A stretch of 64,000 nt of DNA from Acidobacteriota bacterium (GTDB taxonomy: Bacteria > Acidobacteriota > Holophagae > Holophagales > Holophagaceae): NCBI GenBank assembly GCA_016213735.1, contig JACQZU010000014.1:310001-374000 (forward strand). Direction: 5' to 3'. Under the pieces are notes generated by a model. The model did not search any database. It was not told the DNA's origin and saw only the letters and a list, made by a program, of their open reading frames with translations. The translations under genes and the position numbers were made by a program. This document shows, in pieces, positions 1 through 64,000 of this stretch; positions within the stretch are counted from its first letter, which is position 1, and the number at the start of each line of letters is the position of its first letter.

Positions 1-2
1 TC

Positions 3-122
3 TCGGTTCCCGAGGTGCTCATCCTCCGGAGGGTGCTCAAGGCCAGGCTCATCGCCCTGTTCCTCGGGATCGTCACCCTGGGGATCCTGACGGTGGGATA
101 CCTCTTCAACCTGCTTCTCTGA
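3..122 (+). CDS. permease, C-terminal fragment (ArsP/YraQ-like)
   Basis: Only the last 39 codons are inside the window; the gene starts upstream. The visible tail begins SVPEVLILRRVLKARL and then forms one hydrophobic helix that ends GYLFNLLL. An L-R-R-V-x-K-x-R-L stretch followed by a last helix and a YLFN ending resembles the C-terminus of the YraQ/ArsP (UPF0718) permease family, which includes organoarsenical and other small-molecule exporters. The substrate cannot be judged from this piece. The reading frame is open from base 3 to the TGA. The 129 bp to the next gene hold nothing that I recognise. Confidence 0.6.
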   Translation, partial: SVPEVLILRRVLKARLIALFLGIVTLGILTVGYLFNLLL

Positions 123-251
123 AGGGATCCGCCCCCAGGCGTCCGCTGGACCCTTCGAGGGTGCCAGTGGGGGGGACCGGGAAGACCGTCCGGGGAGCGC
201 GCTTGTGGCGCCCTCCCCGCCCTTTCTACCCTGAAGGGGACGAGGTATTCC

Positions 252-1112
252 ATGGGATGCAACGCCAGGGCGGACGCCATCGAGTTCCCGGGACCGGTGG
301 TGTCCTGCGGGTGGCTTCGGGAACGGCTGGGTCACCCGGGGCTGGTCCTGCTGGAGGCCCGCCTCCAGGCCGTGGCCCCCGGCCAGCCGCAGGGCGGGCC
401 CCTGGGGATCCCCGGCGCCAGGGTCTTCGACCTGGAATGGATCCGGGACCGTTCTTCCAAGCTCCCGCACACCATGCCCTCCCCACGGGAGTTCGAGGTG
501 GAACTCCAGGGCCTGGGGGTCTGCTCGGAAAGCCGGGTGGTCGTCTACGACCCTGGAGGGGTCTACGCCAGCCCCAGGGTGCGGTGGATGATCCGGGCCA
601 TGGGGCATGACCGTGTGGCGGTGCTCGACGGGGGTCTGGACGCCTGGAAGGCCGGGGGTCACCCGGTGGAGGCGAACCCGGGAGGAGGGTGGGACCAGGG
701 GGATTTCACGGCCCACCCGAGGGCCGGGTGGTTCACGGACGCCCAAGGGGTGATGGATGCGCTGGAGGGCGGACACGCCTGTGTGGTGGACGCGCGCTCC
801 GAGGGCCGCTTCAGGGGCTTGGATCCCGAACCGCGCCCCGGACTCCGGGGCGGCCACATGCCCGGGGCGGTGAACCTGCCCTACGAGGAGGTGCTCCGGG
901 GAGGCCACCTCCGCCCCTTGGCCGAATTGAGGGACCTCCTCGGGCGCCGGGTCGGTGACCGCTCCCGGCTGGTGTTCACCTGCGGGTCGGGGGTGACGGC
1001 CTGCCTTCCGGCCCTGGCTGCGGAACTGGCGGGCTATGCGGAACTGTCGGTTTACGACGGATCCTGGAGCGAGTGGGGGTCGCGGGAGGACTGGCCCCTG
1101 GCCCGGGGCTGA
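252..1112 (+). CDS. sulfurtransferase (two-domain rhodanese, SseA type)
   Basis: The 286-residue protein has the size and layout of thiosulfate/3-mercaptopyruvate sulfurtransferases: an inactive N-terminal rhodanese domain (about residues 15-140, with the typical VYDPGGVYASPRV and VAVLDGGLDAWKAGG stretches) and a catalytic C-terminal one (about 160-285). The active-site loop is CGSGVTAC at residues 244-251, with Cys244 as the persulfide-carrying cysteine. CGSGVTA is the loop typical of mercaptopyruvate sulfurtransferases, whereas classical rhodaneses carry CRKGVT, so 3-mercaptopyruvate is the likelier donor. No signal peptide is seen, so it should be cytosolic. A GAGG ribosome-binding site precedes the ATG. 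It appears to stand alone. Confidence 0.88.
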   Translation: MGCNARADAIEFPGPVVSCGWLRERLGHPGLVLLEARLQAVAPGQPQGGPLGIPGARVFDLEWIRDRSSKLPHTMPSPREFEVELQGLGVCSESRVVVYDPGGVYASPRVRWMIRAMGHDRVAVLDGGLDAWKAGGHPVEANPGGGWDQGDFTAHPRAGWFTDAQGVMDALEGGHACVVDARSEGRFRGLDPEPRPGLRGGHMPGAVNLPYEEVLRGGHLRPLAELRDLLGRRVGDRSRLVFTCGSGVTACLPALAAELAGYAELSVYDGSWSEWGSREDWPLARG

Positions 1113-1244
1113 GGCAGGACCTTCCGGAGGGGTCCCTCTGGAGGCGCCTCAGGTCCGGCTCAGTCCTCCGGGAGACCGGCCCGTTCCTGCCCAGGGGGGG
1201 CGGGTGGGGAGGAAGGGGCGATCCTCGTCCCGACCGGAGGACCC

Positions 1245-2396
1245 ATGTCCAGCCCCGCAACCGACGAACGCTACGCCTACATCGACCTGGTACGGGTGGT
1301 GGCGATCATCCTGGTGCATGTGTTCCACACCGGGATGTTCTTCAACACCTGGGAGTGGCATGTGAAGAACCCGGACCTGCTCCCGGTCCTGGAGCCCTTC
1401 ATGACTGTGCTGCACTTCGTCCGCATGCCCCTGCTGATGCTCGTGGCCGGGGCCGGAACCGCCTTCGCCCTGCGGCGGCGCAGCCTGGGACAGTACGCCG
1501 GGGAGCGCACGAGGCGCCTCCTCCTGCCCCTGCTCGTGGGGATGATTCTCGTCGTTCCGCCCCAGGTCTACGCGGAGCGCGTCTTTTCCGGGGCTTTCGA
1601 GGGCTCCTACCTGGACTGGTTCCCCACGGTCCTTCAGTTCCGGGCCTATCCCAAGGGAAACCTGAGCTGGCACCACCTGTGGTTCGTGGCCTACCTCTAC
1701 GCCGACGTCCTCCTCACCCTGCCGCTCGTGGCATGGCTGGGGACGCCCCGGGGGGGACGCTTCATGGAGGGCCTCTCGGCCTGGCTGCGCAAGGGTGGCC
1801 GCCTCTACCTGCTGGCCCTGCCCCTGGGGCTGGGGAGACTGGCGCTGCTGAGGTTTCCCGAGACGCACGACCTGATCCACGATCCCAAGGTGGTGGTCTT
1901 CTTCCTGCAGTTGTTCCTGTTCGGACACCTCTTCGGACGCCGCCCCGAGCTCGTGGAGAGGATGGCGGAGTTGCGCCGCCCCAGCCTCCTGCTTGCGGCG
2001 CTGTTCCTGCCGGCGGTCTTCGTCGAAATCCCAGGCCTTGCCTGGATGCGGGTCCTCCTGGTGTGGTTCTTCGCCTGGTCCGCGATGATCGGGGCCCTCG
2101 GGTTCGCCCGGCAGCACCTGAGGTCGGGGAAGCCGTGGCTGGCCTACGCGCAGGAGATCGCCTACCCCTTCTACATCCTCCACCAGACCGTGATCGTCGT
2201 CCTTGCCTGGAAGAGCCTGGTCCTTCCCATGGGCCCCTGGCTTCGCCTTCCGCTGCTGTTCGCGGTCTCCTTCGCGGTCACCCTGCTGGGCTGCGAGGTG
2301 ATCCGGCGCGTCCCCTGGCTGCGTCCGCTGTTCGGGATGAAATACATCGCCCCGCCCGGGCCTGACAAGCGCACGGTCTCGGTTCAAACTGCCTAG
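1245..2396 (+). CDS. membrane acyltransferase (acyltransferase-3/OpgC-like)
   Basis: The 383-residue integral membrane protein has about ten hydrophobic segments. It opens with YIDLVRVVAIILVHVFH, the first helix of acyltransferase-3 (PF01757) proteins with its membrane-embedded histidine, and has an R-R-x-x-x-L-L-x-P-L segment near residue 90. The family moves acyl groups (acetyl, succinyl and similar) onto periplasmic or surface glycans; the closest feel is the OpgC/MdoC branch that succinylates osmoregulated glucans. The acceptor here is unknown. An AGGA ribosome-binding site precedes the ATG. The gene is followed within 10 bp by a sensor kinase and may be co-transcribed with it. Confidence 0.8.
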   Translation: MSSPATDERYAYIDLVRVVAIILVHVFHTGMFFNTWEWHVKNPDLLPVLEPFMTVLHFVRMPLLMLVAGAGTAFALRRRSLGQYAGERTRRLLLPLLVGMILVVPPQVYAERVFSGAFEGSYLDWFPTVLQFRAYPKGNLSWHHLWFVAYLYADVLLTLPLVAWLGTPRGGRFMEGLSAWLRKGGRLYLLALPLGLGRLALLRFPETHDLIHDPKVVVFFLQLFLFGHLFGRRPELVERMAELRRPSLLLAALFLPAVFVEIPGLAWMRVLLVWFFAWSAMIGALGFARQHLRSGKPWLAYAQEIAYPFYILHQTVIVVLAWKSLVLPMGPWLRLPLLFAVSFAVTLLGCEVIRRVPWLRPLFGMKYIAPPGPDKRTVSVQTA

Positions 2397-2405
2397 GTGC
2401 CCCTC

Positions 2406-3533
2406 ATGGAACCCCCCTTCACGGCGGCCCGGACCCCGGGCTGGCGGTGGCCCCAGTTCGTGCCCCGAACGGCCCTGGAGATCCTGCTGGGTCACCTCGC
2501 GGTGGGTCTGGTCCAGGGGGCCTGGGTGAATGTGCAGTTCTACATCGAGAAGGTGGCGGTGCCCTGGGAGAGGCCCTTCTTCTGGGAAATCACCGGGCTC
2601 CTGGGGGCCTTCTGTGCCTTTCCCATCGTCCTCACGGCGGTGATCAACGCCCCGCGCCCCGCCGACGGGTGGGGCCGTTTCCTCGGGATCCACCTGGCCG
2701 CCTACCTCGCCTACGCGGCCCTCGTTCCCGCCTTCTTCCTCGCCTTCCGCCACCTGCTGCATCCCCTCTTCGGCTGGGGGGCCTACGATTACGGTCCCCT
2801 GGCCCTGAAACTCCCGATGGAATGGCTCAAGCTGCTGATCGCCTACGCGGCCGTGGCCGCCGGCAGCATGGCCTGGCTGAACGCCCGGGAATCCCTCCTC
2901 CGCAGCGCCCGGGAGGCCGAACTGAGGGAGCGGCTCCAGGAAGCCCGGCTCCAGGCCCTCAGCGCCCAGCTGGATCCCCATTTCCTCTTCAACGCCCTCA
3001 ACACCGTCAGCTCGGTGATGTACGAGGACCTGGCCCGCACCGACACCCTGCTGGCCTCCCTGGCCCAGTTGCTCCGGGACAGCCTGGAGGCGGGCGGGGC
3101 CACGTGGCCCCTGCAGCGGGAACTCAAGCACCTCGACGCCTTCCTCGCCTTCGCCGAGGCCCGCTTCGGGGAACGCCTGCGCATCCACCGGGAGATCGAG
3201 GCCGGCCTGGCCCCACTGCCTGTTCCCCGCTTCTGCCTCCAGCGCCTGGTGGAGAACGCCGTGAAGCACAACCAGGAGGATCCCGGCCGGGTGCTGGAGG
3301 TGCGCATCCGTCTCCATGCCGAGCCGGAGCACCTGGTGGCGGAGGTCCGGGACGACGGGGGAGGCTTCCCGGACCCGGCCGCGGCCCTGGAGGGGGCCGG
3401 CCTGGGCCTGCGGAATCTCTCGGAAATGCTGACCCTCCAGTACCAGGGACGGGGAAGCCTGGAGGCGGAGAACCTGCCGGAGGGCGGGGCCCGGGTGCGC
3501 CTCCGGATTCCTCTGGAGCAGGCCCATGCCTGA
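2406..3533 (+). CDS. LytS/YehU-type membrane sensor histidine kinase
   Basis: Four predicted membrane helices fill the N-terminal ~165 residues, a short coiled linker follows, and then comes the His_kinase (PF06580) box LDPHFLFNALN, whose His (residue 192 from this start) is the phosphorylation site. The C-terminal ATPase domain carries the N box VENAVKHN and the G box DDGGGF. This is the LytS/YehU class, which pairs with LytTR response regulators, and one lies immediately downstream with an 8-bp overlap. I chose the ATG because TAGGTG sits 6 bases ahead of it; a GTG at 2397, abutting the upstream stop, adds three residues but has no ribosome-binding site. The stimulus is unknown because no dedicated sensor domain is visible. 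Confidence 0.87.
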   Translation: MEPPFTAARTPGWRWPQFVPRTALEILLGHLAVGLVQGAWVNVQFYIEKVAVPWERPFFWEITGLLGAFCAFPIVLTAVINAPRPADGWGRFLGIHLAAYLAYAALVPAFFLAFRHLLHPLFGWGAYDYGPLALKLPMEWLKLLIAYAAVAAGSMAWLNARESLLRSAREAELRERLQEARLQALSAQLDPHFLFNALNTVSSVMYEDLARTDTLLASLAQLLRDSLEAGGATWPLQRELKHLDAFLAFAEARFGERLRIHREIEAGLAPLPVPRFCLQRLVENAVKHNQEDPGRVLEVRIRLHAEPEHLVAEVRDDGGGFPDPAAALEGAGLGLRNLSEMLTLQYQGRGSLEAENLPEGGARVRLRIPLEQAHA

Positions 3534-4278
3534 GCGGGTCCTGGTGGTGGACGACGAGGCCCCCGCGCGGGCCAAGGTCAAGCGGTTCCTGGCGCGGGAC
3601 CCTCGCTTTGAACTCTGCGGGGAGGCCCGGGACGGCCTGGAGGCCCTGGGGATGGTGCGGGACCTGGACCCCGCCCTGCTCGTCCTGGACATCCAGATGC
3701 CCGGCCTCACGGGCTTCGAGGTCCTGGAGCAGCTGGAGACGCCGCGGCCCCAGGCCCTTTTCGCCACGGCCTTCGACCAGCACGCCCTCGCGGCCTTCGA
3801 GGCCCACGCGGTGGACTACCTGCTCAAGCCCTTCGACGAACCGCGCTTCCGCTCGGCCCTGGACCGGGCCTGGGCCCTCCTTCAGGCGGGGAAGGGGGAG
3901 CCCGCATCGGTGAAGGCTCTGCTCGCCGGCCTGTCCCGCCGTCCCCTGGAACGCCTCGTGGTGAAGGTGGAGGACCGATGGATTCCGATCCCTCTCCGAT
4001 CGGTTCGCCGCCTCTCCGCGGAAGGCAAGCAGGTGCGCGTGCACGCCGACCAGGGGGAGCACCTTCTGCGGCGCAGCCTTCAGGAGCTGGAGTCGCGACT
4101 CGACCCCCGCCGCTTCGTGCGGGTGCACCGGAGCGAGATCGTGGCCCTGGAGGCCGTGGACCACCTCGAGCCCTGGGACCACGGCGATGCCCTGCTGGTC
4201 CTCAAGGGGGGGGGCCACCTGGTGCTCAGCCGCACCTACCGCAAGGCCTTCCTGGAGAAGTGGGGAATGGAAGGCTAA
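3526..4278 (+). CDS. LytTR-family response regulator
   Basis: The 250-residue protein has an N-terminal receiver domain with the acidic pair D9/D10, phospho-acceptor D55 (LDIQMPG), T81 and K101. A C-terminal LytTR DNA-binding domain spans about residues 138-245, with the typical run FVRVHRSEIVALEAVDHLEPW and a final LSRTYRKAF. LytTR regulators bind direct repeats as dimers once phosphorylated. The start overlaps the kinase gene by 8 bp, so the two form a cognate pair. The last four bases overlap the end of the convergent gene on the other strand. Target genes are not evident; the acyltransferase upstream is a candidate by position only. Confidence 0.92.
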   Translation: MPERVLVVDDEAPARAKVKRFLARDPRFELCGEARDGLEALGMVRDLDPALLVLDIQMPGLTGFEVLEQLETPRPQALFATAFDQHALAAFEAHAVDYLLKPFDEPRFRSALDRAWALLQAGKGEPASVKALLAGLSRRPLERLVVKVEDRWIPIPLRSVRRLSAEGKQVRVHADQGEHLLRRSLQELESRLDPRRFVRVHRSEIVALEAVDHLEPWDHGDALLVLKGGGHLVLSRTYRKAFLEKWGMEG

Positions 4279-4667
4279 CCTTCCTCTGCTCCGATCCCGT
4301 GCGTCACGCTCTGGTGGCCGAACTGGTCCAGGGCCAGGCGGCGGAAGCGCTCGGTGTGACCCCAGTCGGACTCGCGATCGGACCAGAGCTTGTAGTGGAT
4401 CAGCTCGTGTTCCAGGATGCGCTCCTGGACCTGTTCGGGATTGCGGCAGTTCACCCCGCAGACGGTCTGGGGCCAGGGCCAGTCCCGCCGGCGGAGCAGG
4501 GGAATGGAGAGGCGGATCTCCGGGTGGGCCCTGCCCCGGAGGTCGTGCTCCACGACGAAGAGACCGGCGCAGCGGATCATCCGGGGCGACCAGGTGACCG
4601 GCAGGGGCGGAAGCTCCCAGCCGGCGCTGCGGAGGATGGCCGCGGCCCGCTGGCGCAGGGTGATCAC
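4275..4667 (-). CDS. SprT-like zinc metalloprotease domain protein
   Basis: The small 130-residue protein has a zinc-binding HELIH at residues 87-91 and a downstream histidine in WGHTERFRRLA (H104), the HExxH...H arrangement of the SprT/Spartan-like fold. Earlier strands (GLFVVE, EIRLSIPLL) fit the beta-sheet of that fold. There is no signal peptide and no C-terminal zinc ribbon, so it is a minimal SprT. Bacterial SprT-like proteins have no firmly established substrate. It is convergent with the response regulator gene (4-bp overlap) and lies 25 bp downstream of aspS on the same strand, so it may be transcribed with aspS. Confidence 0.75.
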   Translation of the reverse strand: MITLRQRAAAILRSAGWELPPLPVTWSPRMIRCAGLFVVEHDLRGRAHPEIRLSIPLLRRRDWPWPQTVCGVNCRNPEQVQERILEHELIHYKLWSDRESDWGHTERFRRLALDQFGHQSVTHGIGAEEG

Positions 4668-4692
4668 GGCCGCGGGTTCCGGCGGACGGCGG

Positions 4693-6720
4693 TCATTCCT
4701 CGAAATCGAAGGTGGGGCCCCCGAGGTTGGAGGTCTCCACCCGCACCACCTCGCCGTCCATGGTGAGGGTGCTGAGGGTGCTGGGGCGCCGCAGGGCCAG
4801 GTTCCGGATGGCCTGGACGGGGCCCTGCAGTTCGGCGGGCACCGTTTCGAAGAACATGACTCCGGCCCGGTAGTTCTGGGGCTGGGCCGGCTGGATCTGA
4901 AGCTCCTGGAGCTGGCGCGGGTCCACGGGCCCCGGGGCTCCGGTCATGAGGCAGCGGGCCTGGGCCGTCTTCGGAAAGGCGATCACTTCCCGGATGTTGT
5001 CCGTGCCGGCCAGGATCATCACCAGTCGGTCCAGACCCAGCGCGATCCCGCCGTGCGGAGGGGCTCCGAAGGAGAGGGCATCCAGGAGGAAGCCGAACTT
5101 CTCCTGGGCCTCCTTGGGGCCGATGCCGATGGCCCGGAACATTCGGGCCTGGGTCTCGGCGTCATGGATGCGGATGGACCCCCCCCCGACCTCGAAGCCG
5201 TTCAGCACCAGATCGTAGGCCACCGCCCGGCAGCGGCCGGGGTCGCGCTCCAGCAGGTCCAGGTCCTCCGGGTGGGGGCTGGTGAAGGGGTGGTGGCAGG
5301 CCACCCAGCGTCCCGGCTCCCCGCCCTCGCCCTCGCTCCACTCCAGGAGGGGGAAGTCCACGACCCAGAGGCATCTGAAGGCGTCCGGGTCGAACAGGGC
5401 GGTGGAGTCCCCCTCTTCCATCTGGAATTCCACGAGGGTCGCCAATTCCCTGGCGACCTTGACCCGCAAATCCCCGAGGATGCGGGAGGTCTGGGAATCG
5501 GTTCCGACGGCGAAGAGGATCAGGCCCTGGGCGCCCCCGAGGCGCTCGCGAAGGGCGGCCTCCAGGTCGGGCGGAACGAACTTCTTGAAACTGCTGCCGA
5601 AGCCCTCCTGGCCCCACTTGGCGTAGGGAAGGCCTCCCGCTCCCAGGTGCCGGGCCATCTCCTGGTAGCCGTCCAGGACTTTCCGGCTGGAGTTTCCCGC
5701 CCCCTCCCCGGGGAAACACAGGGCCCGCACCCGTCGCTGGCCCTGGCTTTCAGCCGCGGCGCGGAAGAGGTTGAACTCGCTGGTGGCGAAGAGCGGCGTG
5801 AGGTCCAGGATCTTCAGGGGGCAGCGCAGATCGGGCTTGTCCGATCCGTACCATTCCATGGCGTCCCGGTAGGCCAGGCGGGGAAAGGGCGCCTGGACCT
5901 TCTTCCCGACCTGGGCCGCGAGCTCGACCATCAAGGGTTCGATGACTCCCTGGACATCCTCCTGGCGCACGAAGCTCATCTCGACGTCCACCTGCGAGAA
6001 CTCGGGCTGGCGGTCGGCCCGGAGGTCCTCGTCCCTGAAGCACCGGCAGATCTGGAAGTAGCGCTCGAAACCCGAAACCTGGAGGAGTTGCTTGAAGAGC
6101 TGGGGGCTCTGGGGCAGGGCGAAGAATTCCCCGGGATGGACCCGGCTGGGAACCAGGTAGTCTCGCGCTCCCTCGGGAGTGGATTTGGTGAGGATGGGGG
6201 TCTCCACCTCGATGAAGTCGTGGCGCAGGAAGTGCTCCCGGACGGTGGCGGCCACCCTGCTCCTCAGCTGGAGGTTCCGCTGGAGCTTCTCCCGCCGCAG
6301 GTCCAGGAACCGGTGCTTCAGGCGAAGGTCCTCGTTGGATTCCTGACCGGCATCCTCGACCGGGATGGGCGGTGTCTGGGCGGTGTTCAGGATGCGCAGG
6401 GCGGTCAGTCGCACCTCCACATCGCCGGTGGCCATGTTGGGATTCTTCGCCTCCCGCTCGGCGACCACGCCCTCGGCGGCCAGCACGAACTCGCTTCGCA
6501 CCGCCTTAAGTCGGCCCACCAGCTCCGGATCGGCCTGGGTGGTGTCGGCCACCAGCTGCACCACTCCCCAACGGTCCCGCAGGTCAAGAAACACCAGCGA
6601 TCCCAGGTTGCGGGACCTCCGGCACCAGCCCAGGAGCCGGACGGTCTGGCCGGCGTGGTCCAGGCGCAACTCGCCGTTGCGGTGGGATCTTTGAAAGTCG
6701 CCGAGAGGGTCCAGTCGCAT
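4693..6720 (-). CDS. aspS: aspartyl-tRNA synthetase with C-terminal extension
   Basis: This is a bacterial-type class IIb AspRS that charges tRNA-Asp. It has an N-terminal OB fold (RSHRNGEL...GWCRRSRNLGSLVFLDLRDRWG), motif 2 (FQICRCFRDEDLRADRQPEFSQVDVEMSF), a central GAD insertion, and motif 3 (GIALGLDRLVMILAGTDNIREVIAFPKT). The usual C-terminal end (LMTGAPGPVDPRQLQELQI) falls near residue 609, yet the frame continues for 66 more residues of unrecognised sequence ending GGPTFDFEE. The ATG at 6720 was chosen because GGAGAG lies just upstream; an in-frame ATG at 6738 lacks such a site. The whole gene is open with no sign of frameshift. It is divergent from the respiratory operon. Confidence 0.95.
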   Translation of the reverse strand: MRLDPLGDFQRSHRNGELRLDHAGQTVRLLGWCRRSRNLGSLVFLDLRDRWGVVQLVADTTQADPELVGRLKAVRSEFVLAAEGVVAEREAKNPNMATGDVEVRLTALRILNTAQTPPIPVEDAGQESNEDLRLKHRFLDLRREKLQRNLQLRSRVAATVREHFLRHDFIEVETPILTKSTPEGARDYLVPSRVHPGEFFALPQSPQLFKQLLQVSGFERYFQICRCFRDEDLRADRQPEFSQVDVEMSFVRQEDVQGVIEPLMVELAAQVGKKVQAPFPRLAYRDAMEWYGSDKPDLRCPLKILDLTPLFATSEFNLFRAAAESQGQRRVRALCFPGEGAGNSSRKVLDGYQEMARHLGAGGLPYAKWGQEGFGSSFKKFVPPDLEAALRERLGGAQGLILFAVGTDSQTSRILGDLRVKVARELATLVEFQMEEGDSTALFDPDAFRCLWVVDFPLLEWSEGEGGEPGRWVACHHPFTSPHPEDLDLLERDPGRCRAVAYDLVLNGFEVGGGSIRIHDAETQARMFRAIGIGPKEAQEKFGFLLDALSFGAPPHGGIALGLDRLVMILAGTDNIREVIAFPKTAQARCLMTGAPGPVDPRQLQELQIQPAQPQNYRAGVMFFETVPAELQGPVQAIRNLALRRPSTLSTLTMDGEVVRVETSNLGGPTFDFEE

Positions 6721-6795
6721 GGCTCTCCAGGATCGCACAACCCGCGGGGCGCTCTCTTCCCCCGGGGGGGACCGAGAGGTGGACCACGACCCCTC

Positions 6796-6824
6796 TTGAC
6801 AATGAATACCGATCCGATATTAAT
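6796..6824 (+). promoter_or_regulatory. sigma-70-type promoter of the respiratory operon
   Basis: A perfect -35 hexamer TTGACA (6796-6801) is followed about 16-17 bases later by an AT-rich -10 candidate (TATTAA/ATTAAT) inside the only AT-rich patch of this intergenic region. It points to the Rrf2-type regulator gene, which starts at 6853. The -10 region lies within a long palindrome, so a bound repressor would cover it. Confidence 0.7.
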
Positions 6825-6837
6825 ATCGAATCAGTAT
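6806..6837. promoter_or_regulatory. 32-bp palindromic operator, probable Rrf2-type binding site
   Basis: The core CGATATTAATATCG (6815-6828) is a perfect 14-bp palindrome. Nine flanking bases on each side (6806-6814 and 6829-6837) pair at seven of nine positions, giving a 32-bp near-perfect inverted repeat that covers the -10 region. The adjacent gene encodes an Rrf2-family Fe-S regulator, and such dimers commonly bind AT-rich palindromes in their own promoters. Autoregulation and control of the whole operon are therefore inferred, not shown. Confidence 0.65.
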
Positions 6838-6852
6838 CATTACCTGGATGGC

Positions 6853-7341
6853 ATGTTAGGGATCGGACGACAGACGGACTACGCGGCCAGGCTCCTCCTT
6901 CACCTGGCCTGCCTCGAACCCGAGGCCCAGGTGACCATTGCCGAGGTCGCCGCGCAACGGGGCTTGCCGGCCGCCTTCGTGCGTCGTCTGGTGGGAAAGC
7001 TCACCCGCGCGGGCCTGCTTGCCTCGGTGCGGGGAATGGGCGGCGGCATCCGCCTGGCTAGGCCAGCCAGCCAGATCACCCTGCTGGACCTGGTCCAGGC
7101 CATGGAGGGCGGGGTGGCCATCAACCATTGCGTGGACAACCTGCAGAGCTGCCCCCTGGCGCTGCACTGCCCGGTACAGTCCGCCTGGAGCGACGTGACA
7201 CGGTCCCTGGAATCCAGCCTGAAGGAGGTGACCTTCGCCCGGCTGGCTGCCCACCCGAGCCACCACGCCGCCGCCCACCGCAGCCGGGCCGCGATGGAGA
7301 GCCCCGCGGCGAGGCGGTTGAAGGTCAGCGGGGAGCGGTGA
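6853..7341 (+). CDS. Rrf2-family Fe-S transcriptional regulator
   Basis: The 162-residue protein has an N-terminal winged helix (QTDYAARLLLHLA ... TIAEVAAQRGLPAAFVRRLVGKLTRAGLLASVRGMGGGIRLARP), the Rrf2 hallmark. Three cysteines (C93, C100, C106) are spaced like the cluster ligands of IscR, NsrR and RsrR, so it probably senses redox state, NO or Fe-S status through a [2Fe-2S] or [4Fe-4S] cluster. The C-terminal ~35 residues are His/Ala/Arg rich. It is the first gene of the bc/cbb3 operon, overlaps ccoS by one base (TGATG), and has a strong palindrome over its promoter. The frame is open further upstream, but that part is antisense to aspS. Confidence 0.88.
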   Translation: MLGIGRQTDYAARLLLHLACLEPEAQVTIAEVAAQRGLPAAFVRRLVGKLTRAGLLASVRGMGGGIRLARPASQITLLDLVQAMEGGVAINHCVDNLQSCPLALHCPVQSAWSDVTRSLESSLKEVTFARLAAHPSHHAAAHRSRAAMESPAARRLKVSGER

Positions 7342-7538
7342 TGGAGTTCAGCTGGATCACCATCGCCGCCAGCCTCGCCATGGGGTTGGGGGCTCTGTTC
7401 CTGTTCGTGTTCTCGGTGAAGCGCGGCTGGTTCAAGGACATCGAGGACGCCAAGTACCAGGTCTTCTGGGCAGAACCCGAGCCCGGGAGGCCATCCATCA
7501 AGGAGGGGAGGCATGACGGTCAACCTCAAGCGAAGTAG
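7341..7538 (+). CDS. ccoS: cbb3 oxidase maturation protein CcoS-like
   Basis: The 65-residue protein has one N-terminal membrane helix ([21 protein letters not shown]) followed by [17 protein letters not shown]. The pattern of a helix, a basic residue, G-x-F/W-x-D-I/L-E-x-x-x-x-x-F is that of CcoS/FixS, which is needed to insert haem b and copper into cbb3 oxidase. It lies between the regulator and the Rieske gene, rather than after ccoI as in proteobacteria. Its end overlaps the Rieske start by 26 bp. Confidence 0.78.
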
Positions 7539-7998
7539 CCCCGGGGGGGCGCAGGAGCCCGGCCGGCGGTCCATGCTGGGGCTGCTGACCGGCGCCGGTC
7601 TGGCCGGATCCGGACTGCTGGGGGTCATCTCGAACCTGGTCTTCATCAAGCCCCGGGCCACCTATGGCCAGCCCCAGCGCTTCACCATCGGCAAGCCCGA
7701 CGACTTTCCCACCGGCTCCCGGGTGGCCCTGCAGGCCCAGAAAATCTGCGTGGTCCGGGAAGGGGACAAGCTCGCCGCCGTGTCCACCGTCTGCACGCAC
7801 CTGGGCTGCACCGTGGGCCTGAGTGAGACCGGGTTCGCCTGCCCCTGCCACGGATCCCGGTTCGACCACGACGGCGTCGTCACCGGCGGCCCGGCCCCCA
7901 AGCCGCTGCCCTGGTACAAGGTCACCCTCGCGCCCAACGGCGAAATCGAAGTGGACAAGGACACCGAGGTCCCATCTGGGAGCTACCTGAGCCTATGA
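7513..7998 (+). CDS. Rieske [2Fe-2S] protein of a cytochrome bc complex
   Basis: This 161-residue protein has a twin-arginine-style N-terminus ([17 protein letters not shown]18/R19) that provides both the Tat signal and the membrane anchor. The globular domain holds the cluster ligands CTHLGC (C94, H96) and CPCHGS (C110, H113) with the disulfide partners C99 and C112. It accepts electrons from quinol at the Qo site and swings to pass them to a cytochrome c. It overlaps ccoS by 26 bp and cytochrome b by 4 bp, so it belongs to the bc complex of this operon. At 161 residues it is closer to b6f-type Rieske proteins than to mitochondrial ones. Confidence 0.95.
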
Positions 7999-9272
7999 GC
8001 GCCGACACCCGAAACCGATCCGGTCTGGCCGGCGCCTTGCGCGACCTGCCCCGCAACGTCTGGAACTCGATCTTCCGAAATCCCGTTCCATCCAACGACG
8101 TCGAGCGCTCCGCCACGACCTTCACCAACTTCTTCCTTCACATCCACCCGGTCAAGGTGCACCCGAACAGCCTCCGCCCCATCTACACCATGGGGCTTGG
8201 ACTGATCTCCTTCTTCCTGTTCCTGATCCTGGTGCTCACCGGGATCGCCCTGATGTTCTACTACGTGCCCGCCACGAGCCAGGCCTACGACCGGATGCTC
8301 GACCTGCGCGGATCCGTGGCCTTCGGCACGATCTTGCGCAACATGCATCGCTGGGCCGCGCACGGCATGGTGGCCGTCGTGTTCCTCCACATGTGCCGCG
8401 TTTTCTTCACCGGCGCCTACAAGAAGCCGCGGGAGTTCAACTGGGTTCTGGGGGTGGTCCTGTTCCTGGTGACCCTGCTGCTGAGCTTCACCGGCTACCT
8501 TCTGCCCTGGGACCAGCTGGCCTTCTGGGCCATCACGGTCGGCGCCGCGATCGCCGGCTACGCCCCGGTGGTGGGCAAGGAAATCCAGTTCCTGCTCATG
8601 GGCGGGAACGCCGTCGGCCAGGAGGCGCTGCTGCGCTTCTACGTGCTTCACGTGGCCGTTCTGCCGGCGGTCATGACCGTGCTGGTCGCCGTTCACTTCT
8701 GGCGGATCCGCAAGGACGGAGGCCTGTCCCGACCCCCCGAGGCCGAAATCAAGCCCGACCTCGAGGTGACCCGGCCCCCGGCGGTGCTGGACCCCAAGCG
8801 CACCTACGGGCTGCAAGGGCTGGTCCGCGGACCGCTCACCAGGGTGGGAGACCTGCCGGACAACGAGCTGTACTCCTGGCCCCACCTGTTCCGCGCCGAA
8901 TTGTTCGTGCTGGTGGTCACCGTGTCGGTGATCCTCCTCCTCTCGCTGGCCTTCAATGCGCCGCTGGAGGAGCCGGTCAACGCCCTGCATCCGCCCAATC
9001 CCGCCAAGGCGCCCTGGTATTTCCTCGGGCTGCAGGAAATGGTCAGCTACTCCGCCTTCTGGGGAGGGATCGGGGTGCCCGGGATCTTCGTGCTGCTGCT
9101 GCTGTTGACGCCGTACCTGGACCGCAACCCCAAGGGCGTCGGCAAGTGGTTCGCCAAGGAACGGCTGCTCGCCAACACGGTCTTCCTCACATTCGTCGTG
9201 GTGAACGTGATTTTCGTCATCATCGGCACCTTCTTCCGCGGGCCCAACTGGGCCTTCGTGACCCCCTGGTGA
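7995..9272 (+). CDS. cytochrome b of the bc complex (b6 and subunit IV fused)
   Basis: The 425-residue protein has eight or nine membrane helices. Haem ligands are H118 and H132 in helix B ([15 protein letters not shown], spacing 14) and H219 and H234 in helix D (spacing 15, [12 protein letters not shown]...[11 protein letters not shown]); spacing 15 and the RFYxLH phrase are b6-like. The C-terminal part matches subunit IV, with [15 protein letters not shown] at the quinol-oxidising site. There PEWY is replaced by APWY, as in several non-proteobacterial bc complexes. It oxidises quinol and contributes to proton translocation. It sits between the Rieske and multihaem cytochrome genes. Confidence 0.95.
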
Positions 9273-9279
9273 GGCCGGC

Positions 9280-11091
9280 ATGCGACTCGCCCTAGCCATC
9301 GGCACCTTCCTGATCCTGGCCATCCACGGGGTGGTCTTCTACAACCAGTTCTCACACCGCTGGGAGCGCAACCAGGTCGCCTACTTCGACCAGGCCCGCT
9401 CCCTGGCCAAGAGCGAGGCCGAGCGCACCTCCCTGGCGGACCGGAAGCCGCGCATCGAGCAGATCGTGGTCACCAGCTTTGGGGAGACCCGGGTGGACCG
9501 ATGCACCACCTGCCACATTGCCAGCGACGACCCGCGATTCGTGAACCACGCCCAGCCGCTCCGGACCCACCCCTACTCGCCGGCCCTCGGTGACCTGGAG
9601 AAGAACGGCAAGTGGGAGCGGCGGCACAAGTTCTCCGAATTTGGCTGCACCGTCTGCCACGACGGCCAGGGTCGTGGGTTGTCTCCCGAGTACAGCCACG
9701 GCCAGGACCACTACTGGCCGGATCCGCTCCTCGGGTACGCCACCCAGGCCGGCTGGAGGAAGGATTTCCTCCCGATGCTGAAGGGCAAGGCTTACCTCGA
9801 AGCCAATTGCGCCCAGTGCCACACCGAGCCTGGCTTCAGGGGCACCCCCACGGTGGAGCGTGGCCGGCAGTTGTTCTTCGCCACCAACTGCTACGGCTGC
9901 CACAAGATCGAGGGCCTGAGCGACGGCACCATCGGCCCGGACCTTTCCGAAGTAGGACGCATGTGGAAGGTCGACTATCTGTGGGCCCGGATCGCCGATC
10001 CCAAATCGGTGCTGGCCACCTCGATCATGCCGAAATTCAACCTGAAGGAGGATGAGATCCGTGCCCTAGTGGTTTTCCTGAAGAGCCGGAAGGGCAAGAA
10101 CTTCACCGAGACAGAGATTCAGCGCTTCAAGGTCAAGACGGCCGGCGGTGCGGAATTGGTCCAGGCCACGCTCCGGCCGGTGGTCATCAAGCCCGGCGAG
10201 ATGGTCGCCCAGGGGGGCAAGCTCATCGAAGACCGAGCCTGCACCGCCTGCCACAAGCTTGGCGGGAGGGACGGCGGGATCGCTCCCGACCTCAGCTTCC
10301 AGGGCCTCCTGAAGGACGAGTCGTGGATCTTCGCCCACTTCAAGAATCCCCGCTCCACCGTGCCCGACTCGATCATGCCGGCGTTCCGTTTCACCGACGA
10401 CGAATTCAAGGCCATGACCTCCAGCCTTGTGTCCCAGAAGTCCGTCCCGCCCCTGGGATCGCCTGCCGCAACCTACCAAGCGTTGTGCCAGCGCTGCCAC
10501 GGCGAGAAGGGCGACGGGCACGGCCTGATCGCCGAGCACCTGGACCCCTATCCCCGCGACCTCACCAACGCCGGCTTCATGAATTCCAAGCCTTTTGCGC
10601 GGCTGGTGGACTCGATCCGGAATGGGGTGCCTGGGACTTCCATGCCGGCCTGGGGCAGGATCCTCGACGAGGCGAAGGCCAAGGAATTGCTGGACCACAT
10701 CCAGAAGACCTTCGTCAAGGACCCGCGCAAGGAACCCCCCGTACGCCAAGTCGACGACAAGAACGTGGTGGCGATGAGCAAGGAGAGCATGGACCGCGGC
10801 GCCGGGATCTTCGTCGCCCGGTGTGCCGGCTGCCACGGCAAGAAGGCGGATGGCAAGGGTGCAAACGCTCTCGATATCCTGCCGCGGCCGAGAAACCTTC
10901 GAAACGGGTGGTTCGTGAACTACGCCAGCGACCGGCGGCTTGCCGAGTCGATCCTCTACGGCGTGCAGGGAACCGCCATGCCGCCCTGGATCGACTACGG
11001 CCTGAGCCGGAACGACGTCGGCGACCTCATCAACTACATCCGCGGAATCAACCCGAAACCGAAAGGAGACCAGAATGCTGGAGCAAAATAG
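9280..11091 (+). CDS. seven-haem membrane-anchored cytochrome c
   Basis: The 603-residue protein starts with one uncleaved helix ([19 protein letters not shown]) and then carries seven CxxCH haem motifs, at residues 75, 123, 177, 204, 321, 403 and 515. Sections after haems 4 and 5 end in SIMPKF and SIMPAF, and those after haems 6 and 7 in TSMPAW and TAMPPW, giving likely axial methionines for four class I cytochrome c folds; haems 1-3 are closely set, as in multihaem proteins. It occupies the slot of cytochrome c1 after cytochrome b, and its end overlaps ccoN by 17 bp. Because no separate dihaem CcoP is present, it may carry electrons from the Rieske protein to the oxidase. That role is inference. 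Confidence 0.9.
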
Positions 11092-12466
11092 CCGGGCGGA
11101 GGCATCCGGAACAGGAGCGGCGGTCGTCCACGTGGACGCCACGGCCAAGTGGTTCATCGCCAGTTCGGTGCTCTACTTCTTCATCGTCGGCATCATCGCC
11201 ATCGTCATCGCCGCGAAGTTCGTGTGGCCGGACCTGATGGGAACCACCCCCTGGCTGACCTACGGCCGGCTGCGTCCCCTGCACGTCAACGGAATGCTGT
11301 TCGGGTGGTTGCTCGCGGCCGACATGGGCCTGGCCTTCTACGTCATTCCCAGGCTTTGCGGCGCTCCCCTGTGGAGCGAGAAGCTCGGCGTGGCCACTGC
11401 GGTGCTCTGGAACGTCATCGTCCTCGGTGCGGTGGTGACCCTGCTTGCCGGCCAGAACCAGGGCTGGGAGTACGCTGAGCTCGTGCCTTGGCTGGACGCC
11501 CTGGTGGTGGTGGCCTGGCTCATGTTCGGCGCCAACCTGCTGATGACCATCGCCCAGCGCAAATACGACGCCATGTACGTCTCGATCTGGTACGTCATGG
11601 GCACGGTGGTTTGGACCGCCTTCGTCTACCTCACCGGCAACCTCGCCACCCTGTTCACCACCGGGGTCAACCAGGCCAACCTCAACTGGATGTATGTCCA
11701 CAACGCGGTGGGGCTGATCTTCACCCCGATCGGCCTGGCCATCGCGTACTACTTCATCCCCCGCGCCTCGAACACGCCGTTGTTCAGTCACAAGCTGTCC
11801 ATGGTCGGGTTCTGGTCCTTGGCCTTCGTCTACGTGTGGACCGGTGCCCACCACATGATCCACGGCCCGATCTCCCAGTGGCTGCAGACCATTGCCATTG
11901 CCTTCTCGCTGATGCTGCTGATCCCCGTGTGGGCCGTCGTCTACAACCTCTTCGCCACCATGAAGGGCCAGTGGCACCAGCTGCGGGAGAACGTCCCCCT
12001 GAAGTTCCTCATGTCCGGGGTGGTGTTCTACCTTCTGACCTGCTTCCAGGGGCCCATGCACAGCCTCCGGACGGTCAATGCCATCGTCTCCAAGACGGAC
12101 TGGATTCCAGGCCACGCCCACATGGCGGTGCTGGGCGCATTCAGCTTCTTCGCCATCGCTGGCACCTACCACGCGGTCCCCAAGCTCTGGGGCCGGGCCC
12201 TGCACTCCCAGGCCATGGCCAACTGGAGCTACTGGATGCTGATGATCGGTGGCCTCGGCTTCTTCGTCACCCTCTGGCTGGGCGGCTTCTGGCAGGGCTG
12301 GCAGTGGAACAACGTGGGCATTCCCTTCATCGATACGGTCAAGGCCCTTCAGCCCGTCTGGCTTGTGCGCTTCTTCTCCGGAATCTTCATGTTCGCGGGG
12401 ATCGTCCTGTTCGCCTACAACGTCATGGCTACGGTCGTGGGTTCCAGCTCGGAGGCGGCCGCCTAG
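11075..12466 (+). CDS. ccoN: cbb3-type cytochrome oxidase subunit I
   Basis: The 463-residue protein has twelve membrane helices and all the haem-copper residues: H70 ([14 protein letters not shown], low-spin haem b), CuB ligands H209 (MYVHNAVG) and H259/H260 ([10 protein letters not shown]), and H347/H349 in the GHAHM phrase for the two haems. Y253, one turn before the HH pair, matches the cross-linked tyrosine that cbb3 enzymes carry in helix VII. It is the O2-reducing, proton-pumping core with high oxygen affinity. The start ATG lies 17 bp inside the preceding cytochrome gene, which argues for translational coupling. Confidence 0.96.
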
Positions 12467-12487
12467 GCCGCGGAAAGGAGAAACACC

Positions 12488-13057
12488 ATGTTCAGGAAAG
12501 CTGACACCTCCGCCGCCTGGGCCTTCATCCTCGCCACCCTTCTGTTTTTCATCGGCGGGCTGCTCACCACCGTCGTTCCCCCGATGGTTGACAAGAGCTG
12601 GGCGAAGCCCTTCAAGAACGCCGACCCCGCCAAGGGGATCACCGGGGAACTGAAGCCCCTGGGCTCCCTGGAACAGCAGGGCCGGGCCATCTACCAGCGC
12701 GAAGGATGCTGGTACTGCCACACCCAGCAGGTCCGTACCATCCTTGCTGACACCAAGCGCTACGGCTGGCGCGGGGTCGACGCGCCGGTCTCGACCCCGG
12801 ACGAATTCGTCTTCGACAGTCCGCACATGTTCGGAACCAAGCGAACCGGTCCGGACCTGGCCCGGGTCGGAGGCAAGTACAACGAGCAATGGCATCGAAC
12901 CCATTTCAAGAATCCCCGGGAGCTGGTGCCGGGCTCGATCATGCCGCCCTACCCCTGGATCGCCAACAATCCCGCCGAATTCAAGGCCCTGCTGGCCTAC
13001 ATGCAGTCCCTGGGCCGCGCCAAGGAATGGCGGCCGGCCAACGACTACGAGAAGTAG
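12488..13057 (+). CDS. ccoO: cbb3 oxidase monohaem subunit II
   Basis: The 189-residue protein has an N-terminal membrane anchor (AWAFILATLLFFIGGLLTTVVPPM) and a single haem c site CWYCH at residues 74-78, followed by TQQVR. An axial methionine is likely in PGSIMPPYPW near residue 155. CcoO takes electrons from the dihaem subunit and hands them to the low-spin haem of CcoN. It is a little shorter than the roughly 200-240 residues usual for the family, but both domains are complete. AAGGAG precedes the ATG. The gene is 21 bp after ccoN. Confidence 0.94.
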   Translation: MFRKADTSAAWAFILATLLFFIGGLLTTVVPPMVDKSWAKPFKNADPAKGITGELKPLGSLEQQGRAIYQREGCWYCHTQQVRTILADTKRYGWRGVDAPVSTPDEFVFDSPHMFGTKRTGPDLARVGGKYNEQWHRTHFKNPRELVPGSIMPPYPWIANNPAEFKALLAYMQSLGRAKEWRPANDYEK

Positions 13058-13061
13058 CCCG

Positions 13062-13241
13062 ATGCAGCACGACTACACCTACCCGAGCGTCTACCTGGCG
13101 TACCTCTTCTTCTTCCTTTCCTGCGCCGTCACCCTCTATTTCTTCCTGCGCAGCAGGCGCGACGGCTACTGGGGCAACCACAGCGAGGACGTCAAGTACC
13201 GCATGTTCGATGACGACGAAACGCAACGGAGGGAACCATGA
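13062..13241 (+). CDS. CcoQ-like small membrane protein
   Basis: The 59-residue protein has one central membrane helix (VYLAYLFFFLSCAVTLYFFLRS) and a charged cytoplasmic tail, RRDGYWGNHSEDVKYRMFDDDE. Its place right after ccoO and its size suit CcoQ/FixQ, the helix that stabilises the cbb3 complex. The tail phrase EDVKYRMFDDDE also resembles the tail of the CcoS-like protein of this operon (EDAKYQVFW), so it could instead be a second CcoS-type protein. It starts 4 bp after the ccoO stop and overlaps the next gene by 4 bp (ATGA). Confidence 0.65.
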   Translation: MQHDYTYPSVYLAYLFFFLSCAVTLYFFLRSRRDGYWGNHSEDVKYRMFDDDETQRREP

Positions 13242-13555
13242 GCGATCCCAAAAACGATCACCAGGGAAACGAAGAGTTGAAGGAGTACGCCGGTGGGTGG
13301 CTGACCGAACGGAAGGGAACCGACATCCCCGGCTTCCTGAAGCTGGCATTCCCCGTCATCGGGCTGGGCTGCGTGGCCTACCTGATCCTCCAGATGTACG
13401 GGGACACCGGTCACGACACCAGGGGGGCCCTCGTGCAGAGGTTCAACGAGGTCTCCCAGACCAGCCCCGGTCTCATGTACTTCGTGGCGGCCCTGGGCCT
13501 CGTCTACGTCGTGGCCGTGGCGGTGTTCGCGGTCCGCGCCTTCCACGAGGACTGA
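13238..13555 (+). CDS. two-helix membrane protein in the cbb3 operon, possible haem-less CcoP anchor
   Basis: The 105-residue protein has two predicted membrane helices (LKLAFPVIGLGCVAYLILQMY and GLMYFVAALGLVYVVAVAVFAV) and no CxxCH motif. Its N-terminal section EYAGGWLTERKGTDIPGFLKLAFPVIGL, just before the first helix, is reminiscent of the amphipathic lead-in of the CcoP N-terminal domain, and it occupies the position of ccoP. I infer a CcoP-like anchor that has lost, or never had, its haem domains. A CcoH-type assembly helper or a lineage-specific subunit is equally possible. It is coupled to the upstream gene by a 4-bp overlap. Confidence 0.6.
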   Translation: MSDPKNDHQGNEELKEYAGGWLTERKGTDIPGFLKLAFPVIGLGCVAYLILQMYGDTGHDTRGALVQRFNEVSQTSPGLMYFVAALGLVYVVAVAVFAVRAFHED

Positions 13556-13559
13556 AACC

Positions 13560-15497
13560 GTGGACCGACCTAGCTGGCAGCTCCGGGTACCCGACGAGGC
13601 CCAGTACTGGGTCGAGATGGTCAAGTGCCAGCACGCCTGTCCGGTCCACACGGACGCGTGCGGGTATGTGACGGCGATCGCCGAGGGCCGCTACGAGGAG
13701 GCCTACCGCATCGCCCGCGCCACCAATCCCTTCGCTTCCATCTGCGGACGGGTGTGCGGCGCGCCCTGCGAGGCCAACTGCCGACGCGGTTCCTTGGACG
13801 AGCCGGTGGCGATCCGCGCACTCAAGCGGTTCGTCACCGACCAATACGGGCCGGAGACCGGGGATTACGCCAGCTACGCGGCCGGTTGTGACCAGCGGAT
13901 GCTTCCGCAGAACCGAGGCGATTTCGAGCGCATCGCCGTGGTGGGGGCGGGAGTCAGCGGGCTCACGGTGGCCCACGACCTGGTCCAGCTCGGCTACAAG
14001 GTCACGGTGTTCGAGGCCAATTCTGAACCGGGCGGCATGCTCACCGTCGGGGTCCCGGTCTTCCGTCTGCCCCGCGACCTGGTCCGCCACGAGATCCAGG
14101 CGATCCTGGCCCTGGGCGTGGAGTTGAAGTGCGGGATGAAACTGGGCCGCGACTTCACCATCGCGGACCTGCGCGCACAGGGATTCAAGGCGATCTTCCT
14201 TGGCGTCGGCCTGCCGAACGGTCGGAAGCTCAGCCTGCCAGGCGGTGACGCCGAGGGCGTTTTCGACGGCATGGAATTCCTCAAGGCCTTCAACGAGGGC
14301 GTCCCCTTGCCCATGGGTCGCCGGGTGGTGGTGGTTGGCGGCGGCAACGTGGCCTACGACGTCGCCCGTTCCGCGATTCGTCCCTTCGAGGCGATGGGAC
14401 GGGACGCCGCCCTCGAGGAGATGGGCCACGGGGAGAAGGTGGCCTACGACGTGGCCCGGTCGGCCCTGCGGCTGAGCGCCGACAAGGAAGTGCACGTCGT
14501 CTGCCTTGAATCGCTGGAGGAAATGCCGGCCGACAAGGTCGAAATCCACGAAGGCGAGGAGGAGGGCATTCACCTCCACAACCGGGTTGGCCCGAAGGAG
14601 ATCGTGGTCGAGGGCGGCAAGGTGCGGGCCCTGCGCACGGTGAAGTGCCTGTCCGTCTTCAACCCCGAGGGGCGGTTCGAGCCGAAGTTCGACGAGGCCG
14701 CCTTGGAGGACATCCAGGCCGACACCGTGGTCTTCGCCATCGGTCAGGCCTCCGACCTCAGCTTCCTGAAACCCGGCGACGGGGTGGAGACCGAGCGGGG
14801 CCTGATCAAGGTCGACCGCGAGACCTATCAGACCACCGCCGCGGACGTTTTTGCTTGCGGCGACATTGCCCACGGCCCCCGGCTGTTCATTGACGCCATC
14901 GCCTCGGCCCATGTCGCGGCCCGCTCCATGCACGACTTCCTCCGCGGCACCCGCACCGACATCGCCGTCCGCAAACGCTGGCTGCCGGCGGAATACGCCA
15001 TGGCCGAAGGATGGCACCGGATGGAGCGGGTCAATGCGCCGGTGCTGGAAAGCCAGCAGCGCGCCGCCACCATGGAGATCGTCGAACTTCCGTTCCCGGA
15101 GGCCGACGCCCGCCGGCAGGGTTCGCGCTGCCTGCGCTGCAACGTCAATACCGTTTTCGATACCAGCAACTGCATCGCCTGCAACGGCTGCGTGGACGTC
15201 TGCCCCGAGAACCTGATCAAACTGGTGGGCCTCAGCCGCCTGCCGGACGAAGAGGCCTGGCAGCGGCTGCAGCAGGCCGGGGCCGACCTGCCTCTGGAGG
15301 CCTACCGGAGACTGTCCGAGGCCGAGAAGGACGAAATCGGCGGGGTGATGTTGAAGGACGAGAGCACCTGCATCCGGTGCGCCATGTGCGCGACCCGCTG
15401 CCCCACCCATGCGATCCTGATGAAGCGCTTTGAGCATCACCTGGAGTGCGTCACGGTGCCCTCGCCCAACCCTCGGATCCAGTACGCGCCAGGGTGA
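13560..15497 (+). CDS. Fe-S flavoprotein oxidoreductase (GltD-like) with ferredoxin domain
   Basis: The 645-residue protein starts at GTG, 4 bp after the upstream stop. Residues 20-90 form the GltD-type N-terminal Fe-S domain (CQHACPVHTDACGYV ... CGRVCGAPCEANC). An FAD Rossmann fold follows (VVGAGVSGLTVAHDL) and then a pyridine-nucleotide fold (VVVVGGGNVAYDVARSA). The C-terminal ~120 residues add a bacterial ferredoxin domain with CIACNGCVDVC...CP-type and CIRCAMCATRCP motifs for two [4Fe-4S] clusters. The phrase VAYDVARSA appears twice, 30 residues apart. Such proteins shuttle electrons between NAD(P)H and ferredoxin-like partners. Its place inside a cbb3 operon suggests a link to respiration or to CcoG chemistry. 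The substrate is unknown. Confidence 0.85.
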   Translation: MDRPSWQLRVPDEAQYWVEMVKCQHACPVHTDACGYVTAIAEGRYEEAYRIARATNPFASICGRVCGAPCEANCRRGSLDEPVAIRALKRFVTDQYGPETGDYASYAAGCDQRMLPQNRGDFERIAVVGAGVSGLTVAHDLVQLGYKVTVFEANSEPGGMLTVGVPVFRLPRDLVRHEIQAILALGVELKCGMKLGRDFTIADLRAQGFKAIFLGVGLPNGRKLSLPGGDAEGVFDGMEFLKAFNEGVPLPMGRRVVVVGGGNVAYDVARSAIRPFEAMGRDAALEEMGHGEKVAYDVARSALRLSADKEVHVVCLESLEEMPADKVEIHEGEEEGIHLHNRVGPKEIVVEGGKVRALRTVKCLSVFNPEGRFEPKFDEAALEDIQADTVVFAIGQASDLSFLKPGDGVETERGLIKVDRETYQTTAADVFACGDIAHGPRLFIDAIASAHVAARSMHDFLRGTRTDIAVRKRWLPAEYAMAEGWHRMERVNAPVLESQQRAATMEIVELPFPEADARRQGSRCLRCNVNTVFDTSNCIACNGCVDVCPENLIKLVGLSRLPDEEAWQRLQQAGADLPLEAYRRLSEAEKDEIGGVMLKDESTCIRCAMCATRCPTHAILMKRFEHHLECVTVPSPNPRIQYAPG

Positions 15498-15506
15498 TCC
15501 GCTAGA

Positions 15507-16868
15507 ATGACCCCCATGCAGGAATCCGACCATGCCGCGGAGGCCGCCCCTGCGCGGTCCAGGCCGCCGCGCAGGCCCGCCCTGCCACCGGTCGACAAAC
15601 ACTTTCGCCCCCTGCGGAAACGCGTCCACCTGGCCTGCTTCCTGGGATTCGTGATCCTTCCCTTCACCAACCTGATGAGGGTGGACATCCCGAGGCAGCG
15701 CTTCTTCTTCGCAGGCTTCGAACTGTGGATCAACGAGTTCGGGATCCTGTTCTTCGCCACCATGCTCCTGATGTTCCTGGTGGCCGCCATGGCCATTGTT
15801 TACGGCCGCATCTACTGCAGCTACGCCTGCCCGCAGATGATCTTCAGCGAGGCCAGCCAGGCGGTCGAGCGGTGGGTCCGCGGCCGGTTGAGAAAGCTGT
15901 TCCCCAAATGGCCGGGCGGAAGCCGCGAAACCGCGGCCAAGGTCGTCTTCTACGCGATCCTCCTCCTTGCCTCGGTGTTCCTGGCCTTCGTCTTCACGGC
16001 CTACTTCGTCGACCCGAAGGACCTGGCCAGCCGACTCCTGCGCCTGGATGTGGTGTCCGCGGGTGGAATCACCGGCGCTTCCGTGACCCTGCTCACCTTC
16101 CTCGATTTCGCCTTCGTGCGCCAGAAGTTCTGCACCACGGTCTGCCCCTACGGCTACATCCAGGGCATGCTGCAGGATCCCCATACCCTGCTGGTGGTTT
16201 ACCAGGACCCGGACCAGGCCTGCATCGAGTGCAAGAAATGTGTGACCGTCTGCGAGATGGGCATCGACATCCGCAAGGGCCCGTACCAGATCGAGTGCGT
16301 CCACTGCGGAGACTGCATCGACGCCTGCGAGGACGTCCTGCGCAAGGTGGGCCACGAGGGACTGATCCGATATGCCTACGGCGAGCACGGCGGCCAGGCG
16401 TCGAAGGCCCGCGAACCGCTGCTCCAACGGCTCGGCTTCCGCGACGGCAAGCGGTTCGCGATCCTGCTTGTGCTGCTGTTCTATGTGTCCGGCCTCGGGG
16501 CCGCCCTATCGATGCGCCGCCCGGTGCTGGTGCAGATCGCCCCGGACCGCAGCGTGCTGTTCGAAAACCTGCCCGACGGGAGGATCGGCAACCGCATCCG
16601 TATCAAGCTGGCCAATCGGTCGTCCAAGCCAGTGACCGTGAGGCTTTGGACGGAAGGCCTGCCCGGAGCCGAACTGGACCTGCCCGCCAACCCCGTGTCC
16701 CTGGATCCAGGCGCGGTGTTCGACCGGACCGTGCTCCTCAAGGTGCGCCCCTGGAGCGGCGCCGAGGAGGTGAACCCGCTGAGGATTCTCGCCCAGACCT
16801 CCAGTCAAGCCCAGCCCGAGGTCGAGGCCCTGAACTTCATCCTGCCCGCCAAGGGGAGCTCGCCATGA
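15507..16868 (+). CDS. ccoG: cbb3 oxidase accessory Fe-S protein CcoG
   Basis: The 453-residue membrane protein has the NapH-like polyferredoxin layout of CcoG/RdxA/FixG: RPLRKRVHLACFLGFVILPF at the first helix, then YGRIYCSYACPQMIF, FCTTVCPYGYIQGML, and the ferredoxin motifs CIECKKCVTVCEMGIDIRKG and CVHCGDCIDAC. A C-terminal beta domain with the IgG-like FixG fold follows (about residues 340-450). CcoG reduces copper for cbb3 assembly in the well-studied systems. A second in-frame ATG lies at 15516. It overlaps the following small gene by 4 bp. Confidence 0.95.
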   Translation: MTPMQESDHAAEAAPARSRPPRRPALPPVDKHFRPLRKRVHLACFLGFVILPFTNLMRVDIPRQRFFFAGFELWINEFGILFFATMLLMFLVAAMAIVYGRIYCSYACPQMIFSEASQAVERWVRGRLRKLFPKWPGGSRETAAKVVFYAILLLASVFLAFVFTAYFVDPKDLASRLLRLDVVSAGGITGASVTLLTFLDFAFVRQKFCTTVCPYGYIQGMLQDPHTLLVVYQDPDQACIECKKCVTVCEMGIDIRKGPYQIECVHCGDCIDACEDVLRKVGHEGLIRYAYGEHGGQASKAREPLLQRLGFRDGKRFAILLVLLFYVSGLGAALSMRRPVLVQIAPDRSVLFENLPDGRIGNRIRIKLANRSSKPVTVRLWTEGLPGAELDLPANPVSLDPGAVFDRTVLLKVRPWSGAEEVNPLRILAQTSSQAQPEVEALNFILPAKGSSP

Positions 16869-17026
16869 CTGAAAAACCGAGGGGAGGCATGGTCTTCCAG
16901 CTGTTCTTCCTGGCCGTGGGGCTGCTTTTCGTAGGCATCCTGGTGTTCGTCTATCTTGGCGCCCGCAAGGCCAATCCTGAACTGCTGGACGAGAAGGGCC
17001 GGAGGATCCAGGCGCATCGTCCATGA
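16865..17026 (+). CDS. 53-residue membrane protein between ccoG and ccoI
   Basis: This is a tiny protein with one strong helix (GMVFQLFFLAVGLLFVGILVFVYLG) and a charged C-terminus (KANPELLDEKGRRIQAHRP). It overlaps ccoG and ccoI by 4 bp each (ATGA), so it is almost certainly translated. In proteobacteria this position is held by ccoH/fixH, a roughly 150-residue assembly factor with one helix, and this may be a minimal functional replacement. No motif supports that beyond position and topology. Confidence 0.7.
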   Translation: MTEKPRGGMVFQLFFLAVGLLFVGILVFVYLGARKANPELLDEKGRRIQAHRP

Positions 17027-19410
17027 GCGGGGGCTGTGAGCTTTGTGGCGACCCCCTCGAGACGGGGGCTCCCTCCCAGGCGTTCGGCGGCGACCTGCGA
17101 CGCTTCTGCTGCCCGGGCTGCCTGAACGTCTACGCGATCCTGGCCGAAAGCGGTTTGCTTGAGGCCGGGGTCGATGCGAAGGGCACCGACCTGTACAAGG
17201 AGAGCTTGCGCCTGGGGCTCATCTCCCGGGCCCGGCAAGAGGTTCCCGTGCTTCCGTTGGATGCACCCACCGCCGATGCGGTGTTCCAACTCACGGGACT
17301 GTGGTGCACTTCCTGCGGGTGGGTCATCGAGCACGCCCTGACGCGGGAGTACGGGGTGGTGTCGGCCGAGGTGGTGTTCGCCTCCGACCTCCTCAAAGTC
17401 CGCTTCTGCCCGCAAATGCTGGGCCAGGACCGGATTCCCGGGCGGGTGGCGGCGCTGGGCTACCGCGCCGAACCGCACGGAAGCGGGATCGAGGCGCGGC
17501 GGGAAGAGTGGAAGGACCTGGTGCTGCGCATCGGCGTGGCCGGGGCGCTTTGGATGAACGTGATGCTGTTCAGCCTGGTGATCTACGCGAGCTACTTCGA
17601 GGTCATCGCGGAATGGGCCCGGCGGGCGGTTCCCTTCATCCTGATGGGGCTTGCCATCCCCGTGGTGACCTACGCGGCCTGGCCCATTCACAGGATCGCC
17701 TGGCTGGGCCTGCGCCAGGGCCTGCTGCGGATGGAGGCCCTGATCTCCGCGGGGGTGCTGGCAGCCTTCGGCTACAGCGCCGTGGAGGCCCTCCGCGCCG
17801 GGCGCCATTATTACTTCGACACCGCCTGCGCGATCGTCACCCTCGTGCTTGTGGGCAAGGCCATGGAACGTCTGGCCAAGGAACGGAGCGCCGAGGCCCT
17901 TTCGCTGCTGCACGGTCTGGTTCCGAAAAAAGCCAGGGTCCGCCAGGAAGGCCATGACCGCTTCGTGCCCACCGAGGATCTGCGCCCAGGAGCCCTGATC
18001 CTGGTGAAGCCCGGAGAGCGGATCGTCGCGGACGGCGTGGTCAGGGACGGCACCTCCTCGGTGGACGAATCGGTGGTGACCGGGGAGTCCGAGCATCTGC
18101 TGAAGGGCCCCGGGGATCCCGTGGTCTGCGGCAGCCTGAATGCCGCCGGAGTGCTGTGCATCGAAGTCACCCGCTCGGGCGAGGCCTCGACGCTGGCGCA
18201 GATCGTCCGCTCGGTGGAGCAGGCGCTGGCGAGCCGCACCGAAATCGAGCGCACCGTGGACCGGGTCTCCCGGGTATTCATCCCCGCGGTGCTCCTGGTG
18301 GCCCTGGCCACCGCGCTGGGGGCGGTGGCCCTGGGGCTGCCAGTTTCGGAGGCGCTCATGAGGGCCACCGCGGTCCTGGTGATCGCCTGCCCCTGCGCGC
18401 TCGGCATCGCCACCCCACTGGCCACCACCGCCGCCGTGGGGCGGGCTTCCCGTCAGGGCATCCTGGTCCGGGACGCCAAGGTCCTCGAGACCATCCGCAG
18501 CATCGAGATGGTCGCCTTCGACAAGACGGGCACGCTCACCGACGGTCGCTTCCGCCTGCAGGGAGGGGAGGGGGCCCCGCTGCGGCTGGCGGCTTCCCTC
18601 GAGTCCTACTCTGAGCACCCCCTCGCCAGGGCGGTGGTTGCGGCGGCCCAGGAGCAGGGGCTTCCCCTGGCTCCCGCCACCGGGATCGAGGTTCATCCGG
18701 GCGGCGGGATCACGGGCACGGTGGAGGAAACCGAGGTGGCGGTGGGCAGCGAAGCCTGGATGACCTCCCAAGGTTGGACGGTTCCGCCCGACCTGGCTGC
18801 CCGGGCCGCAGACCAGGCCGAGGAAGGTCGGACCCTTGCCTTCGTGGCAGTGGAGGGAAAGGCCGTGGGATTCCTTGCCTTCGGAGACAGGCTGCGGTCC
18901 GAAGCCCCCGAAGTGATCCGCGAGCTCCGGGCCCGGGGCATTCGCACGGCCCTGATCTCAGGGGACGCGACCGGGCCGACCCAAGGCATCGCTCGCCTCC
19001 TCCAGGTGGACCACTTCCGCGCCGAGGTGCCCCCGCAGGGGAAGGCCGATGCGGTGCGGGACTTCCAGGAGGGTGGACGGCGGGTCTCCATGGTCGGAGA
19101 CGGCATCAATGATGCGCCGGCTCTTGCGGCGGCGGACCTGGGCATCGCCCTCGGTGGCGGCGCAGACCTGGCCCGAAGTGCAGCGCCGGTCGTGGTGCTG
19201 GCGGGTACCCTGACGCGCATCCCCTGGATCATCGACCTGGCCCGGAAAACCCACCGGGTCGTCCGCCAAAATTTGTTCTGGGCCTTCTTCTACAACGCCT
19301 GTGGAATCTCCCTCGCCATCACCGGCGTTCTCAACCCGATTCTCGCTGCCGCCGCCATGGTTCTCTCCAGCGCCTTCGTGATCGGGAATTCCCGAAGGCT
19401 TGCGGGGTAG
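17023..19410 (+). CDS. ccoI: copper P-type ATPase for cbb3 assembly
   Basis: The 795-residue P1B-type ATPase matches CcoI/FixI. Its N-terminus has the cysteine-rich CELCGDPLE...FCCPGCLNVYAIL metal-binding segment of this subgroup, then an HMA domain with LWCTSCGWVIEHAL. The core shows the actuator TGES, the membrane metal site CPCALGIATP, the phosphorylation loop DKTGTLTDG and the hinge GDGINDAPALAAADLGIA. It exports copper that ends up in the CuB site of the cbb3 oxidase. It is the last gene of the operon, and about 110 bp separate it from the convergent membrane protein gene. Confidence 0.95.
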   Translation: MSGGCELCGDPLETGAPSQAFGGDLRRFCCPGCLNVYAILAESGLLEAGVDAKGTDLYKESLRLGLISRARQEVPVLPLDAPTADAVFQLTGLWCTSCGWVIEHALTREYGVVSAEVVFASDLLKVRFCPQMLGQDRIPGRVAALGYRAEPHGSGIEARREEWKDLVLRIGVAGALWMNVMLFSLVIYASYFEVIAEWARRAVPFILMGLAIPVVTYAAWPIHRIAWLGLRQGLLRMEALISAGVLAAFGYSAVEALRAGRHYYFDTACAIVTLVLVGKAMERLAKERSAEALSLLHGLVPKKARVRQEGHDRFVPTEDLRPGALILVKPGERIVADGVVRDGTSSVDESVVTGESEHLLKGPGDPVVCGSLNAAGVLCIEVTRSGEASTLAQIVRSVEQALASRTEIERTVDRVSRVFIPAVLLVALATALGAVALGLPVSEALMRATAVLVIACPCALGIATPLATTAAVGRASRQGILVRDAKVLETIRSIEMVAFDKTGTLTDGRFRLQGGEGAPLRLAASLESYSEHPLARAVVAAAQEQGLPLAPATGIEVHPGGGITGTVEETEVAVGSEAWMTSQGWTVPPDLAARAADQAEEGRTLAFVAVEGKAVGFLAFGDRLRSEAPEVIRELRARGIRTALISGDATGPTQGIARLLQVDHFRAEVPPQGKADAVRDFQEGGRRVSMVGDGINDAPALAAADLGIALGGGADLARSAAPVVVLAGTLTRIPWIIDLARKTHRVVRQNLFWAFFYNACGISLAITGVLNPILAAAAMVLSSAFVIGNSRRLAG

Positions 19411-19522
19411 GAGCGGCCAAACGGCATCCTGGGTCACCTTGGACTCAGGGATCGTCCTCCCTCCTGCTGCTCCCTTCGTCCGGGACGGAGTCCCAGGGGG
19501 CTGTGGCGATGGCTCAGGTCTC

Positions 19523-20278
19523 CTAGCTCCCCTGGGCCCGGAACAGCCGCCAGGCCTGGGTCAGGATCCACAGGCCCATTCCCGCCACAACGACGCCTCC
19601 AAGGCGCATCAGGTTCGATTTCCAGGCCTGGGACAGGCGCGTGCTGGCGAGCCCCAGACCGAGCAGCAGGGGCGAGCTGCCAAGGCCGAACATGGCCATG
19701 CCCGTGGCGCCCATGCGCCAGCTGCCGCCATCCAGGGCGCGCAGCAACATCATGTAGACCAGACCGCAGGGAATCAGGCCCCACACCATGCCCAGCAGGA
19801 AAGGAAAGGCGGCCAGGCCCAGGCCCTTCCCGAGCAGGCGCTGGACCGGGGCGGGCATGCGCCATTCCATCAGGCTGTCGATGCGACGGCCGAGCATCAG
19901 GGCAAGGCCCAGCAGGAGCATGAGCGCGCCGATGGCCAGCTTCACCCACAGCTGCCAGGGCCAGGCCTGGGCCGCGACCAGGGCGGCACCCTCGGGCCGG
20001 CAGCAGGCGTGCATGTCCTGGACCGTCTGCAGGCGGGCGAATCCGCCCAGGTACCCGATCAGTCCGCCCAGCACCGCGTAGGTGAAGATGCGGCCAAGCT
20101 GGAACAGGGCATGCCGCGGCCACGCGGGACCTCCGCGCCGCCCCTGGGCGAGGCCGAAGGCGGCCACCACCGGCCCGCACATGCCCGCACAGTGCCCCAG
20201 GGAGCCAAGCAGTCCGGCCACGAACATGACCAGCATCCAGGGCATCGCGTGGGGATGGAGCAGCCAACTGTCGAGCAT
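19523..20278 (-). CDS. TauE/SafE-like membrane protein (COG2836 type)
   Basis: The 251-residue protein has six predicted helices and the phrase GLLGSLGHCAGMCGPVVAAFG near its N-terminus, typical of the sulfite exporter TauE/SafE-like proteins with a DsbD-like fold that often accompany cbb3 clusters. A later FLLGMVWGLIPCGLVYMMLLRAL provides the second conserved cysteine-containing helix. A cysteine pair in the loop (HACCRPEG) is additional. A role in copper or thiol handling for oxidase assembly is commonly proposed for the family but not proven. The ATG at 20278 follows GGGAGG; it is convergent with ccoI. Confidence 0.82.
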   Translation of the reverse strand: MLDSWLLHPHAMPWMLVMFVAGLLGSLGHCAGMCGPVVAAFGLAQGRRGGPAWPRHALFQLGRIFTYAVLGGLIGYLGGFARLQTVQDMHACCRPEGAALVAAQAWPWQLWVKLAIGALMLLLGLALMLGRRIDSLMEWRMPAPVQRLLGKGLGLAAFPFLLGMVWGLIPCGLVYMMLLRALDGGSWRMGATGMAMFGLGSSPLLLGLGLASTRLSQAWKSNLMRLGGVVVAGMGLWILTQAWRLFRAQGS

Positions 20279-20411
20279 CGGGGCCTCCCGCGCAGCATAG
20301 CGAGTCAGCCCCGTGCAGGGGGTCACGGTGTCCCCTCCAGCCGCGGTCCTCCTGCCTCCTGTCCGTGCGGTCTGGGTCTCGGCCGCGCCGGGATGCCGTG
20401 GTCGGAACGCT

Positions 20412-21320
20412 TCAGCGGCCGGGCGGGCGGCCGGCCGCGAGGTCGAAGAATCGCTCCCAGGTCAGGAAGGTCCCCAGAGGTTTGAAGTCGGACCAGGCCT
20501 TGTGGTCGAAGGCGGCGTCCAAGTCCTTGCCACCTTGGCCGGGATGAGCCTTGAGGTGGGCTTGGATCGCCTTGAGGAAGTCCCGGTAGCGCACCAGGTC
20601 CTTGTTGGTGCCCACCGGTCCGTGGCCGGGGATCAGCTTCGCCCCCTCGGGGAGGAAGCCCAGCACGGCCTCCACATTCGCCAGAAGCCCCTCCAGGCTG
20701 CCGCCGGCGGAGACGTCGATGTAGGGCAGGGAGCCGTTGAAAAAGATGTCCCCCAGGTGCATGAACTTCTGGGCCGGGATGCCGACCAGCACGTCGCCGT
20801 CGGTGTGGCCGGGGCCGAAATGGGCCAGGTGGATTTCGGTGCCGTCCAGGTGGATGGCAAGGTAGGCCTTCTCCTTCGGGTCCGGCCAGCCGAAGGCAAG
20901 CTCGGGCAGGCCGCCGCGTTTCGCCGGCTCCAGCTTGGCCTGCTGGGTTTCGAGCCTTCTCCGGACATTGCTGTGGGCCACGATGGCCGTGACCTGCTTC
21001 TCCAGCACCACGTTGCCTCCCGTGTGGTCGCCATGGAAATGCGTGTTGACCAGGTACTTGATGGGCTTGTCGGTCACGCCGCGAACCGCCTCCAGCAGGC
21101 CGGGGACGAGCCGCTCGAACTGGTCGTCGATGAGGATGGCGTGCCGGCTGGTGACCACCAGGCCGATGTTCCCGCCCTCGCCGAAGATGCAATAGGCACC
21201 TTCGGCCACCTTCTCCACCCTGTGGACCTTGGCAGGAGCCTGGGGATCGGCCGCGCGGTGTTTGGCGTGGGCCATCAGGGGAAGGGCGGGCAGGAGGGCA
21301 GCGAGGACGAGGGCGCGCAT
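20412..21320 (-). CDS. exported metallo-beta-lactamase-fold hydrolase
   Basis: The 302-residue protein has a classical signal peptide (MRALVLAALLPALPLMAHAKH) and the metal-binding THFHGDHTGGN motif, followed by GPGHTDGDVLV, LGDIFF and IPGHGPVG, the full set of zinc ligands of the fold. It resembles the periplasmic quinoprotein-relay/SoxH-like hydrolases rather than true lactamases, and no antibiotic activity should be assumed. The start was set at the ATG preceded by GGAG at 21320, which gives the clean signal peptide. It lies 133 bp upstream of the TauE-like gene on the same strand and may be co-transcribed with it. Confidence 0.87.
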   Translation of the reverse strand: MRALVLAALLPALPLMAHAKHRAADPQAPAKVHRVEKVAEGAYCIFGEGGNIGLVVTSRHAILIDDQFERLVPGLLEAVRGVTDKPIKYLVNTHFHGDHTGGNVVLEKQVTAIVAHSNVRRRLETQQAKLEPAKRGGLPELAFGWPDPKEKAYLAIHLDGTEIHLAHFGPGHTDGDVLVGIPAQKFMHLGDIFFNGSLPYIDVSAGGSLEGLLANVEAVLGFLPEGAKLIPGHGPVGTNKDLVRYRDFLKAIQAHLKAHPGQGGKDLDAAFDHKAWSDFKPLGTFLTWERFFDLAAGRPPGR

Positions 21321-21608
21321 GGTGGCTCCGGATGATTCGGACAACAGCATGGCGCGGAAGACAGGGGGACGGAACACGAAACGGGGCGGGGAGGAAGGGC
21401 CCGCCCCGCCTTGCCTGTCCCGGAGACAGGACTGGGGATCCTGCCGGGGGCCGGTGTTCACGTGCCGAGAATGGCCCCGCCCGCGGCCAGGCGCGGCCCG
21501 GCGCGACCCTTGCCCCGACCATGACCCCAGGCGGTTCGGGAACCCACCGTGCCCGGGCCGGAGACGGGGCGGGGGACCGCGCACCCTGGGCTGGATAAAC
21601 TTTCCTCA

Positions 21609-22373
21609 ATGCCCCTCCCCACCCGCTTCCTCGCCCGGCTGAGAAGACTGCCCCTCCGGCTGCGACGGGTCCTGTCGGGCGGAACGGAAGGTCTGCATCC
21701 ATCCAAGATCAAGGGGTCGGGCCTCACCTTCGTGGAGAACCGCCCCTACGTGCCCGGAGACGATCCGCGGGCCATCAACTGGCCGCTGACCGCCCGAACC
21801 GGAGAACCCATCGTCAAGCGCTTCGAGGCCAGCCGAGAGCTGATCCTGTGGCTGGTGGTGGATCCCTCTCCCTCGATGTTCCTGGGTGATCCCGTCAGCC
21901 CCCTCCGCTGGGCGATGGAACTGTGCGGGGCGGCCATGGCCACGGTCAGCGCCGGAGGGGATCGCCTGGGACTTCTCGTGCCGGGGGACGGGCGGACTCC
22001 GCCGCTCCGCCTCTTCCCGAAACGGGGCCGGATCCACGGCCTGAAAATCCTGGAGCGCCTCGTGGAACGCGGGCCTGCCATCCCCACCCCTGAAGGCTGG
22101 CGGCTGGCCCTGGGCCATTGGGGGGACCGGGGCAAGGGCCACCGGCTCTGGATCCTGAGCAACGGCGCCGGCCTGGGCGGCCTGGGGGAACTGGTGAAAC
22201 CCATCGCGGCCCGCCACCGGGTGGTGTGGTTCAGGCCCGAGAATCCCCTCCACCGCCGGTCGCCGAACTGGCCCGACCCGGGTTTCCCGGCCACCGTGGA
22301 ACGCCAGACCTGGAACATCCTGGAGGATCCGGTCCTCCGGCTGGGGCTCTGGCTGAAGAACGGGGGCGCCTGA
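21609..22373 (+). CDS. DUF58 protein of a Bat-type operon
   Basis: The 254-residue protein carries the DUF58 signature VENRPYVPGDDPRAINWPLTARTGEPIVKRFE, followed by LWLVVDPSPSM, a von Willebrand-like strand with a partial metal site. DUF58 proteins usually stand between a MoxR AAA+ ATPase and BatA/BatB proteins. Here the von Willebrand proteins follow directly, but no MoxR gene is in the window. The first basic residues (LARLRRLPLRLRRVLSGG) are typical of the family. It overlaps the next gene by one base (TGATG). The cellular role of such operons, possibly envelope stress or protein maturation, is poorly known. Confidence 0.85.
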   Translation: MPLPTRFLARLRRLPLRLRRVLSGGTEGLHPSKIKGSGLTFVENRPYVPGDDPRAINWPLTARTGEPIVKRFEASRELILWLVVDPSPSMFLGDPVSPLRWAMELCGAAMATVSAGGDRLGLLVPGDGRTPPLRLFPKRGRIHGLKILERLVERGPAIPTPEGWRLALGHWGDRGKGHRLWILSNGAGLGGLGELVKPIAARHRVVWFRPENPLHRRSPNWPDPGFPATVERQTWNILEDPVLRLGLWLKNGGA

Positions 22374-23131
22374 TGAGGCCCCTCCTGGCCTTGTTCCTCT
22401 TCCTGCCGCTCCAGGCGGACCCGGAGTGGAGGGCTCCGAGTTCCCTGGGGATCGGGGACATGACGATGCTGGAGTTGAGGGAGGGGGACCCCTCCCGGCC
22501 ACCCCTGGGCCGGCCGCCCCTGGACGAACGCATCGGGACCCTCCGGGTCCGCAGCGTCGAACCCACCGCCGACGGGCGGGGATGGCGGATCCAGGTCCTG
22601 CCCCTGGGACCGGGCACCGTCGTCCTCACGGCCATGGACCTCGGGGAGGGGCGCCGGAGCCCTGAACTCCGTCTCAAGGTGCTGCGCACGGTACCCTTCG
22701 GAGGGCCCTGGATGGGCATCGGCGGGGGAGCGGAGGACGAACTCCCGGAACTGCCCTTCCCCTGGTTGTGGACCTCGGTCCTCCTTGTCCCCTTTGCGGG
22801 AGCGGGTTACCTGGGCGTGCGGCGCTGGCGCCGAGGGGCGCTGGGCCGTGCCCGAAGACGGGCGCTCAAGGCTTTCAGGAGCCTCTGGCCCCCCGGGAGT
22901 CAGGAGCGGAGGCATCTGGACGCGGCCCACCTTGCGGGACGGGATCTGTTGGCCCTGCATCGAGGGGAGGAAGCCCGCAGCTGGGGAAGGGAAGAACTGC
23001 GCAGGCAGCAGCTGGAACCCTGGGCCACCTGGGTTGAGAGCCTCGACGCGGCCCGGTTCTCCCGCGCCGAGCCCCCCTTCCCGCCGCTCGAGACGCTTCT
23101 GCAGGCCCTCAGGTCCCAGGGGCGGCCATGA
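22373..23131 (+). CDS. signal-peptide-bearing membrane protein of the Bat operon
   Basis: The 252-residue protein has an N-terminal signal (MRPLLALFLFLPLQADP), a periplasmic beta-rich domain of about 120 residues, one membrane helix (LPFPWLWTSVLLVPFAGAGYLGV), and a basic cytoplasmic helical tail ending LETLLQALRSQGRP. This layout and place resemble the DUF4381/BatD-like component that sits between DUF58 and von Willebrand proteins in Bat operons. I do not recognise a catalytic motif. It overlaps both neighbours (1 bp and 4 bp). Confidence 0.7.
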   Translation: MRPLLALFLFLPLQADPEWRAPSSLGIGDMTMLELREGDPSRPPLGRPPLDERIGTLRVRSVEPTADGRGWRIQVLPLGPGTVVLTAMDLGEGRRSPELRLKVLRTVPFGGPWMGIGGGAEDELPELPFPWLWTSVLLVPFAGAGYLGVRRWRRGALGRARRRALKAFRSLWPPGSQERRHLDAAHLAGRDLLALHRGEEARSWGREELRRQQLEPWATWVESLDAARFSRAEPPFPPLETLLQALRSQGRP

Positions 23132-24087
23132 TCGCTCTGCGCTATCCCCTGCTCCTGCTGCTGCTGGTCCCGGGGCTCTGGGCCGCATGGCGGGCCTCCT
23201 ACCGATGGGGCATTCCCAGCGCCAGGCCCACCGGGCGGATCGCGAGGGTGCTGGCCCGGGCCCTGCCGGCGATCCTCATGGGCCTTCTGGTGCTGGCCGC
23301 CTCGGGTCCGGAACTGCGGAGGGTCCTCAAGGGCCGGGCGCCTGTGGTGGACTTCGCCGTGGTGCTGGACGGCAGCAGTTCCATGCGGGCCCTGGACGAC
23401 GGCCGGGAGAGCCGTTGGGACGCAGCCCGGCGCCTGCTTCGCACCTTCATCCTCCGCCGGTCGGACGACCGCTTCGCCCTGGTGCTGTTCAGCGCCCACC
23501 CCGTGACCCTCAGCCCCCTGAGCGCCGACCATGCGCGCCTCTGGGGAACCCTCCGGCGCCTGAACCTGGACAGCCGGGATGACGGGACGGCGATCGGTTC
23601 CGCCCTCATGACCGCCGTGCGCCGCCTGTCGGAGAGTCCCGCCCGCAGCCGGGTCATTCTGCTCCTCACCGACGGCGCCCAGAACCGGGGGCGGGTCAGC
23701 CCTGAGGAGGCCGCCTCCGAGGCCCGGCTCTGCGGGATCAGGATCCATACGGTCCTGCTCGGCAAGCCCGGGGCCGAAAGCCTCTACCCCCTGGAGGGGG
23801 GCGGCCAGGCCTGGTTGAAGGTGGACACCGACCCCGAAACCCTCCATCGGATCGCGGCCGCCACCGGGGGCGAAGCGCTGGCGGCCAACGATCCGGCGGG
23901 TCTGGAACGCAGCCTGGCGGCCATTGACCACTTGGAGAAGACCGCCCTGCCCGTGGATCCCCCCTCGGAGGGCGAGCCTCTGGCCTTGTGGGTCCTGCTG
24001 GCGGCCGCCCTGGTGGCCCTGCCGCTCGCCGCGGACCTGGCCCGGAAGCGGGGGCGCCCCCGGCCGAGCTGGACGGGGGCCCCGTGA
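23128..24087 (+). CDS. von Willebrand factor A membrane protein (BatA-like)
   Basis: The 319-residue protein has two N-terminal helices (about residues 5-22 and 40-60), a von Willebrand A domain (about 72-245) and a last helix near the C-terminus (LALWVLLAAALVALPLAADLA). The metal-ion-dependent adhesion site is complete: DGSSSM, the threonine of DDGTAIGSAL and LTDGAQN. DDGTAIG is the hallmark phrase of BatA proteins. The domain faces the periplasm. It overlaps the upstream gene by 4 bp and the next by 4 bp (GTGA), so the four genes from 21609 form one operon. Confidence 0.9.
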   Translation: MIALRYPLLLLLLVPGLWAAWRASYRWGIPSARPTGRIARVLARALPAILMGLLVLAASGPELRRVLKGRAPVVDFAVVLDGSSSMRALDDGRESRWDAARRLLRTFILRRSDDRFALVLFSAHPVTLSPLSADHARLWGTLRRLNLDSRDDGTAIGSALMTAVRRLSESPARSRVILLLTDGAQNRGRVSPEEAASEARLCGIRIHTVLLGKPGAESLYPLEGGGQAWLKVDTDPETLHRIAAATGGEALAANDPAGLERSLAAIDHLEKTALPVDPPSEGEPLALWVLLAAALVALPLAADLARKRGRPRPSWTGAP

Positions 24088-25574
24088 ACCTTTCCTTCAC
24101 CTACCCCTGGATGCTCTGGCCCGCCCTGGGTCTGGGGCTCCTGGCCCTGGGTCTGGGGCTCTGGGCCCAGTTCCGTCCCGGACAGAGCGTCCGGGTGGTG
24201 GGTCAGTCGCCCTTCCGGCTGGGGCTGGGCATGTCCCTGGTCCTCCTGGGGCTCGGAGCGGGAATCGCAGGACCTCGCTGGGGCCGCCCCGAACTCCCCC
24301 GCCTGACGGTGCACGTGGTTCTGGACGCCAGCCGTTCCATGGAGGTGAGGGACTGCGGGCCGAATTCCCGCTGGGAGGCGGCCCTCGCCCGTCTCGATGA
24401 CCTTTGGTCCACTCCCCAGCCGGGCCTCCGCTTCGCGGTGGATCTGCTCACGGGGGACGACGTCCCCCTCCTGCCCCCCGGGGAGGACCGGACGCTCCTG
24501 AGGGAGTCGCTCCGGGCCATCACTCCCGGGAGCTTCGGATCCCCGGGCACCAGCCTCGGCCGTGGGCTTCCCCAGGTGCTGTCCCAGGTGGAAGCCCGGG
24601 CTCCTGCCATCCTTCTTCTCCTGAGCGACGGTGAGGAGAGTTGGGAAGAAGAGGCGGCGGCGGGCTCCCGGGCCCTGGGGGCCCTCAAGGCGGCGGAGGT
24701 TCCCCTTTACGCCATCGCCTTCGGGGGGGAGCTGCGGCAGCCCCTCCCGAAGGCGGCCACCGAGGAGGGCAAGGAAGCTCTGACCAGCGCTGCCCATCCC
24801 GATTTTCTCCGCCGTCTGGCGGAGGGCAGCGGGGGTCGCCTGCTGGGGCCCCGGGAAGACCTGGGGGATCTCCTGCGGAAACTGGCCGCCGGCAACCTCC
24901 CTCTGCCCGTGGGCCGTTCCCTCCAGCCGGCCCGGCCGGAATGGGGTGCCTGGATCGCCCGGGCGGGATTCCTGATCTGGCTGGGGGCCGCCGGCAAACC
25001 CATGGTCCGGTGGCGGCCCCTGCTGGCGCTCCTGGCGCTGTCCTCGGGCGCGGGACTCCGGGCCGAGCTCCCGGTGCCCGAGGACCTCAAAGCCTGGCTC
25101 GCCCAGATGGCCCTCTCCCAGGGCCGGCTGGAGGAGGCGCGCCGGTGGAAGCCCCGGGGGGACCTTCCCCTCCACCGCCTCGTGGCCGCGAAGGTGGACC
25201 TGCTGTCCGGCGACCCCGCGGCCGCCGTGGCCCGCCTGGAGCCCCTGATCGGCCTGGGAACCCCGCGCCCCGTTCCAAATTGGCGTGGTCCCGCCCTGCT
25301 TCTTGCCGCCCGCGCCCAGGCGAAGATGGGCCACGTGGAGGAGGCCCGGAACCTCCTGGAGCGTCTCCTCACGGAGGTTCCGGGCCGGCCCGAGGCGATC
25401 CACAACCTCCAGACCCTGGTGAAGGACCCCTCCCCGCCCCCGCCTCCCAATCCCAAGAAGCCGCCTCCCCCTCCTCCGCCCAGGCCCAGTTTCGGAGCCC
25501 AGCAGGATGAACTGGAAGGGATCAAGCAGCGCCTTCCCCCGCCCAAGCCCCAGGGAGGCATCAAGGACCTGTGA
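24084..25574 (+). CDS. BatB-like von Willebrand A protein fused to a TPR region
   Basis: Translation most likely starts at the GTG that overlaps the upstream stop (GTGA). The 496-residue product has two helices, a von Willebrand A domain with DASRSME, GSPGTSLGRGL and LLSDGEES, and a further helix near residue 300. It then has a TPR-like region (about residues 330-450: LAQMALSQGRLEEARRW ... ARAQAKMGHVEEARNLLERLL) and a proline-rich tail with runs of P and K. In many genomes the von Willebrand part (BatB) and the TPR part (BatC) are separate genes; here they form one chain. The tail KDPSPPPPPNPKKPPPPPPP is low complexity and may be exposed in the periplasm. Confidence 0.83.
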   Translation: MNLSFTYPWMLWPALGLGLLALGLGLWAQFRPGQSVRVVGQSPFRLGLGMSLVLLGLGAGIAGPRWGRPELPRLTVHVVLDASRSMEVRDCGPNSRWEAALARLDDLWSTPQPGLRFAVDLLTGDDVPLLPPGEDRTLLRESLRAITPGSFGSPGTSLGRGLPQVLSQVEARAPAILLLLSDGEESWEEEAAAGSRALGALKAAEVPLYAIAFGGELRQPLPKAATEEGKEALTSAAHPDFLRRLAEGSGGRLLGPREDLGDLLRKLAAGNLPLPVGRSLQPARPEWGAWIARAGFLIWLGAAGKPMVRWRPLLALLALSSGAGLRAELPVPEDLKAWLAQMALSQGRLEEARRWKPRGDLPLHRLVAAKVDLLSGDPAAAVARLEPLIGLGTPRPVPNWRGPALLLAARAQAKMGHVEEARNLLERLLTEVPGRPEAIHNLQTLVKDPSPPPPPNPKKPPPPPPPRPSFGAQQDELEGIKQRLPPPKPQGGIKDL

Positions 25575-25757
25575 GGACCGCCCCGGTCAGGGTTCCCCTG
25601 GGCTGCCACCCGACCGATTCGAGCGCCCCCGCTTGACGCTGCCCCGCAGCTCAAAGCGGGAACCCGCTCCTGTTGGAAGGGCGCGGGGGTCCGGGGGGGA
25701 GGCTCCATGTCCGCGAGCACCGCGAGCGGGAGGACGTGAAACGTGCAACACATGGAG

Positions 25758-25953
25758 AGCGGAGCGTTGCCCCCCGGGAGGTGTGAAGCCCGAGCAGGGT
25801 TCCCCTGCGAAGGGCGCGGGGGTCCGGGGGGCCGAGCGAAGCAAAGCGGAGCGTTGCCCCCCGGAGGTGTGAAGCCCGAGCAGGGTTTCCCTGCGAAGGG
25901 CGGGGGGGGACCGGGGGGCCGAGCGAAGCGGAGCGGAGCGTTGCCCCCCGGAG
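25758..25953. repeat. tandem repeat of an 87-bp GC-rich unit, about 2.3 copies
   Basis: The marker AGCGGAGCGTTGCCCCCC recurs at 25758, 25845 and 25932, exactly 87 bp apart, and the bases between are nearly identical. Each unit contains CAGGG-CCCTG in a short hairpin, flanked by CCCCCCGG and CCGGGGGG that can pair around it, so a single-stranded unit could fold into one long stem. A degenerate piece (GCGCGGGGGTCCGGGGGG) lies further upstream near 25681. The repeats lie between the ends of two convergent genes. The full gene-free stretch, 25575-25957, holds nothing else that I recognise. Spacing and structure do not fit a CRISPR array. Confidence 0.85.
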
Positions 25954-25957
25954 AATA

Positions 25958-26722
25958 TCAATCCGCCATGATGTTGTAGCCCCCGTCCACGTAGATCACC
26001 TGGCCGGTGATGCCGCGGCCCATGGGGCTGATGAGGAAAACCGCGGCATCCGCGACCTCCTCGGTCTCCGTGTCCTTCTGGAGGGGGGCCCGGGAGCGGT
26101 GATGGCGGAGCATGCTGCCGAGCCCTGAGATTCCGCTGGAGGCAAGCGTCTTGATGGGTCCTGCGGAGACCGCGTTCACACGGACCCCCATCCCCCCGAG
26201 GTCGTAGGCGAGGTAGCGCACGCTGGATTCCAGGGACGCCTTGGCCACCCCCATGACGTTGTAGTGGGGCACCACCCGCTCCCCGCCCAGGTAGCTCAGG
26301 GTCAGGATGGAGCCTCCCGCCGTCATCATGGGCAGGGCGTAGCGGCTGAGGGCCGCCAGGGAATAGGCGCTGATGTCCTGGGCCACCCGGAAATCGTGGC
26401 GGCTGGTGTCCACGTACCGGCCGTTCAGGGCGTGGCGGGGCGCGAAGGCCACGGCGTGGACCAGGAAATCCAAGCGATCCCAGTGCTTCCGCAGTTCCTC
26501 GAAGGCCATCACGATCTGGCTGTCGGAACCCACGTCCATTTGCACGAGGAGGGGATCCTTCAGATCCGTGGCGAGTTCGGCCACATTCTCTCCCAAGCGC
26601 TCGTTCTGGTAGCTCAGGGCCACCTGGGCGCCCTCGTCCGAGGCCTTTTTAGCGATGGCCCAGGCGATGGAGCGTTTGTTGGCCACCCCCACCACCAGCC
26701 CCCGCTTGCCTTCCAGCAGCAT
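25958..26722 (-). CDS. fabI: enoyl-[acyl-carrier-protein] reductase (NADH)
   Basis: The 254-residue protein is a short-chain dehydrogenase of the FabI type. It has GVANKRSIAWAIAK for the nucleotide site, and Y144, Y154 and K161 (SYLGGERVVPHYNVMGVAKASLE) in the FabI spacing Y-x9-Y-x6-K. AGPIKTLASSGISG follows, the substrate-binding loop. It reduces the trans-2 double bond in each round of fatty acid elongation in the cytosol and belongs to the triclosan-binding family. A GGAGG site precedes the ATG at 26722. The gene is monocistronic as far as can be seen. Confidence 0.95.
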   Translation of the reverse strand: MLLEGKRGLVVGVANKRSIAWAIAKKASDEGAQVALSYQNERLGENVAELATDLKDPLLVQMDVGSDSQIVMAFEELRKHWDRLDFLVHAVAFAPRHALNGRYVDTSRHDFRVAQDISAYSLAALSRYALPMMTAGGSILTLSYLGGERVVPHYNVMGVAKASLESSVRYLAYDLGGMGVRVNAVSAGPIKTLASSGISGLGSMLRHHRSRAPLQKDTETEEVADAAVFLISPMGRGITGQVIYVDGGYNIMAD

Positions 26723-26914
26723 CGTCGGTACCTCCAGGAGGAATGGGCAGAAGCGCCAGCTTAACCCAAGGTCAAGCCCCCGTCCAGGCCAGGCCGGCTT
26801 GCAAGCCCTTGCAGATCAAGGTGTTCCTGGATCCCCGGATCCGGAATCCAAGGGACCCCAGGATGCCTCGGGCACCCCGCGCTCGTCCGGGGCATCGGGT
26901 CTAATGGAGGTGCC

Positions 26915-28000
26915 ATGTTTCTCCCCTCGATCGCATGGATTCCCTTCCTGGCCGCTCAGGCACCCCAGGAGGTCTATGCCCCGAGGGCGGACCTGGAGGC
27001 GGGGCGCTACCTCGCCGCCCTGCGAAAAGCCGAACAGCGGCTGGCCCTGGCCCCCGCCGACCCCCTGGCCCTGGCGGCCAAGTCGGAAGCCCTGTCCAGC
27101 CTGATGCGTTTTCCCGAAGCCTCCGCCCTCGCTCAGCGAGCCCTGGAACTGGACCCTGGGCTGGCCGAGGCCTACCTGGCCAGGGGCCTGGCCCGGGCCG
27201 GAAGCGCCGTGCAGCAGCGGAATTTCGGAAGCCTGCGCAGCATTTCCGGCGCCATGGACGACCTCCGGACCGCCACCGAGCGGAATCCCCTGCTGCAGAC
27301 GGCGTGGCTGACCCTGGGGGTGGCCTACCAGCAGCTGCCGGGGCTCCTGGGAGGCTCCACCCGGAGGGCCCTGGCCTGCGCCGAAGCCCTGGCCCGCCTC
27401 CATCCAGCCCGCGGAGCGGCCCTTCGGGGCACCATCCTGGCCCTCGACGGAAGATGGAAGGAAGCCGATGCGGCTTTCCAGGAGGCCCTTTCACTGAAGC
27501 CGGATGATGCCCAGGTGGTGGCCGCCTACCTGGAGGCTCTGGCTGACCGGGGGGCCCGACGGGCTCTCGGCGAGGCCCTCCAGAAGGAACGGCTCGCGGC
27601 TGGAGCCCGGCGGCTGCTTCCCAAGGTGCAGGGCAGCGGCAGGGGCCTGGAGGCGGTGTGCGGAGCCCTCCTGGAGGCGGGGCAGCCCGGGGAGGCCTGG
27701 ACCTGCGCCGAGGGGGCCCTCAAATCGGCCGACGCTCCCAGCCTGCTCCGGCTGTTCCTGGGGAAGCTCGCCGCCCGGTCGGGCCTTCGCCGCCCGGAGG
27801 GGCTGGCCTACCTGGATCAGGTCCTGAAGGAACCCCTCGAGGGTGGGTCCGGAGGCTACCCTGCGGCCCATTGGCGGCGGGGCCAGATCCTCCGGGACCT
27901 CGGGCGCCCCGCCGAGGCCCGGCTGGCCGCGCAGGCCGCGCTGGCCCTCGACGCCAAGCACCCCGGGGCGCGGCGGCTCCTGGAAGAGCTGGATCGCTGA
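26915..28000 (+). CDS. exported TPR-repeat protein
   Basis: The 361-residue protein opens with a short signal-like segment (MFLPSIAWIPFLAAQAPQ) and consists of helical repeats with the TPR pattern (ALRKAEQRLALAPADPLALAAKSEALS, AEAYLARGLARAG, WKEADAAFQEALSLKPDDAQVVAAYLEAL, AEARLAAQAALALDAKHPGARRLLEEL). TPR arrays bind proteins and have no catalytic activity. No partner is evident; it lies 76 bp upstream of the glycosyltransferase block in the same direction. GGAGG precedes the ATG. Confidence 0.75.
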   Translation: MFLPSIAWIPFLAAQAPQEVYAPRADLEAGRYLAALRKAEQRLALAPADPLALAAKSEALSSLMRFPEASALAQRALELDPGLAEAYLARGLARAGSAVQQRNFGSLRSISGAMDDLRTATERNPLLQTAWLTLGVAYQQLPGLLGGSTRRALACAEALARLHPARGAALRGTILALDGRWKEADAAFQEALSLKPDDAQVVAAYLEALADRGARRALGEALQKERLAAGARRLLPKVQGSGRGLEAVCGALLEAGQPGEAWTCAEGALKSADAPSLLRLFLGKLAARSGLRRPEGLAYLDQVLKEPLEGGSGGYPAAHWRRGQILRDLGRPAEARLAAQAALALDAKHPGARRLLEELDR

Positions 28001-28076
28001 GCGGAGGGCCACTCGCGGAAGCTCGACTACACTGTCCCTTCCGGACGGACGCCAGCGCACCAATTCAAGGGGCCCC

Positions 28077-28826
28077 ATGCTGAACGGCAAGAAACTGATC
28101 GTCGTGATGCCCGCCTACAATGCCGCCCGGACCCTTCGCAAGACCTGGGACGAGGTGCAGGAGCACGGGATCGTGGACGAGGTGATCCTCGTGGACGACG
28201 CCAGCCGAGACGACACGGTGGCCATCGCCCGGGAGCTGCCTCACACCCTCGTCCATGTCCACCCCCAGAACCTCGGCTACGGGGGGAACCAGAAGTCCTG
28301 CTACCGCCTCGCCCTGGAACGCGGTGCGGACATCGTGGTGATGATCCACCCGGACTACCAGTACACGCCCAAGCTCATCCCTGCCATGGCCTCGGTGATC
28401 TCCAACGGACTGTATCCCTGCGTCCTGGGCTCGCGCATCCTTGGCGGTTACGCCCGGCGGCAGGGCATGCCGCTCTGGAAGTACGTGGCCAACCGGGGCC
28501 TCACCCTGGCGGAGAATCTCCTGATCGGGGCCAAGCTCTCGGAGTACCACACCGGATACCGGGCCTTCTCGAGGGAGTTGATCGAGGCCCTGGACCTGGA
28601 CCATTGCAGCGACGACTTCGTGTTCGACAACCAGATGCTGGCCCAGATCGTCTGGAGGGGCTTCACCATCGCGGAGATCACCTGCCCCACGAAGTACTTC
28701 GCCGAGGCGTCCTCGATCAATTTCCGTCGCAGTGTGCGCTATGGCTTCGGCTGCCTCGGCACGGCCCTCCGCTTCCGGATGGCGAAACTCGGCTGGCCGG
28801 GCGGCCCGATGTTCCCGGCCCGCTGA
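28077..28826 (+). CDS. family 2 glycosyltransferase (DPM1-like)
   Basis: The 249-residue protein has the GT-A fold signature of family GT2: VVMPAYNAARTLRKTWDEV, VDEVILVDDASRDDTVAIA, NLGYGGNQKSCYRLAL and VVMIHPDYQYTP, the last in the role of the metal-binding acidic motif. It ends without membrane helices, unlike many bacterial GT2 enzymes, so it is probably a peripheral enzyme that makes a lipid-linked sugar such as polyprenyl-phosphate mannose or glucose. Two downstream genes encode integral membrane proteins of the type that use such lipid-linked sugars, which fits. The next ATG follows the stop codon immediately. Confidence 0.88.
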   Translation: MLNGKKLIVVMPAYNAARTLRKTWDEVQEHGIVDEVILVDDASRDDTVAIARELPHTLVHVHPQNLGYGGNQKSCYRLALERGADIVVMIHPDYQYTPKLIPAMASVISNGLYPCVLGSRILGGYARRQGMPLWKYVANRGLTLAENLLIGAKLSEYHTGYRAFSRELIEALDLDHCSDDFVFDNQMLAQIVWRGFTIAEITCPTKYFAEASSINFRRSVRYGFGCLGTALRFRMAKLGWPGGPMFPAR

Positions 28827-30824
28827 ATGATCCAGGTGCCGGGGGTTGCCCACTCCGAGAATCCCTCCGCCGAGGGCCCGGGTCCCTTGGGCCGGACGGA
28901 AGTCTGGGTCCTCGCGGCCATCCTCCTGTTGACCGCCCTGGCCTACTCCGAAGTCTGGTCGTTCAAGTTCGTCTACGACGACTCGCTGTACATCACCCAG
29001 AACACCCGGACCCTGGCCGGGCTCAACCGCGACACGCTGGCCTGGGCCTTCACCTGCTTCGAGGACGGCAGTTACCTTCCCCTGGTCTGGCTTTCCCACG
29101 CCGCCTGCGTCTCGCTCTTCGGCAGCAACCCCGCAGGCCACCACTTGGTGAACCTGGGCCTTCACCTGCTGAACACCGCGCTGCTGCTTCTCCTGCTGCG
29201 GCGCATCACGGGGAATTTCTGGCCCAGCGCGGCGGTGGCGGCCCTCTTCGCCCTTCATCCGCTCCACGTCGAGAGCGTCGCCTGGGTCTCGGAGCGGAAA
29301 GACGTGCTCAGCATGTTGTTCTGGCTCCTGGCCACGGGGAGCTACGTTCGCTACGTCCGGCGACCCTCCTGGCGCTCCTACGGACTGCTCCTGCTGCTCT
29401 TCGCCCTGGGGCTCCTCTCCAAGACCATGCTGGTGACGCTGCCGCTCACGCTCCTGCTCCTGGATTTCTGGCCACTTGGCCGCATGGGAAACGAGGCGCA
29501 GCCGTGGCGGGAACGCCTCCGCCTGGGCTGGAAACTTCTGCCCGAGAAGCTTCCCCTGCTCCTCCTCGCGCTCATCGCGGGTTCTGCAACCCTTTGGGCC
29601 CAGCGGATCATCGGGGCCATGTCCACCAGCCAGGAACTGGGGCTCCGGGACCGCTTCATGAACGTGCTCCGCGCCTACTGGAAATACCTGGAGCTCACCG
29701 TCTGGCCCAACGACCTGAGTCCCTTCTACCCCCATCCCGGAAGCAGCATCCCCTGGTGGGTCGGGGGGCTCTGCGCGACCTTCCTGGCCGGGATGACCGC
29801 GCTGGCCGTCCAGCAGGCCCGCCGCAGGCCTTTCATGCTGGTGGGCTGGCTCTGGTACCTGGTCACCCTGCTGCCCGTCTCCGGCCTCGTCCAGGTGGGG
29901 GCCCAGGCCCATGCGGACCGCTACACCTATGTCCCCCTCGTCGGCATCTTCCTCATGGTGGCCTGGCTCGGGAAGGAAGGGGTCCAGCGGGCCAGGATCC
30001 CCCGGATGGTGCTGCTGACGGCTTCGGGCCTGCTGGCTGGCGCCCTGGTGACCCTCACCGTGGTGCAGGCCAGCCGTTGGAAGGACACTCCCACCCTCTT
30101 CGGTCACGCCCTCAGCCTCGATCCAAAGAACGAGATCGCCTACTGCAACCTCGGGACCTCCTATCAGGCCGAGGGCCGCTACCCCGAAGCCATCGCGGCC
30201 TTCACCCGGGGCATCGCGGTGAACCCGAATTTCTTCGCCCTGCACTTCAACCTCGGAGACTCCCTGGAGCGTGTGGGGCAGACCGACGCAGCCCTGGCGA
30301 GCTTCCGCCAGGCGGCCCGGCTCAAGCCCCCGACCATTCTTCCCGAGGGCAGGCTCGCCCACCTTCTCGTGCAGAAGGGCCGTTTCGAGGAGGCCCTGCC
30401 CATTCTCGAGCGCATCTTCCGTGCGGACCCCCGCACGGTTTCCGCCGACCCCGTCCACCGCAAGCTCATCCTCCAGATCAGCTACCTGGACATGGGAATC
30501 GTGCTCCAGTCCAAGGGGAAGAAGGAGGAGGCCCTGGCAAGGTTCCGGGGCGCGGTGGACCTGAATCCGAACTACGGGTGGGCCCACGGGTACTTGGGGA
30601 CCGCCCTGAGCGAGGCAGGGCGCCATGAGGAGGCCCTGGAGCACCTCCGGAAGGCCACGGCCCTGGATTCCTCCAGCCCCACCTTGAAGGTGCATCTGGC
30701 CCGTGGATTGGCGCGGGCCGGGAGGATTCCCGAGGCCCGGCAGCTGCTTGAATCCCTGCTCAAGGCCCATCCGGGGTTCGGACCCGCCCTGGAGGCGATG
30801 GGGTCCCTCAGGGGGGGGCCGTGA
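28827..30824 (+). CDS. TMTC-like membrane glycosyltransferase with C-terminal TPRs
   Basis: The 665-residue protein has about ten membrane helices in the first ~410 residues and TPR repeats thereafter (NEIAYCNLGTSYQAEGRYPEAIAAFTRGIAVNP and more). The first loop has FVYDDSLYITQN, and the third helix region HPLHVESVAWVSERKDVLSMLFWLLA, both hallmarks of the TMTC/PMT-related (DUF1736) family, the former with an acidic pair that could be catalytic. Related eukaryotic TMTC proteins O-mannosylate extracellular proteins. In bacteria the activity is inferred. It sits between a GT2 gene and a methyltransferase gene, abutting one and overlapping the other (GTGA). Confidence 0.83.
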   Translation: MIQVPGVAHSENPSAEGPGPLGRTEVWVLAAILLLTALAYSEVWSFKFVYDDSLYITQNTRTLAGLNRDTLAWAFTCFEDGSYLPLVWLSHAACVSLFGSNPAGHHLVNLGLHLLNTALLLLLLRRITGNFWPSAAVAALFALHPLHVESVAWVSERKDVLSMLFWLLATGSYVRYVRRPSWRSYGLLLLLFALGLLSKTMLVTLPLTLLLLDFWPLGRMGNEAQPWRERLRLGWKLLPEKLPLLLLALIAGSATLWAQRIIGAMSTSQELGLRDRFMNVLRAYWKYLELTVWPNDLSPFYPHPGSSIPWWVGGLCATFLAGMTALAVQQARRRPFMLVGWLWYLVTLLPVSGLVQVGAQAHADRYTYVPLVGIFLMVAWLGKEGVQRARIPRMVLLTASGLLAGALVTLTVVQASRWKDTPTLFGHALSLDPKNEIAYCNLGTSYQAEGRYPEAIAAFTRGIAVNPNFFALHFNLGDSLERVGQTDAALASFRQAARLKPPTILPEGRLAHLLVQKGRFEEALPILERIFRADPRTVSADPVHRKLILQISYLDMGIVLQSKGKKEEALARFRGAVDLNPNYGWAHGYLGTALSEAGRHEEALEHLRKATALDSSSPTLKVHLARGLARAGRIPEARQLLESLLKAHPGFGPALEAMGSLRGGP

Positions 30825-31870
30825 ACGAAACCCAGGCTCCTCCATCCTCCTTAGACACCCTCCTCCGTGGCAGCCGTTCCTGTCCCGACTGCGCCGCCGG
30901 CCTCCCCGCGACTCCCGCCCTCTCCTCCTGCCGGGACTATGTGAGCGGAGATCTCTTCGAGGTTTACCGTTGCGAGGCTTGCGGCCTGGCCTGGACCCTG
31001 CCCCAGCCGGCGTCCGCCGATCTACCCAAGTACTACCCCGCCGAATACTACGGGCCCGCCACCGCACGACGGTTCCCTTCGTGGGTGGAAGGGGCCCAGG
31101 CCTTGCTGTACCGGGGCCGGGCCCGGTCCGTGGAAAGGCAACTGGAAAGCGGTCCTGGAAAGGTGCTGGACTTCGGGTGCGGGAAGGGATTCCTCCTGGA
31201 GGCCTTTCAGCGGCGGGGCTGGATGGTGCAGGGAGTCGAACTCTCTGAGACCTCCGCACGCCATGCGAGGGAGGTCCTGGGGATCCCCGTGCATGTGGGG
31301 GCCCTAGAAAGCCTGGAGGCCGAACCCGGATCCCAGGACGCCCTGGTGGCGTGGCACGTGCTGGAGCACCTTCCCCAGCCCCGGAAGGCCCTGGAGGGCT
31401 TCCGGCGCCTGCTCCGTCCTGGAGGTGTGCTGATGATCAGCGTGCCCAATTTCGGATCCCTGGAGGCCCGCCGCACCGGGGCCGGGTGGTTCCACCTGGA
31501 CGTGCCCCGGCACCTGGTGCATTTCACGCCGGAGACCCTTTCCGCCCTGCTGTCCCGGGCGGGCTTCACCGTGGTCCGCCGGCGCCGCTTCGCGCCGGAA
31601 TTCGATCTCTTCAGCTTCATCCAGTCGCTGGAGAATCGCTTGGGGTTCCCGGCGAACCGACTGTATGGGCTCCTGAGAGGGAAGGGGGCCCAGGTGGGGT
31701 CATCGGCGAGCCCCGCTTCCGGGCTCTGGGCGTTCCTGGTGGCCCTGCCCCTGGGCCTCCTAGGAATCCCCGCCGTGCTCCTGGCGGGCCTCCTGGGCTC
31801 CGGCTCCACCCTCACCCTGCTCGCCCGGCGCGACCCGGACCTCTCCCCCGGGGAAGGAGGTTCCCCTTGA
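30821..31870 (+). CDS. SAM-dependent methyltransferase with N-terminal zinc ribbon
   Basis: The 349-residue protein starts at a GTG that overlaps the previous stop. Residues 20-60 hold a likely zinc ribbon (CPDCAAG ... YRCEACGLAW), followed by a class I methyltransferase domain: VLDFGCGKGFLLEAFQRRGW (motif I), GVELS, LVAWHVLEHLPQPRKALEGFRRLLRPGGVLMISVPNFGS. A C-terminal pair of helices near residues 290-330 (LWAFLVALPLGLLGIPAVLLAGLLG) anchors it to the membrane. The combination is common in polysaccharide and glycolipid clusters, where it methylates sugars. The exact acceptor is unknown. Confidence 0.85.
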   Translation: MNETQAPPSSLDTLLRGSRSCPDCAAGLPATPALSSCRDYVSGDLFEVYRCEACGLAWTLPQPASADLPKYYPAEYYGPATARRFPSWVEGAQALLYRGRARSVERQLESGPGKVLDFGCGKGFLLEAFQRRGWMVQGVELSETSARHAREVLGIPVHVGALESLEAEPGSQDALVAWHVLEHLPQPRKALEGFRRLLRPGGVLMISVPNFGSLEARRTGAGWFHLDVPRHLVHFTPETLSALLSRAGFTVVRRRRFAPEFDLFSFIQSLENRLGFPANRLYGLLRGKGAQVGSSASPASGLWAFLVALPLGLLGIPAVLLAGLLGSGSTLTLLARRDPDLSPGEGGSP

Positions 31871-33837
31871 CCCAGGATCCGACAAGACCCGGCTCCTTCC
31901 TCCGGACGATGGGTGCGCCGAAGGGACTTCTCCTTTTCCTGGGCCTGGCCCTGATCCTGTTCCTGGGGCTCGAGATCTTCACCTGGCGCACCGGCAGGAC
32001 TCCAGTCCTCGTTCCCGGCCTGGGGGCCGAATGGATTCGCCGGGAGGATCCCTTCATCCTGAACGCAAGGCGGACGGAAACCCTGGTGACGGTCTTCCGG
32101 ACCCGCTTCACCGCCGCACGTCCCGAGGCGTCTCCGGAACTCAGCTTCCGCGCCATGAAACAGGTCGTGGTGCTGGTGGACAAGAAAAAGGTGTTCGAGG
32201 ACCGCGCCCCCCTCCCGGACTGGAACCGCACGCGGACCATCCGCCTTCCCCCCGTGGAGGATGGGGAGCCCCACGAACTCATCCTGGTGGTGCTGAGCTC
32301 CGATTCGCACCCCTGCCTGCTGGCCGCCTCCCCGGCTCTGGGAATCCGCACAGGCACGCATTGGGAAGCCTCCCACGGGGACCGGGTCTGGAGCCGGGCG
32401 ATCCGGGTTCAGGACGCGGCCGGACCGGAACTGGCCCGGGCCTTTCCATCCACCTGGGCGGCCCTGGGGGCTTCCTGGAAGCTCGTCCTGGCCGCCTTCG
32501 CGCTCGGTGCCGGGTGGGCCTGGTTGCACCACCTGGGACGGGCGAGAATTCCCTCCCCCGCGACCCTCCGCTGGCTGCTCATGGGGGCTTTGGGCCTCCT
32601 CGGGCTGAACAACTTCTTCAAGCTCCCGCTCCACCTGGGCATGGACCTTCCCACCCATCTGGACTACGTCCGCTTCATCGCCGAGGGGCGAGGGCTGCCC
32701 CTCGCCACCGATGGCTGGCAGATGTTCCAGCCGCCGCTCTACTACCTGCTCTCCACCCCCCTTCACCTGCTGTTCCGGACCTGGGGGCCCCAGGCGGGGG
32801 AATACGCCCTGCGCTTGATTCCCTGGAGCTGCGGGCTGCTCCAGGTGGAACTGGCCCACCGCATTCTCCGTGAAACCTTCCCCGGGGAGGAGGGCTCCCA
32901 ACGGGCGGGGCTGCTCCTCGCCTCCCTGCTTCCGGTGAACCTCACCATGAGCCAGGTTCACGGCAATGAGCCTCTTTCGGGGGTTCTGGCCTCCCTGGCG
33001 ATCCTGCTCGTGGTCCGGAGGCTGGGACGCCCCGACACGCTCCTGGAACCTCGCTTTGCGCTCGCCCTGGGGAGCGTGCTGGGGCTGGCCCTCCTCACCA
33101 AGACCTCGAACCTCCTCCTGGTGGCCCTGCTTCCAATCCTGTGCGTGATCTGGTCTTCCGCCCCCGCAGGGACGCCGGCGGGCCCGGGCCGGGGACGGGC
33201 CGCGCTGCGCTTTCTTTTCTTGGGAGCCGGGGCCCTGCTGCTGGTGGCCGGCTGGTGGTTCGCCCGGAACTGGTGGCGCCTGGGCCGGCCCATGGTCAAC
33301 GGCTGGGACCAGGCCCGGGGCTTTTCCTGGTGGCAGGATCCCGGGGCCTGGCCCCTCTCCTCCCTCTGGTCCTTCGGACGGGCCCTGGTGCACCCCATCT
33401 ACGCCCAAGCCTCCGGGATATGGAACGGCCTCTACGGGACCTTCTGGACCGACGGTTCCATTTGTTCGGTGGTGGAATGGGAGTTCCGGCCCCCCTGGAA
33501 CTACAACCTGCTGATTGGCTCGGTGCTGCTCTCCCTCGTCCCCATGGCCACCATGCTTTTCGGATCGGTGGTGGAGTTCCGTAAACGGCAGGTGCAGTTG
33601 AGCATCCTGTGCATCCTGATTTTTCTCGCCGCCATTTTCCACCTCCACGTCACGGACCTGGCGGCCTACTCCACCTTGAAGGCCAGCTACCTTCTCGGCC
33701 TGCTGCCCTGCTTCGCCGTCCTGGGGGGAGCAGGGTTCCGGCGCCTGTCCAGGGATCCTGCCCCGAAAATTCTCTGGGGTGGACTCATGGGTGCCTGGGC
33801 GACCCTGGCCTTTTTCGGATTCTGGATCAGATCGTAG
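31867..33837 (+). CDS. GT39-like membrane glycosyltransferase
   Basis: The 656-residue protein has one N-terminal helix, a beta-rich soluble domain (about residues 50-185) and then ten or more helices. The first loop of the latter part has LGMDLPTHLDYVRF and the next DGWQMFQPPLYYLLSTPLH, which match the D/E and QPPLYY motifs of the PMT/GT39 superfamily that uses polyprenyl-phosphate sugars. An unusual TTG start is favoured: AAGGAGG lies six bases ahead of it, and the TTG overlaps the upstream stop as TTGA. The ATG at 31909 has only a weak site. The protein closes the glycosylation operon just before the pilin genes. Confidence 0.8.
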   Translation: MTQDPTRPGSFLRTMGAPKGLLLFLGLALILFLGLEIFTWRTGRTPVLVPGLGAEWIRREDPFILNARRTETLVTVFRTRFTAARPEASPELSFRAMKQVVVLVDKKKVFEDRAPLPDWNRTRTIRLPPVEDGEPHELILVVLSSDSHPCLLAASPALGIRTGTHWEASHGDRVWSRAIRVQDAAGPELARAFPSTWAALGASWKLVLAAFALGAGWAWLHHLGRARIPSPATLRWLLMGALGLLGLNNFFKLPLHLGMDLPTHLDYVRFIAEGRGLPLATDGWQMFQPPLYYLLSTPLHLLFRTWGPQAGEYALRLIPWSCGLLQVELAHRILRETFPGEEGSQRAGLLLASLLPVNLTMSQVHGNEPLSGVLASLAILLVVRRLGRPDTLLEPRFALALGSVLGLALLTKTSNLLLVALLPILCVIWSSAPAGTPAGPGRGRAALRFLFLGAGALLLVAGWWFARNWWRLGRPMVNGWDQARGFSWWQDPGAWPLSSLWSFGRALVHPIYAQASGIWNGLYGTFWTDGSICSVVEWEFRPPWNYNLLIGSVLLSLVPMATMLFGSVVEFRKRQVQLSILCILIFLAAIFHLHVTDLAAYSTLKASYLLGLLPCFAVLGGAGFRRLSRDPAPKILWGGLMGAWATLAFFGFWIRS

Positions 33838-33972
33838 CGAAGGTGCCCTGGTGCGTCAGGTTGAAGACGCGGGACGGCAGGGGGCAAGGGAATCTGAATC
33901 GGGATGATTGAATTTTTTAGATAAAAACTATTATTACAACCTTTAAATCAATCTTCACGGTGCAGGAAATAT

Positions 33973-33988
33973 TGGTACGGGAATTGAC
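33973..33988 (+). promoter_or_regulatory. sigma-54-type promoter of the first pilin gene
   Basis: TGGTACGGGAATTGAC fits the -24/-12 consensus TGGYRYRNNNNTTGCW at all fixed positions except the C of TTGC (here A), with GG-N10-G spacing. It lies 37 bp before the pilin ATG and follows a strongly AT-rich stretch (about 33905-33955) in an otherwise GC-rich region. pilA genes are classic RpoN/PilR targets. Confidence 0.7.
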
Positions 33989-34024
33989 CGGATCGTCCCG
34001 CCCTGAACCCAAAGGAGACCCCTC

Positions 34025-34492
34025 ATGAAGAAACAGTCTGGCTTCACCCTCATCGAGCTCCTGCTCGTTCTCGCGATCATCGGCATCATCGCCGCCATCG
34101 CCATTCCGGCCCTGCTGGGCCAGCGCAATCGCGCCAAGGCCAAGGCCGTCCAGCAGATGGTTTCCAGCGTGGCGGGCGAGATCGCCCGCACCAGCGACAC
34201 CATGAAGGAGCTGAGTCTGGCCAACTGGAGCGGCCCCGCGGTCGTCAATGCCATCACGGCCCTGAGCAATTACTCCTACCCGGCGGCCAAGAACCCCTAC
34301 GGCGGCACCGTGACCCCCTACCACACCGGCGCCCCCGCGGGCCCCGGCGAGGTCGGCCTGGTGTTCGACGCAGCCTTCCTGGATCCCGCCAACGGGCAGC
34401 AGTACCCGGCCATCGTGGTCCAGGGCCAGTACCAGGACCCCAACAACAACATGGCCGCCGCCACCGCTTCGAAGGTCGTGGCGCTCGACTGA
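34025..34492 (+). CDS. pilA: type IV major pilin, copy 1
   Basis: The 155-residue prepilin has a very short leader (MKKQSG) cut before F7, then the conserved N-methylated helix FTLIELLLVLAIIGIIAAIAIPALL with the glutamate at mature position 5. The globular part is small, rich in N, Y and P, and has no cysteine pair. It should be processed by PilD and assembled by PilB/PilC, whose genes lie 6-10 kb downstream. The gene has its own sigma-54-type promoter and terminator. It differs from the next copy at only four residues. AAGGAG precedes the ATG. Confidence 0.95.
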   Translation: MKKQSGFTLIELLLVLAIIGIIAAIAIPALLGQRNRAKAKAVQQMVSSVAGEIARTSDTMKELSLANWSGPAVVNAITALSNYSYPAAKNPYGGTVTPYHTGAPAGPGEVGLVFDAAFLDPANGQQYPAIVVQGQYQDPNNNMAAATASKVVALD

Positions 34493-34517
34493 TTCAACGA
34501 TCCTTCCCTGCAACCGA

Positions 34518-34542
34518 CCCCGGCCCCCCGGCCGGGGTTTTT
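34518..34542 (+). terminator. rho-independent terminator after pilin copy 1
   Basis: An 8-bp perfect stem, CCCCGGCC / GGCCGGGG, with a four-base loop is followed directly by TTTTT. It sits 25 bp after the pilin stop and separates the two pilin genes transcriptionally. Confidence 0.9.
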
Positions 34543-34613
34543 CCATCCATGTCGGACGGTCCATCCAGGGTTTTTTCCTGGCCCGGACCCCGTCAAGCAC
34601 AGATCATCATGAG

Positions 34614-34629
34614 TGGCACGAGAATTGAT
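34614..34629 (+). promoter_or_regulatory. sigma-54-type promoter of the second pilin gene
   Basis: TGGCACGAGAATTGAT matches the -24/-12 consensus with a single deviation, the same C-to-A change in TTGC as in the first pilin promoter. GG-N10-G spacing is kept. It lies 42 bp ahead of the pilin ATG, downstream of the first copy's terminator. Confidence 0.75.
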
Positions 34630-34670
34630 GTGTTTCCCCTTGGCCAACACTATCCTTAGGAGGCGCCCAC

Positions 34671-35138
34671 ATGAAGAAACAGTCCGGCTTCACCCTCATC
34701 GAGCTCCTGCTCGTCCTCGCGATCATCGGCATCATCGCCGCCATCGCCATCCCGGCCCTGCTGGGCCAGCGCAACCGCGCCAAGGCCAAGGCCGTCCAGC
34801 AGATGGTTTCCAGCGTGGCGGGCGAGATCGCCCGCACCAGCGACACCATGAAGGAGCTGAGCCTGGCCAACTGGAGCGGCCCCGCGGTCGTCAATGCGAT
34901 CACGGCCCTCAGCAACTATGCCTATCCGGCGGCCAAGAACCCCTACGGCGGCACCGTGACCCCCTACCACACCGGCGCCCCCGCGGGCCCCGGCGAGGTC
35001 GGCCTGGTGTTCAACAACGCCTTCCTGGATCCCGCCAACGGGCAGCAGTACCCCGCCATCATCGTCCAGGGCCAGTACCAGGACCCCAACAACAACATGG
35101 CCGCCGCCACCGCCTCCAAGGTGGTTGCGCTCGACTGA
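34671..35138 (+). CDS. type IV major pilin, copy 2
   Basis: The 155-residue prepilin is almost identical to the upstream copy. Four substitutions are visible: S to A in the NYSYPAAK segment, D-A to N-N in LVFDAAF, and V to I in AIVVQG. The leader, the N-terminal helix with glutamate 5 and the C-terminus are unchanged. TAGGAGG lies seven bases before the ATG. The upstream promoter and downstream terminator are its own, so this is a complete second transcription unit and not a silent cassette. The near-identity implies recent duplication or ongoing gene conversion. Confidence 0.95.
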   Translation: MKKQSGFTLIELLLVLAIIGIIAAIAIPALLGQRNRAKAKAVQQMVSSVAGEIARTSDTMKELSLANWSGPAVVNAITALSNYAYPAAKNPYGGTVTPYHTGAPAGPGEVGLVFNNAFLDPANGQQYPAIIVQGQYQDPNNNMAAATASKVVALD

Positions 35139-35165
35139 GCCCGGGCTACCAAGCCTTGGCGCAAC

Positions 35166-35195
35166 AAAGGCCCCCGCTTCGGCGGGGGCCTTTTT
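35166..35195 (+). terminator. rho-independent terminator after pilin copy 2
   Basis: A 12-bp perfect stem (AAAGGCCCCCGC paired with GCGGGGGCCTTT) closes on the stable TTCG tetraloop and is followed by more T residues. It lies 27 bp after the pilin stop. Confidence 0.93.
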
Positions 35196-35249
35196 GACGG
35201 GGCGTGAGGGTGGGGCCTCCCCTTCCCGATCTACCATGGACGGATCCGC

Positions 35250-37196
35250 ATGGCCTCGCCCCTCCTTCATCGCATCCGCTGGGCGCTGGGAATTCTCCTG
35301 GCCTGGACCCTCGGCTGGACGATGCTGGGGGTTCCCGTGCTTCATTCCATGCTGCGGGAACCCCATCCCTACCTGAAGGGGGTCCCCCTTTCCGGAGTCA
35401 TCCTCCGGGGGGCGCTGGAATGGTCCCTGGGAACCCTGCTCACCTACGGGCTGCTGGGCCTGTTCCTGGGCCTCATCTCCCAGCTGGTTTCCCTTCAGCG
35501 CAAAGGCACCGGGTCTCCAGTGATCCCGGGCTTCAACCAGGGCCTACTCATCGGCCTGGGGGGGTTCCTGGGGTTCCACGGATGGCTCTACCTCCAGGTC
35601 CCCGGAGCCCTCGACGCGCATCCCCTCCTGGCCCGGGTGCCCATGGGACTGGCCCTCCTCCTCCTTCTGGGGGGCGGTCTCGCCGCGTACGGGCGGACCT
35701 TTCGCAGGTCGGGCCTCGGGTGGCCGGGGCTCCGGGCCCTCCTCGCCCTGGGCATGGTGGGGGCCCCCCTGCTCGCACCCCACGACCTGTTCCGGAGAGG
35801 GTCGGCCCCCGCCGAGCGGATTCCGGAAACGGCCCCCCGGCTTCTCGTCCTGAGCTTCGACGGCCTGCGGAGGGACCTCTACGAAAAATACCGGCCCGCG
35901 GGAAGGGTTCCCGGGGGCGCGACCTCCATCACCTCGCTCCCCGCCACGCGGAAGGCCTGGCTGAGCCTGCTGGGCGCTGACCCCGCCCAGGCCCGGGACG
36001 CGGTGGTGATGGCGGACGAAAATGAATTCAAGGATCCCGGCGCGCTCCGGCTCCTCAAGGCGGCGCAGGCCCGGGGTCTCCGCACCGCCTTCGTGATCAA
36101 CGACTCCCTCACCCCGGCCTTCGGGTTGCAGCCCAACCTGTTCACCGAGGTCCTGGAGCCCGAGGGAGGCTGGAAGTACTGGTTCACCCTGGGTTTCGGT
36201 GGGTCCTGGCCCGCCTGGTCCTGGGCCCAGAATTTCCTCTCCCCCGTCGAGACCAGCAATCCCTGGAACGACCCGGAGGCCTTCCACCGCGATGTGGACG
36301 GGGCCCTGGCGCGCAACGCATGGGTGTCCACCCACAATTGCGCCCTGCACGTCCCCCTCGTCCTGACCCTTCCCGAACTGGTCTCCCTCGAGGGCTGGGG
36401 GTGGCTGGTGCGGCCCGCCCTGCGCTTCCGCCCCTACACCACCCTGGAGGAAGTGGCTTCGGACCATGGTGCGAGGCTCCACCCCCAGGCCGACGCCCTG
36501 CGCCACTACGAGGTTCGCGTGGAACGGCTCGCCCGGAGGATCGGCCCCTGGCTGGAGCGATGGGCCCGCGCCTATCCCCAACTCTCAGCGGTGGTGACCT
36601 CCGACCACGGCTCCCTTCACGTCCCCCTTCCCGTGGGGGGAGGGCCGGCGCTTTCCCACCTGTCGGGGCTGCATGGCTTCGTCGCCAATGCCCCCATCAT
36701 GTACGTGCCCCTGGAACCCTTCGGGCGCACCCGGAGCGAACTGGGACCCGACCAGGTCCATTCCTGGTGGGACTTGAGGGACAGCCTGCTCCGTTGGGTC
36801 CAGACCCAGGAGCCCCTGGTCCTCCGGGGCCGCAGGGAAGGATGGCTCGTGCAGTTCCCCTCGGTGGATTCGGGCGTATTCCTCGGCTCGGGAGGGGAGG
36901 GGAAATCCGGCTCCCTCGACGTGAAGGAACTGGCCCAGGCCACCCTGCTCCTTCCCACCGGCGCCTGGTGGGTCCGCAACAGGGATTTCGAACGATTCCG
37001 GCGTGCCAGTCTCACCTCGGCATTGGTCACGCCCCAGGGGATCATCACCTTCTTCCCCGTCCCAGGCCCCCGCTACATCCGGGATGAGTACGCCGGCCTG
37101 AACATCGCCCGGCGCACCGAGGTCAGCCACCAGGAAATGCTCGACGAAGTCGGGCGATTCGCCGGGGCCCGTCCCCAGGCGGTGCCTGAGCGCTGA
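35250..37196 (+). CDS. membrane protein with alkaline-phosphatase-superfamily domain
   Basis: The 648-residue protein has five predicted helices in residues 1-180 and a large outer domain of the phosphodiesterase/sulfatase fold. Metal and catalytic residues can be placed: D204 in LSFDGLRRDLY, T233 in SLPATRKAW as the likely nucleophile, the DHG of VVTSDHGSLH, and the histidine of GLHGF. The family includes phosphoethanolamine and phosphoglycerol transferases and phosphodiesterases that act in the periplasm. The layout of five helices plus a domain is that of lipid-A or glycan phosphoethanolamine transferases, but the sequence is distant. It lies between the pilin genes and a spermidine-synthase-like gene. 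Confidence 0.72.
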   Translation: MASPLLHRIRWALGILLAWTLGWTMLGVPVLHSMLREPHPYLKGVPLSGVILRGALEWSLGTLLTYGLLGLFLGLISQLVSLQRKGTGSPVIPGFNQGLLIGLGGFLGFHGWLYLQVPGALDAHPLLARVPMGLALLLLLGGGLAAYGRTFRRSGLGWPGLRALLALGMVGAPLLAPHDLFRRGSAPAERIPETAPRLLVLSFDGLRRDLYEKYRPAGRVPGGATSITSLPATRKAWLSLLGADPAQARDAVVMADENEFKDPGALRLLKAAQARGLRTAFVINDSLTPAFGLQPNLFTEVLEPEGGWKYWFTLGFGGSWPAWSWAQNFLSPVETSNPWNDPEAFHRDVDGALARNAWVSTHNCALHVPLVLTLPELVSLEGWGWLVRPALRFRPYTTLEEVASDHGARLHPQADALRHYEVRVERLARRIGPWLERWARAYPQLSAVVTSDHGSLHVPLPVGGGPALSHLSGLHGFVANAPIMYVPLEPFGRTRSELGPDQVHSWWDLRDSLLRWVQTQEPLVLRGRREGWLVQFPSVDSGVFLGSGGEGKSGSLDVKELAQATLLLPTGAWWVRNRDFERFRRASLTSALVTPQGIITFFPVPGPRYIRDEYAGLNIARRTEVSHQEMLDEVGRFAGARPQAVPER

Positions 37197-37224
37197 CCCG
37201 CCACCTTCTTCCCACAGGACCTCC

Positions 37225-39738
37225 ATGACCACTCCGGCCTTCCGGCCTCCCGGCCTCCGATCCGCCCTCCGCCTCCTGGGCCTGCTCTTCGTGGCCACCG
37301 GGGGCGCGGGCCTGCTGGCCGAGCAGGTCTTCGAGAAACTGGCCACGAGCCTCCTGGGCGCCAGCACGCCCGCCGCGGCGGTGGTGTTGGCCGTCTACTT
37401 CATGGGCCTCACCTCGGGCAGCCTCGCCTATCCCAGGCTCCGGGCCCTGCTCCGACATCCTCTGCGGGGCTATGGGCTGTTGGAATCGGGGGTGGCCCTC
37501 TGGAGCCTGCTCCTCTTCCTCGCTCACCCGGTGCTGGTGACCCTCCTGGCGCCCCTCCTGCGCCTGGGGGCCGGCCATTTCTGGCTGCTCCAGGCCCTTC
37601 GGCTTCTGGTGGCCTGCCTCTGGATCCTCCCCCCCACCTTCCTCATGGGGGCCACCTTTCCGGCCGTCGTGGATGCCCTGGAAGCCCTGCGGGTCCCCCA
37701 GCCGAAAAGGGCCATGGCCCGCTTCTACTCCCTCAACCTGGCGGGCGCCATTGTCGGTGCCCTGGCGGGCCCCTACCTGGCCTTCCCGGAATTCGGGCTG
37801 GGGGGAACGCTCCTGCTCACGGCCCTCGTGGATGCAGGGGCGGCCGCCCTGGCCCTTTACCTGTTCCGGAGCCTTGAACGGCGGACCCGGGTCCCCCTCC
37901 TTGCCCGTCGATCCGAGGGCACCGGGGCGGTCCGGGGGCGCGGACCCCTCCTGGCGGTGGCCCTCCTCTCGGGGTTCCTGTTCTTCGGCCTGGAGGTCCT
38001 GTGGGCCCACCTGATCGGGGCGGTCCTGGGGAACAGTGTCTATGCCTTCGCGGCCATGCTGGCCATGGTCCTGGGGGGACTGGCCCTGGGGGGAAGCCTC
38101 AGCACCCTGTTGTTCCGGGAGCGCCGGCCCATCTCGGCGGGGGCCGTCGGGATGCTGTTCGTGGCCGGCAGCGCCCTGCTGGCCTGGCAGTTCGGTCTCT
38201 GGCCCCGGGTCCCGGGGCTGTTGACGCGGTGGGGCGGGGGCCTGCAGTCCTTCGGGGACGCCGAACTCCTGCGCTGGATCGTCGCGGGGATCCTGCTCCT
38301 TCCCCCGGCGGCGGCCCTGGGAATGGTCTACCCGGCCCTGTTCAGGATCCGTGAATTCCCCGACCACGACCGCGCGGCCCTGGCTTCCCGCCTCGGGGCC
38401 GCCAACTCCATCGGCTGTGTCCTCGGGGCCCTCGGCACCGGATTCCTGATCCTGCCCCGCCTGGGCTCGGAGCGGAGTCTGGTGTTGATCGGAACCCTCC
38501 TCCTGGCCTGCGGCGGCGTCCTGGCCCTGGCCTACATGAAGGGCCCCCGGCGGTGGCTCCTGGTGGCGGCGGCCCTGGTGGTGGGGGGGGCCTGGGGCTT
38601 TCGGGAGGGATGGAACCCCCTGGCCCTGACCTCGGGTGAACACGTTTACTTTCGACCCGCCTTCGTGGGTCCAGGGTCCAGGCTCCTCTATTTCCACGAA
38701 GACACGCTCGGGGGCATCACCACCGTGGTGGAACGACCCTCCCTGGAAGCCAGGGCAGGGGCTCCCCCTTCCTTCACCCGCACCCTCCTCACCAACGGGA
38801 AGTTCCAGGCCAACGACGCCGGGGAGGTGGACGCCCAGACCGGTTTCGCCCTCATTCCCACCCTTCATTGCAGGAATTTCGAAGACGCCCTGGTGATCGG
38901 GCTGGGCTCGGGGCATTCGGCGGAGGTGGTGCACCGGGCAGGGTTCAAGCGCTTGGACGTCGCCGAGATCTCCCCGGGCATCATCCAGGCCGCCAGGGGA
39001 TATTTCCGCCACATCAACGGGGGGGTGCTGGACCAGCCCAACGTGAAGATCAGCCTGGAGGACGGAAGGAACCACCTGCTGCTCCAGCCCCGCCGCTACG
39101 ACCTCATCACCATGGAGATATCCAGCATCTGGTTCGCGGGGTCCACCAGCCTCTACTGCGAGGAGTTCTACGAGTTGGCCGCGAAGCGGCTCAATCCCGG
39201 GGGTGTGCTCCAGCAGTGGATCCAGGTCCATCACCTCGGACTGGAGGAACTGGGCTCGGTCGTGGCCACCGCCCGGAAGCGCTTCCCCTTTGTGAGCTTT
39301 TGGCTGTACGGAGGCCAGGGCATCCTGGTGGCCACCCGGGAGCCCCAGGAACTCCAGCCGGGGGCCCTTTCCCGGGTCCGGGCCGCGGGCCTCCTGGCCG
39401 GCCCCGAGGGCGAGGCGGTCCTGCTGGCCCGGCTGCTGGGCTCCAGGCTGCTGGTTCCCTCGGATCTGGACCGCTTCCTAGCGGCGGCCCCCTTTCCGAC
39501 CAACACGGACTTCAACCGCTACCTGGAATACGCCTCCCCCAAGTACAACCTCCGGCCCGAACCCTACGAGCGGATCAACGCGGCCGTATTCGGACGCTTC
39601 GCCAGTTTCCCCGGCTACGGAAGCCAGCCCCTTCCCGAACCCTTCGCGGCCTGGGTCCAGGGGGTCACCCCCGAGGCCCATCGAAGGATCCTGGGACTCC
39701 AGCCCGCCCCACCTCCAGGCCCTGCGACCGGACGCTGA
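37225..39738 (+). CDS. large membrane protein with spermidine-synthase-like domain
   Basis: The 837-residue protein has about 13 membrane helices arranged as two blocks (residues 15-215 and 230-460), the first opening with ATGGAGLLAEQVFEKL and PPTFLMGATFPAVV. It ends in a spermidine-synthase-like Rossmann domain (about residues 475-760) with ALVIGLGSGHSAEVV, VAEISPGII, VKISLEDGRNHLL and YDLITMEISSIW. True spermidine synthases carry a D-x-E/D pair for the amine; here the region reads AEISP and EISSIW, so the polyamine reaction is uncertain. Such fused proteins are widespread but not biochemically assigned. The gene is 28 bp after the phosphatase-superfamily gene. Confidence 0.8.
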   Translation: MTTPAFRPPGLRSALRLLGLLFVATGGAGLLAEQVFEKLATSLLGASTPAAAVVLAVYFMGLTSGSLAYPRLRALLRHPLRGYGLLESGVALWSLLLFLAHPVLVTLLAPLLRLGAGHFWLLQALRLLVACLWILPPTFLMGATFPAVVDALEALRVPQPKRAMARFYSLNLAGAIVGALAGPYLAFPEFGLGGTLLLTALVDAGAAALALYLFRSLERRTRVPLLARRSEGTGAVRGRGPLLAVALLSGFLFFGLEVLWAHLIGAVLGNSVYAFAAMLAMVLGGLALGGSLSTLLFRERRPISAGAVGMLFVAGSALLAWQFGLWPRVPGLLTRWGGGLQSFGDAELLRWIVAGILLLPPAAALGMVYPALFRIREFPDHDRAALASRLGAANSIGCVLGALGTGFLILPRLGSERSLVLIGTLLLACGGVLALAYMKGPRRWLLVAAALVVGGAWGFREGWNPLALTSGEHVYFRPAFVGPGSRLLYFHEDTLGGITTVVERPSLEARAGAPPSFTRTLLTNGKFQANDAGEVDAQTGFALIPTLHCRNFEDALVIGLGSGHSAEVVHRAGFKRLDVAEISPGIIQAARGYFRHINGGVLDQPNVKISLEDGRNHLLLQPRRYDLITMEISSIWFAGSTSLYCEEFYELAAKRLNPGGVLQQWIQVHHLGLEELGSVVATARKRFPFVSFWLYGGQGILVATREPQELQPGALSRVRAAGLLAGPEGEAVLLARLLGSRLLVPSDLDRFLAAAPFPTNTDFNRYLEYASPKYNLRPEPYERINAAVFGRFASFPGYGSQPLPEPFAAWVQGVTPEAHRRILGLQPAPPPGPATGR

Positions 39739-39753
39739 AGCGCCCGGCCCGGT

Positions 39754-40254
39754 TCAGAAGGCCCGGAAGATCTCCCGGCCGCTCTGGTCGGAGATGTAGA
39801 CCGAATTCGGGGGGAAGCCTCCCGGGACTCCAGGAGGGGTGACCGTGGGATCGGTGGCGAAGACGGAATAGCCCAGCTGCGTGGCGTCCACGATCACGTT
39901 GAAGGTGATGCCGCTGGCCCCGCTGGGGACGAAGCCCGGGGCGGGATTGATCGCGAAGCCCCCCAGGGTGGGGGCGGTGGGATAGTGGGGCTGGCTGCTG
40001 GAGAAGGTCCAGGTGAGCGTCCCCCCGGCGGGGCCGTAGTTCCCGGCGTCCGCCTTGAATTTCTCCATTTCCATCCGGATGGCCATGCAGTTGGCCATGG
40101 CGTCACCGATCACCCGCGCCCTGCGCCGCTGGCCCAGGTAGGCCGGGATGGCGATGGCCCCCAGGATGCCGATGATGACGACCACCAGCAGGAGTTCGAT
40201 GAGGGTGAAGCCGCCGGACCGCTTCCTACGGGACGAAAAGGCTTTCAGGAGCAT
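39754..40254 (-). CDS. type IV pilin-like protein (minor pilin or pseudopilin)
   Basis: The 166-residue protein has a longer, basic leader (MLLKAFSSRRKRSGG), cleavage before FTLIELLLVVVIIGILGAIAIPAYL, and glutamate at mature position 5. The remaining domain is rich in G, P and T and ends YISDQSGREIFRAF, with no cysteines. The start at 40254 is preceded by GGGGAGG. It is 62 bp downstream of pilC on the same strand and convergent with the spermidine-synthase-like gene. A minor pilin is likely, but a type II secretion pseudopilin cannot be excluded. Confidence 0.85.
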   Translation of the reverse strand: MLLKAFSSRRKRSGGFTLIELLLVVVIIGILGAIAIPAYLGQRRRARVIGDAMANCMAIRMEMEKFKADAGNYGPAGGTLTWTFSSSQPHYPTAPTLGGFAINPAPGFVPSGASGITFNVIVDATQLGYSVFATDPTVTPPGVPGGFPPNSVYISDQSGREIFRAF

Positions 40255-40316
40255 GGATTCCTCCCCAGGGACCGGAACAAAATGAGGCAAGAATCGTGGC
40301 GGGGCAAGGCCCCGGG

Positions 40317-41519
40317 TCATTCCTTGCCGAAGACGTTGGCCAGCTGGAAGATGGGCATGTACATGGCCACCACGATAAAGCCGATGATCGTTCCCAGGAC
40401 GGCGATCATGATGGGCTCCATCAGACTCGTCAGGGCCGCGACCGCGTTGTCCACTTCGTCTTCATAGAAATCGGCCACCTTGGAGAGCATGGCGTCCAGG
40501 GCCCCGGTGGCCTCGCCCACCCCCACCATCTGGATGACCATGGGGGGGAAGACCTTGGTTTCGGCCAGGGGGGTCGCAATGTTGCGGCCCTGCTCGACGG
40601 CGGTCTTCGCCTTGAGGATGGCGTTCTGGACCACCATGTTCCCGGAGGTGCGGGCGGTGATGTCCATGCCCTCCAGGATCGGGACGCCCGAACTGGTGAG
40701 GGTCCCCAGGGTCCGGCAGAAACGTGCCACCGCCACCTTCAGGAGGAGGTCCCCCAGGACGGGGATCTTCAAAAGGATCGTGTCGATCTGGAGCCGGCCG
40801 GAGAGGGTGCGGTAGTAGGCCCTCAGCCCGAACACCCCGATCACGATGATGATCACCAAGACGGGGCTGTAATTGATGACAATGTTGGACATCGTCATGC
40901 ACACGAGGGTCGGTGTGGGGAGCTTGGCTCCCAGGCCCTCGTACATCTGGGAGAAGACCGGGATGACCTTGATCAGGATGATGGCCACCACGCCGACCGC
41001 GATGAGGATCACGGTGATGGGATAAGTCATGGCGGATTTGACCTTGGCGGTCAGTTTCACCGATTTTTCGATGTACCCCGACAGGCGCTGGAGAATGACG
41101 TCCAGGATGCCGCCGGCTTCACCGGCGCCCACCATGTTCACGTAGAGGTCGCTGAAGGCCTTGGGGTGCTTGGAAAGCGCCGCCTGAAGCGTGGCGCCCT
41201 GCTCCACATCGCGACGGACGGCCTCGATGATCCGGCGGAAGCCCTTGTGCTGCTGCTGGGCCCCGAGAATCTCCAGGCATTGCACCAGAGGGAGGCCGGC
41301 GTCGATCATCACGCTGAACTGCCGGGTGAAGATGGCGAGGTCTTTCGCGGGGACCTTGCCCAGGCTCTTGGTGCCTCCGGCCCCCTGGGCCTTGACGCTG
41401 ATGACCTGGATGCCGTTCCGGCGGAGCATGGCGGCGGCGGCGTCCCGGGAATCGGAGACAATCACCCCCTCCTGGATCTCGCCGATCCGGTTTTTCCCTT
41501 TCCAAGCGTATGAGGGCAT
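40317..41519 (-). CDS. pilC: type IV pilus inner-membrane platform protein PilC
   Basis: The 400-residue protein has two T2SF (GspF) domains. The N-terminal one includes FTRQFSVMIDAGLPLVQCLEILGAQQQ and VNMVGAGEAGGILDVILQRL, and the C-terminal one RFCRTLGTLTSSGVPILEGMDI and IQMVGVGEATGALDAMLSKVADFYEDEVD. Three membrane helices sit between and after them. PilC links the ATPases PilB and PilT to the growing pilus. The start is ATG with GAGG ahead. It follows pilT by 82 bp. Confidence 0.96.
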   Translation of the reverse strand: MPSYAWKGKNRIGEIQEGVIVSDSRDAAAAMLRRNGIQVISVKAQGAGGTKSLGKVPAKDLAIFTRQFSVMIDAGLPLVQCLEILGAQQQHKGFRRIIEAVRRDVEQGATLQAALSKHPKAFSDLYVNMVGAGEAGGILDVILQRLSGYIEKSVKLTAKVKSAMTYPITVILIAVGVVAIILIKVIPVFSQMYEGLGAKLPTPTLVCMTMSNIVINYSPVLVIIIVIGVFGLRAYYRTLSGRLQIDTILLKIPVLGDLLLKVAVARFCRTLGTLTSSGVPILEGMDITARTSGNMVVQNAILKAKTAVEQGRNIATPLAETKVFPPMVIQMVGVGEATGALDAMLSKVADFYEDEVDNAVAALTSLMEPIMIAVLGTIIGFIVVAMYMPIFQLANVFGKE

Positions 41520-41601
41520 GTGGACCTCGCCGTTTACCGGGGATCGTCAAGGAACTCTGGGATCAGCATATTCCTGTCCCGGTAGGCCGCCAAGTGCAGC
41601 C

Positions 41602-42789
41602 CTAGGTGTATTTGATATTGGGGTTCCGCTGGCCCAGGATGCCTCCCCCCTGGGGCTTCTGAGCCTGGCCGCCCGAAGGCCCCATGTTGATGGTGCCCAC
41701 GCCCCGGTTCACCAGCTCCCGGAGTTCGTCCTGGTTCGAGGAGTAGGACATCGCCATGTCCTGCGTGATCTCGCTCTTCAGGACCAATTCGGCCAGGCTC
41801 TGGTTGAAGGTCTGCATCCCGTGCTTGAGCTGGCCTGTCTGCATGGCGCTGTAGATTTGGTGGATCTTGTCCTCCCGGATGAGGTTCCGGATGGCGGGAT
41901 TGGGGATCATGACCTCCAGGGCGAGAACCCGGCCCTTGCCGCTGGCCCTGGGGATCAGGGACTGGCACACGACGCCCTCCAGCACCAGGGAGAGCTGGGC
42001 CCGGATCTGGGGCTGCTGGTGGGCGGGGAAGACGTCGATGATGCGGTTGATGGTCTGGACGCAGGAGCTCGTGTGCAGGGTTCCGAAGGTGAGGTGGCCG
42101 GTCTCGGCGATGGTCAGGGCGGACTCGATGGTCTCCAGGTCGCGCATCTCGCCGATCAGAACGACGTCGGGATCCTGCCGGAGGGCCGAACGAAGGGCCT
42201 TTTTGAAGCTGTGGGTGTCGGCGTGGATCTCCCGCTGGTTCACCAGGCAGCGCTTGTGCCGGTGGACGTACTCGACGGGGTCCTCGATGGTCAGGATGTG
42301 CAGCGGCTCGACTTCATTCACCCGGTCGACCATGGCGGCCAGGGTGGTGGACTTGCCCGACCCCGTGACCCCGGTGACCAGCACCAGGCCGCGGGGCTTC
42401 TCGCACAGGGCCTGGACGGCCGGAGGCAAGCCCAACTGGTCGAAGCTGCGGATCTGCTCGGGGATGGTCCGGAAGCAGCCGGCGGTGGCGCCCCGCTGGT
42501 TGAAGACGTTCGCCCTGAACCGTGCGACTCCCTGCAGGCCGAAGGAGAAGTCCACTTCCAGGTCCTCCTCCAGCCGGTGCTTCTGCTGGTCCGTCATGAC
42601 GCCGTAGCACAGCCATCGGGTCTGAGCGGCGTCCAGGGGGGGCAGTTTGAGTGGCACCATCCGGCCGTCGATCCGGATCTGAGGCGCGCTCTCGGTGGTG
42701 ATGTGGAGGTCCGTGCCTCCGTACTCCACCATGGTCTTGAGCAGTTGCTGGAGCGGAACGACGTAGGACGCGCCCGAATTGTCGCTCAT
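41602..42789 (-). CDS. pilT: type IV pilus retraction ATPase PilT
   Basis: The 395-residue protein has Walker A GVTGSGKSTTLAAMV, the Asp box ILTIEDPVEYVH, Walker B VVLIGEMRDLETI, and the His box HLTFGTLHTSS. GEMRD is shared by PilT proteins. The C-terminal ~45 residues (NMGPSGGQAQKPQGGG...) form a low-complexity tail beyond the usual end. It hydrolyses ATP to disassemble pili and drive twitching. AAGGAGGAATTCC precedes the ATG at 42789. It is 11 bp downstream of pilB in transcription order. Confidence 0.96.
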   Translation of the reverse strand: MSDNSGASYVVPLQQLLKTMVEYGGTDLHITTESAPQIRIDGRMVPLKLPPLDAAQTRWLCYGVMTDQQKHRLEEDLEVDFSFGLQGVARFRANVFNQRGATAGCFRTIPEQIRSFDQLGLPPAVQALCEKPRGLVLVTGVTGSGKSTTLAAMVDRVNEVEPLHILTIEDPVEYVHRHKRCLVNQREIHADTHSFKKALRSALRQDPDVVLIGEMRDLETIESALTIAETGHLTFGTLHTSSCVQTINRIIDVFPAHQQPQIRAQLSLVLEGVVCQSLIPRASGKGRVLALEVMIPNPAIRNLIREDKIHQIYSAMQTGQLKHGMQTFNQSLAELVLKSEITQDMAMSYSSNQDELRELVNRGVGTINMGPSGGQAQKPQGGGILGQRNPNIKYT

Positions 42790-42800
42790 GGAATTCCTCC

Positions 42801-44648
42801 TTAGAGCACGGTTTCGCGGACGATCTCCTCGACGGTGGTCACGCCGTCGAGGACCTTCCGGCATCCGGAACGGCGCAGGGTGATCATGCCCTCCCGCATC
42901 CCCTGCTCCCGGAGCTCGATCGCGGAAGCGCCGGTCAGGATCATGTCCTTGAGGGTCTCGGACATCTCCAGGACTTCATAGAGGCCCACGCGGCCCTTGT
43001 AGCCCTTCTTGCTGCAGACTTCGCACCCGGTGCCCTTCTGGACCGTGATGCCCTTCTTGATCTCCTCCTCGGTGAATCCGATCTTCAGGAGGGCCTCGGC
43101 AGGGGGCTGGTGGGCCTCGGGCTTCTTGCAGGCGGTACAGATCCGGCGGACCAGGCGCTGGGCGCAGATGATGTTGACGGAGGTGGCCACCAGGAACGGC
43201 TCCACCCCCATGTTCATCAACCGGTTGATGGTGCTGGGGGCGTCGTTGGTGTGAAGCGTGCTCAGGACCAGGTGGCCGGTGAGGCTCGCCTTGATGGCGA
43301 TCTCGGCGGTTTCGAAGTCCCGGATCTCGCCCACCAGGATGATGTTCGGATCCTGCCGAAGGAAGGAACGCAGGGCGGCGGCGAAATTGAGCCCGATCTG
43401 TTCCTTCATCTGGACCTGGTTGATCCCAGCGAAGTTGAATTCGACCGGGTCCTCGGCGGTCATGATGTTCACGTCCACCTGGTTCAGCTTGGCGATGGAG
43501 CTGTAGAGCGTGTTGGTCTTCCCGGACCCCGTGGGGCCGGTCACCAGCACCATTCCGTAGGGCTTGGAAATCTGGCGGTCCCAGCGCTCCAGGCTTTCCG
43601 GCTCGAAGCCCAGTTTCGTGAGGTCCAGCATGAGCTTGTCGCTGTCCAGGAGCCGGAGGACGATCTTCTCCCCGAACAGGGTGGGCAGGACGGACACGCG
43701 ATAGTCGATGACCTTGTGCTTGCCCCCCATGGCGACCCGGAGCTTGATGCGGCCGTCCTGGGGCAGTCGTTTTTCCGCGATGTTGAGCTTGGCCAGGATC
43801 TTGACGCGGGAGGTGAGGGGGTCCTTCAGCTTGAGGTTGGGCCGCATGACCTCCATGAGGAGGCCGTCCACCCGGAAGCGGATCCGGTAGTGCTTCTCGT
43901 AGGGCTCGATGTGGATGTCGGAGGCTCCCCGTTTGATGGCGTCGATGAGGACCATGTTCACGAGTCGCACCACGGGGGCGTCCTCGGAACCCTTCCGGAG
44001 GGCCGCGAGGTTGATCTGCTCCTCGTCGTCCTCCTGCTCCTCGTCGAGGGTGGCCTCCGCGTCGAATTCGTCCTCGAAGGACTTGAGGTCCAACTGCTCG
44101 GCGGCATCGTCGAAGTTGATCGCCTCGGCCCGGGCCGGGGCAGGGGCAGGTCCGCCGGCCGCGGCGCGGGAGGCGGCCCCACCCTCCTCCCGGAGCTTGA
44201 GGGCGCTGGTGCCGCCGTAGTAGCGTTCGATGGCCCGGATCAGGCCCATCTCCGAGGACACGACGGGATCCACGTTGTAGCCGGTGTGGAATCGGACGTC
44301 ATCCATGGCGAAGATGTCGGTGGGGTCCGACATCGCCAGCGTCAGGACGTTTCCCGACCGCTGGAGGGGGAGCACCTTGTGCTTGTGGGCCAGTTCCGCG
44401 GGGACCAGGGCCACCACGGCCGGATCGATGGGGGGCCACTGGTCCAGGTCCGCCGCCGGAACGCCGTACTGCATGCCCAGGAAACTGACGATGTCCTGGT
44501 CGGAGCAGAAGCCCTGGCGGACCACGATGCTGCCCAGCTTGCCTCCGTCCCGGCGCTGGATTTTCATGGCCTCCTCGAGCTGGGGCTCGGTGATCAGCTG
44601 GGCCTTGACGAGCATTTCGCCGAGCTTGCTGGCCAAAGTTGCCTCCAC
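42801..44648 (-). CDS. pilB: type IV pilus assembly ATPase PilB
   Basis: The 615-residue protein has an N-terminal MshEN domain (LASKLGEMLVKAQLITEPQLEEAMKIQ ... LGMQYGVPAADLDQW), an acidic linker near residue 200 (DEEQEDDEEQ), and the GspE/PilB ATPase with Walker A GPTGSGKTNTLYSS, TAEDPVE, GEIRDFETAEIA and HLVLSTLHTND. A zinc-binding C4 motif (CTACKK ... CEVCSKKGYKG) is present. MshEN domains can bind cyclic di-GMP, and a diguanylate cyclase is encoded 2 kb away. The start is GTG with a weak ribosome-binding site; an ATG 11 codons further in would cut into the domain. Confidence 0.95.
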   Translation of the reverse strand: MEATLASKLGEMLVKAQLITEPQLEEAMKIQRRDGGKLGSIVVRQGFCSDQDIVSFLGMQYGVPAADLDQWPPIDPAVVALVPAELAHKHKVLPLQRSGNVLTLAMSDPTDIFAMDDVRFHTGYNVDPVVSSEMGLIRAIERYYGGTSALKLREEGGAASRAAAGGPAPAPARAEAINFDDAAEQLDLKSFEDEFDAEATLDEEQEDDEEQINLAALRKGSEDAPVVRLVNMVLIDAIKRGASDIHIEPYEKHYRIRFRVDGLLMEVMRPNLKLKDPLTSRVKILAKLNIAEKRLPQDGRIKLRVAMGGKHKVIDYRVSVLPTLFGEKIVLRLLDSDKLMLDLTKLGFEPESLERWDRQISKPYGMVLVTGPTGSGKTNTLYSSIAKLNQVDVNIMTAEDPVEFNFAGINQVQMKEQIGLNFAAALRSFLRQDPNIILVGEIRDFETAEIAIKASLTGHLVLSTLHTNDAPSTINRLMNMGVEPFLVATSVNIICAQRLVRRICTACKKPEAHQPPAEALLKIGFTEEEIKKGITVQKGTGCEVCSKKGYKGRVGLYEVLEMSETLKDMILTGASAIELREQGMREGMITLRRSGCRKVLDGVTTVEEIVRETVL

Positions 44649-44711
44649 GCGGGGGTTGCCCGAAGTGTAACAGGTTCATTCCACGCATATTCAGGGAGGC
44701 TATCCTGGAGC

Positions 44712-46676
44712 ATGTCCCCGGAAAGGATGCCCGCTCAGCGCCTGCTCCAGGCCAAGGAGCTGGTCCGCGACAAGGGGCTCTCGCGCCAGGACCTGGAACT
44801 GCTCGAGGAAATCCTCCACGCGGGGGCGGGGGACCTCACCCCGCTGATCGAGGCGGAGCAGCCCCAGGCCCCCCCCACCGACGAGACCCACCTCCTGGCG
44901 CGGCTCCGGAAGGACTTCGGCCTTTTCCTTGCCTTCCTCAACCACTTCTCCGACCGGAGGCTGGGGGAGACCCGCCCCGCCATGGGCATGGTCCTGCAGC
45001 ACAGCCTGGCCCGCCTGGGGCAGATGGCCGAAGCGGCCCACCAGGACCTCCTCTATGCCCACCAGGAACCCCAATGGGTCCTCCACCTGCTGGACCTCAT
45101 CGCCTCCCTCCGCACCCTTTCGACCTCCGTGGGCACGGAAGGGGGGGCGCAGATCCGCGACCACTGGGCCCTTTTCCTCCAGGAGCACAAGGATTTCTTC
45201 CGGGAGTTCTTCCTCCAGCTGGGGCAGGACGCCGAGTCCAAGGACCTCGCCGCAAGGTTGAACACCCAGATGAAGGCCCTGAACCGGGTGCTCCACTCCG
45301 GGACGGGCCGGCCCCTGGAGGCCATCCGGAAACTGGCGGAGATCCTCGAGGCCGCCCTGCCCGAAGCCACCCGCACCCGAGGGGAGCCGCTCCTTCTCCT
45401 GCACCACGTGATCACCAGCCTTCGCATGAGCCTTCTCCGTCCCCTGGACCGCGGGGTCCACTGGCCGGCGGTGGAGCAGGTGCGGGGCAGCCTCCAGTGG
45501 CTCTGGAACCACCTGGGATGGACCCTGCCCCGGGTGGAGGAGCAGGCCCTCCAGGGGGCCTTTCCCCCCGAAGTCCGGGGGCTTCTCAAGCAGCTCCGCA
45601 AGGAACACCCCGATGCCTTCCGGATCGTGGCCAGGGCCCTGGCCAGCCACTTCGCCCTCCTGAACCTGGTGGAGCACCTGGACCTCGCCGCCCGGACTTC
45701 GGTCCAGGACCGCTACGCCGCCGTTCCTGTCTACTTCGTCGTCGAGACCGAACTGGGGCGCCTGGCGGAGAGGGCCTACAACCCCAAGGTGGCCGAGGCC
45801 CTCCCGCGGGAGAGCGAGGAGGCCCTCCTTCTGGGGGCCTTCCTCCGCCAGGCGGTCCTCTCCCTCCTCCAGGACCAGAACACCATCCGGAGCCTTCTCC
45901 AGCAGACCCTCGCCAACAACGACGCGGACCAGCTCGCCCAGACCCTGGACAACCTCAAGGCCCTCCTGCTCAACCACCAGCGCCAGCTCATGGGGGACCT
46001 GGTGGGCCTGTTCTCCCCGGAACTCCGCAAGCGGCTCTTCCCGGATTCTCCCTCGCTGACGGAGGAGGGTGACCGGCTGCGCCAACGCCTCCACCGTTTG
46101 TGGGAATACCTGGACCCTGCCCTGGGCCAGCTCCAGCTCCACCTCGAACTGCGGGACCTGCCGCGGCTCGCCTTGTCCCTGGCCCTGGCCCACAGCCAGG
46201 TGGTGGCCTTCCGGCGCAGCCCGGAATTCCTGCTCATCCGAAGCCTGGACCGCCAGGAATTCGAGCGCCTCAGCTCCCAGCTGACCCGGGTCCTGGACGC
46301 CCCGCCGGACATCGAGGAGGCCCTGGCGGAAGGGACGGAGCTGGTGGCGGAACTGCTCCGTTTCCTCGAACTGTTCCTCCTGCGGATCAACGCCCGGGTT
46401 CCCCTGATCCGCCACGACCTCACCATCGCCCGGGAATCCGCGCGCATGGCGAGGAACCTGGCCGACCTCCCCCGCGGGGCCCCCGAGCGGGGGCGGATGG
46501 CGCACAAGCTGATCCAGTCCACCAAGCGGCTGGGCGTCCGGGATCCCCAGACCCTGTCCCTGCTGAAGCGCTGGGTCCGTTCGGAGCGGGGAAACCGGGA
46601 GACCAAGGCCACCCTGGAAAGCCTGGAGTCCCACCTCCAGCGCCTCTCCGCCAGGCTGGAGACGTCCATCAGCTGA
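44712..46676 (+). CDS. large helical protein of unknown function
   Basis: The 654-residue protein has no signal peptide, no membrane helix and no motif that I recognise. It reads as almost purely alpha-helical, rich in L, A, E, R and Q, with repeated patterns such as LRLFLELFLLRIN, LLQQTLANNDADQLAQTLDNLKALLLNHQRQL and RLSSQLTRVLD. It is read divergently from pilB across 63 bp and is followed 15 bp later by a diguanylate cyclase gene on the same strand. Position suggests a role in pilus function or its c-di-GMP control, but that is only context. GGAG lies just ahead of the chosen ATG. Confidence 0.72.
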   Translation: MSPERMPAQRLLQAKELVRDKGLSRQDLELLEEILHAGAGDLTPLIEAEQPQAPPTDETHLLARLRKDFGLFLAFLNHFSDRRLGETRPAMGMVLQHSLARLGQMAEAAHQDLLYAHQEPQWVLHLLDLIASLRTLSTSVGTEGGAQIRDHWALFLQEHKDFFREFFLQLGQDAESKDLAARLNTQMKALNRVLHSGTGRPLEAIRKLAEILEAALPEATRTRGEPLLLLHHVITSLRMSLLRPLDRGVHWPAVEQVRGSLQWLWNHLGWTLPRVEEQALQGAFPPEVRGLLKQLRKEHPDAFRIVARALASHFALLNLVEHLDLAARTSVQDRYAAVPVYFVVETELGRLAERAYNPKVAEALPRESEEALLLGAFLRQAVLSLLQDQNTIRSLLQQTLANNDADQLAQTLDNLKALLLNHQRQLMGDLVGLFSPELRKRLFPDSPSLTEEGDRLRQRLHRLWEYLDPALGQLQLHLELRDLPRLALSLALAHSQVVAFRRSPEFLLIRSLDRQEFERLSSQLTRVLDAPPDIEEALAEGTELVAELLRFLELFLLRINARVPLIRHDLTIARESARMARNLADLPRGAPERGRMAHKLIQSTKRLGVRDPQTLSLLKRWVRSERGNRETKATLESLESHLQRLSARLETSIS

Positions 46677-46691
46677 GGCCTTGGAAGCGAC

Positions 46692-47846
46692 ATGACCGAC
46701 ATCTTCTGGATCCAGGCCCACCCCGCGGAAGGTGCCCCCAGGCTGAGGGAGGCCCTGGAGGGGTGGGGCTACCGCCTGGTCCCTGGAACCGGGGACGGGA
46801 CGGTGGTCCTGGTGGCGGACCGTCCGGATCCCCGCCTCCTCCCGCCCCAGGGCTCGGACGTGCTCTGGTGGATCAAGGAAGCCACCCCCGAGGAGGTCAG
46901 CCTGGCCCTCTCCGCCCGGCCGGGGTGGGTCATCCGTCAGAACGCCCCGCCGGAGGCCATCCGGGAGGCCCTCCGGCTCCTCCAGAACCGGGACATGGGA
47001 CACGAGGGCTGGCTGCGCCAGATGCTCCACCTGGCCTCCCTGGACGAACTCCTGCGCCTCGTCCTCGTGCGGGCGGTCCGGATCTCCGGCGCCCAGTCCG
47101 GGGCCATCTGGCTCCGCCAGGAGGATGGTTTCTATCAGCGCCTGGGGGAGGGCTTCCCGGAAGCCCCGATCCCCCTGGAAGAGGCCGCCGGCCTGGTGCG
47201 TCGAGGGGAGGCCTGGTTGCTCTGCGCCACGGAACAGATGGGAATCCTGCGCCTCCGCCATCCCCGGAAGGAGCCCGAAAACGTCCTGGACTGGCTGAAG
47301 GAGGTGGAGTACCTGCTCCTCAACGCCTGGAACCTGGAGCGGAGCCGGGCCCTCTCCTTCAAGGACGATCTCACCGTCGCCCAGAACCGCCGGTGTCTGG
47401 AGACTGAACTTCCCCAGGCGGTCCGCGAGGCGGCCACCCGAGGGGAGACCCTGGCCCTCCTCTTCCTGGACCTGGACAACCTCAAGAGCCTCAACAGCCG
47501 CTTCGGCCACCCTGCGGGCAGCCGCGCCCTGGAGCAGGTGGCCCTGGAGGCCAAGGGCATCATGCGCGCCCAGGACCGCATCTACCGCTACGGAGGTGAC
47601 GAATTCTGCATCCTCGTGCGGGGGACCAGCATTCCTGGCGCGCGGAAGCTGGGGGACCGGCTGATCCAGGTCCTGAACGAACGCCCGCTCAAGCTGGGCG
47701 ATGCCTCCATCCCCATCGGCATCAGCGTCGGCATCGCGACCTTCCCGCAGCACGCGGATGGGGCGGAGCGTCTCATCGAGCGGGCGGACCGGGCGTTGTT
47801 CCAAGCCAAGGCCGCGGGGAAGGGGAGGGTCGTGATCGCGGCGTGA
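46692..47846 (+). CDS. diguanylate cyclase with GAF-like sensor region
   Basis: The 384-residue protein begins with a receiver-like but degenerate fold (about residues 1-95) and has a GAF-like region (about 105-215: LASLDELLRLVLVRAVRISGAQSGAIWL...). It ends in a GGDEF domain with FLDLDNLKSLNSRFGH and YGGDEF. The inhibitory site RxxD lies five residues ahead of GGDEF (RAQD-RIYRY-GGDEF), so product inhibition by cyclic di-GMP is expected. The N-terminal part lacks a phospho-acceptor aspartate in the usual place. It is translated right after the unknown helical protein. Confidence 0.9.
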   Translation: MTDIFWIQAHPAEGAPRLREALEGWGYRLVPGTGDGTVVLVADRPDPRLLPPQGSDVLWWIKEATPEEVSLALSARPGWVIRQNAPPEAIREALRLLQNRDMGHEGWLRQMLHLASLDELLRLVLVRAVRISGAQSGAIWLRQEDGFYQRLGEGFPEAPIPLEEAAGLVRRGEAWLLCATEQMGILRLRHPRKEPENVLDWLKEVEYLLLNAWNLERSRALSFKDDLTVAQNRRCLETELPQAVREAATRGETLALLFLDLDNLKSLNSRFGHPAGSRALEQVALEAKGIMRAQDRIYRYGGDEFCILVRGTSIPGARKLGDRLIQVLNERPLKLGDASIPIGISVGIATFPQHADGAERLIERADRALFQAKAAGKGRVVIAA

Positions 47847-47849
47847 GGG

Positions 47850-47869
47850 GCGGGGGCTTGGACCCCCGC
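47850..47869. terminator. hairpin between convergent genes, possible bidirectional terminator
   Basis: GCGGGGG and CCCCCGC pair around a six-base loop in the 30-bp gap between the cyclase gene and dnaJ. No T-run follows at once on either strand, although the dnaJ end is rich in T on the plus strand. It may end transcription from both sides, but the evidence is weak. Confidence 0.45.
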
Positions 47870-47876
47870 GGACCGA

Positions 47877-49037
47877 TCATTTCTTCTTTTTCTTCTTCTG
47901 CTCGCGGTTTCCGAAGACCTTGGACAGGAATCCTTCATCCTCCCCGGCCCCCTCGGCCGGGGCGAAGGTCTCGGCGAGGCGCCGCACCAGTTCCTCCTGC
48001 TCCCGGTCCAGCTTCCGTGGAATGCTCACCCTGAGGTGGAGGAAGAGGTCCCCACGGCCGTGGCCCTGGACCCGCGGGACTCCCGCGCTGGGCAGCTTCA
48101 CGACATGGTCCGCCGGGGTTCCGGCCCCGATCCGGATGCGATCGGACCCATAGGGGGTTTCCACCTCCAGGTTTCCTCCCAGCACGAGGGTGGGCCAGGG
48201 CACCTCCTGGATCCGGTGCAGATCCGCCCCGTCCCGTTCGTAGGCGGGGTCCTTCTCCACGTCGAACACGATGTGGAGATCCCCGTTTCCCCCACCGTTT
48301 CGGCCGGATTCCCCCTGGCCACGGAGCCGAAGGCGGGTCCCCCGGTCCACCCCGGCGGGAATGCGGAAGTTCACCTTGGCCTGGCGCTGGATGCGGCCCT
48401 CTCCGCGGCAGTCCCGGCAGGGGCTGGGGATGACCTGACCTCGCCCCTCGCAGCGGGGGCAGCTCACGAACATGCGGAGAAAGCCCTGGTTCACGGCCAC
48501 CTGGCCCTGCCCCCTGCACTGGGGGCAGGCCTGGGGACGCGTCCCTGAGGCGCACCCGCTGCCTCCGCAGGTCTCGCACGCGTCGAGGCGGGGGATGCTG
48601 ACTTCCTTGGATTCGACCCCGAGCAGGGACTCCCTGAAACTGATCCGGAGCGTGTACTGAAGGTCGGAACCACGCTCGGCCCCGGCGGGCCCCCTTCGCC
48701 TTCCTCCCCCGAAAAAGTCCCCGAAAATCCCGCCCCCGAAGAACTGACCGAGGATGTCCTCGAAGTCCGCGAACTGGTTCGGATCGAACTGGAACCCCCC
48801 CGGGCCGGCCCCACCCCCGAGGCCCGGGGGGCCGAACTGGTCGTAGCGCTGCCGCTTGTCCCCGTCCGAGAGGATGCCGTAGGCCTCGGCGGCCTCCTTG
48901 AATTTCTCCTCGGCCTCCTTGGTCCCGGGGTTCTGGTCCGGGTGGTACTGCATGGCCAGTTTCCGGTAGGCCTTCTTGATCTCGTCCAGGGAGGCCCCTC
49001 GGCCCACGCCCAGGACCTCGTAATAGTCCCGCTTCAT
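47877..49037 (-). CDS. dnaJ: chaperone DnaJ
   Basis: The 386-residue co-chaperone has a J domain with [10 protein letters not shown], a Gly/Phe region, and four CxxCxGxG zinc motifs ([32 protein letters not shown]). The C-terminal substrate domains follow. The chain ends in six lysines, which is unusual for DnaJ. It stimulates DnaK ATP hydrolysis and delivers substrates. It is the last gene of the hrcA-grpE-dnaK-dnaJ unit, 27 bp after dnaK. Confidence 0.96.
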
Positions 49038-49064
49038 CGCTCCAGTGTACCCAGGAAGGTGGCC

Positions 49065-50924
<1,860 letters not shown>

Positions 50925-50970
50925 GGAACGACTCCAGGTGCTGCGAAGGGGCGGGGGTTATCCACTGTAC

Positions 50971-51693
50971 TCACTGGACCGGTTCCGTACCACCCGCCTC
51001 GCCTCCGCATTCCGGGGCGGGCAGGTGGTTGACGAGCACCCGGGCGGGCCGAAGGAGGTTCTCCCGAAGCATGAAGCCCCGCTCGAAGACGTTGGCCACG
51101 GCCTGGTCGGGGAGGTCCGGGGTGTGGACGGTGGTGAGGGCTTCGGCGTGGGTGGCATCGAAGGGGTCCCCGACCCTCACCTCCAGGGGGCGGACGCCCA
51201 CCCTGCGCAGCACGTCGTGGAACTGTTTGTGGATGAGTTCGATCCCCGACCGGAAGGCCTCCACCGTGGGATAGGTGGCGTCCAGGCTGCGCTCGAAGTT
51301 GTCCAGCACCTGAAGGAACTCCAACAGGAGTTTCCTTTCCGCCAGCTCGACCCCCAGCTGGGTGTCGCGGGCCGCCCGGGCCCGGAAATTGGCGAAATCC
51401 GCCGCCAGCCGCCGGTGCTGCTCCACCATTTCGGCCTGGGCGGCCTCCATGATCCGGTTGCGGTCCTGGGCGTTGTCGTAGGCCTTCTGGAGATCCTCGA
51501 CGGAGACCGAGGAGGCCGCAGCTTCTCCTGGGTCTTCGGGTTCCTGCCCCGGACTCGGCGTGATGCTGGCGATCTCGTCGGCCAGGGCCTGGAGGTCGGT
51601 GGTGCTGCTGTCCTCCAGGGTGATGTCGACGAGATCCTCCCCGTCTCCCGGCAGGGCATGAGGGTCGTTGGCTGGCAAGTCGTTTATCGACAT
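50971..51693 (-). CDS. grpE: nucleotide exchange factor GrpE
   Basis: The 240-residue protein has an acidic N-terminal tail (GDGEDLVDITLEDSS...), a long coiled coil (VEDLQKAYDNAQDRNRIMEAAQAEMVEQHRRLAADFANFRARA) and the C-terminal beta domain with PLEVRVGDPFDATHAEAL. It exchanges ADP on DnaK. It starts three bases after the hrcA stop, so the two are likely translated together. Confidence 0.95.
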   Translation of the reverse strand: MSINDLPANDPHALPGDGEDLVDITLEDSSTTDLQALADEIASITPSPGQEPEDPGEAAASSVSVEDLQKAYDNAQDRNRIMEAAQAEMVEQHRRLAADFANFRARAARDTQLGVELAERKLLLEFLQVLDNFERSLDATYPTVEAFRSGIELIHKQFHDVLRRVGVRPLEVRVGDPFDATHAEALTTVHTPDLPDQAVANVFERGFMLRENLLRPARVLVNHLPAPECGGEAGGTEPVQ

Positions 51694-51696
51694 ATC

Positions 51697-52758
51697 TTAT
51701 TGATTGAGTTGGGCCCAGGGATTCCGGCGCGAGAGCTCCCCTGACCACCAGGTGAGGCCGCCGAGGAGGCGTGCGTAGTCCATTCGGAGGGGGCCGACCA
51801 TGGCAAAAGTAATGCAATCTTTTTGCCCGAAAGGAACAGTGGACAAGGCGGTCGCCAAAGGCATGGAAGGGAGGTAGGGGTTTTCGGACCCGAGCAGCAG
51901 CGTGATCTCCCGGGCGGCGGCATCGGCGAAGGCGTTCAGGAGCCGGGCCAGGCGTTCATGTTCCTCGAAGGCAGCCACCAGGCTGCGGAACCGCTGGAGG
52001 TCCTCGAACTCCGGAATCTGGCCGAGACGGCCCAGGCCCGCCACCACCACTGGGGGATCCTCGGCCGAGGCCGGATCCTGCATGCCCTTGGTGAGGGCCC
52101 CGAGTTTCTCGGTCAGTCGGTGGGCCTCCTCGGACTGGTCCTTCAGGGTGTCGTAGAGGCGTTTCCGGAGGTCCCCCAGGGTGCAGCCCGTGAAATGGAG
52201 TGTGGCGAAGTTGCCCAGCTCCGTGAGGGTGGTGGGATCGAAACCCCAGAGGTTGTCCATCACCTGGTGCTCCACGTCCCCCGCCTGGCCGACCCACACC
52301 GCCACCACCCGGTTGCTGCCGAGCGGAACGAATTCGAGCTTGACCAGCCGGCTTCGGCTGAGCCGGCGGGGCAGGGCCACGCACACCCCCTGGAGAACCT
52401 CCGAAAGGACCCGGGCCGCGTGACGGACCCAGGCCTCGAAATCCTGGGAGTGGGGTTCGAGGACCTCGGCGAGCCGGGCGCCCAATTCCGGGCCGGGGGG
52501 ATGGGGCCGAACCCAGCGGTCGACGTACCAGCGGTAGCCGCGTTCCGTGGGGATTCGGCCGGCGGAGGTGTGCGGTTGGGAGAGGAATTCCCCTTCTTCC
52601 AGGTCCACGAGGACATTCCGGATGCTCGCCGAGCTCAGGGCCTCGGGGTAGCGCTTGCTGAGCAGGCGGGAGCCCACGGGCTCGCCCTCGACGAGATAGG
52701 TCTCGATGAGGGTCTTGAGAACCGCCTCGCTGCGCGGGTCCAAGTCGGGGAAGGTCAC
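51697..52758 (-). CDS. hrcA: heat-inducible transcription repressor HrcA
   Basis: The 353-residue protein has the HrcA winged helix (VLKTLIETYLVEGEPVGSRLLSKRYPEALSSASIRNVLVDLEEGEFLSQPHTSAGRIPTERGYRWYVD) and the GAF-like C-terminal body. HrcA represses groE and dnaK operons by binding the CIRCE element. I could not find a CIRCE-like inverted repeat in the gap upstream of this gene. The start codon is GTG. It leads the dnaK operon. Confidence 0.95.
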   Translation of the reverse strand: MTFPDLDPRSEAVLKTLIETYLVEGEPVGSRLLSKRYPEALSSASIRNVLVDLEEGEFLSQPHTSAGRIPTERGYRWYVDRWVRPHPPGPELGARLAEVLEPHSQDFEAWVRHAARVLSEVLQGVCVALPRRLSRSRLVKLEFVPLGSNRVVAVWVGQAGDVEHQVMDNLWGFDPTTLTELGNFATLHFTGCTLGDLRKRLYDTLKDQSEEAHRLTEKLGALTKGMQDPASAEDPPVVVAGLGRLGQIPEFEDLQRFRSLVAAFEEHERLARLLNAFADAAAREITLLLGSENPYLPSMPLATALSTVPFGQKDCITFAMVGPLRMDYARLLGGLTWWSGELSRRNPWAQLNQ

Positions 52759-52834
52759 GAAGATTCCATTTGGGAGGGGCTATTCAGCTCCCAACACTAT
52801 AGCGCGGATCCCCCCGCTCCCCGTCCGGGCCGGT

Positions 52835-53908
52835 TCAGGCCTCCAGCTGCCGGAGCCGCTCGGCCTCGTGGGCGGCCCGCAGGGCGTCCACGATCGGATC
52901 CAGGTCGCCCTCCAGGAAGCGCTCCAGCTGGTGGATGGTGAGGTTCACGCGGTGATCGGTGACCCTGCTCTGGGGGAAGTTGTAGGTCCGGATCTTCTCG
53001 CTGCGGTCGCCGCTCCCGACCTGGGCCTTCCGCAGGGCCGCCGCGGCGGCGTCCGCCTCGCCCTGGGCCCGTTCCAGCAGGCGGCTGCGGAGCACCTTCA
53101 TGGCCTTGTCCAGGTTCTTGAGCTTGCTCCGCTCGTCCTGGCACTGGACCACGATGCCGCTGGGAAAGTGGGTGAGACGGACCGCGGAGTAGGTCGTGTT
53201 GACGCCCTGCCCACCCTTGCCGCCGGAGCAGAACTCATCGACCCGGAGGTCCTTCTCGGAAACCTGGATGTCGATCTCCTCCGCTTCGGGCATCACGGCC
53301 ACGGTGGCTGCGGAGGTGTGGATGCGCCCCTGGGTTTCGGTTCGGGGAACGCGCTGAACGCGATGCACGCCGCTTTCGAAGCGGAAGAAGGAATAGGCTC
53401 CCTCCCCTTCCACCTGGGCGACGACCTCCTTCATTCCGCCTTGTTCCGCCTCGCTGTGGTCGAGGACGGTGACCCGGAAGCCCTTCCGCTCCGCGAAACG
53501 GACATACATCCGGAAGAGCTCTCCGGCGAAGAGGGCCGCCTCCTCGCCACCGGTGCCGGCCCGGACCTCGATGATCACGTTCCGCCCGTCCCTGGGGTCC
53601 CGGGGAATCAACAGGCGCCTGAGCTCGGCCTCCCCCTGAACCAGGGCGGTCCTGAGAGCGGGGAGCTCATCCTCGGCCATCGCCCGGAGCCCCGGGTCCA
53701 GGTCCCGATCGGCCAGGAGGACCTCGGTCTCCTCCAGCTGCCGAAGCCGCCGCTGATGGTCGTGGAAGGCCAGGACCACGGGTTCCAGCTCCGCCCTGAG
53801 CTTGGCCAGTTCCCGGACCCTCCTCGGGTCTCCGACCACGGACGGGTCCTGGAGCTGGGCCTCCACCTCCTGGAATCGTGCCTCGACAGCGGCGAGCTGG
53901 TCATGCAT
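52835..53908 (-). CDS. prfA: peptide chain release factor 1
   Basis: The 357-residue protein ends translation at UAA and UAG. The tripeptide anticodon loop reads PRT in VQRVPRTETQGRIHTSAATVAVMPE, a PxT type that marks RF1. The catalytic GGQ is in GGKGGQGVNTTYSAVRL. The residues around GGQ (K-G-G-Q-G-V-N) differ from the common A-G-G-Q-H-V-N, but N and T that follow are kept. A terminator lies just ahead of the gene, so it does not depend on rpmE transcripts. Confidence 0.96.
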   Translation of the reverse strand: MHDQLAAVEARFQEVEAQLQDPSVVGDPRRVRELAKLRAELEPVVLAFHDHQRRLRQLEETEVLLADRDLDPGLRAMAEDELPALRTALVQGEAELRRLLIPRDPRDGRNVIIEVRAGTGGEEAALFAGELFRMYVRFAERKGFRVTVLDHSEAEQGGMKEVVAQVEGEGAYSFFRFESGVHRVQRVPRTETQGRIHTSAATVAVMPEAEEIDIQVSEKDLRVDEFCSGGKGGQGVNTTYSAVRLTHFPSGIVVQCQDERSKLKNLDKAMKVLRSRLLERAQGEADAAAAALRKAQVGSGDRSEKIRTYNFPQSRVTDHRVNLTIHQLERFLEGDLDPIVDALRAAHEAERLRQLEA

Positions 53909-53920
53909 GGACGGACCGCC

Positions 53921-53953
53921 AAAAAAAGAACGGGCCGAGGCGTCGGCCCGTTC
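53921..53953 (-). terminator. rho-independent terminator after rpmE
   Basis: On the minus strand an 11-bp stem (GAACGGGCCGA with TCGGCCCGTTC, four-base loop) is followed by seven T residues (A-run 53921-53927 on the plus strand). It lies between rpmE and prfA. Confidence 0.93.
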
Positions 53954-53968
53954 CCTGGTGCGGGGGAT

Positions 53969-54223
53969 CTACTGGGCGTCGGCTGGCGCCGGCGCGGCCT
54001 CGGCCTGCCCTTCGGCGGAGGCGGCCTTCTTGGCCCACTTCTTGTTGAACTTCTCGACCCGTCCCTCGCTGTCCAGCATCTTCTGCTTTCCCGTGAAGAA
54101 GGGATGGCAGGCGGCGCAGATTTCCACGCGCATTTCCTTCTTCGTCGAGCGGGTCTTGAACTCGTTTCCGCAGGTGCAGTGCACCAGGACTTCGTGCAGC
54201 ACGGGGTGAATCTTCTCCTTCAT
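53969..54223 (-). CDS. rpmE: 50S ribosomal protein L31, zinc-binding type
   Basis: The 84-residue protein has the four cysteines of the C+ form (C16 and C18 in CTCG, C36 and C39 in CAAC), plus [24 protein letters not shown]. The last ~18 residues are an Ala/Glu/Pro-rich extension. The zinc-bound form is released from ribosomes under zinc starvation. The start ATG is preceded by AGGAGG. Confidence 0.96.
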
Positions 54224-54331
54224 CTCGACCTCCTGGGACCGACCGCAAGGCCAAGGCATCGCGGCTTGTCCACTCGCAAGAGGACCATCCTATCGCGGGA
54301 GGGCAGGAGACTCAAGGCCGGATTGTGGCCG

Positions 54332-55090
54332 CTACTCCTGTTCCTGGGTGGTCAGCAGCCAGCGCTCGGACAGCATCCGCTTGAGCCAGAGGGCGGCAAG
54401 GACCCCAAGGCCAAGGGTGAGGTTGAAGCTGAGCTCCCCGTAGAGCATCCGCCAGCGGAAGTGGTGGATTCGATGGAAGACGACCATCTCGGCAAAGAAC
54501 ATGAGTCCCGTGAACACCGCCCCTTCCAGCAGCAGCCACCATGGCTTGCGGGGAAGGTTGTGCCGCTCCAGCAGGTAGCCGGTGTAGGTTCCATAGAGCA
54601 GGCGCGAGGGGATGAAGGCGTGCCGCGTGGTGAAACCCAGGGGGATGGCCAGAAGGGTCGCCATGGCCATGGCCATGATGAGGCGGAGGGCGGGACCGAG
54701 GCGCTGCCAACGGGGCCGGAGCCAGAAGAAACCCGCCCCGACGGCGAAGCCGTGGGCCACCCCGAAGGACAGGCAGATGTACCAGCGGAAATGGTCCACC
54801 CAGAGGTGCCCTCCGGTGGCCAGACCGATGAGGGCGCCCGCCAGGAGGGCAGATCCCCCCCGATGGGCAGCCTGCTGGCCCTCCCCCCGCTCGAACTCCC
54901 TCGCCAGGAGCTCGGGGGCTTCCTTCTGGGCCAGGAATTCCCGCATGGATCGCTCGTCCTGGATTCCTCGGGCCTCGGCCTCGTCGAGGAGGTTCCCCTC
55001 GATTTCGCGCAGGATGGCCCTCCGGCGACGGGCCGGGATGCCCTGTACGCCCCGCCCCAGTTCGGCGAGGTATTCCTCAAGAGCGGTCAC
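54332..55090 (-). CDS. HAAS-domain membrane protein (DUF1700-like)
   Basis: The 252-residue protein starts at a GTG that overlaps the padR stop (GTGA). The N-terminal ~75 residues (EEYLAELGRGVQGIPARRRRAILREIEGNLLDEAEARG) are a helical HAAS-type domain, usually encoded next to PadR regulators. Five or six membrane helices follow. HAAS proteins are thought to bind and regulate their PadR partner or an envelope target, but no direct mechanism is known for this one. Confidence 0.78.
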   Translation of the reverse strand: MTALEEYLAELGRGVQGIPARRRRAILREIEGNLLDEAEARGIQDERSMREFLAQKEAPELLAREFERGEGQQAAHRGGSALLAGALIGLATGGHLWVDHFRWYICLSFGVAHGFAVGAGFFWLRPRWQRLGPALRLIMAMAMATLLAIPLGFTTRHAFIPSRLLYGTYTGYLLERHNLPRKPWWLLLEGAVFTGLMFFAEMVVFHRIHHFRWRMLYGELSFNLTLGLGVLAALWLKRMLSERWLLTTQEQE

Positions 55091-55410
55091 GAGGGTCCCA
55101 CGAACCCGGAAATCATAGCGACGAACTTGCTCCACTCCACCTTCTTCTTGGCCAGAAAGGCCGCCCCCGCCGGAAGGATGGCGTAGTAACGCCGGTCCCT
55201 GCCGTTGGGCTGGGTCTGCCAGTAGGAGGCGATCAACTCAGCCCCCTCGAGCTTGTGAAGGGCGGGGTAGAGCGCTCCCTCCTTCAGGGTGTAGGTCCCA
55301 TCGGTCCTCCCCCGGACGGTCTCGATGATCTGGTACCCGTACATGGGTCCTTCCTGGAGCAGCGAGAGAAGCAGCAGGGGCGTGCTCCCTTTCAACAGTT
55401 CGCGGTCCAT
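55087..55410 (-). CDS. PadR-family transcriptional regulator
   Basis: The 107-residue protein is a short PadR: LLKGSTPLLLLSLLQEGPMYGYQIIETVRGRTDGTYTLKEGALYPALHKLEGAELIASYWQTQPNGRDRRYYAILPAG. It has the winged helix with the GALYPALHKLE recognition helix and no long C-terminal helix beyond K-E-W-S-K-F. PadR regulators often control neighbouring membrane transporters. It lies just downstream of an ABC-type exporter in the same direction and shares a transcript with the HAAS protein. A promoter with a palindrome precedes it. Confidence 0.92.
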   Translation of the reverse strand: MDRELLKGSTPLLLLSLLQEGPMYGYQIIETVRGRTDGTYTLKEGALYPALHKLEGAELIASYWQTQPNGRDRRYYAILPAGAAFLAKKKVEWSKFVAMISGFVGPS

Positions 55411-55431
55411 TGGGCCTCCGGTCCTGCCTTC

Positions 55432-55481
55432 AATTTACCTCGCATGGCGATGGAATCAAGGCTGGCGATCGAATTCGATCG
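55432..55481 (-). promoter_or_regulatory. padR promoter with upstream 16-bp palindrome
   Basis: On the minus strand TTGATT (55459-55454) and TAAATT (55437-55432) are 16 bases apart and lie about 20 bp before the padR start. Seven bases upstream of the -35, CGATCGAATTCGATCG (55466-55481) is a perfect palindrome and a candidate operator, possibly for PadR itself. Confidence 0.55.
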
Positions 55482-55517
55482 GATTCCCCTCGCGGCGGGT
55501 TCAAATCCCGGGGGCCC

Positions 55518-56741
55518 TCATCCCCCCTTCATGGCATCGGTCACGGGGATCCGGCTCGCCCGCCAGGCCGGGGGGAAGCCTCCCAGGACACCCATGAGCA
55601 GGCTGAAGCCGAAACCCTCGAGCATGAGGGCGGGAGTCACGGTGAAGGCGAAACCCACGTCGGAGAAGGTCTCGAAGTTGGTGGTCCCGGTCCGGATCCC
55701 ATTGAAGGAAAGGGCCATCGCCGCTCCCGCGACTCCGCCCAGGGCGCAGAGCATCAGGGCCTCCCACTGGAAGCTGGCCAGGATCTCCACCCGGCGGAAG
55801 CCCAGGGCCCTGAGGGTGCCGATTTCGGGTGTCCGGCTGGCCACGGCGGCGAACATGGTGTTCATGGCGGCAAAGATGGCCCCCACCGTGAGGATCACGG
55901 TGATCATCTGGCCCAGGATCTGGATCGGCTTGCCGGCCTCCGTCTGCTGAGCGAAGTAGGCGGCCTCGGGCTTCCCCTCCAGCTTGAGGCGCTTGTCGTC
56001 CTCGATGGCCTTCACGAAGACAGGGATCTTCTCCGGTGCCTGAAGGCGCACGAGCATGGCGTTGTAGGAGATCCGCCGGTGGGCGTGCATCAGGGTTTCG
56101 ACGTCGGTCCAGACCTCGGAATCGAAGGCGCTGCTCCCGGCGTCGAAGAGGCCCACCACCGTCCAGTTGAGGCCGTTGAACGTGAAGGTCCGTCCGAGGG
56201 CGATGTCCCGGAATCGGTCCTTCATCTTCAGCGGCAGGACCAGTTCGGGCAGGTTGGGCCGGAACCAGCGCCCCTCCACGAGCCGAACCTGGCTGCGCAT
56301 GCGGACTCCGGCGGGCTCAAGGCCCCGGAAGAGCACGTTGGTGCTGCCGCTCCCGTCGGCGAGCTCCAGGAGCTTCACCGTGAGACACTCCGCGCTGGCC
56401 AGGGGGCCCAGGCTGTCCCAGGCCACCAGGGGGCTGCTCTTGAGGATCCGGGCCCGGTCCCGCTCCAGGCTGCTGTTCAGCTCCACGCGGGCATTGGGCC
56501 GCAGCACGACCACCTGGTCTGCCCGGCCGCTGGACACGAAGGCCGAGGAGATGCCCTGGGCGAGGGAGAGCACCACCACGAAGATGGCCACCACCACGGC
56601 GATGGCCCCTGCAGTGGAGAGGGTTCCCACCTTGCGCTGCCACAGGCTCCGCCAGTTGTAGCTCAGGGGGATGGGGTGCCGGAGGGCGGTCCACAGCAGC
56701 CAGGCCAGGTAGGGAAGCAGGGGCAGGAAGAGCAGTTCCAT
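55518..56741 (-). CDS. FtsX/MacB-like ABC transporter permease, second copy
   Basis: The 407-residue protein has two helices near the N-terminus, a periplasmic domain (about residues 75-265), and three C-terminal helices with MTVILTVGAIFAAMNTMFAAVASRTPEIGTLRALGFRRVEIL, the FtsX-type permease signature. It ends RIPVTDAMKGG. It overlaps the upstream permease gene by one base (TGATG) and completes the exporter with the ATPase and HlyD-type adaptor. The padR gene lies about 110 bp downstream. The substrate is unknown. Confidence 0.9.
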   Translation of the reverse strand: MELLFLPLLPYLAWLLWTALRHPIPLSYNWRSLWQRKVGTLSTAGAIAVVVAIFVVVLSLAQGISSAFVSSGRADQVVVLRPNARVELNSSLERDRARILKSSPLVAWDSLGPLASAECLTVKLLELADGSGSTNVLFRGLEPAGVRMRSQVRLVEGRWFRPNLPELVLPLKMKDRFRDIALGRTFTFNGLNWTVVGLFDAGSSAFDSEVWTDVETLMHAHRRISYNAMLVRLQAPEKIPVFVKAIEDDKRLKLEGKPEAAYFAQQTEAGKPIQILGQMITVILTVGAIFAAMNTMFAAVASRTPEIGTLRALGFRRVEILASFQWEALMLCALGGVAGAAMALSFNGIRTGTTNFETFSDVGFAFTVTPALMLEGFGFSLLMGVLGGFPPAWRASRIPVTDAMKGG

Positions 56742-57898
56742 CACAGCGCCCGCAGGCCCTCGATGATGGGGCGCCGCACGGCTCGCCAGGCTGGGACCAG
56801 GGTCGAGAGCAGGCCGAGGCCCATGCTCGCATGGAGGCAGAACAGCAGGGTCTCCGTGGGAATGGCGAAATCCGCCAGCCAGGGAATGACGCTGCCGATC
56901 CCCTGCTGAATCGCCCCCGCCCCAAGCCAGGCCAGGGCGATCCCCCCCACGCCGCCCATCAGCGAAAGGAGGATCCCTTCGGCCATGAGGATCCCCAGCA
57001 CCTGGAGGCTGGTGAAACCCATGGCCCGGAAAACCGCCACTTCGGTGGTCCGCTCGCGGATGGCCATGGCCATGGTGTTGGCGGTCACCACGAGGAGGGC
57101 TGCCAGCACGGCCCCCGTGATGGAGTGGATGATGGCGGCGATGTTCCCCATCATCTTGAGAAAGTTCAACTGGAAAGCGTTCTCCGTCTCGCTCTGGGTG
57201 GGCTCCAGGGCGTCCGAGAAATGCCGGTCGATGCGCTCGATGAGCCGGGGGACGTCGTCCGCGTTCTTCGCCCGGACCCAGAACGAACCTACCCGGCCCG
57301 CGATGCGGGGCACTCCCTCCTCCAGGAGCTTGAAATGGAAGTAGAGGACCTGCTCGTCGGCCTGCCGCTTGCTCTTCCAGGTGCCCCGAACCGTGAGGCG
57401 CGGATTCATGGGGAAGATCGTCCCCTGGAGGGTCACCACGTCCCCGACCTTCCAGCCGAACTTGTCGGCCAGGGACTTGCCCACGATGCAGCCGTTGCGG
57501 TCCCGGAGGAAATCCTTGAACTCGGACTCCGTGTATTCGACGATCTCCTCCCGGAAGATCCGGACGATGGGTTCGGGCTCGGCGGCGAAATTCGCGAAGA
57601 AGTTCCTGGGGTCCTGGTAGATGCCGCCGAACCACTGGATCGCCATGGTGGCCTCGACCTCTGGCTGCTGGCGGATCCAGTCCTGGTAGCGCATGGGGAT
57701 GAGGTTTGTGAGGGAGACCTTGTGCCTCACGGCCACCCGGTTGGCCGCGTTGGGATTGTTGGCGAAGCCGTCCAGGGTGGCCAGGATGCTCTGCAGCGTG
57801 GCGACCAGGAAGACAGAGACCGCCAGGAAGGCCACGGTGAGGAGGGTCCGCCGCCGGGAGCGGAACAGGGAGCGGAGGACCAGGTGAAGGTACTTCAC
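56741..57898 (-). CDS. FtsX/MacB-like ABC transporter permease, first copy
   Basis: The 385-residue protein starts at GTG. A first helix (RRRTLLTVAFLAVSVFLVATLQSIL), a ~220-residue periplasmic domain and three C-terminal helices with VVTANTMAMAIRERTTEVAVFRAMGFTSLQVLGIL show the MacB-type fold. The two permeases are homologous but diverged and probably form a heterodimer. It follows the ATPase gene by 28 bp. Confidence 0.9.
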   Translation of the reverse strand: MKYLHLVLRSLFRSRRRTLLTVAFLAVSVFLVATLQSILATLDGFANNPNAANRVAVRHKVSLTNLIPMRYQDWIRQQPEVEATMAIQWFGGIYQDPRNFFANFAAEPEPIVRIFREEIVEYTESEFKDFLRDRNGCIVGKSLADKFGWKVGDVVTLQGTIFPMNPRLTVRGTWKSKRQADEQVLYFHFKLLEEGVPRIAGRVGSFWVRAKNADDVPRLIERIDRHFSDALEPTQSETENAFQLNFLKMMGNIAAIIHSITGAVLAALLVVTANTMAMAIRERTTEVAVFRAMGFTSLQVLGILMAEGILLSLMGGVGGIALAWLGAGAIQQGIGSVIPWLADFAIPTETLLFCLHASMGLGLLSTLVPAWRAVRRPIIEGLRAL

Positions 57899-57926
57899 GA
57901 TCGTCCAGGGAGAGGGGGGGGCGAGC

Positions 57927-58625
57927 TCATCGGTTCACCTCCACGGTCCGATCGAGGACACCCTTCTCCAGGTGGATCTGCACCCGGGCGTGGTGGGCGG
58001 CCTTGGGATCGTGGGTGACCAACAGGATCGTCTTCCCCAGGTCCTGGTTCAGGCGTTCCAGGAGGGCCATCACTTCTTCCGCGTTCTTCGCGTCCAGGGC
58101 GCCGGTGGGCTCGTCGGCCACCAGGATCCTGGGGTCGGAGACGATGGCCCGGGCGATGGCCACCCGCTGCTCCTGTCCCCCGCTGAGCTGCCGGGGGAAG
58201 TTCCACATCCGGTCCTCCAGGTTGACCAGGGCCAGGGCCTCCAGCACCCTTGCCCGCCGCTGGGCCCGGGAGAGGGGCTGGAGGAGGAGGGGGAGCTCCA
58301 CATTCTCGAAGGCATTGAGCACCGGCACCAGGTTGTAGTTCTGGAAGATGAAGCCCACGTGGATCGCCCGCCAACCCGCCAGCTCATCGTCGTCCAGGTC
58401 ATTGAGGCGATACCCGCACACTTCGAGGGAGCCCCCGGTGGGCCTGTCGATCCCTGCGATAAGGTTCAGCAGGGTCGTCTTGCCGCTGCCGCTCGGGCCC
58501 ATCAAGGCGAAATAGCCGCCCCGAGGGATCTCCAGGTCCAGGCCCTGGAGAACCGGGATCTCCAGAGAATCGCGGAAGTAGCTCTTGGCGATTCCTTCGC
58601 AGCGGATGATCGCCTCGCCGTTCAT
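57927..58625 (-). CDS. LolD/MacB-like ABC transporter ATP-binding protein
   Basis: The 232-residue ATPase has Walker A GPSGSGKTTLLN, the signature LSGGQEQRVAIARAI, Walker B ILVADEPTGALD and the H loop LVTHD. GIDRPTGGSLEVCG and the Q loop FIFQNYNLVPVLNAFENVELP put it in the MacB/LolD group, which powers mechanotransmission rather than direct transport. The ATG overlaps the adaptor stop by 4 bp. Confidence 0.93.
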   Translation of the reverse strand: MNGEAIIRCEGIAKSYFRDSLEIPVLQGLDLEIPRGGYFALMGPSGSGKTTLLNLIAGIDRPTGGSLEVCGYRLNDLDDDELAGWRAIHVGFIFQNYNLVPVLNAFENVELPLLLQPLSRAQRRARVLEALALVNLEDRMWNFPRQLSGGQEQRVAIARAIVSDPRILVADEPTGALDAKNAEEVMALLERLNQDLGKTILLVTHDPKAAHHARVQIHLEKGVLDRTVEVNR

Positions 58626-59722
58626 CGTTCCTTCACTTCCACCCGCGTCCCGGGGGACAGCGAAAGGTCCGGCGGAACCACCAGCAGCCTTGCGTCCCTG
58701 GACAGGCCCTTCACCTCGTAGCCCAGCGGGTTCTCGGAAAGGATGGACACGGGTTTCTGGGCGGCCACGCCGTTCTCGAGCACCCACACCAGGTTCTGAC
58801 CCTTCTGGCGGAGCACCTGCTCCCGGCCGAGGACCATGGTCTCCCCGGGATAGGGGTCCCCCAGGAAGGTGACTTTGCAGCCCATGTCCGGAACCAGGCG
58901 GCCATCCAGGGCCTCGAAGGCCACCCGCACCACCACCACCGCCTTCTGTCGGTTGGACGAGGGGTAGATCTCGCGGAGCCGGCCCTGGAGGGGCTTTGCA
59001 TCCGGCAGGCTCTCCAGGGCATCCACCCGGATCTCCGCCGGCATGCCCTTCCGCAGCTTGGCGATGCCGTTCTCGCTGACCTCCACCTCGACCTCCAGGG
59101 TGCTGAAGTCCGCCAGCACCACGATGGCGTTGATGGCGTTGGCGCCTCCGGCGCTGCCGGGAGCCACGGTCTCTCCCACCTCCGAGAGCTTCTGGGTCAC
59201 CACCCCGCTGAAGGGGGCCCGCAGGATCATGCTCTCGAGCAGGGCCTTCTGGTAGTCCAGCTGGGCCTGGAGGGCGTCCTTCTGGTTCTTCAAACGGTCC
59301 AGGCTGGCCTGGTCGGCGATGCCTTCCTTCACGAGCCGGTCTGTCCGAACCAGGTCCAGCTCCACCTGGGCCAGCTGGGCCCGAACCGCGAGCCGCTGTG
59401 CCTCCAAGTCAGGCGCTTCGAGCTCGGCCAGGATCTGGCCTTTGGAGACCCGGCTACCCTCCTGGACGTGGAGTTTGGAGACCCTTCCCAGAACCTTGCT
59501 CGAAAGCGTGGCCCGGGTCCTGGCCACGATGTAGCCCGAAGCGGAAACGAGCGGATTGCGCTCCCCGGCCTTGAAGAGGGTCGGGGCGGCGATGGCGAGC
59601 TTCTGGGGTCGGCGGAGGGCGGCCATGTAGAGCCCCCCCATCACCAGGCCGAGGGCCAAAAGGACCACCCAGCCCCAGGGGAAGCGTTTGCGGATGACCG
59701 CCTTGGTCGGTGAATCGGGCAT
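58622..59722 (-). CDS. HlyD/MacA-like periplasmic adaptor
   Basis: The 366-residue protein has one N-terminal helix (WGWVVLLALGLVMGGLYMAAL) and then the MFP layout: a lipoyl half (GYIVARTRATLSSKVLGRVSKLHVQEGSRVSKGQILAELE), a helical hairpin of about 75 residues, the second lipoyl half (MILRAPFSGVVTQKLSEVGETVAPG), a beta barrel and a membrane-proximal domain. It should link the MacB-like pump to an outer membrane channel, none of which is in the window. GAGGGAGAC precedes the ATG at 59722. It is the first gene of the exporter operon. Confidence 0.9.
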   Translation of the reverse strand: MPDSPTKAVIRKRFPWGWVVLLALGLVMGGLYMAALRRPQKLAIAAPTLFKAGERNPLVSASGYIVARTRATLSSKVLGRVSKLHVQEGSRVSKGQILAELEAPDLEAQRLAVRAQLAQVELDLVRTDRLVKEGIADQASLDRLKNQKDALQAQLDYQKALLESMILRAPFSGVVTQKLSEVGETVAPGSAGGANAINAIVVLADFSTLEVEVEVSENGIAKLRKGMPAEIRVDALESLPDAKPLQGRLREIYPSSNRQKAVVVVRVAFEALDGRLVPDMGCKVTFLGDPYPGETMVLGREQVLRQKGQNLVWVLENGVAAQKPVSILSENPLGYEVKGLSRDARLLVVPPDLSLSPGTRVEVKER

Positions 59723-59834
59723 GTCTCCCTCTATCAAAGGCTTGCCCCGTGGAGGGCGCACGACCCATTCCATCCGGGGAAGGCCCCGTGGGCAAGGGGC
59801 GGGGCCGGGAACGGCGAAAAGGCCCTCGAACAGG

Positions 59835-60662
59835 TCAGGAAGAGGTGCCCGCCGGGAAGGGTCGGAGGTCCCGGACGAGGCCCACCCAGCTGAGCAGCTT
59901 GAGGCCATAGAAAGTGAAGTCCAGTTCCCACCACCGGATCCCTTGCCTGCAGGCGGCCTGGAAATGGTGGTGGTTGTTGTGCCAGCCCTCCCCGAGGGTG
60001 ACCAGCGCCAGGAGGAAATTGTTCCGGCTTTGGTCCGGGGTGTCGAAGCGGCGGGTCCCCCAAAGGTGGGTCAGGCTGTTGATGAAAAAGGTTCCGTGGA
60101 AGAGCAGCACGGTGCTCAGGACGAAGCCCCACACGAGGGCCGTCCAGGGCCCCAGGCCGGTCACAAGGCCCAGGCTGAACACCCCGGTCCCCAGCAGCCA
60201 GGGACAGATCCAGTGGTGGCGGTCCAGGAATCGGAGTTCCGGGTAGCGGGCGAAGTCCTGGATCTTCCCAGGATCGTAGGCGTCGTAGTCCCGGGACAGG
60301 ACCCATCCCACGTGGGACCACCAGAAGCCCCGGGTCACCGGGCTGTGGAGATCCTGCTCCGTGTCGGAGTAGCGGTGGTGGTCCCGGTGGTGGGCCCCCC
60401 ACCAGAGAACTCCCTTCTGTCCCGACGTCTGGGCCGCGAAAGCGAGCAGGAACTGGACCCCCCGGCTGAGCCGAAAGGCCCGGTGGCTGAAATAGCGGTG
60501 GTACCCCGCCGTGACGGCAAACATTCGTCCGAGGTAGAGGATCGCCATCAGGCCCACGGCCCACCAGCTGAAAGGCACGAAGAACACGGCCAGACAGGAT
60601 AGGTGCAAGAGCAGGAAGGAAATCAGGGTGATGCTCCAGGGCAGGCGCAGGGATCCAGGCAT
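59835..60662 (-). CDS. acyl-lipid/acyl-CoA desaturase
   Basis: The 275-residue membrane protein has three histidine boxes of the delta-9 desaturase family: GYHRYFSHRAF, HHRDHHRYSD and EGWHNNHHHF, which hold the diiron centre. Four helices flank them. It introduces a double bond into fatty acyl chains of membrane lipids, using O2. The start at 60662 is favoured because it directly precedes the first helix region; the frame extends upstream without a good site. About 110 bp separate it from the exporter operon. Confidence 0.88.
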   Translation of the reverse strand: MPGSLRLPWSITLISFLLLHLSCLAVFFVPFSWWAVGLMAILYLGRMFAVTAGYHRYFSHRAFRLSRGVQFLLAFAAQTSGQKGVLWWGAHHRDHHRYSDTEQDLHSPVTRGFWWSHVGWVLSRDYDAYDPGKIQDFARYPELRFLDRHHWICPWLLGTGVFSLGLVTGLGPWTALVWGFVLSTVLLFHGTFFINSLTHLWGTRRFDTPDQSRNNFLLALVTLGEGWHNNHHHFQAACRQGIRWWELDFTFYGLKLLSWVGLVRDLRPFPAGTSS

Positions 60663-60771
60663 ACCCCAACCTTTGGGCACCGGGAGGGAATGCTCAAGCG
60701 TAATCCGCCGGACCTGGAGGTGGGTTTCGCCTGATGGAGGTCGGCGGGGCTCCAACCTCGCACGGCCATTC

Positions 60772-60793
60772 AAAAAGGCCCCTTTCGGGGCCC
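60772..60793 (-). terminator. rho-independent terminator after tRNA-Arg
   Basis: GGCCCC and GGGGCC pair around a TTTC/GAAA loop and are followed on the minus strand by TTTTT (A-run 60772-60776). It lies five bases beyond the tRNA 3' end. Confidence 0.92.
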
Positions 60794-60797
60794 TTCT

Positions 60798-60874
<77 letters not shown>

Positions 60875-60937
60875 CCGGACGAACATGATGAACCCTTGGG
60901 CCTGGGGGTTCAAGCACCTCGGACCTCCGGTCACGGC

Positions 60938-61714
60938 TCAGGGCTTTCCCTCCACCGCCTTCCGTTTGACGGGACGGAAGCCGTCCGCGACGAAGCGCTG
61001 GATGCCGCGAGTGATGGCGTCGGCGATCCTCTTCCGGAAGTCCTGGTCCCGGAGCTTCGTTTCCTCCTTGGGGTTGGAAATGAAGGCGCTCTCCACCAGG
61101 ACCGCTGGCATCGCTGCGCTGCGGAGGACAGCAAAGGGGGCCTGCTTGACGCCCCGCTGGCGGATCCCCCCCAGTCGGTTGAGCTGGGTCAGGACGGCCA
61201 CGGCCAGGCGTTCGGAATCCTGCAGGAAGGCCTTTTGGGCCAGGTCGTCCAGGATCCCCGCCACCAGGCTGTCGCCCTCCGGGGTCCGCTCGGCCCCTGC
61301 GTTCTCCAGGGCCGCGACCGCCTGGGCGTCGGCGTCACCCTGCCCCAGGGACAAGAAGTAGACCTCCGAGCCCCGGGCTCCCTTCGCCCGGGCGGCATTC
61401 AGGTGCAGGCTCAGGAAGAGGTCAGCCCCGGCCTCGTTGGCCTTCTTGGCCCGGTCCCACACAGGGATGAACCGGTCGTCCTCCCGCCCCAGGACGGCCT
61501 CGAAGCCCGCCGCCCTCAGCTTGTCCCGGAGGTCCTGGGCGATGGCCAGGGCGGCCTCCTTCTCGCTGAGCCCCTTCGGGCCCCGGGCCCCCCGGTCCTC
61601 CCCGCCGTGGCCGGGGTCCAGCCAGACTTTGAGCTTGGCGGGGGCCGCGGGGTTGGGGGGCTGGGCCCAAGCCAGTAGGCTGAAGAAGCAGAGCAGGACG
61701 CGGAGGAGTGACAA
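60938..61714 (-). CDS. N-acetylmuramoyl-L-alanine amidase (AmiC-type)
   Basis: The Amidase_3 domain starts at WLDPGHGGEDRGARGPKGLSEKEAAL and includes LFLSLHLNAA and VLVESAFISNPKEE, which provide the zinc histidines and glutamates. It cuts the amide bond between muramic acid and the stem peptide in the periplasm. The start is uncertain. A TTG at 61714 gives a textbook signal peptide (MSLLRVLLCFFSLLAWA) and just avoids the divergent hisS start; an ATG at 61780 would give a longer basic N-terminus and overlap hisS by 65 bp. Confidence 0.87.
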   Translation of the reverse strand: MSLLRVLLCFFSLLAWAQPPNPAAPAKLKVWLDPGHGGEDRGARGPKGLSEKEAALAIAQDLRDKLRAAGFEAVLGREDDRFIPVWDRAKKANEAGADLFLSLHLNAARAKGARGSEVYFLSLGQGDADAQAVAALENAGAERTPEGDSLVAGILDDLAQKAFLQDSERLAVAVLTQLNRLGGIRQRGVKQAPFAVLRSAAMPAVLVESAFISNPKEETKLRDQDFRKRIADAITRGIQRFVADGFRPVKRKAVEGKP

Positions 61715-61715
61715 G

Positions 61716-62996
61716 ATGGCCCAGTCCGTGAAGGGGATGCGGGATCTTTTCGGGAAGGAGATGCGGTGGTTCCAGCGCATTGAGGATACCGCGAGGCGCG
61801 CCTTCGAACGCCACGGCTACCAGGAGATCCGGACCCCCATCCTGGAGGAGAGCGAGGTCTTCCACCGCAGCGTGGGGGAGGGCTCGGACATCGTGAACAA
61901 GGAGATGTACGAGTTCACCGACCGGGGGGGCCGCGAGGTGGTGATGCGCCCCGAGAACACGGCGGGCGTGGTGCGGGCCGCCATCCAGCACCAGTTCTTC
62001 GCCAGCAGCGACCCCCGCCTGCTCTACTACATCGGGCCCATGTTCCGTTACGAGCGCATGCAGGCAGGGCGGTACCGGCAGTTCTGGCAGATCGGAGCCG
62101 AAACCTTCGGGGTGGCGACCCCCGATGCCGAGGTGGAGAGCCTGGTCATGCTCCACGACTTCCTGAGGGAGCTGGGGCTTCGCCAATTGGAATTCTCGAT
62201 CAACAGCGTGGGCACCCCGGAGTGCCGTCCCGCCTTCCACGCCGCCTTCCGGGCCTTCTTCGAGTCGCGGGCGGAGGCCTTCTGCGAGGATTGCCGGCGT
62301 CGCATCCAGATCAACCCCATGAGGGTGCTGGACTGCAAGAACGCCTCCTGCCAGGCGGCGCTCGAGGGCCACCCGCTGATCACGGACCACCTGGATGAAG
62401 ACTCCCGGGCCCACCACGGGCGGCTGAAGCTCCTGCTCGACCGCCTGGGGGTGCCCTACCGGGAGAATCCTCGCCTGGTGAGGGGCCTGGACTACTACAC
62501 CCGGACGGCGTTCGAGATCCTCTCGAGCGACCTGGGAGCCCAGAGCGCCCTGGTGGGCGGCGGACGCTACGACGGGCTGGTGAAACAGCTCGGGGGCCCG
62601 GACGTTCCCGGATTCGGTTGGTCCATCGGCCTCGACCGCCTCGCCACGGTCCTCCAGCAGGTGGCCGGAGATGCGCCGGAGCCGGAGGTCCCCCTGCTCA
62701 TCCCCATGGGCCCACGGGCATCCGAACGGGCCCTGGTGCTTGCCCGGGAACTCTGGGAGGCCGGCCATCCGGTCCGCCTGGAAACCCGGGGGCTGAACCT
62801 CAAGAAGGCCCTGGCCACCGCCAACCGCCAGGGCGTCCGCCTGGCCCTCCTCCTCGGAGAGGGAGAACTGGACCGGGGTGTGGTGGCCGCCAAGTTCCTG
62901 GACACGGGGGCCCAGGAGGATTGGCCCCTGGCGGATCTCCCGAACCGCCTGGCCACGGGCGGAAGGGGATGGCCTCAAGTGACATCTACCTCATAA
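61716..62996 (+). CDS. hisS: histidyl-tRNA synthetase
   Basis: The 426-residue class II enzyme has motif 1 around YQEIRTPILEESEVFHRSVGEGSDIV, motif 2 FRYERMQAGRYRQFWQIGAE, the histidine-specific LVRGLDYYTRTAFEI, and motif 3 FGWSIGLDRLATVL. A C-terminal anticodon-binding domain (about residues 325-420) completes it. GGAGG is ahead of the ATG at 61716, and the frame's upstream part is antisense to the amidase gene. It is divergent from the amidase with nearly touching starts. Confidence 0.97.
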   Translation: MAQSVKGMRDLFGKEMRWFQRIEDTARRAFERHGYQEIRTPILEESEVFHRSVGEGSDIVNKEMYEFTDRGGREVVMRPENTAGVVRAAIQHQFFASSDPRLLYYIGPMFRYERMQAGRYRQFWQIGAETFGVATPDAEVESLVMLHDFLRELGLRQLEFSINSVGTPECRPAFHAAFRAFFESRAEAFCEDCRRRIQINPMRVLDCKNASCQAALEGHPLITDHLDEDSRAHHGRLKLLLDRLGVPYRENPRLVRGLDYYTRTAFEILSSDLGAQSALVGGGRYDGLVKQLGGPDVPGFGWSIGLDRLATVLQQVAGDAPEPEVPLLIPMGPRASERALVLARELWEAGHPVRLETRGLNLKKALATANRQGVRLALLLGEGELDRGVVAAKFLDTGAQEDWPLADLPNRLATGGRGWPQVTSTS

Positions 62997-63005
62997 TGCG
63001 ATAAT
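62979..63005 (+). promoter_or_regulatory. possible promoter of the RND adaptor gene
   Basis: GTGACA (62979-62984) and GATAAT (63000-63005) are 15 bases apart at the AT-rich end of hisS, about 60 bp ahead of the adaptor gene. The short spacing makes it tentative. Confidence 0.35.
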
Positions 63006-63066
63006 TCTCCCCTGGGCCCCCCAGGCCCCGCCCGTGCCCTGCAATTCTTGGAAGGTCCTGTTCCTC

Positions 63067-64000
63067 ATGCCGCCCAGCACCTCCCCCAGCCTGGAAACCC
63101 CCGAGGGAAGCCTCCCCTTGCAGCGGCCGGGGCTTCCCCGCGCGGCGTGGTGGGGCGCGGGGGCGCTGTTCCTCATCCTGGCCGTGGTCTTCCTGGTCCG
63201 GAGTGGCAAAGACAAGGGAAACCCCCAAGCGGCCAGGGGGATCCCCGTGGCCACCACCGCCGTCAAGAAGGGAGACATGCGCATCCTCCTCGGCGGTCTC
63301 GGCACCGTCACCCCGGTGCAGGTCGTCACGGTGCGGAGCCGCGTGGACGGCCAGTTGGTGCGGGTCGCCTTCACCGAGGGGCAGTTCGTGAAGGAGGGGG
63401 ATCTGCTGGCTGAGATCGACCCCCGTCCGTACCAGGTGCAGCTCATGCAGGCGGAGGGCCAGCTGGCCAAGGACCAGGCGGCCCTGCAGAATGCCAACTC
63501 AGACCTGAGGCGGCTTCAGGCCCTCGTGGCCCAGGGCATCATCTCCCGCCAGCAGCTGGATACGCAAAGCACCGCGGTGGCCCAGTTCGAGGCCTCCATC
63601 AAGGCCGACCAGTCCCAGGTGGAGAGCGCCAAGCTCAACCTCACCTACAGCCGCATCACCGCACCCCTCTCGGGCCGGGTGGGGCTGCGCCTGGTGGATG
63701 CGGGAAACATGGTGCGCGCCTCGGACCCCAACGGATTGGCGGTGGTGGCCCCCGTCCAACCCATCAACGTCGTCTTCACCCTGGCCGGGGACGCCGTCCC
63801 CCAGGTGCTCGCGAAGGTCCGGGCCGGGAAACACCTCCGCGTGGAGGCCTGGGACCGCGAGCAGAAGAGGATGCTCGGGGAGGGCCGCCTGGCCGCGGTG
63901 GACAACCAGGTGGACCCCGCCACCGGCACGGTGAGGCTGAAGGCGGTCTTCGCCAACGAGGACGGCGCCCTGTTCCCCAACCAATTCGTGAACGCCCGCC
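63067..64000 (+). CDS. RND efflux periplasmic adaptor (MdtA/AcrA-like), truncated by window end
   Basis: The first 311 residues are visible. A membrane helix (AAWWGAGALFLILAVVFLVRSG) is followed by the lipoyl half GTVTPVQVVTVRSRVDGQLVRVAFTEGQFVKEGDLLAEIDPRPYQVQL, a helical hairpin (MQAEGQLAKDQAALQNANSDLRRLQAL...), the second half LNLTYSRITAPLSGRVGLRLVDAGNMV and the start of the barrel. DPRPYQVQL and YSRITAPLSGRVGLR are typical of MdtA-type adaptors. The RND pump gene should follow beyond the edge. Confidence 0.9.
   Translation, partial: MPPSTSPSLETPEGSLPLQRPGLPRAAWWGAGALFLILAVVFLVRSGKDKGNPQAARGIPVATTAVKKGDMRILLGGLGTVTPVQVVTVRSRVDGQLVRVAFTEGQFVKEGDLLAEIDPRPYQVQLMQAEGQLAKDQAALQNANSDLRRLQALVAQGIISRQQLDTQSTAVAQFEASIKADQSQVESAKLNLTYSRITAPLSGRVGLRLVDAGNMVRASDPNGLAVVAPVQPINVVFTLAGDAVPQVLAKVRAGKHLRVEAWDREQKRMLGEGRLAAVDNQVDPATGTVRLKAVFANEDGALFPNQFVNAR

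Follow-up and report, generated by a model that had tools for sequence, protein, structure and literature searches.

The 32-bp palindrome at positions 6806–6837 of the window (the entire 64-kb stretch of acidobacterial DNA analyzed here) is probably an autoregulatory operator, at which a local Rrf2-family repressor would block the −10 and −35 elements of its own oxidase operon. On the sequence evidence described below, we assign this reading a probability of about 0.77. What the analysis establishes is that the site exists, that it keeps its position and plan among relatives and goes with one clade of regulators, and that the adjoining protein has the ligand residues. The case is decided by conservation and not by symmetry alone.

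The palindrome and the promoter it overlaps

The palindrome reads ATACCGATCCGATATT|AATATCGAATCAGTAT (unbroken, ATACCGATCCGATATTAATATCGAATCAGTAT), is centered between 6821 and 6822, and has 14 of 16 pairs matched. The initial annotation had described a perfect 14-bp core with seven of nine flanking pairs matched, and this description holds, the core lying at 6815–6828. Weak pairing continues beyond the palindrome out to 6802–6841 (15 of 20 pairs), which is the 40-bp extent of the full operator as judged from orthologs. Upstream lies a −35 hexamer, TTGACA (6796–6801, plus strand), the TTGAC part of which recurs in almost every orthologous rrf2 promoter. After a 16-nt spacer follows the −10-like hexamer TATTAA (6818–6823, plus strand), which lies inside the palindrome and matches in four of six positions; the orthologs have TAATGT, TAACAT, or TAATAT at equal spacing. 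The overlap with a promoter having a perfect TTGACA, also claimed at the outset, is confirmed, although the −10 is weak and a standard, strict promoter scan called no promoter at the palindrome.

The operator heads a tight gene series on the plus strand, rrf2–ccoS–Rieske–cytb–cytc–ccoN–ccoO. The start codon of rrf2 (6853–7341) is at 6853, and its stop is overlapped by the start of ccoS (7341–7538), a FixS-family gene assigned by family scan and sequence. These are followed by genes for a Rieske iron–sulfur protein (7513–7998), the cytochrome b of a bc-type complex (7995–9272), and a multiheme c-type cytochrome with FixO/CcoP-like domains (9280–11,091), and then by ccoN (11,075–12,466) and ccoO (12,488–13,057). 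Between about 13,060 and 13,555, two small membrane proteins are encoded, one CcoS-like (MQHDYTYPSVYLAYLFFFLSC...) and the other of 105 aa without a Pfam match. A GltD-like FAD/iron–sulfur oxidoreductase (13,560–15,497, plus strand) and ccoG (15,507–16,868, plus strand) come next; the former recurs, at about 80% identity, in every cbb3-linked locus whose flank is long enough. On the other side, aspS (4693–6720, minus strand; identified by protein inspection) is a divergent neighbor that shares the intergenic region, a layout that is the same in G006.

The initial annotation had called the palindrome far more symmetrical than chance would give, which was an overstatement. When the whole window is simulated by an order-1 Markov model, 0.55 palindromes of this quality (score of at least 12) are expected per 64 kb, and 0.2 with at least 14 of 16 pairs; the window itself contains another palindrome of equal score at about 25,364. 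Symmetry alone therefore proves little. For the short intergenic piece alone, the expectation is about 0.001 to 0.002.

The operator in orthologous promoters

Of the 77 genomes examined from the family, 44 yielded orthologs of the regulator, and more were found in other families belonging to the phylum. Most of their genes are preceded by a promoter–operator, here called class A, of the form TTGACM-AAGGTGAC-N6-GGTAAT|GTTAYC-N6-GTCACCTT. Its half-site consensus, GGTGAC-N6-GGTAAT-RTTACC-N6-GTCACC, consists of six-base half-sites at 12-bp spacing: GGTGAC and GGTAAT, then both again on the opposite strand. The strongest dyad among class A promoters (20-pair arms, 27 sequences) has its center 26 nt past the initial T of TTGAC, precisely where that of the window lies, and pairing in 22 nonredundant sequences is 10 SD above that in composition shuffles. 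When the window is compared with the class A matrix at this fixed offset, p is about 7e-5, and the match at neighboring offsets is far lower. In genera g7 and g11, in which rrf2 also precedes ccoS, the site is kept at the same position, and the core GTAAYRTTA is also present ahead of rrf2–cydAB in other families of the phylum.

There was no left–right covariation among the orthologs beyond column makeup (permutation p 0.75), so that the symmetry rests on the consensus columns. Several orthologs have weak right arms (5 of 20 pairs in G006 and 9 of 20 in G033), and part of the conservation on the left side may reflect the promoter rather than the operator. In genomes that have the gene, the class A pattern matches little besides the rrf2 promoter; it gave zero matches in G034, G013, G084, and G008, all of which are without a close ortholog. 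Pattern scans of the window genome, using the near-exact site and the 12-bp core with two mismatches, revealed one such site only and no second operator, and a scan of named genomes returned one distant Rrf2 only. The CydA search of the window genome gave only a weak partial match. With one site, no second close copy, and no more than this partial CydA match, the window Rrf2 appears to regulate locally, acting on the oxidase operon that contains it.

As would befit an autoregulatory site, the operator lies at the promoter of the regulator gene and is kept when the downstream genes differ, genus g5 being the exception. With regard to the same palindrome being present ahead of relatives' rrf2 genes, it is the position and the four-half-site plan that are conserved, but not the individual letters. 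A second rrf2 paralog has promoters of a different type, class B (TTGACCAAYRGGACY-N7-TCATATTTG), which in genus g4 often occur in tandem with class A. The g4 tandem class B and class A paralogs (L073, L036, L041, L043, L044, L048, and others) are not located beside an oxidase.

The four half-sites of the window have diverged from the consensus, from GGTRAY to a GATAYY-like form. The outer left half-site is GAATAC (6804–6809, plus strand; GGTGAC or GGTTAC in orthologs), and the inner left half-site is GATATT (6816–6821, plus strand; GGTAAT in orthologs). On the minus strand, the inner right half-site (6822–6827) reads GATATT, and the outer right half-site (6834–6839) reads TGATAC. G033 is the nearest relative, with a regulator that is 64% identical and also adjoins ccoS, and its half-sites are intermediate (GATGAC, TGTATT, AATAAC, and GATTAC). 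At the second pair from the center, nearly all orthologs show A–T; the pair is T against T in G033 and T–A in the window. The departure of the window half-sites from the consensus counts against the autoregulatory reading, which has to assume that the window protein has changed specificity.

The Rrf2-family regulator

The rrf2 gene encodes a protein of 162 aa that was identified by Pfam and NCBIfam scans and whose Rrf2 domain scores above the curated cut-offs (116 bits versus 30 for PF02082 and 99 versus 73 for TIGR00738). The regulator was compared with solved NsrR and IscR by sequence alignment. Asp9, Cys93, Cys100, and Cys106 are invariant in 18 orthologs, in line with the claim that an Rrf2-type regulator with three cluster cysteines adjoins the palindrome, and in a profile alignment these residues coincide with the ligands of NsrR of solved structure (one Asp and three Cys), the first two cysteines being one residue farther apart in the window protein. 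Accordingly placed ligands of this kind suggest that the regulator binds an iron–sulfur cluster. All subfamily models score below their cut-offs: NsrR (NF008240, 61 bits versus 182), IscR (TIGR02010, 68 versus 208; PRK10857, 54 versus 275), RirA (76 versus 193), CymR (54 versus 195), and the SUF regulator (90 versus 111).

Oxidase partners across the phylum

Across the phylum, the rrf2–operator cassette mostly heads cydAB and precedes ccoS–Rieske–cytb–ccoNO in some genera only. Downstream of the regulator gene, 12 g4 genomes, G012, G011, and several other families have cydA, in most cases with cydB. The regulator gene is followed by ccoS–Rieske–cytb–cytc–ccoN–ccoO–gltD-like–ccoG in the window, in g7 (G006 and G015), and in g5; for G033 (g11), the contig ends at the ccoS that follows it. 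Because the cassette heads cydAB in most relatives, the conserved operator is that of the regulator gene and not that of the cbb3 operon. The initial placement of the operator over the promoter of the bc/cbb3 operon is thus correct for the window, where it heads rrf2–ccoS through ccoO, but not for the function of the site in general. In a tree of 60 regulators, the best topology has four changes of cbb3 linkage, and strongly supported branches force only one; a single origin and multiple origins of this linkage are both compatible with the tree.

None of the 12 cyd-linked g4 genomes has a bc/cbb3 operon of the window type, and the class B paralog is absent from them. The class B paralog occurs in 20 g4 genomes, 16 of which have an unlinked bc/cbb3 operon; completeness does not exceed 88% in the remaining four. 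Neither the class A nor the class B matrix gave a convincing site when the g4 ccoS upstream regions were scanned. The unlinked g4 cbb3 operons (L159–L181) have a conserved, Crp/FNR-like TGTG-N8-CACA 80 to 150 nt upstream of ccoS, and the same regions also carry a TTGAAAYGYGACC-N5-GATC element. Some g4 genomes (L182, L183, L185, and L186) contain a second, distant bc-type cluster near an orphan rrf2 pair, comprising a cytochrome b that is 52 to 55% identical, a gltD-like gene, and a Rieske gene.

In genus g5, the operator is absent from the promoter of the cbb3-linked rrf2 itself. The motif RTTACC-N6-ATCAC, which resembles two half-sites of the operator, is present 165 to 166 nt before ccoS in all five g5 genomes examined (L160, L174, L175, L177, and L180), with a chance expectation of 0.0006 per region for a pattern that was picked after a matrix match and in genomes that are related. 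In L011, L012, and L013, a perfect or near-perfect G+C hairpin, TTCCGCCCCCGGCCGGGGGCGGAA, is located about 40 to 60 nt before the cbb3-linked rrf2 of g5, with a conserved GGATACTG...GTAT element on its far side, and is perhaps a terminator or attenuator.

Proposed mechanism and alternative explanations

From these features we infer binding, repression, two dimers, a cluster, and a signal, which may be combined as follows. Rrf2 dimers would bind four half-sites 12 bp apart (outer, inner, inner, and outer). These half-sites may be viewed as a pair of overlapping 24-bp inverted repeats, and their spacing points to two dimers, one on each repeat. The bound dimers would extend from immediately downstream of the −35 to beyond the −10 and thereby keep RNA polymerase off what is the only evident promoter for rrf2–ccoS–Rieske–cytb–cytc–ccoN–ccoO and the genes behind. 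Repressor operators usually span the −10, and because the site covers the spacer and the −10, steric repression suggests itself. If a cluster held by Asp9, Cys93, Cys100, and Cys106 were damaged or lost, through NO, O2, or iron–sulfur shortage, the repressor would be released, and both the oxidase operon and the regulator would then be raised. NO, O2, and iron–sulfur status are all candidate signals.

It seems unlikely that a different factor, such as a Crp/FNR-type or global regulator, binds what is a genuine operator, with Rrf2 acting elsewhere. The TGTG-N8-CACA before ccoS of the unlinked g4 cbb3 operons is typical of Crp/FNR factors, and other regulators of these oxidases thus probably exist; the site described here, however, accompanies rrf2 whether the context is cydAB, cbb3, or orphan, and the four genomes without a close ortholog gave no match to it. 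It also lacks an FNR or Crp consensus by inspection, and an FNR reading of the palindrome was rejected. That the regulator activates from the site, or toggles between activation and repression by cluster state, as IscR does, is quite unlikely. The weak −10 could need help, and IscR, depending on its cluster state, both activates and represses, but the −35 is consensus, and both the −10 and the spacer lie within the site.

It is very improbable that the palindrome arose by chance over an ordinary promoter rich in A+T. About 0.5 palindromes of this quality are expected per 64 kb, and the window genome has no close copy elsewhere, but the expectation of 0.001 to 0.002 within the intergenic piece, the center shared with the orthologous operator, and the matrix match (p about 7e-5) argue against it. 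An RNA-level element, that is, a terminator or leader hairpin, is extremely improbable: it would agree with an inverted repeat in a 5′ region, but the −10 at 6818–6823 puts the start near 6830, so that one arm of the palindrome would be untranscribed from this promoter. The other neighbor, aspS, is divergent, and a terminator scan makes no call at the palindrome. The terminator reading was likewise rejected.

For oxygen respiration in one bacterial phylum, the proposed autoregulatory operator supplies a defined DNA motif together with a regulator that can be tested; it is also a natural example of one regulator–operator cassette tied to two different terminal oxidases. The stepwise change of the operator (window, nearest relative, and rest) makes co-evolution of Rrf2 protein and site directly testable. 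Tentatively, and with clear reservation, the cassette might represent a separate Rrf2 subfamily for terminal oxidases, in which a regulator and an overlapping two-dimer, four-half-site operator are exchanged between cytochrome bd and bc/cbb3 operons and shift specificity together. If so, the window lineage would exemplify a coherent shift of all four half-sites, from GGTRAY to GATAYY-like, with regulator and operator changing specificity together.

Comparison with known systems

Autoregulation or promoter-overlapping operators are a general pattern for IscR, RirA, and CymR. These proteins share the family fold with the window regulator, which nevertheless falls below their curated cut-offs and differs from them in operator and partner genes. 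No paper defining this operator or the cyd/cbb3 exchange was found in the literature searched, the coverage of which was limited, so that this is not proof of novelty.

NsrR, an NO sensor, resembles the window regulator in fold and, at the level of sequence, in the aligned positions of its ligands, Asp8 and three Cys. The two differ in cysteine spacing (Cys-X6-Cys-X5-Cys in the window regulator versus Cys-X5-Cys-X5-Cys in the aligned NsrR) and in genomic partner, which here is an oxidase operon and not hmp or nnrS. NsrR operators of 23 bp are known (PMC9338935), and comparison by inspection of the derived motif with the NsrR consensus, gATGyAT-N5-ATrCATc (PMC1274295), led us to reject identity with an NsrR operator.

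Oxidase-linked Rrf2 proteins have been described before. CtaR of Acidithiobacillus ferrooxidans, as described in passages of PMC2754497, is an Rrf2-family protein with predicted control of cytochrome oxidase biogenesis; an Rrf2 gene near cbb3 or cta genes is noted there in acidithiobacilli and Thiobacillus, and the CtaR relative of T. denitrificans is said to cluster with cbb3 biogenesis genes. By this description, CtaR is like the window regulator in family and in oxidase linkage; no CtaR operator was found in these passages. In Geobacter sulfurreducens, the Rrf2 gene GSU1639 adjoins cydAB (GSU1640–1641), and GSU1639 and cydAB are downregulated together under cobalt stress (PMC7726332). GSU1639 belongs to a different phylum, and its operator is not described in PMC7726332, but it shares the rrf2–cydAB adjacency with the relatives of the window regulator in their own phylum, a likeness of gene order.
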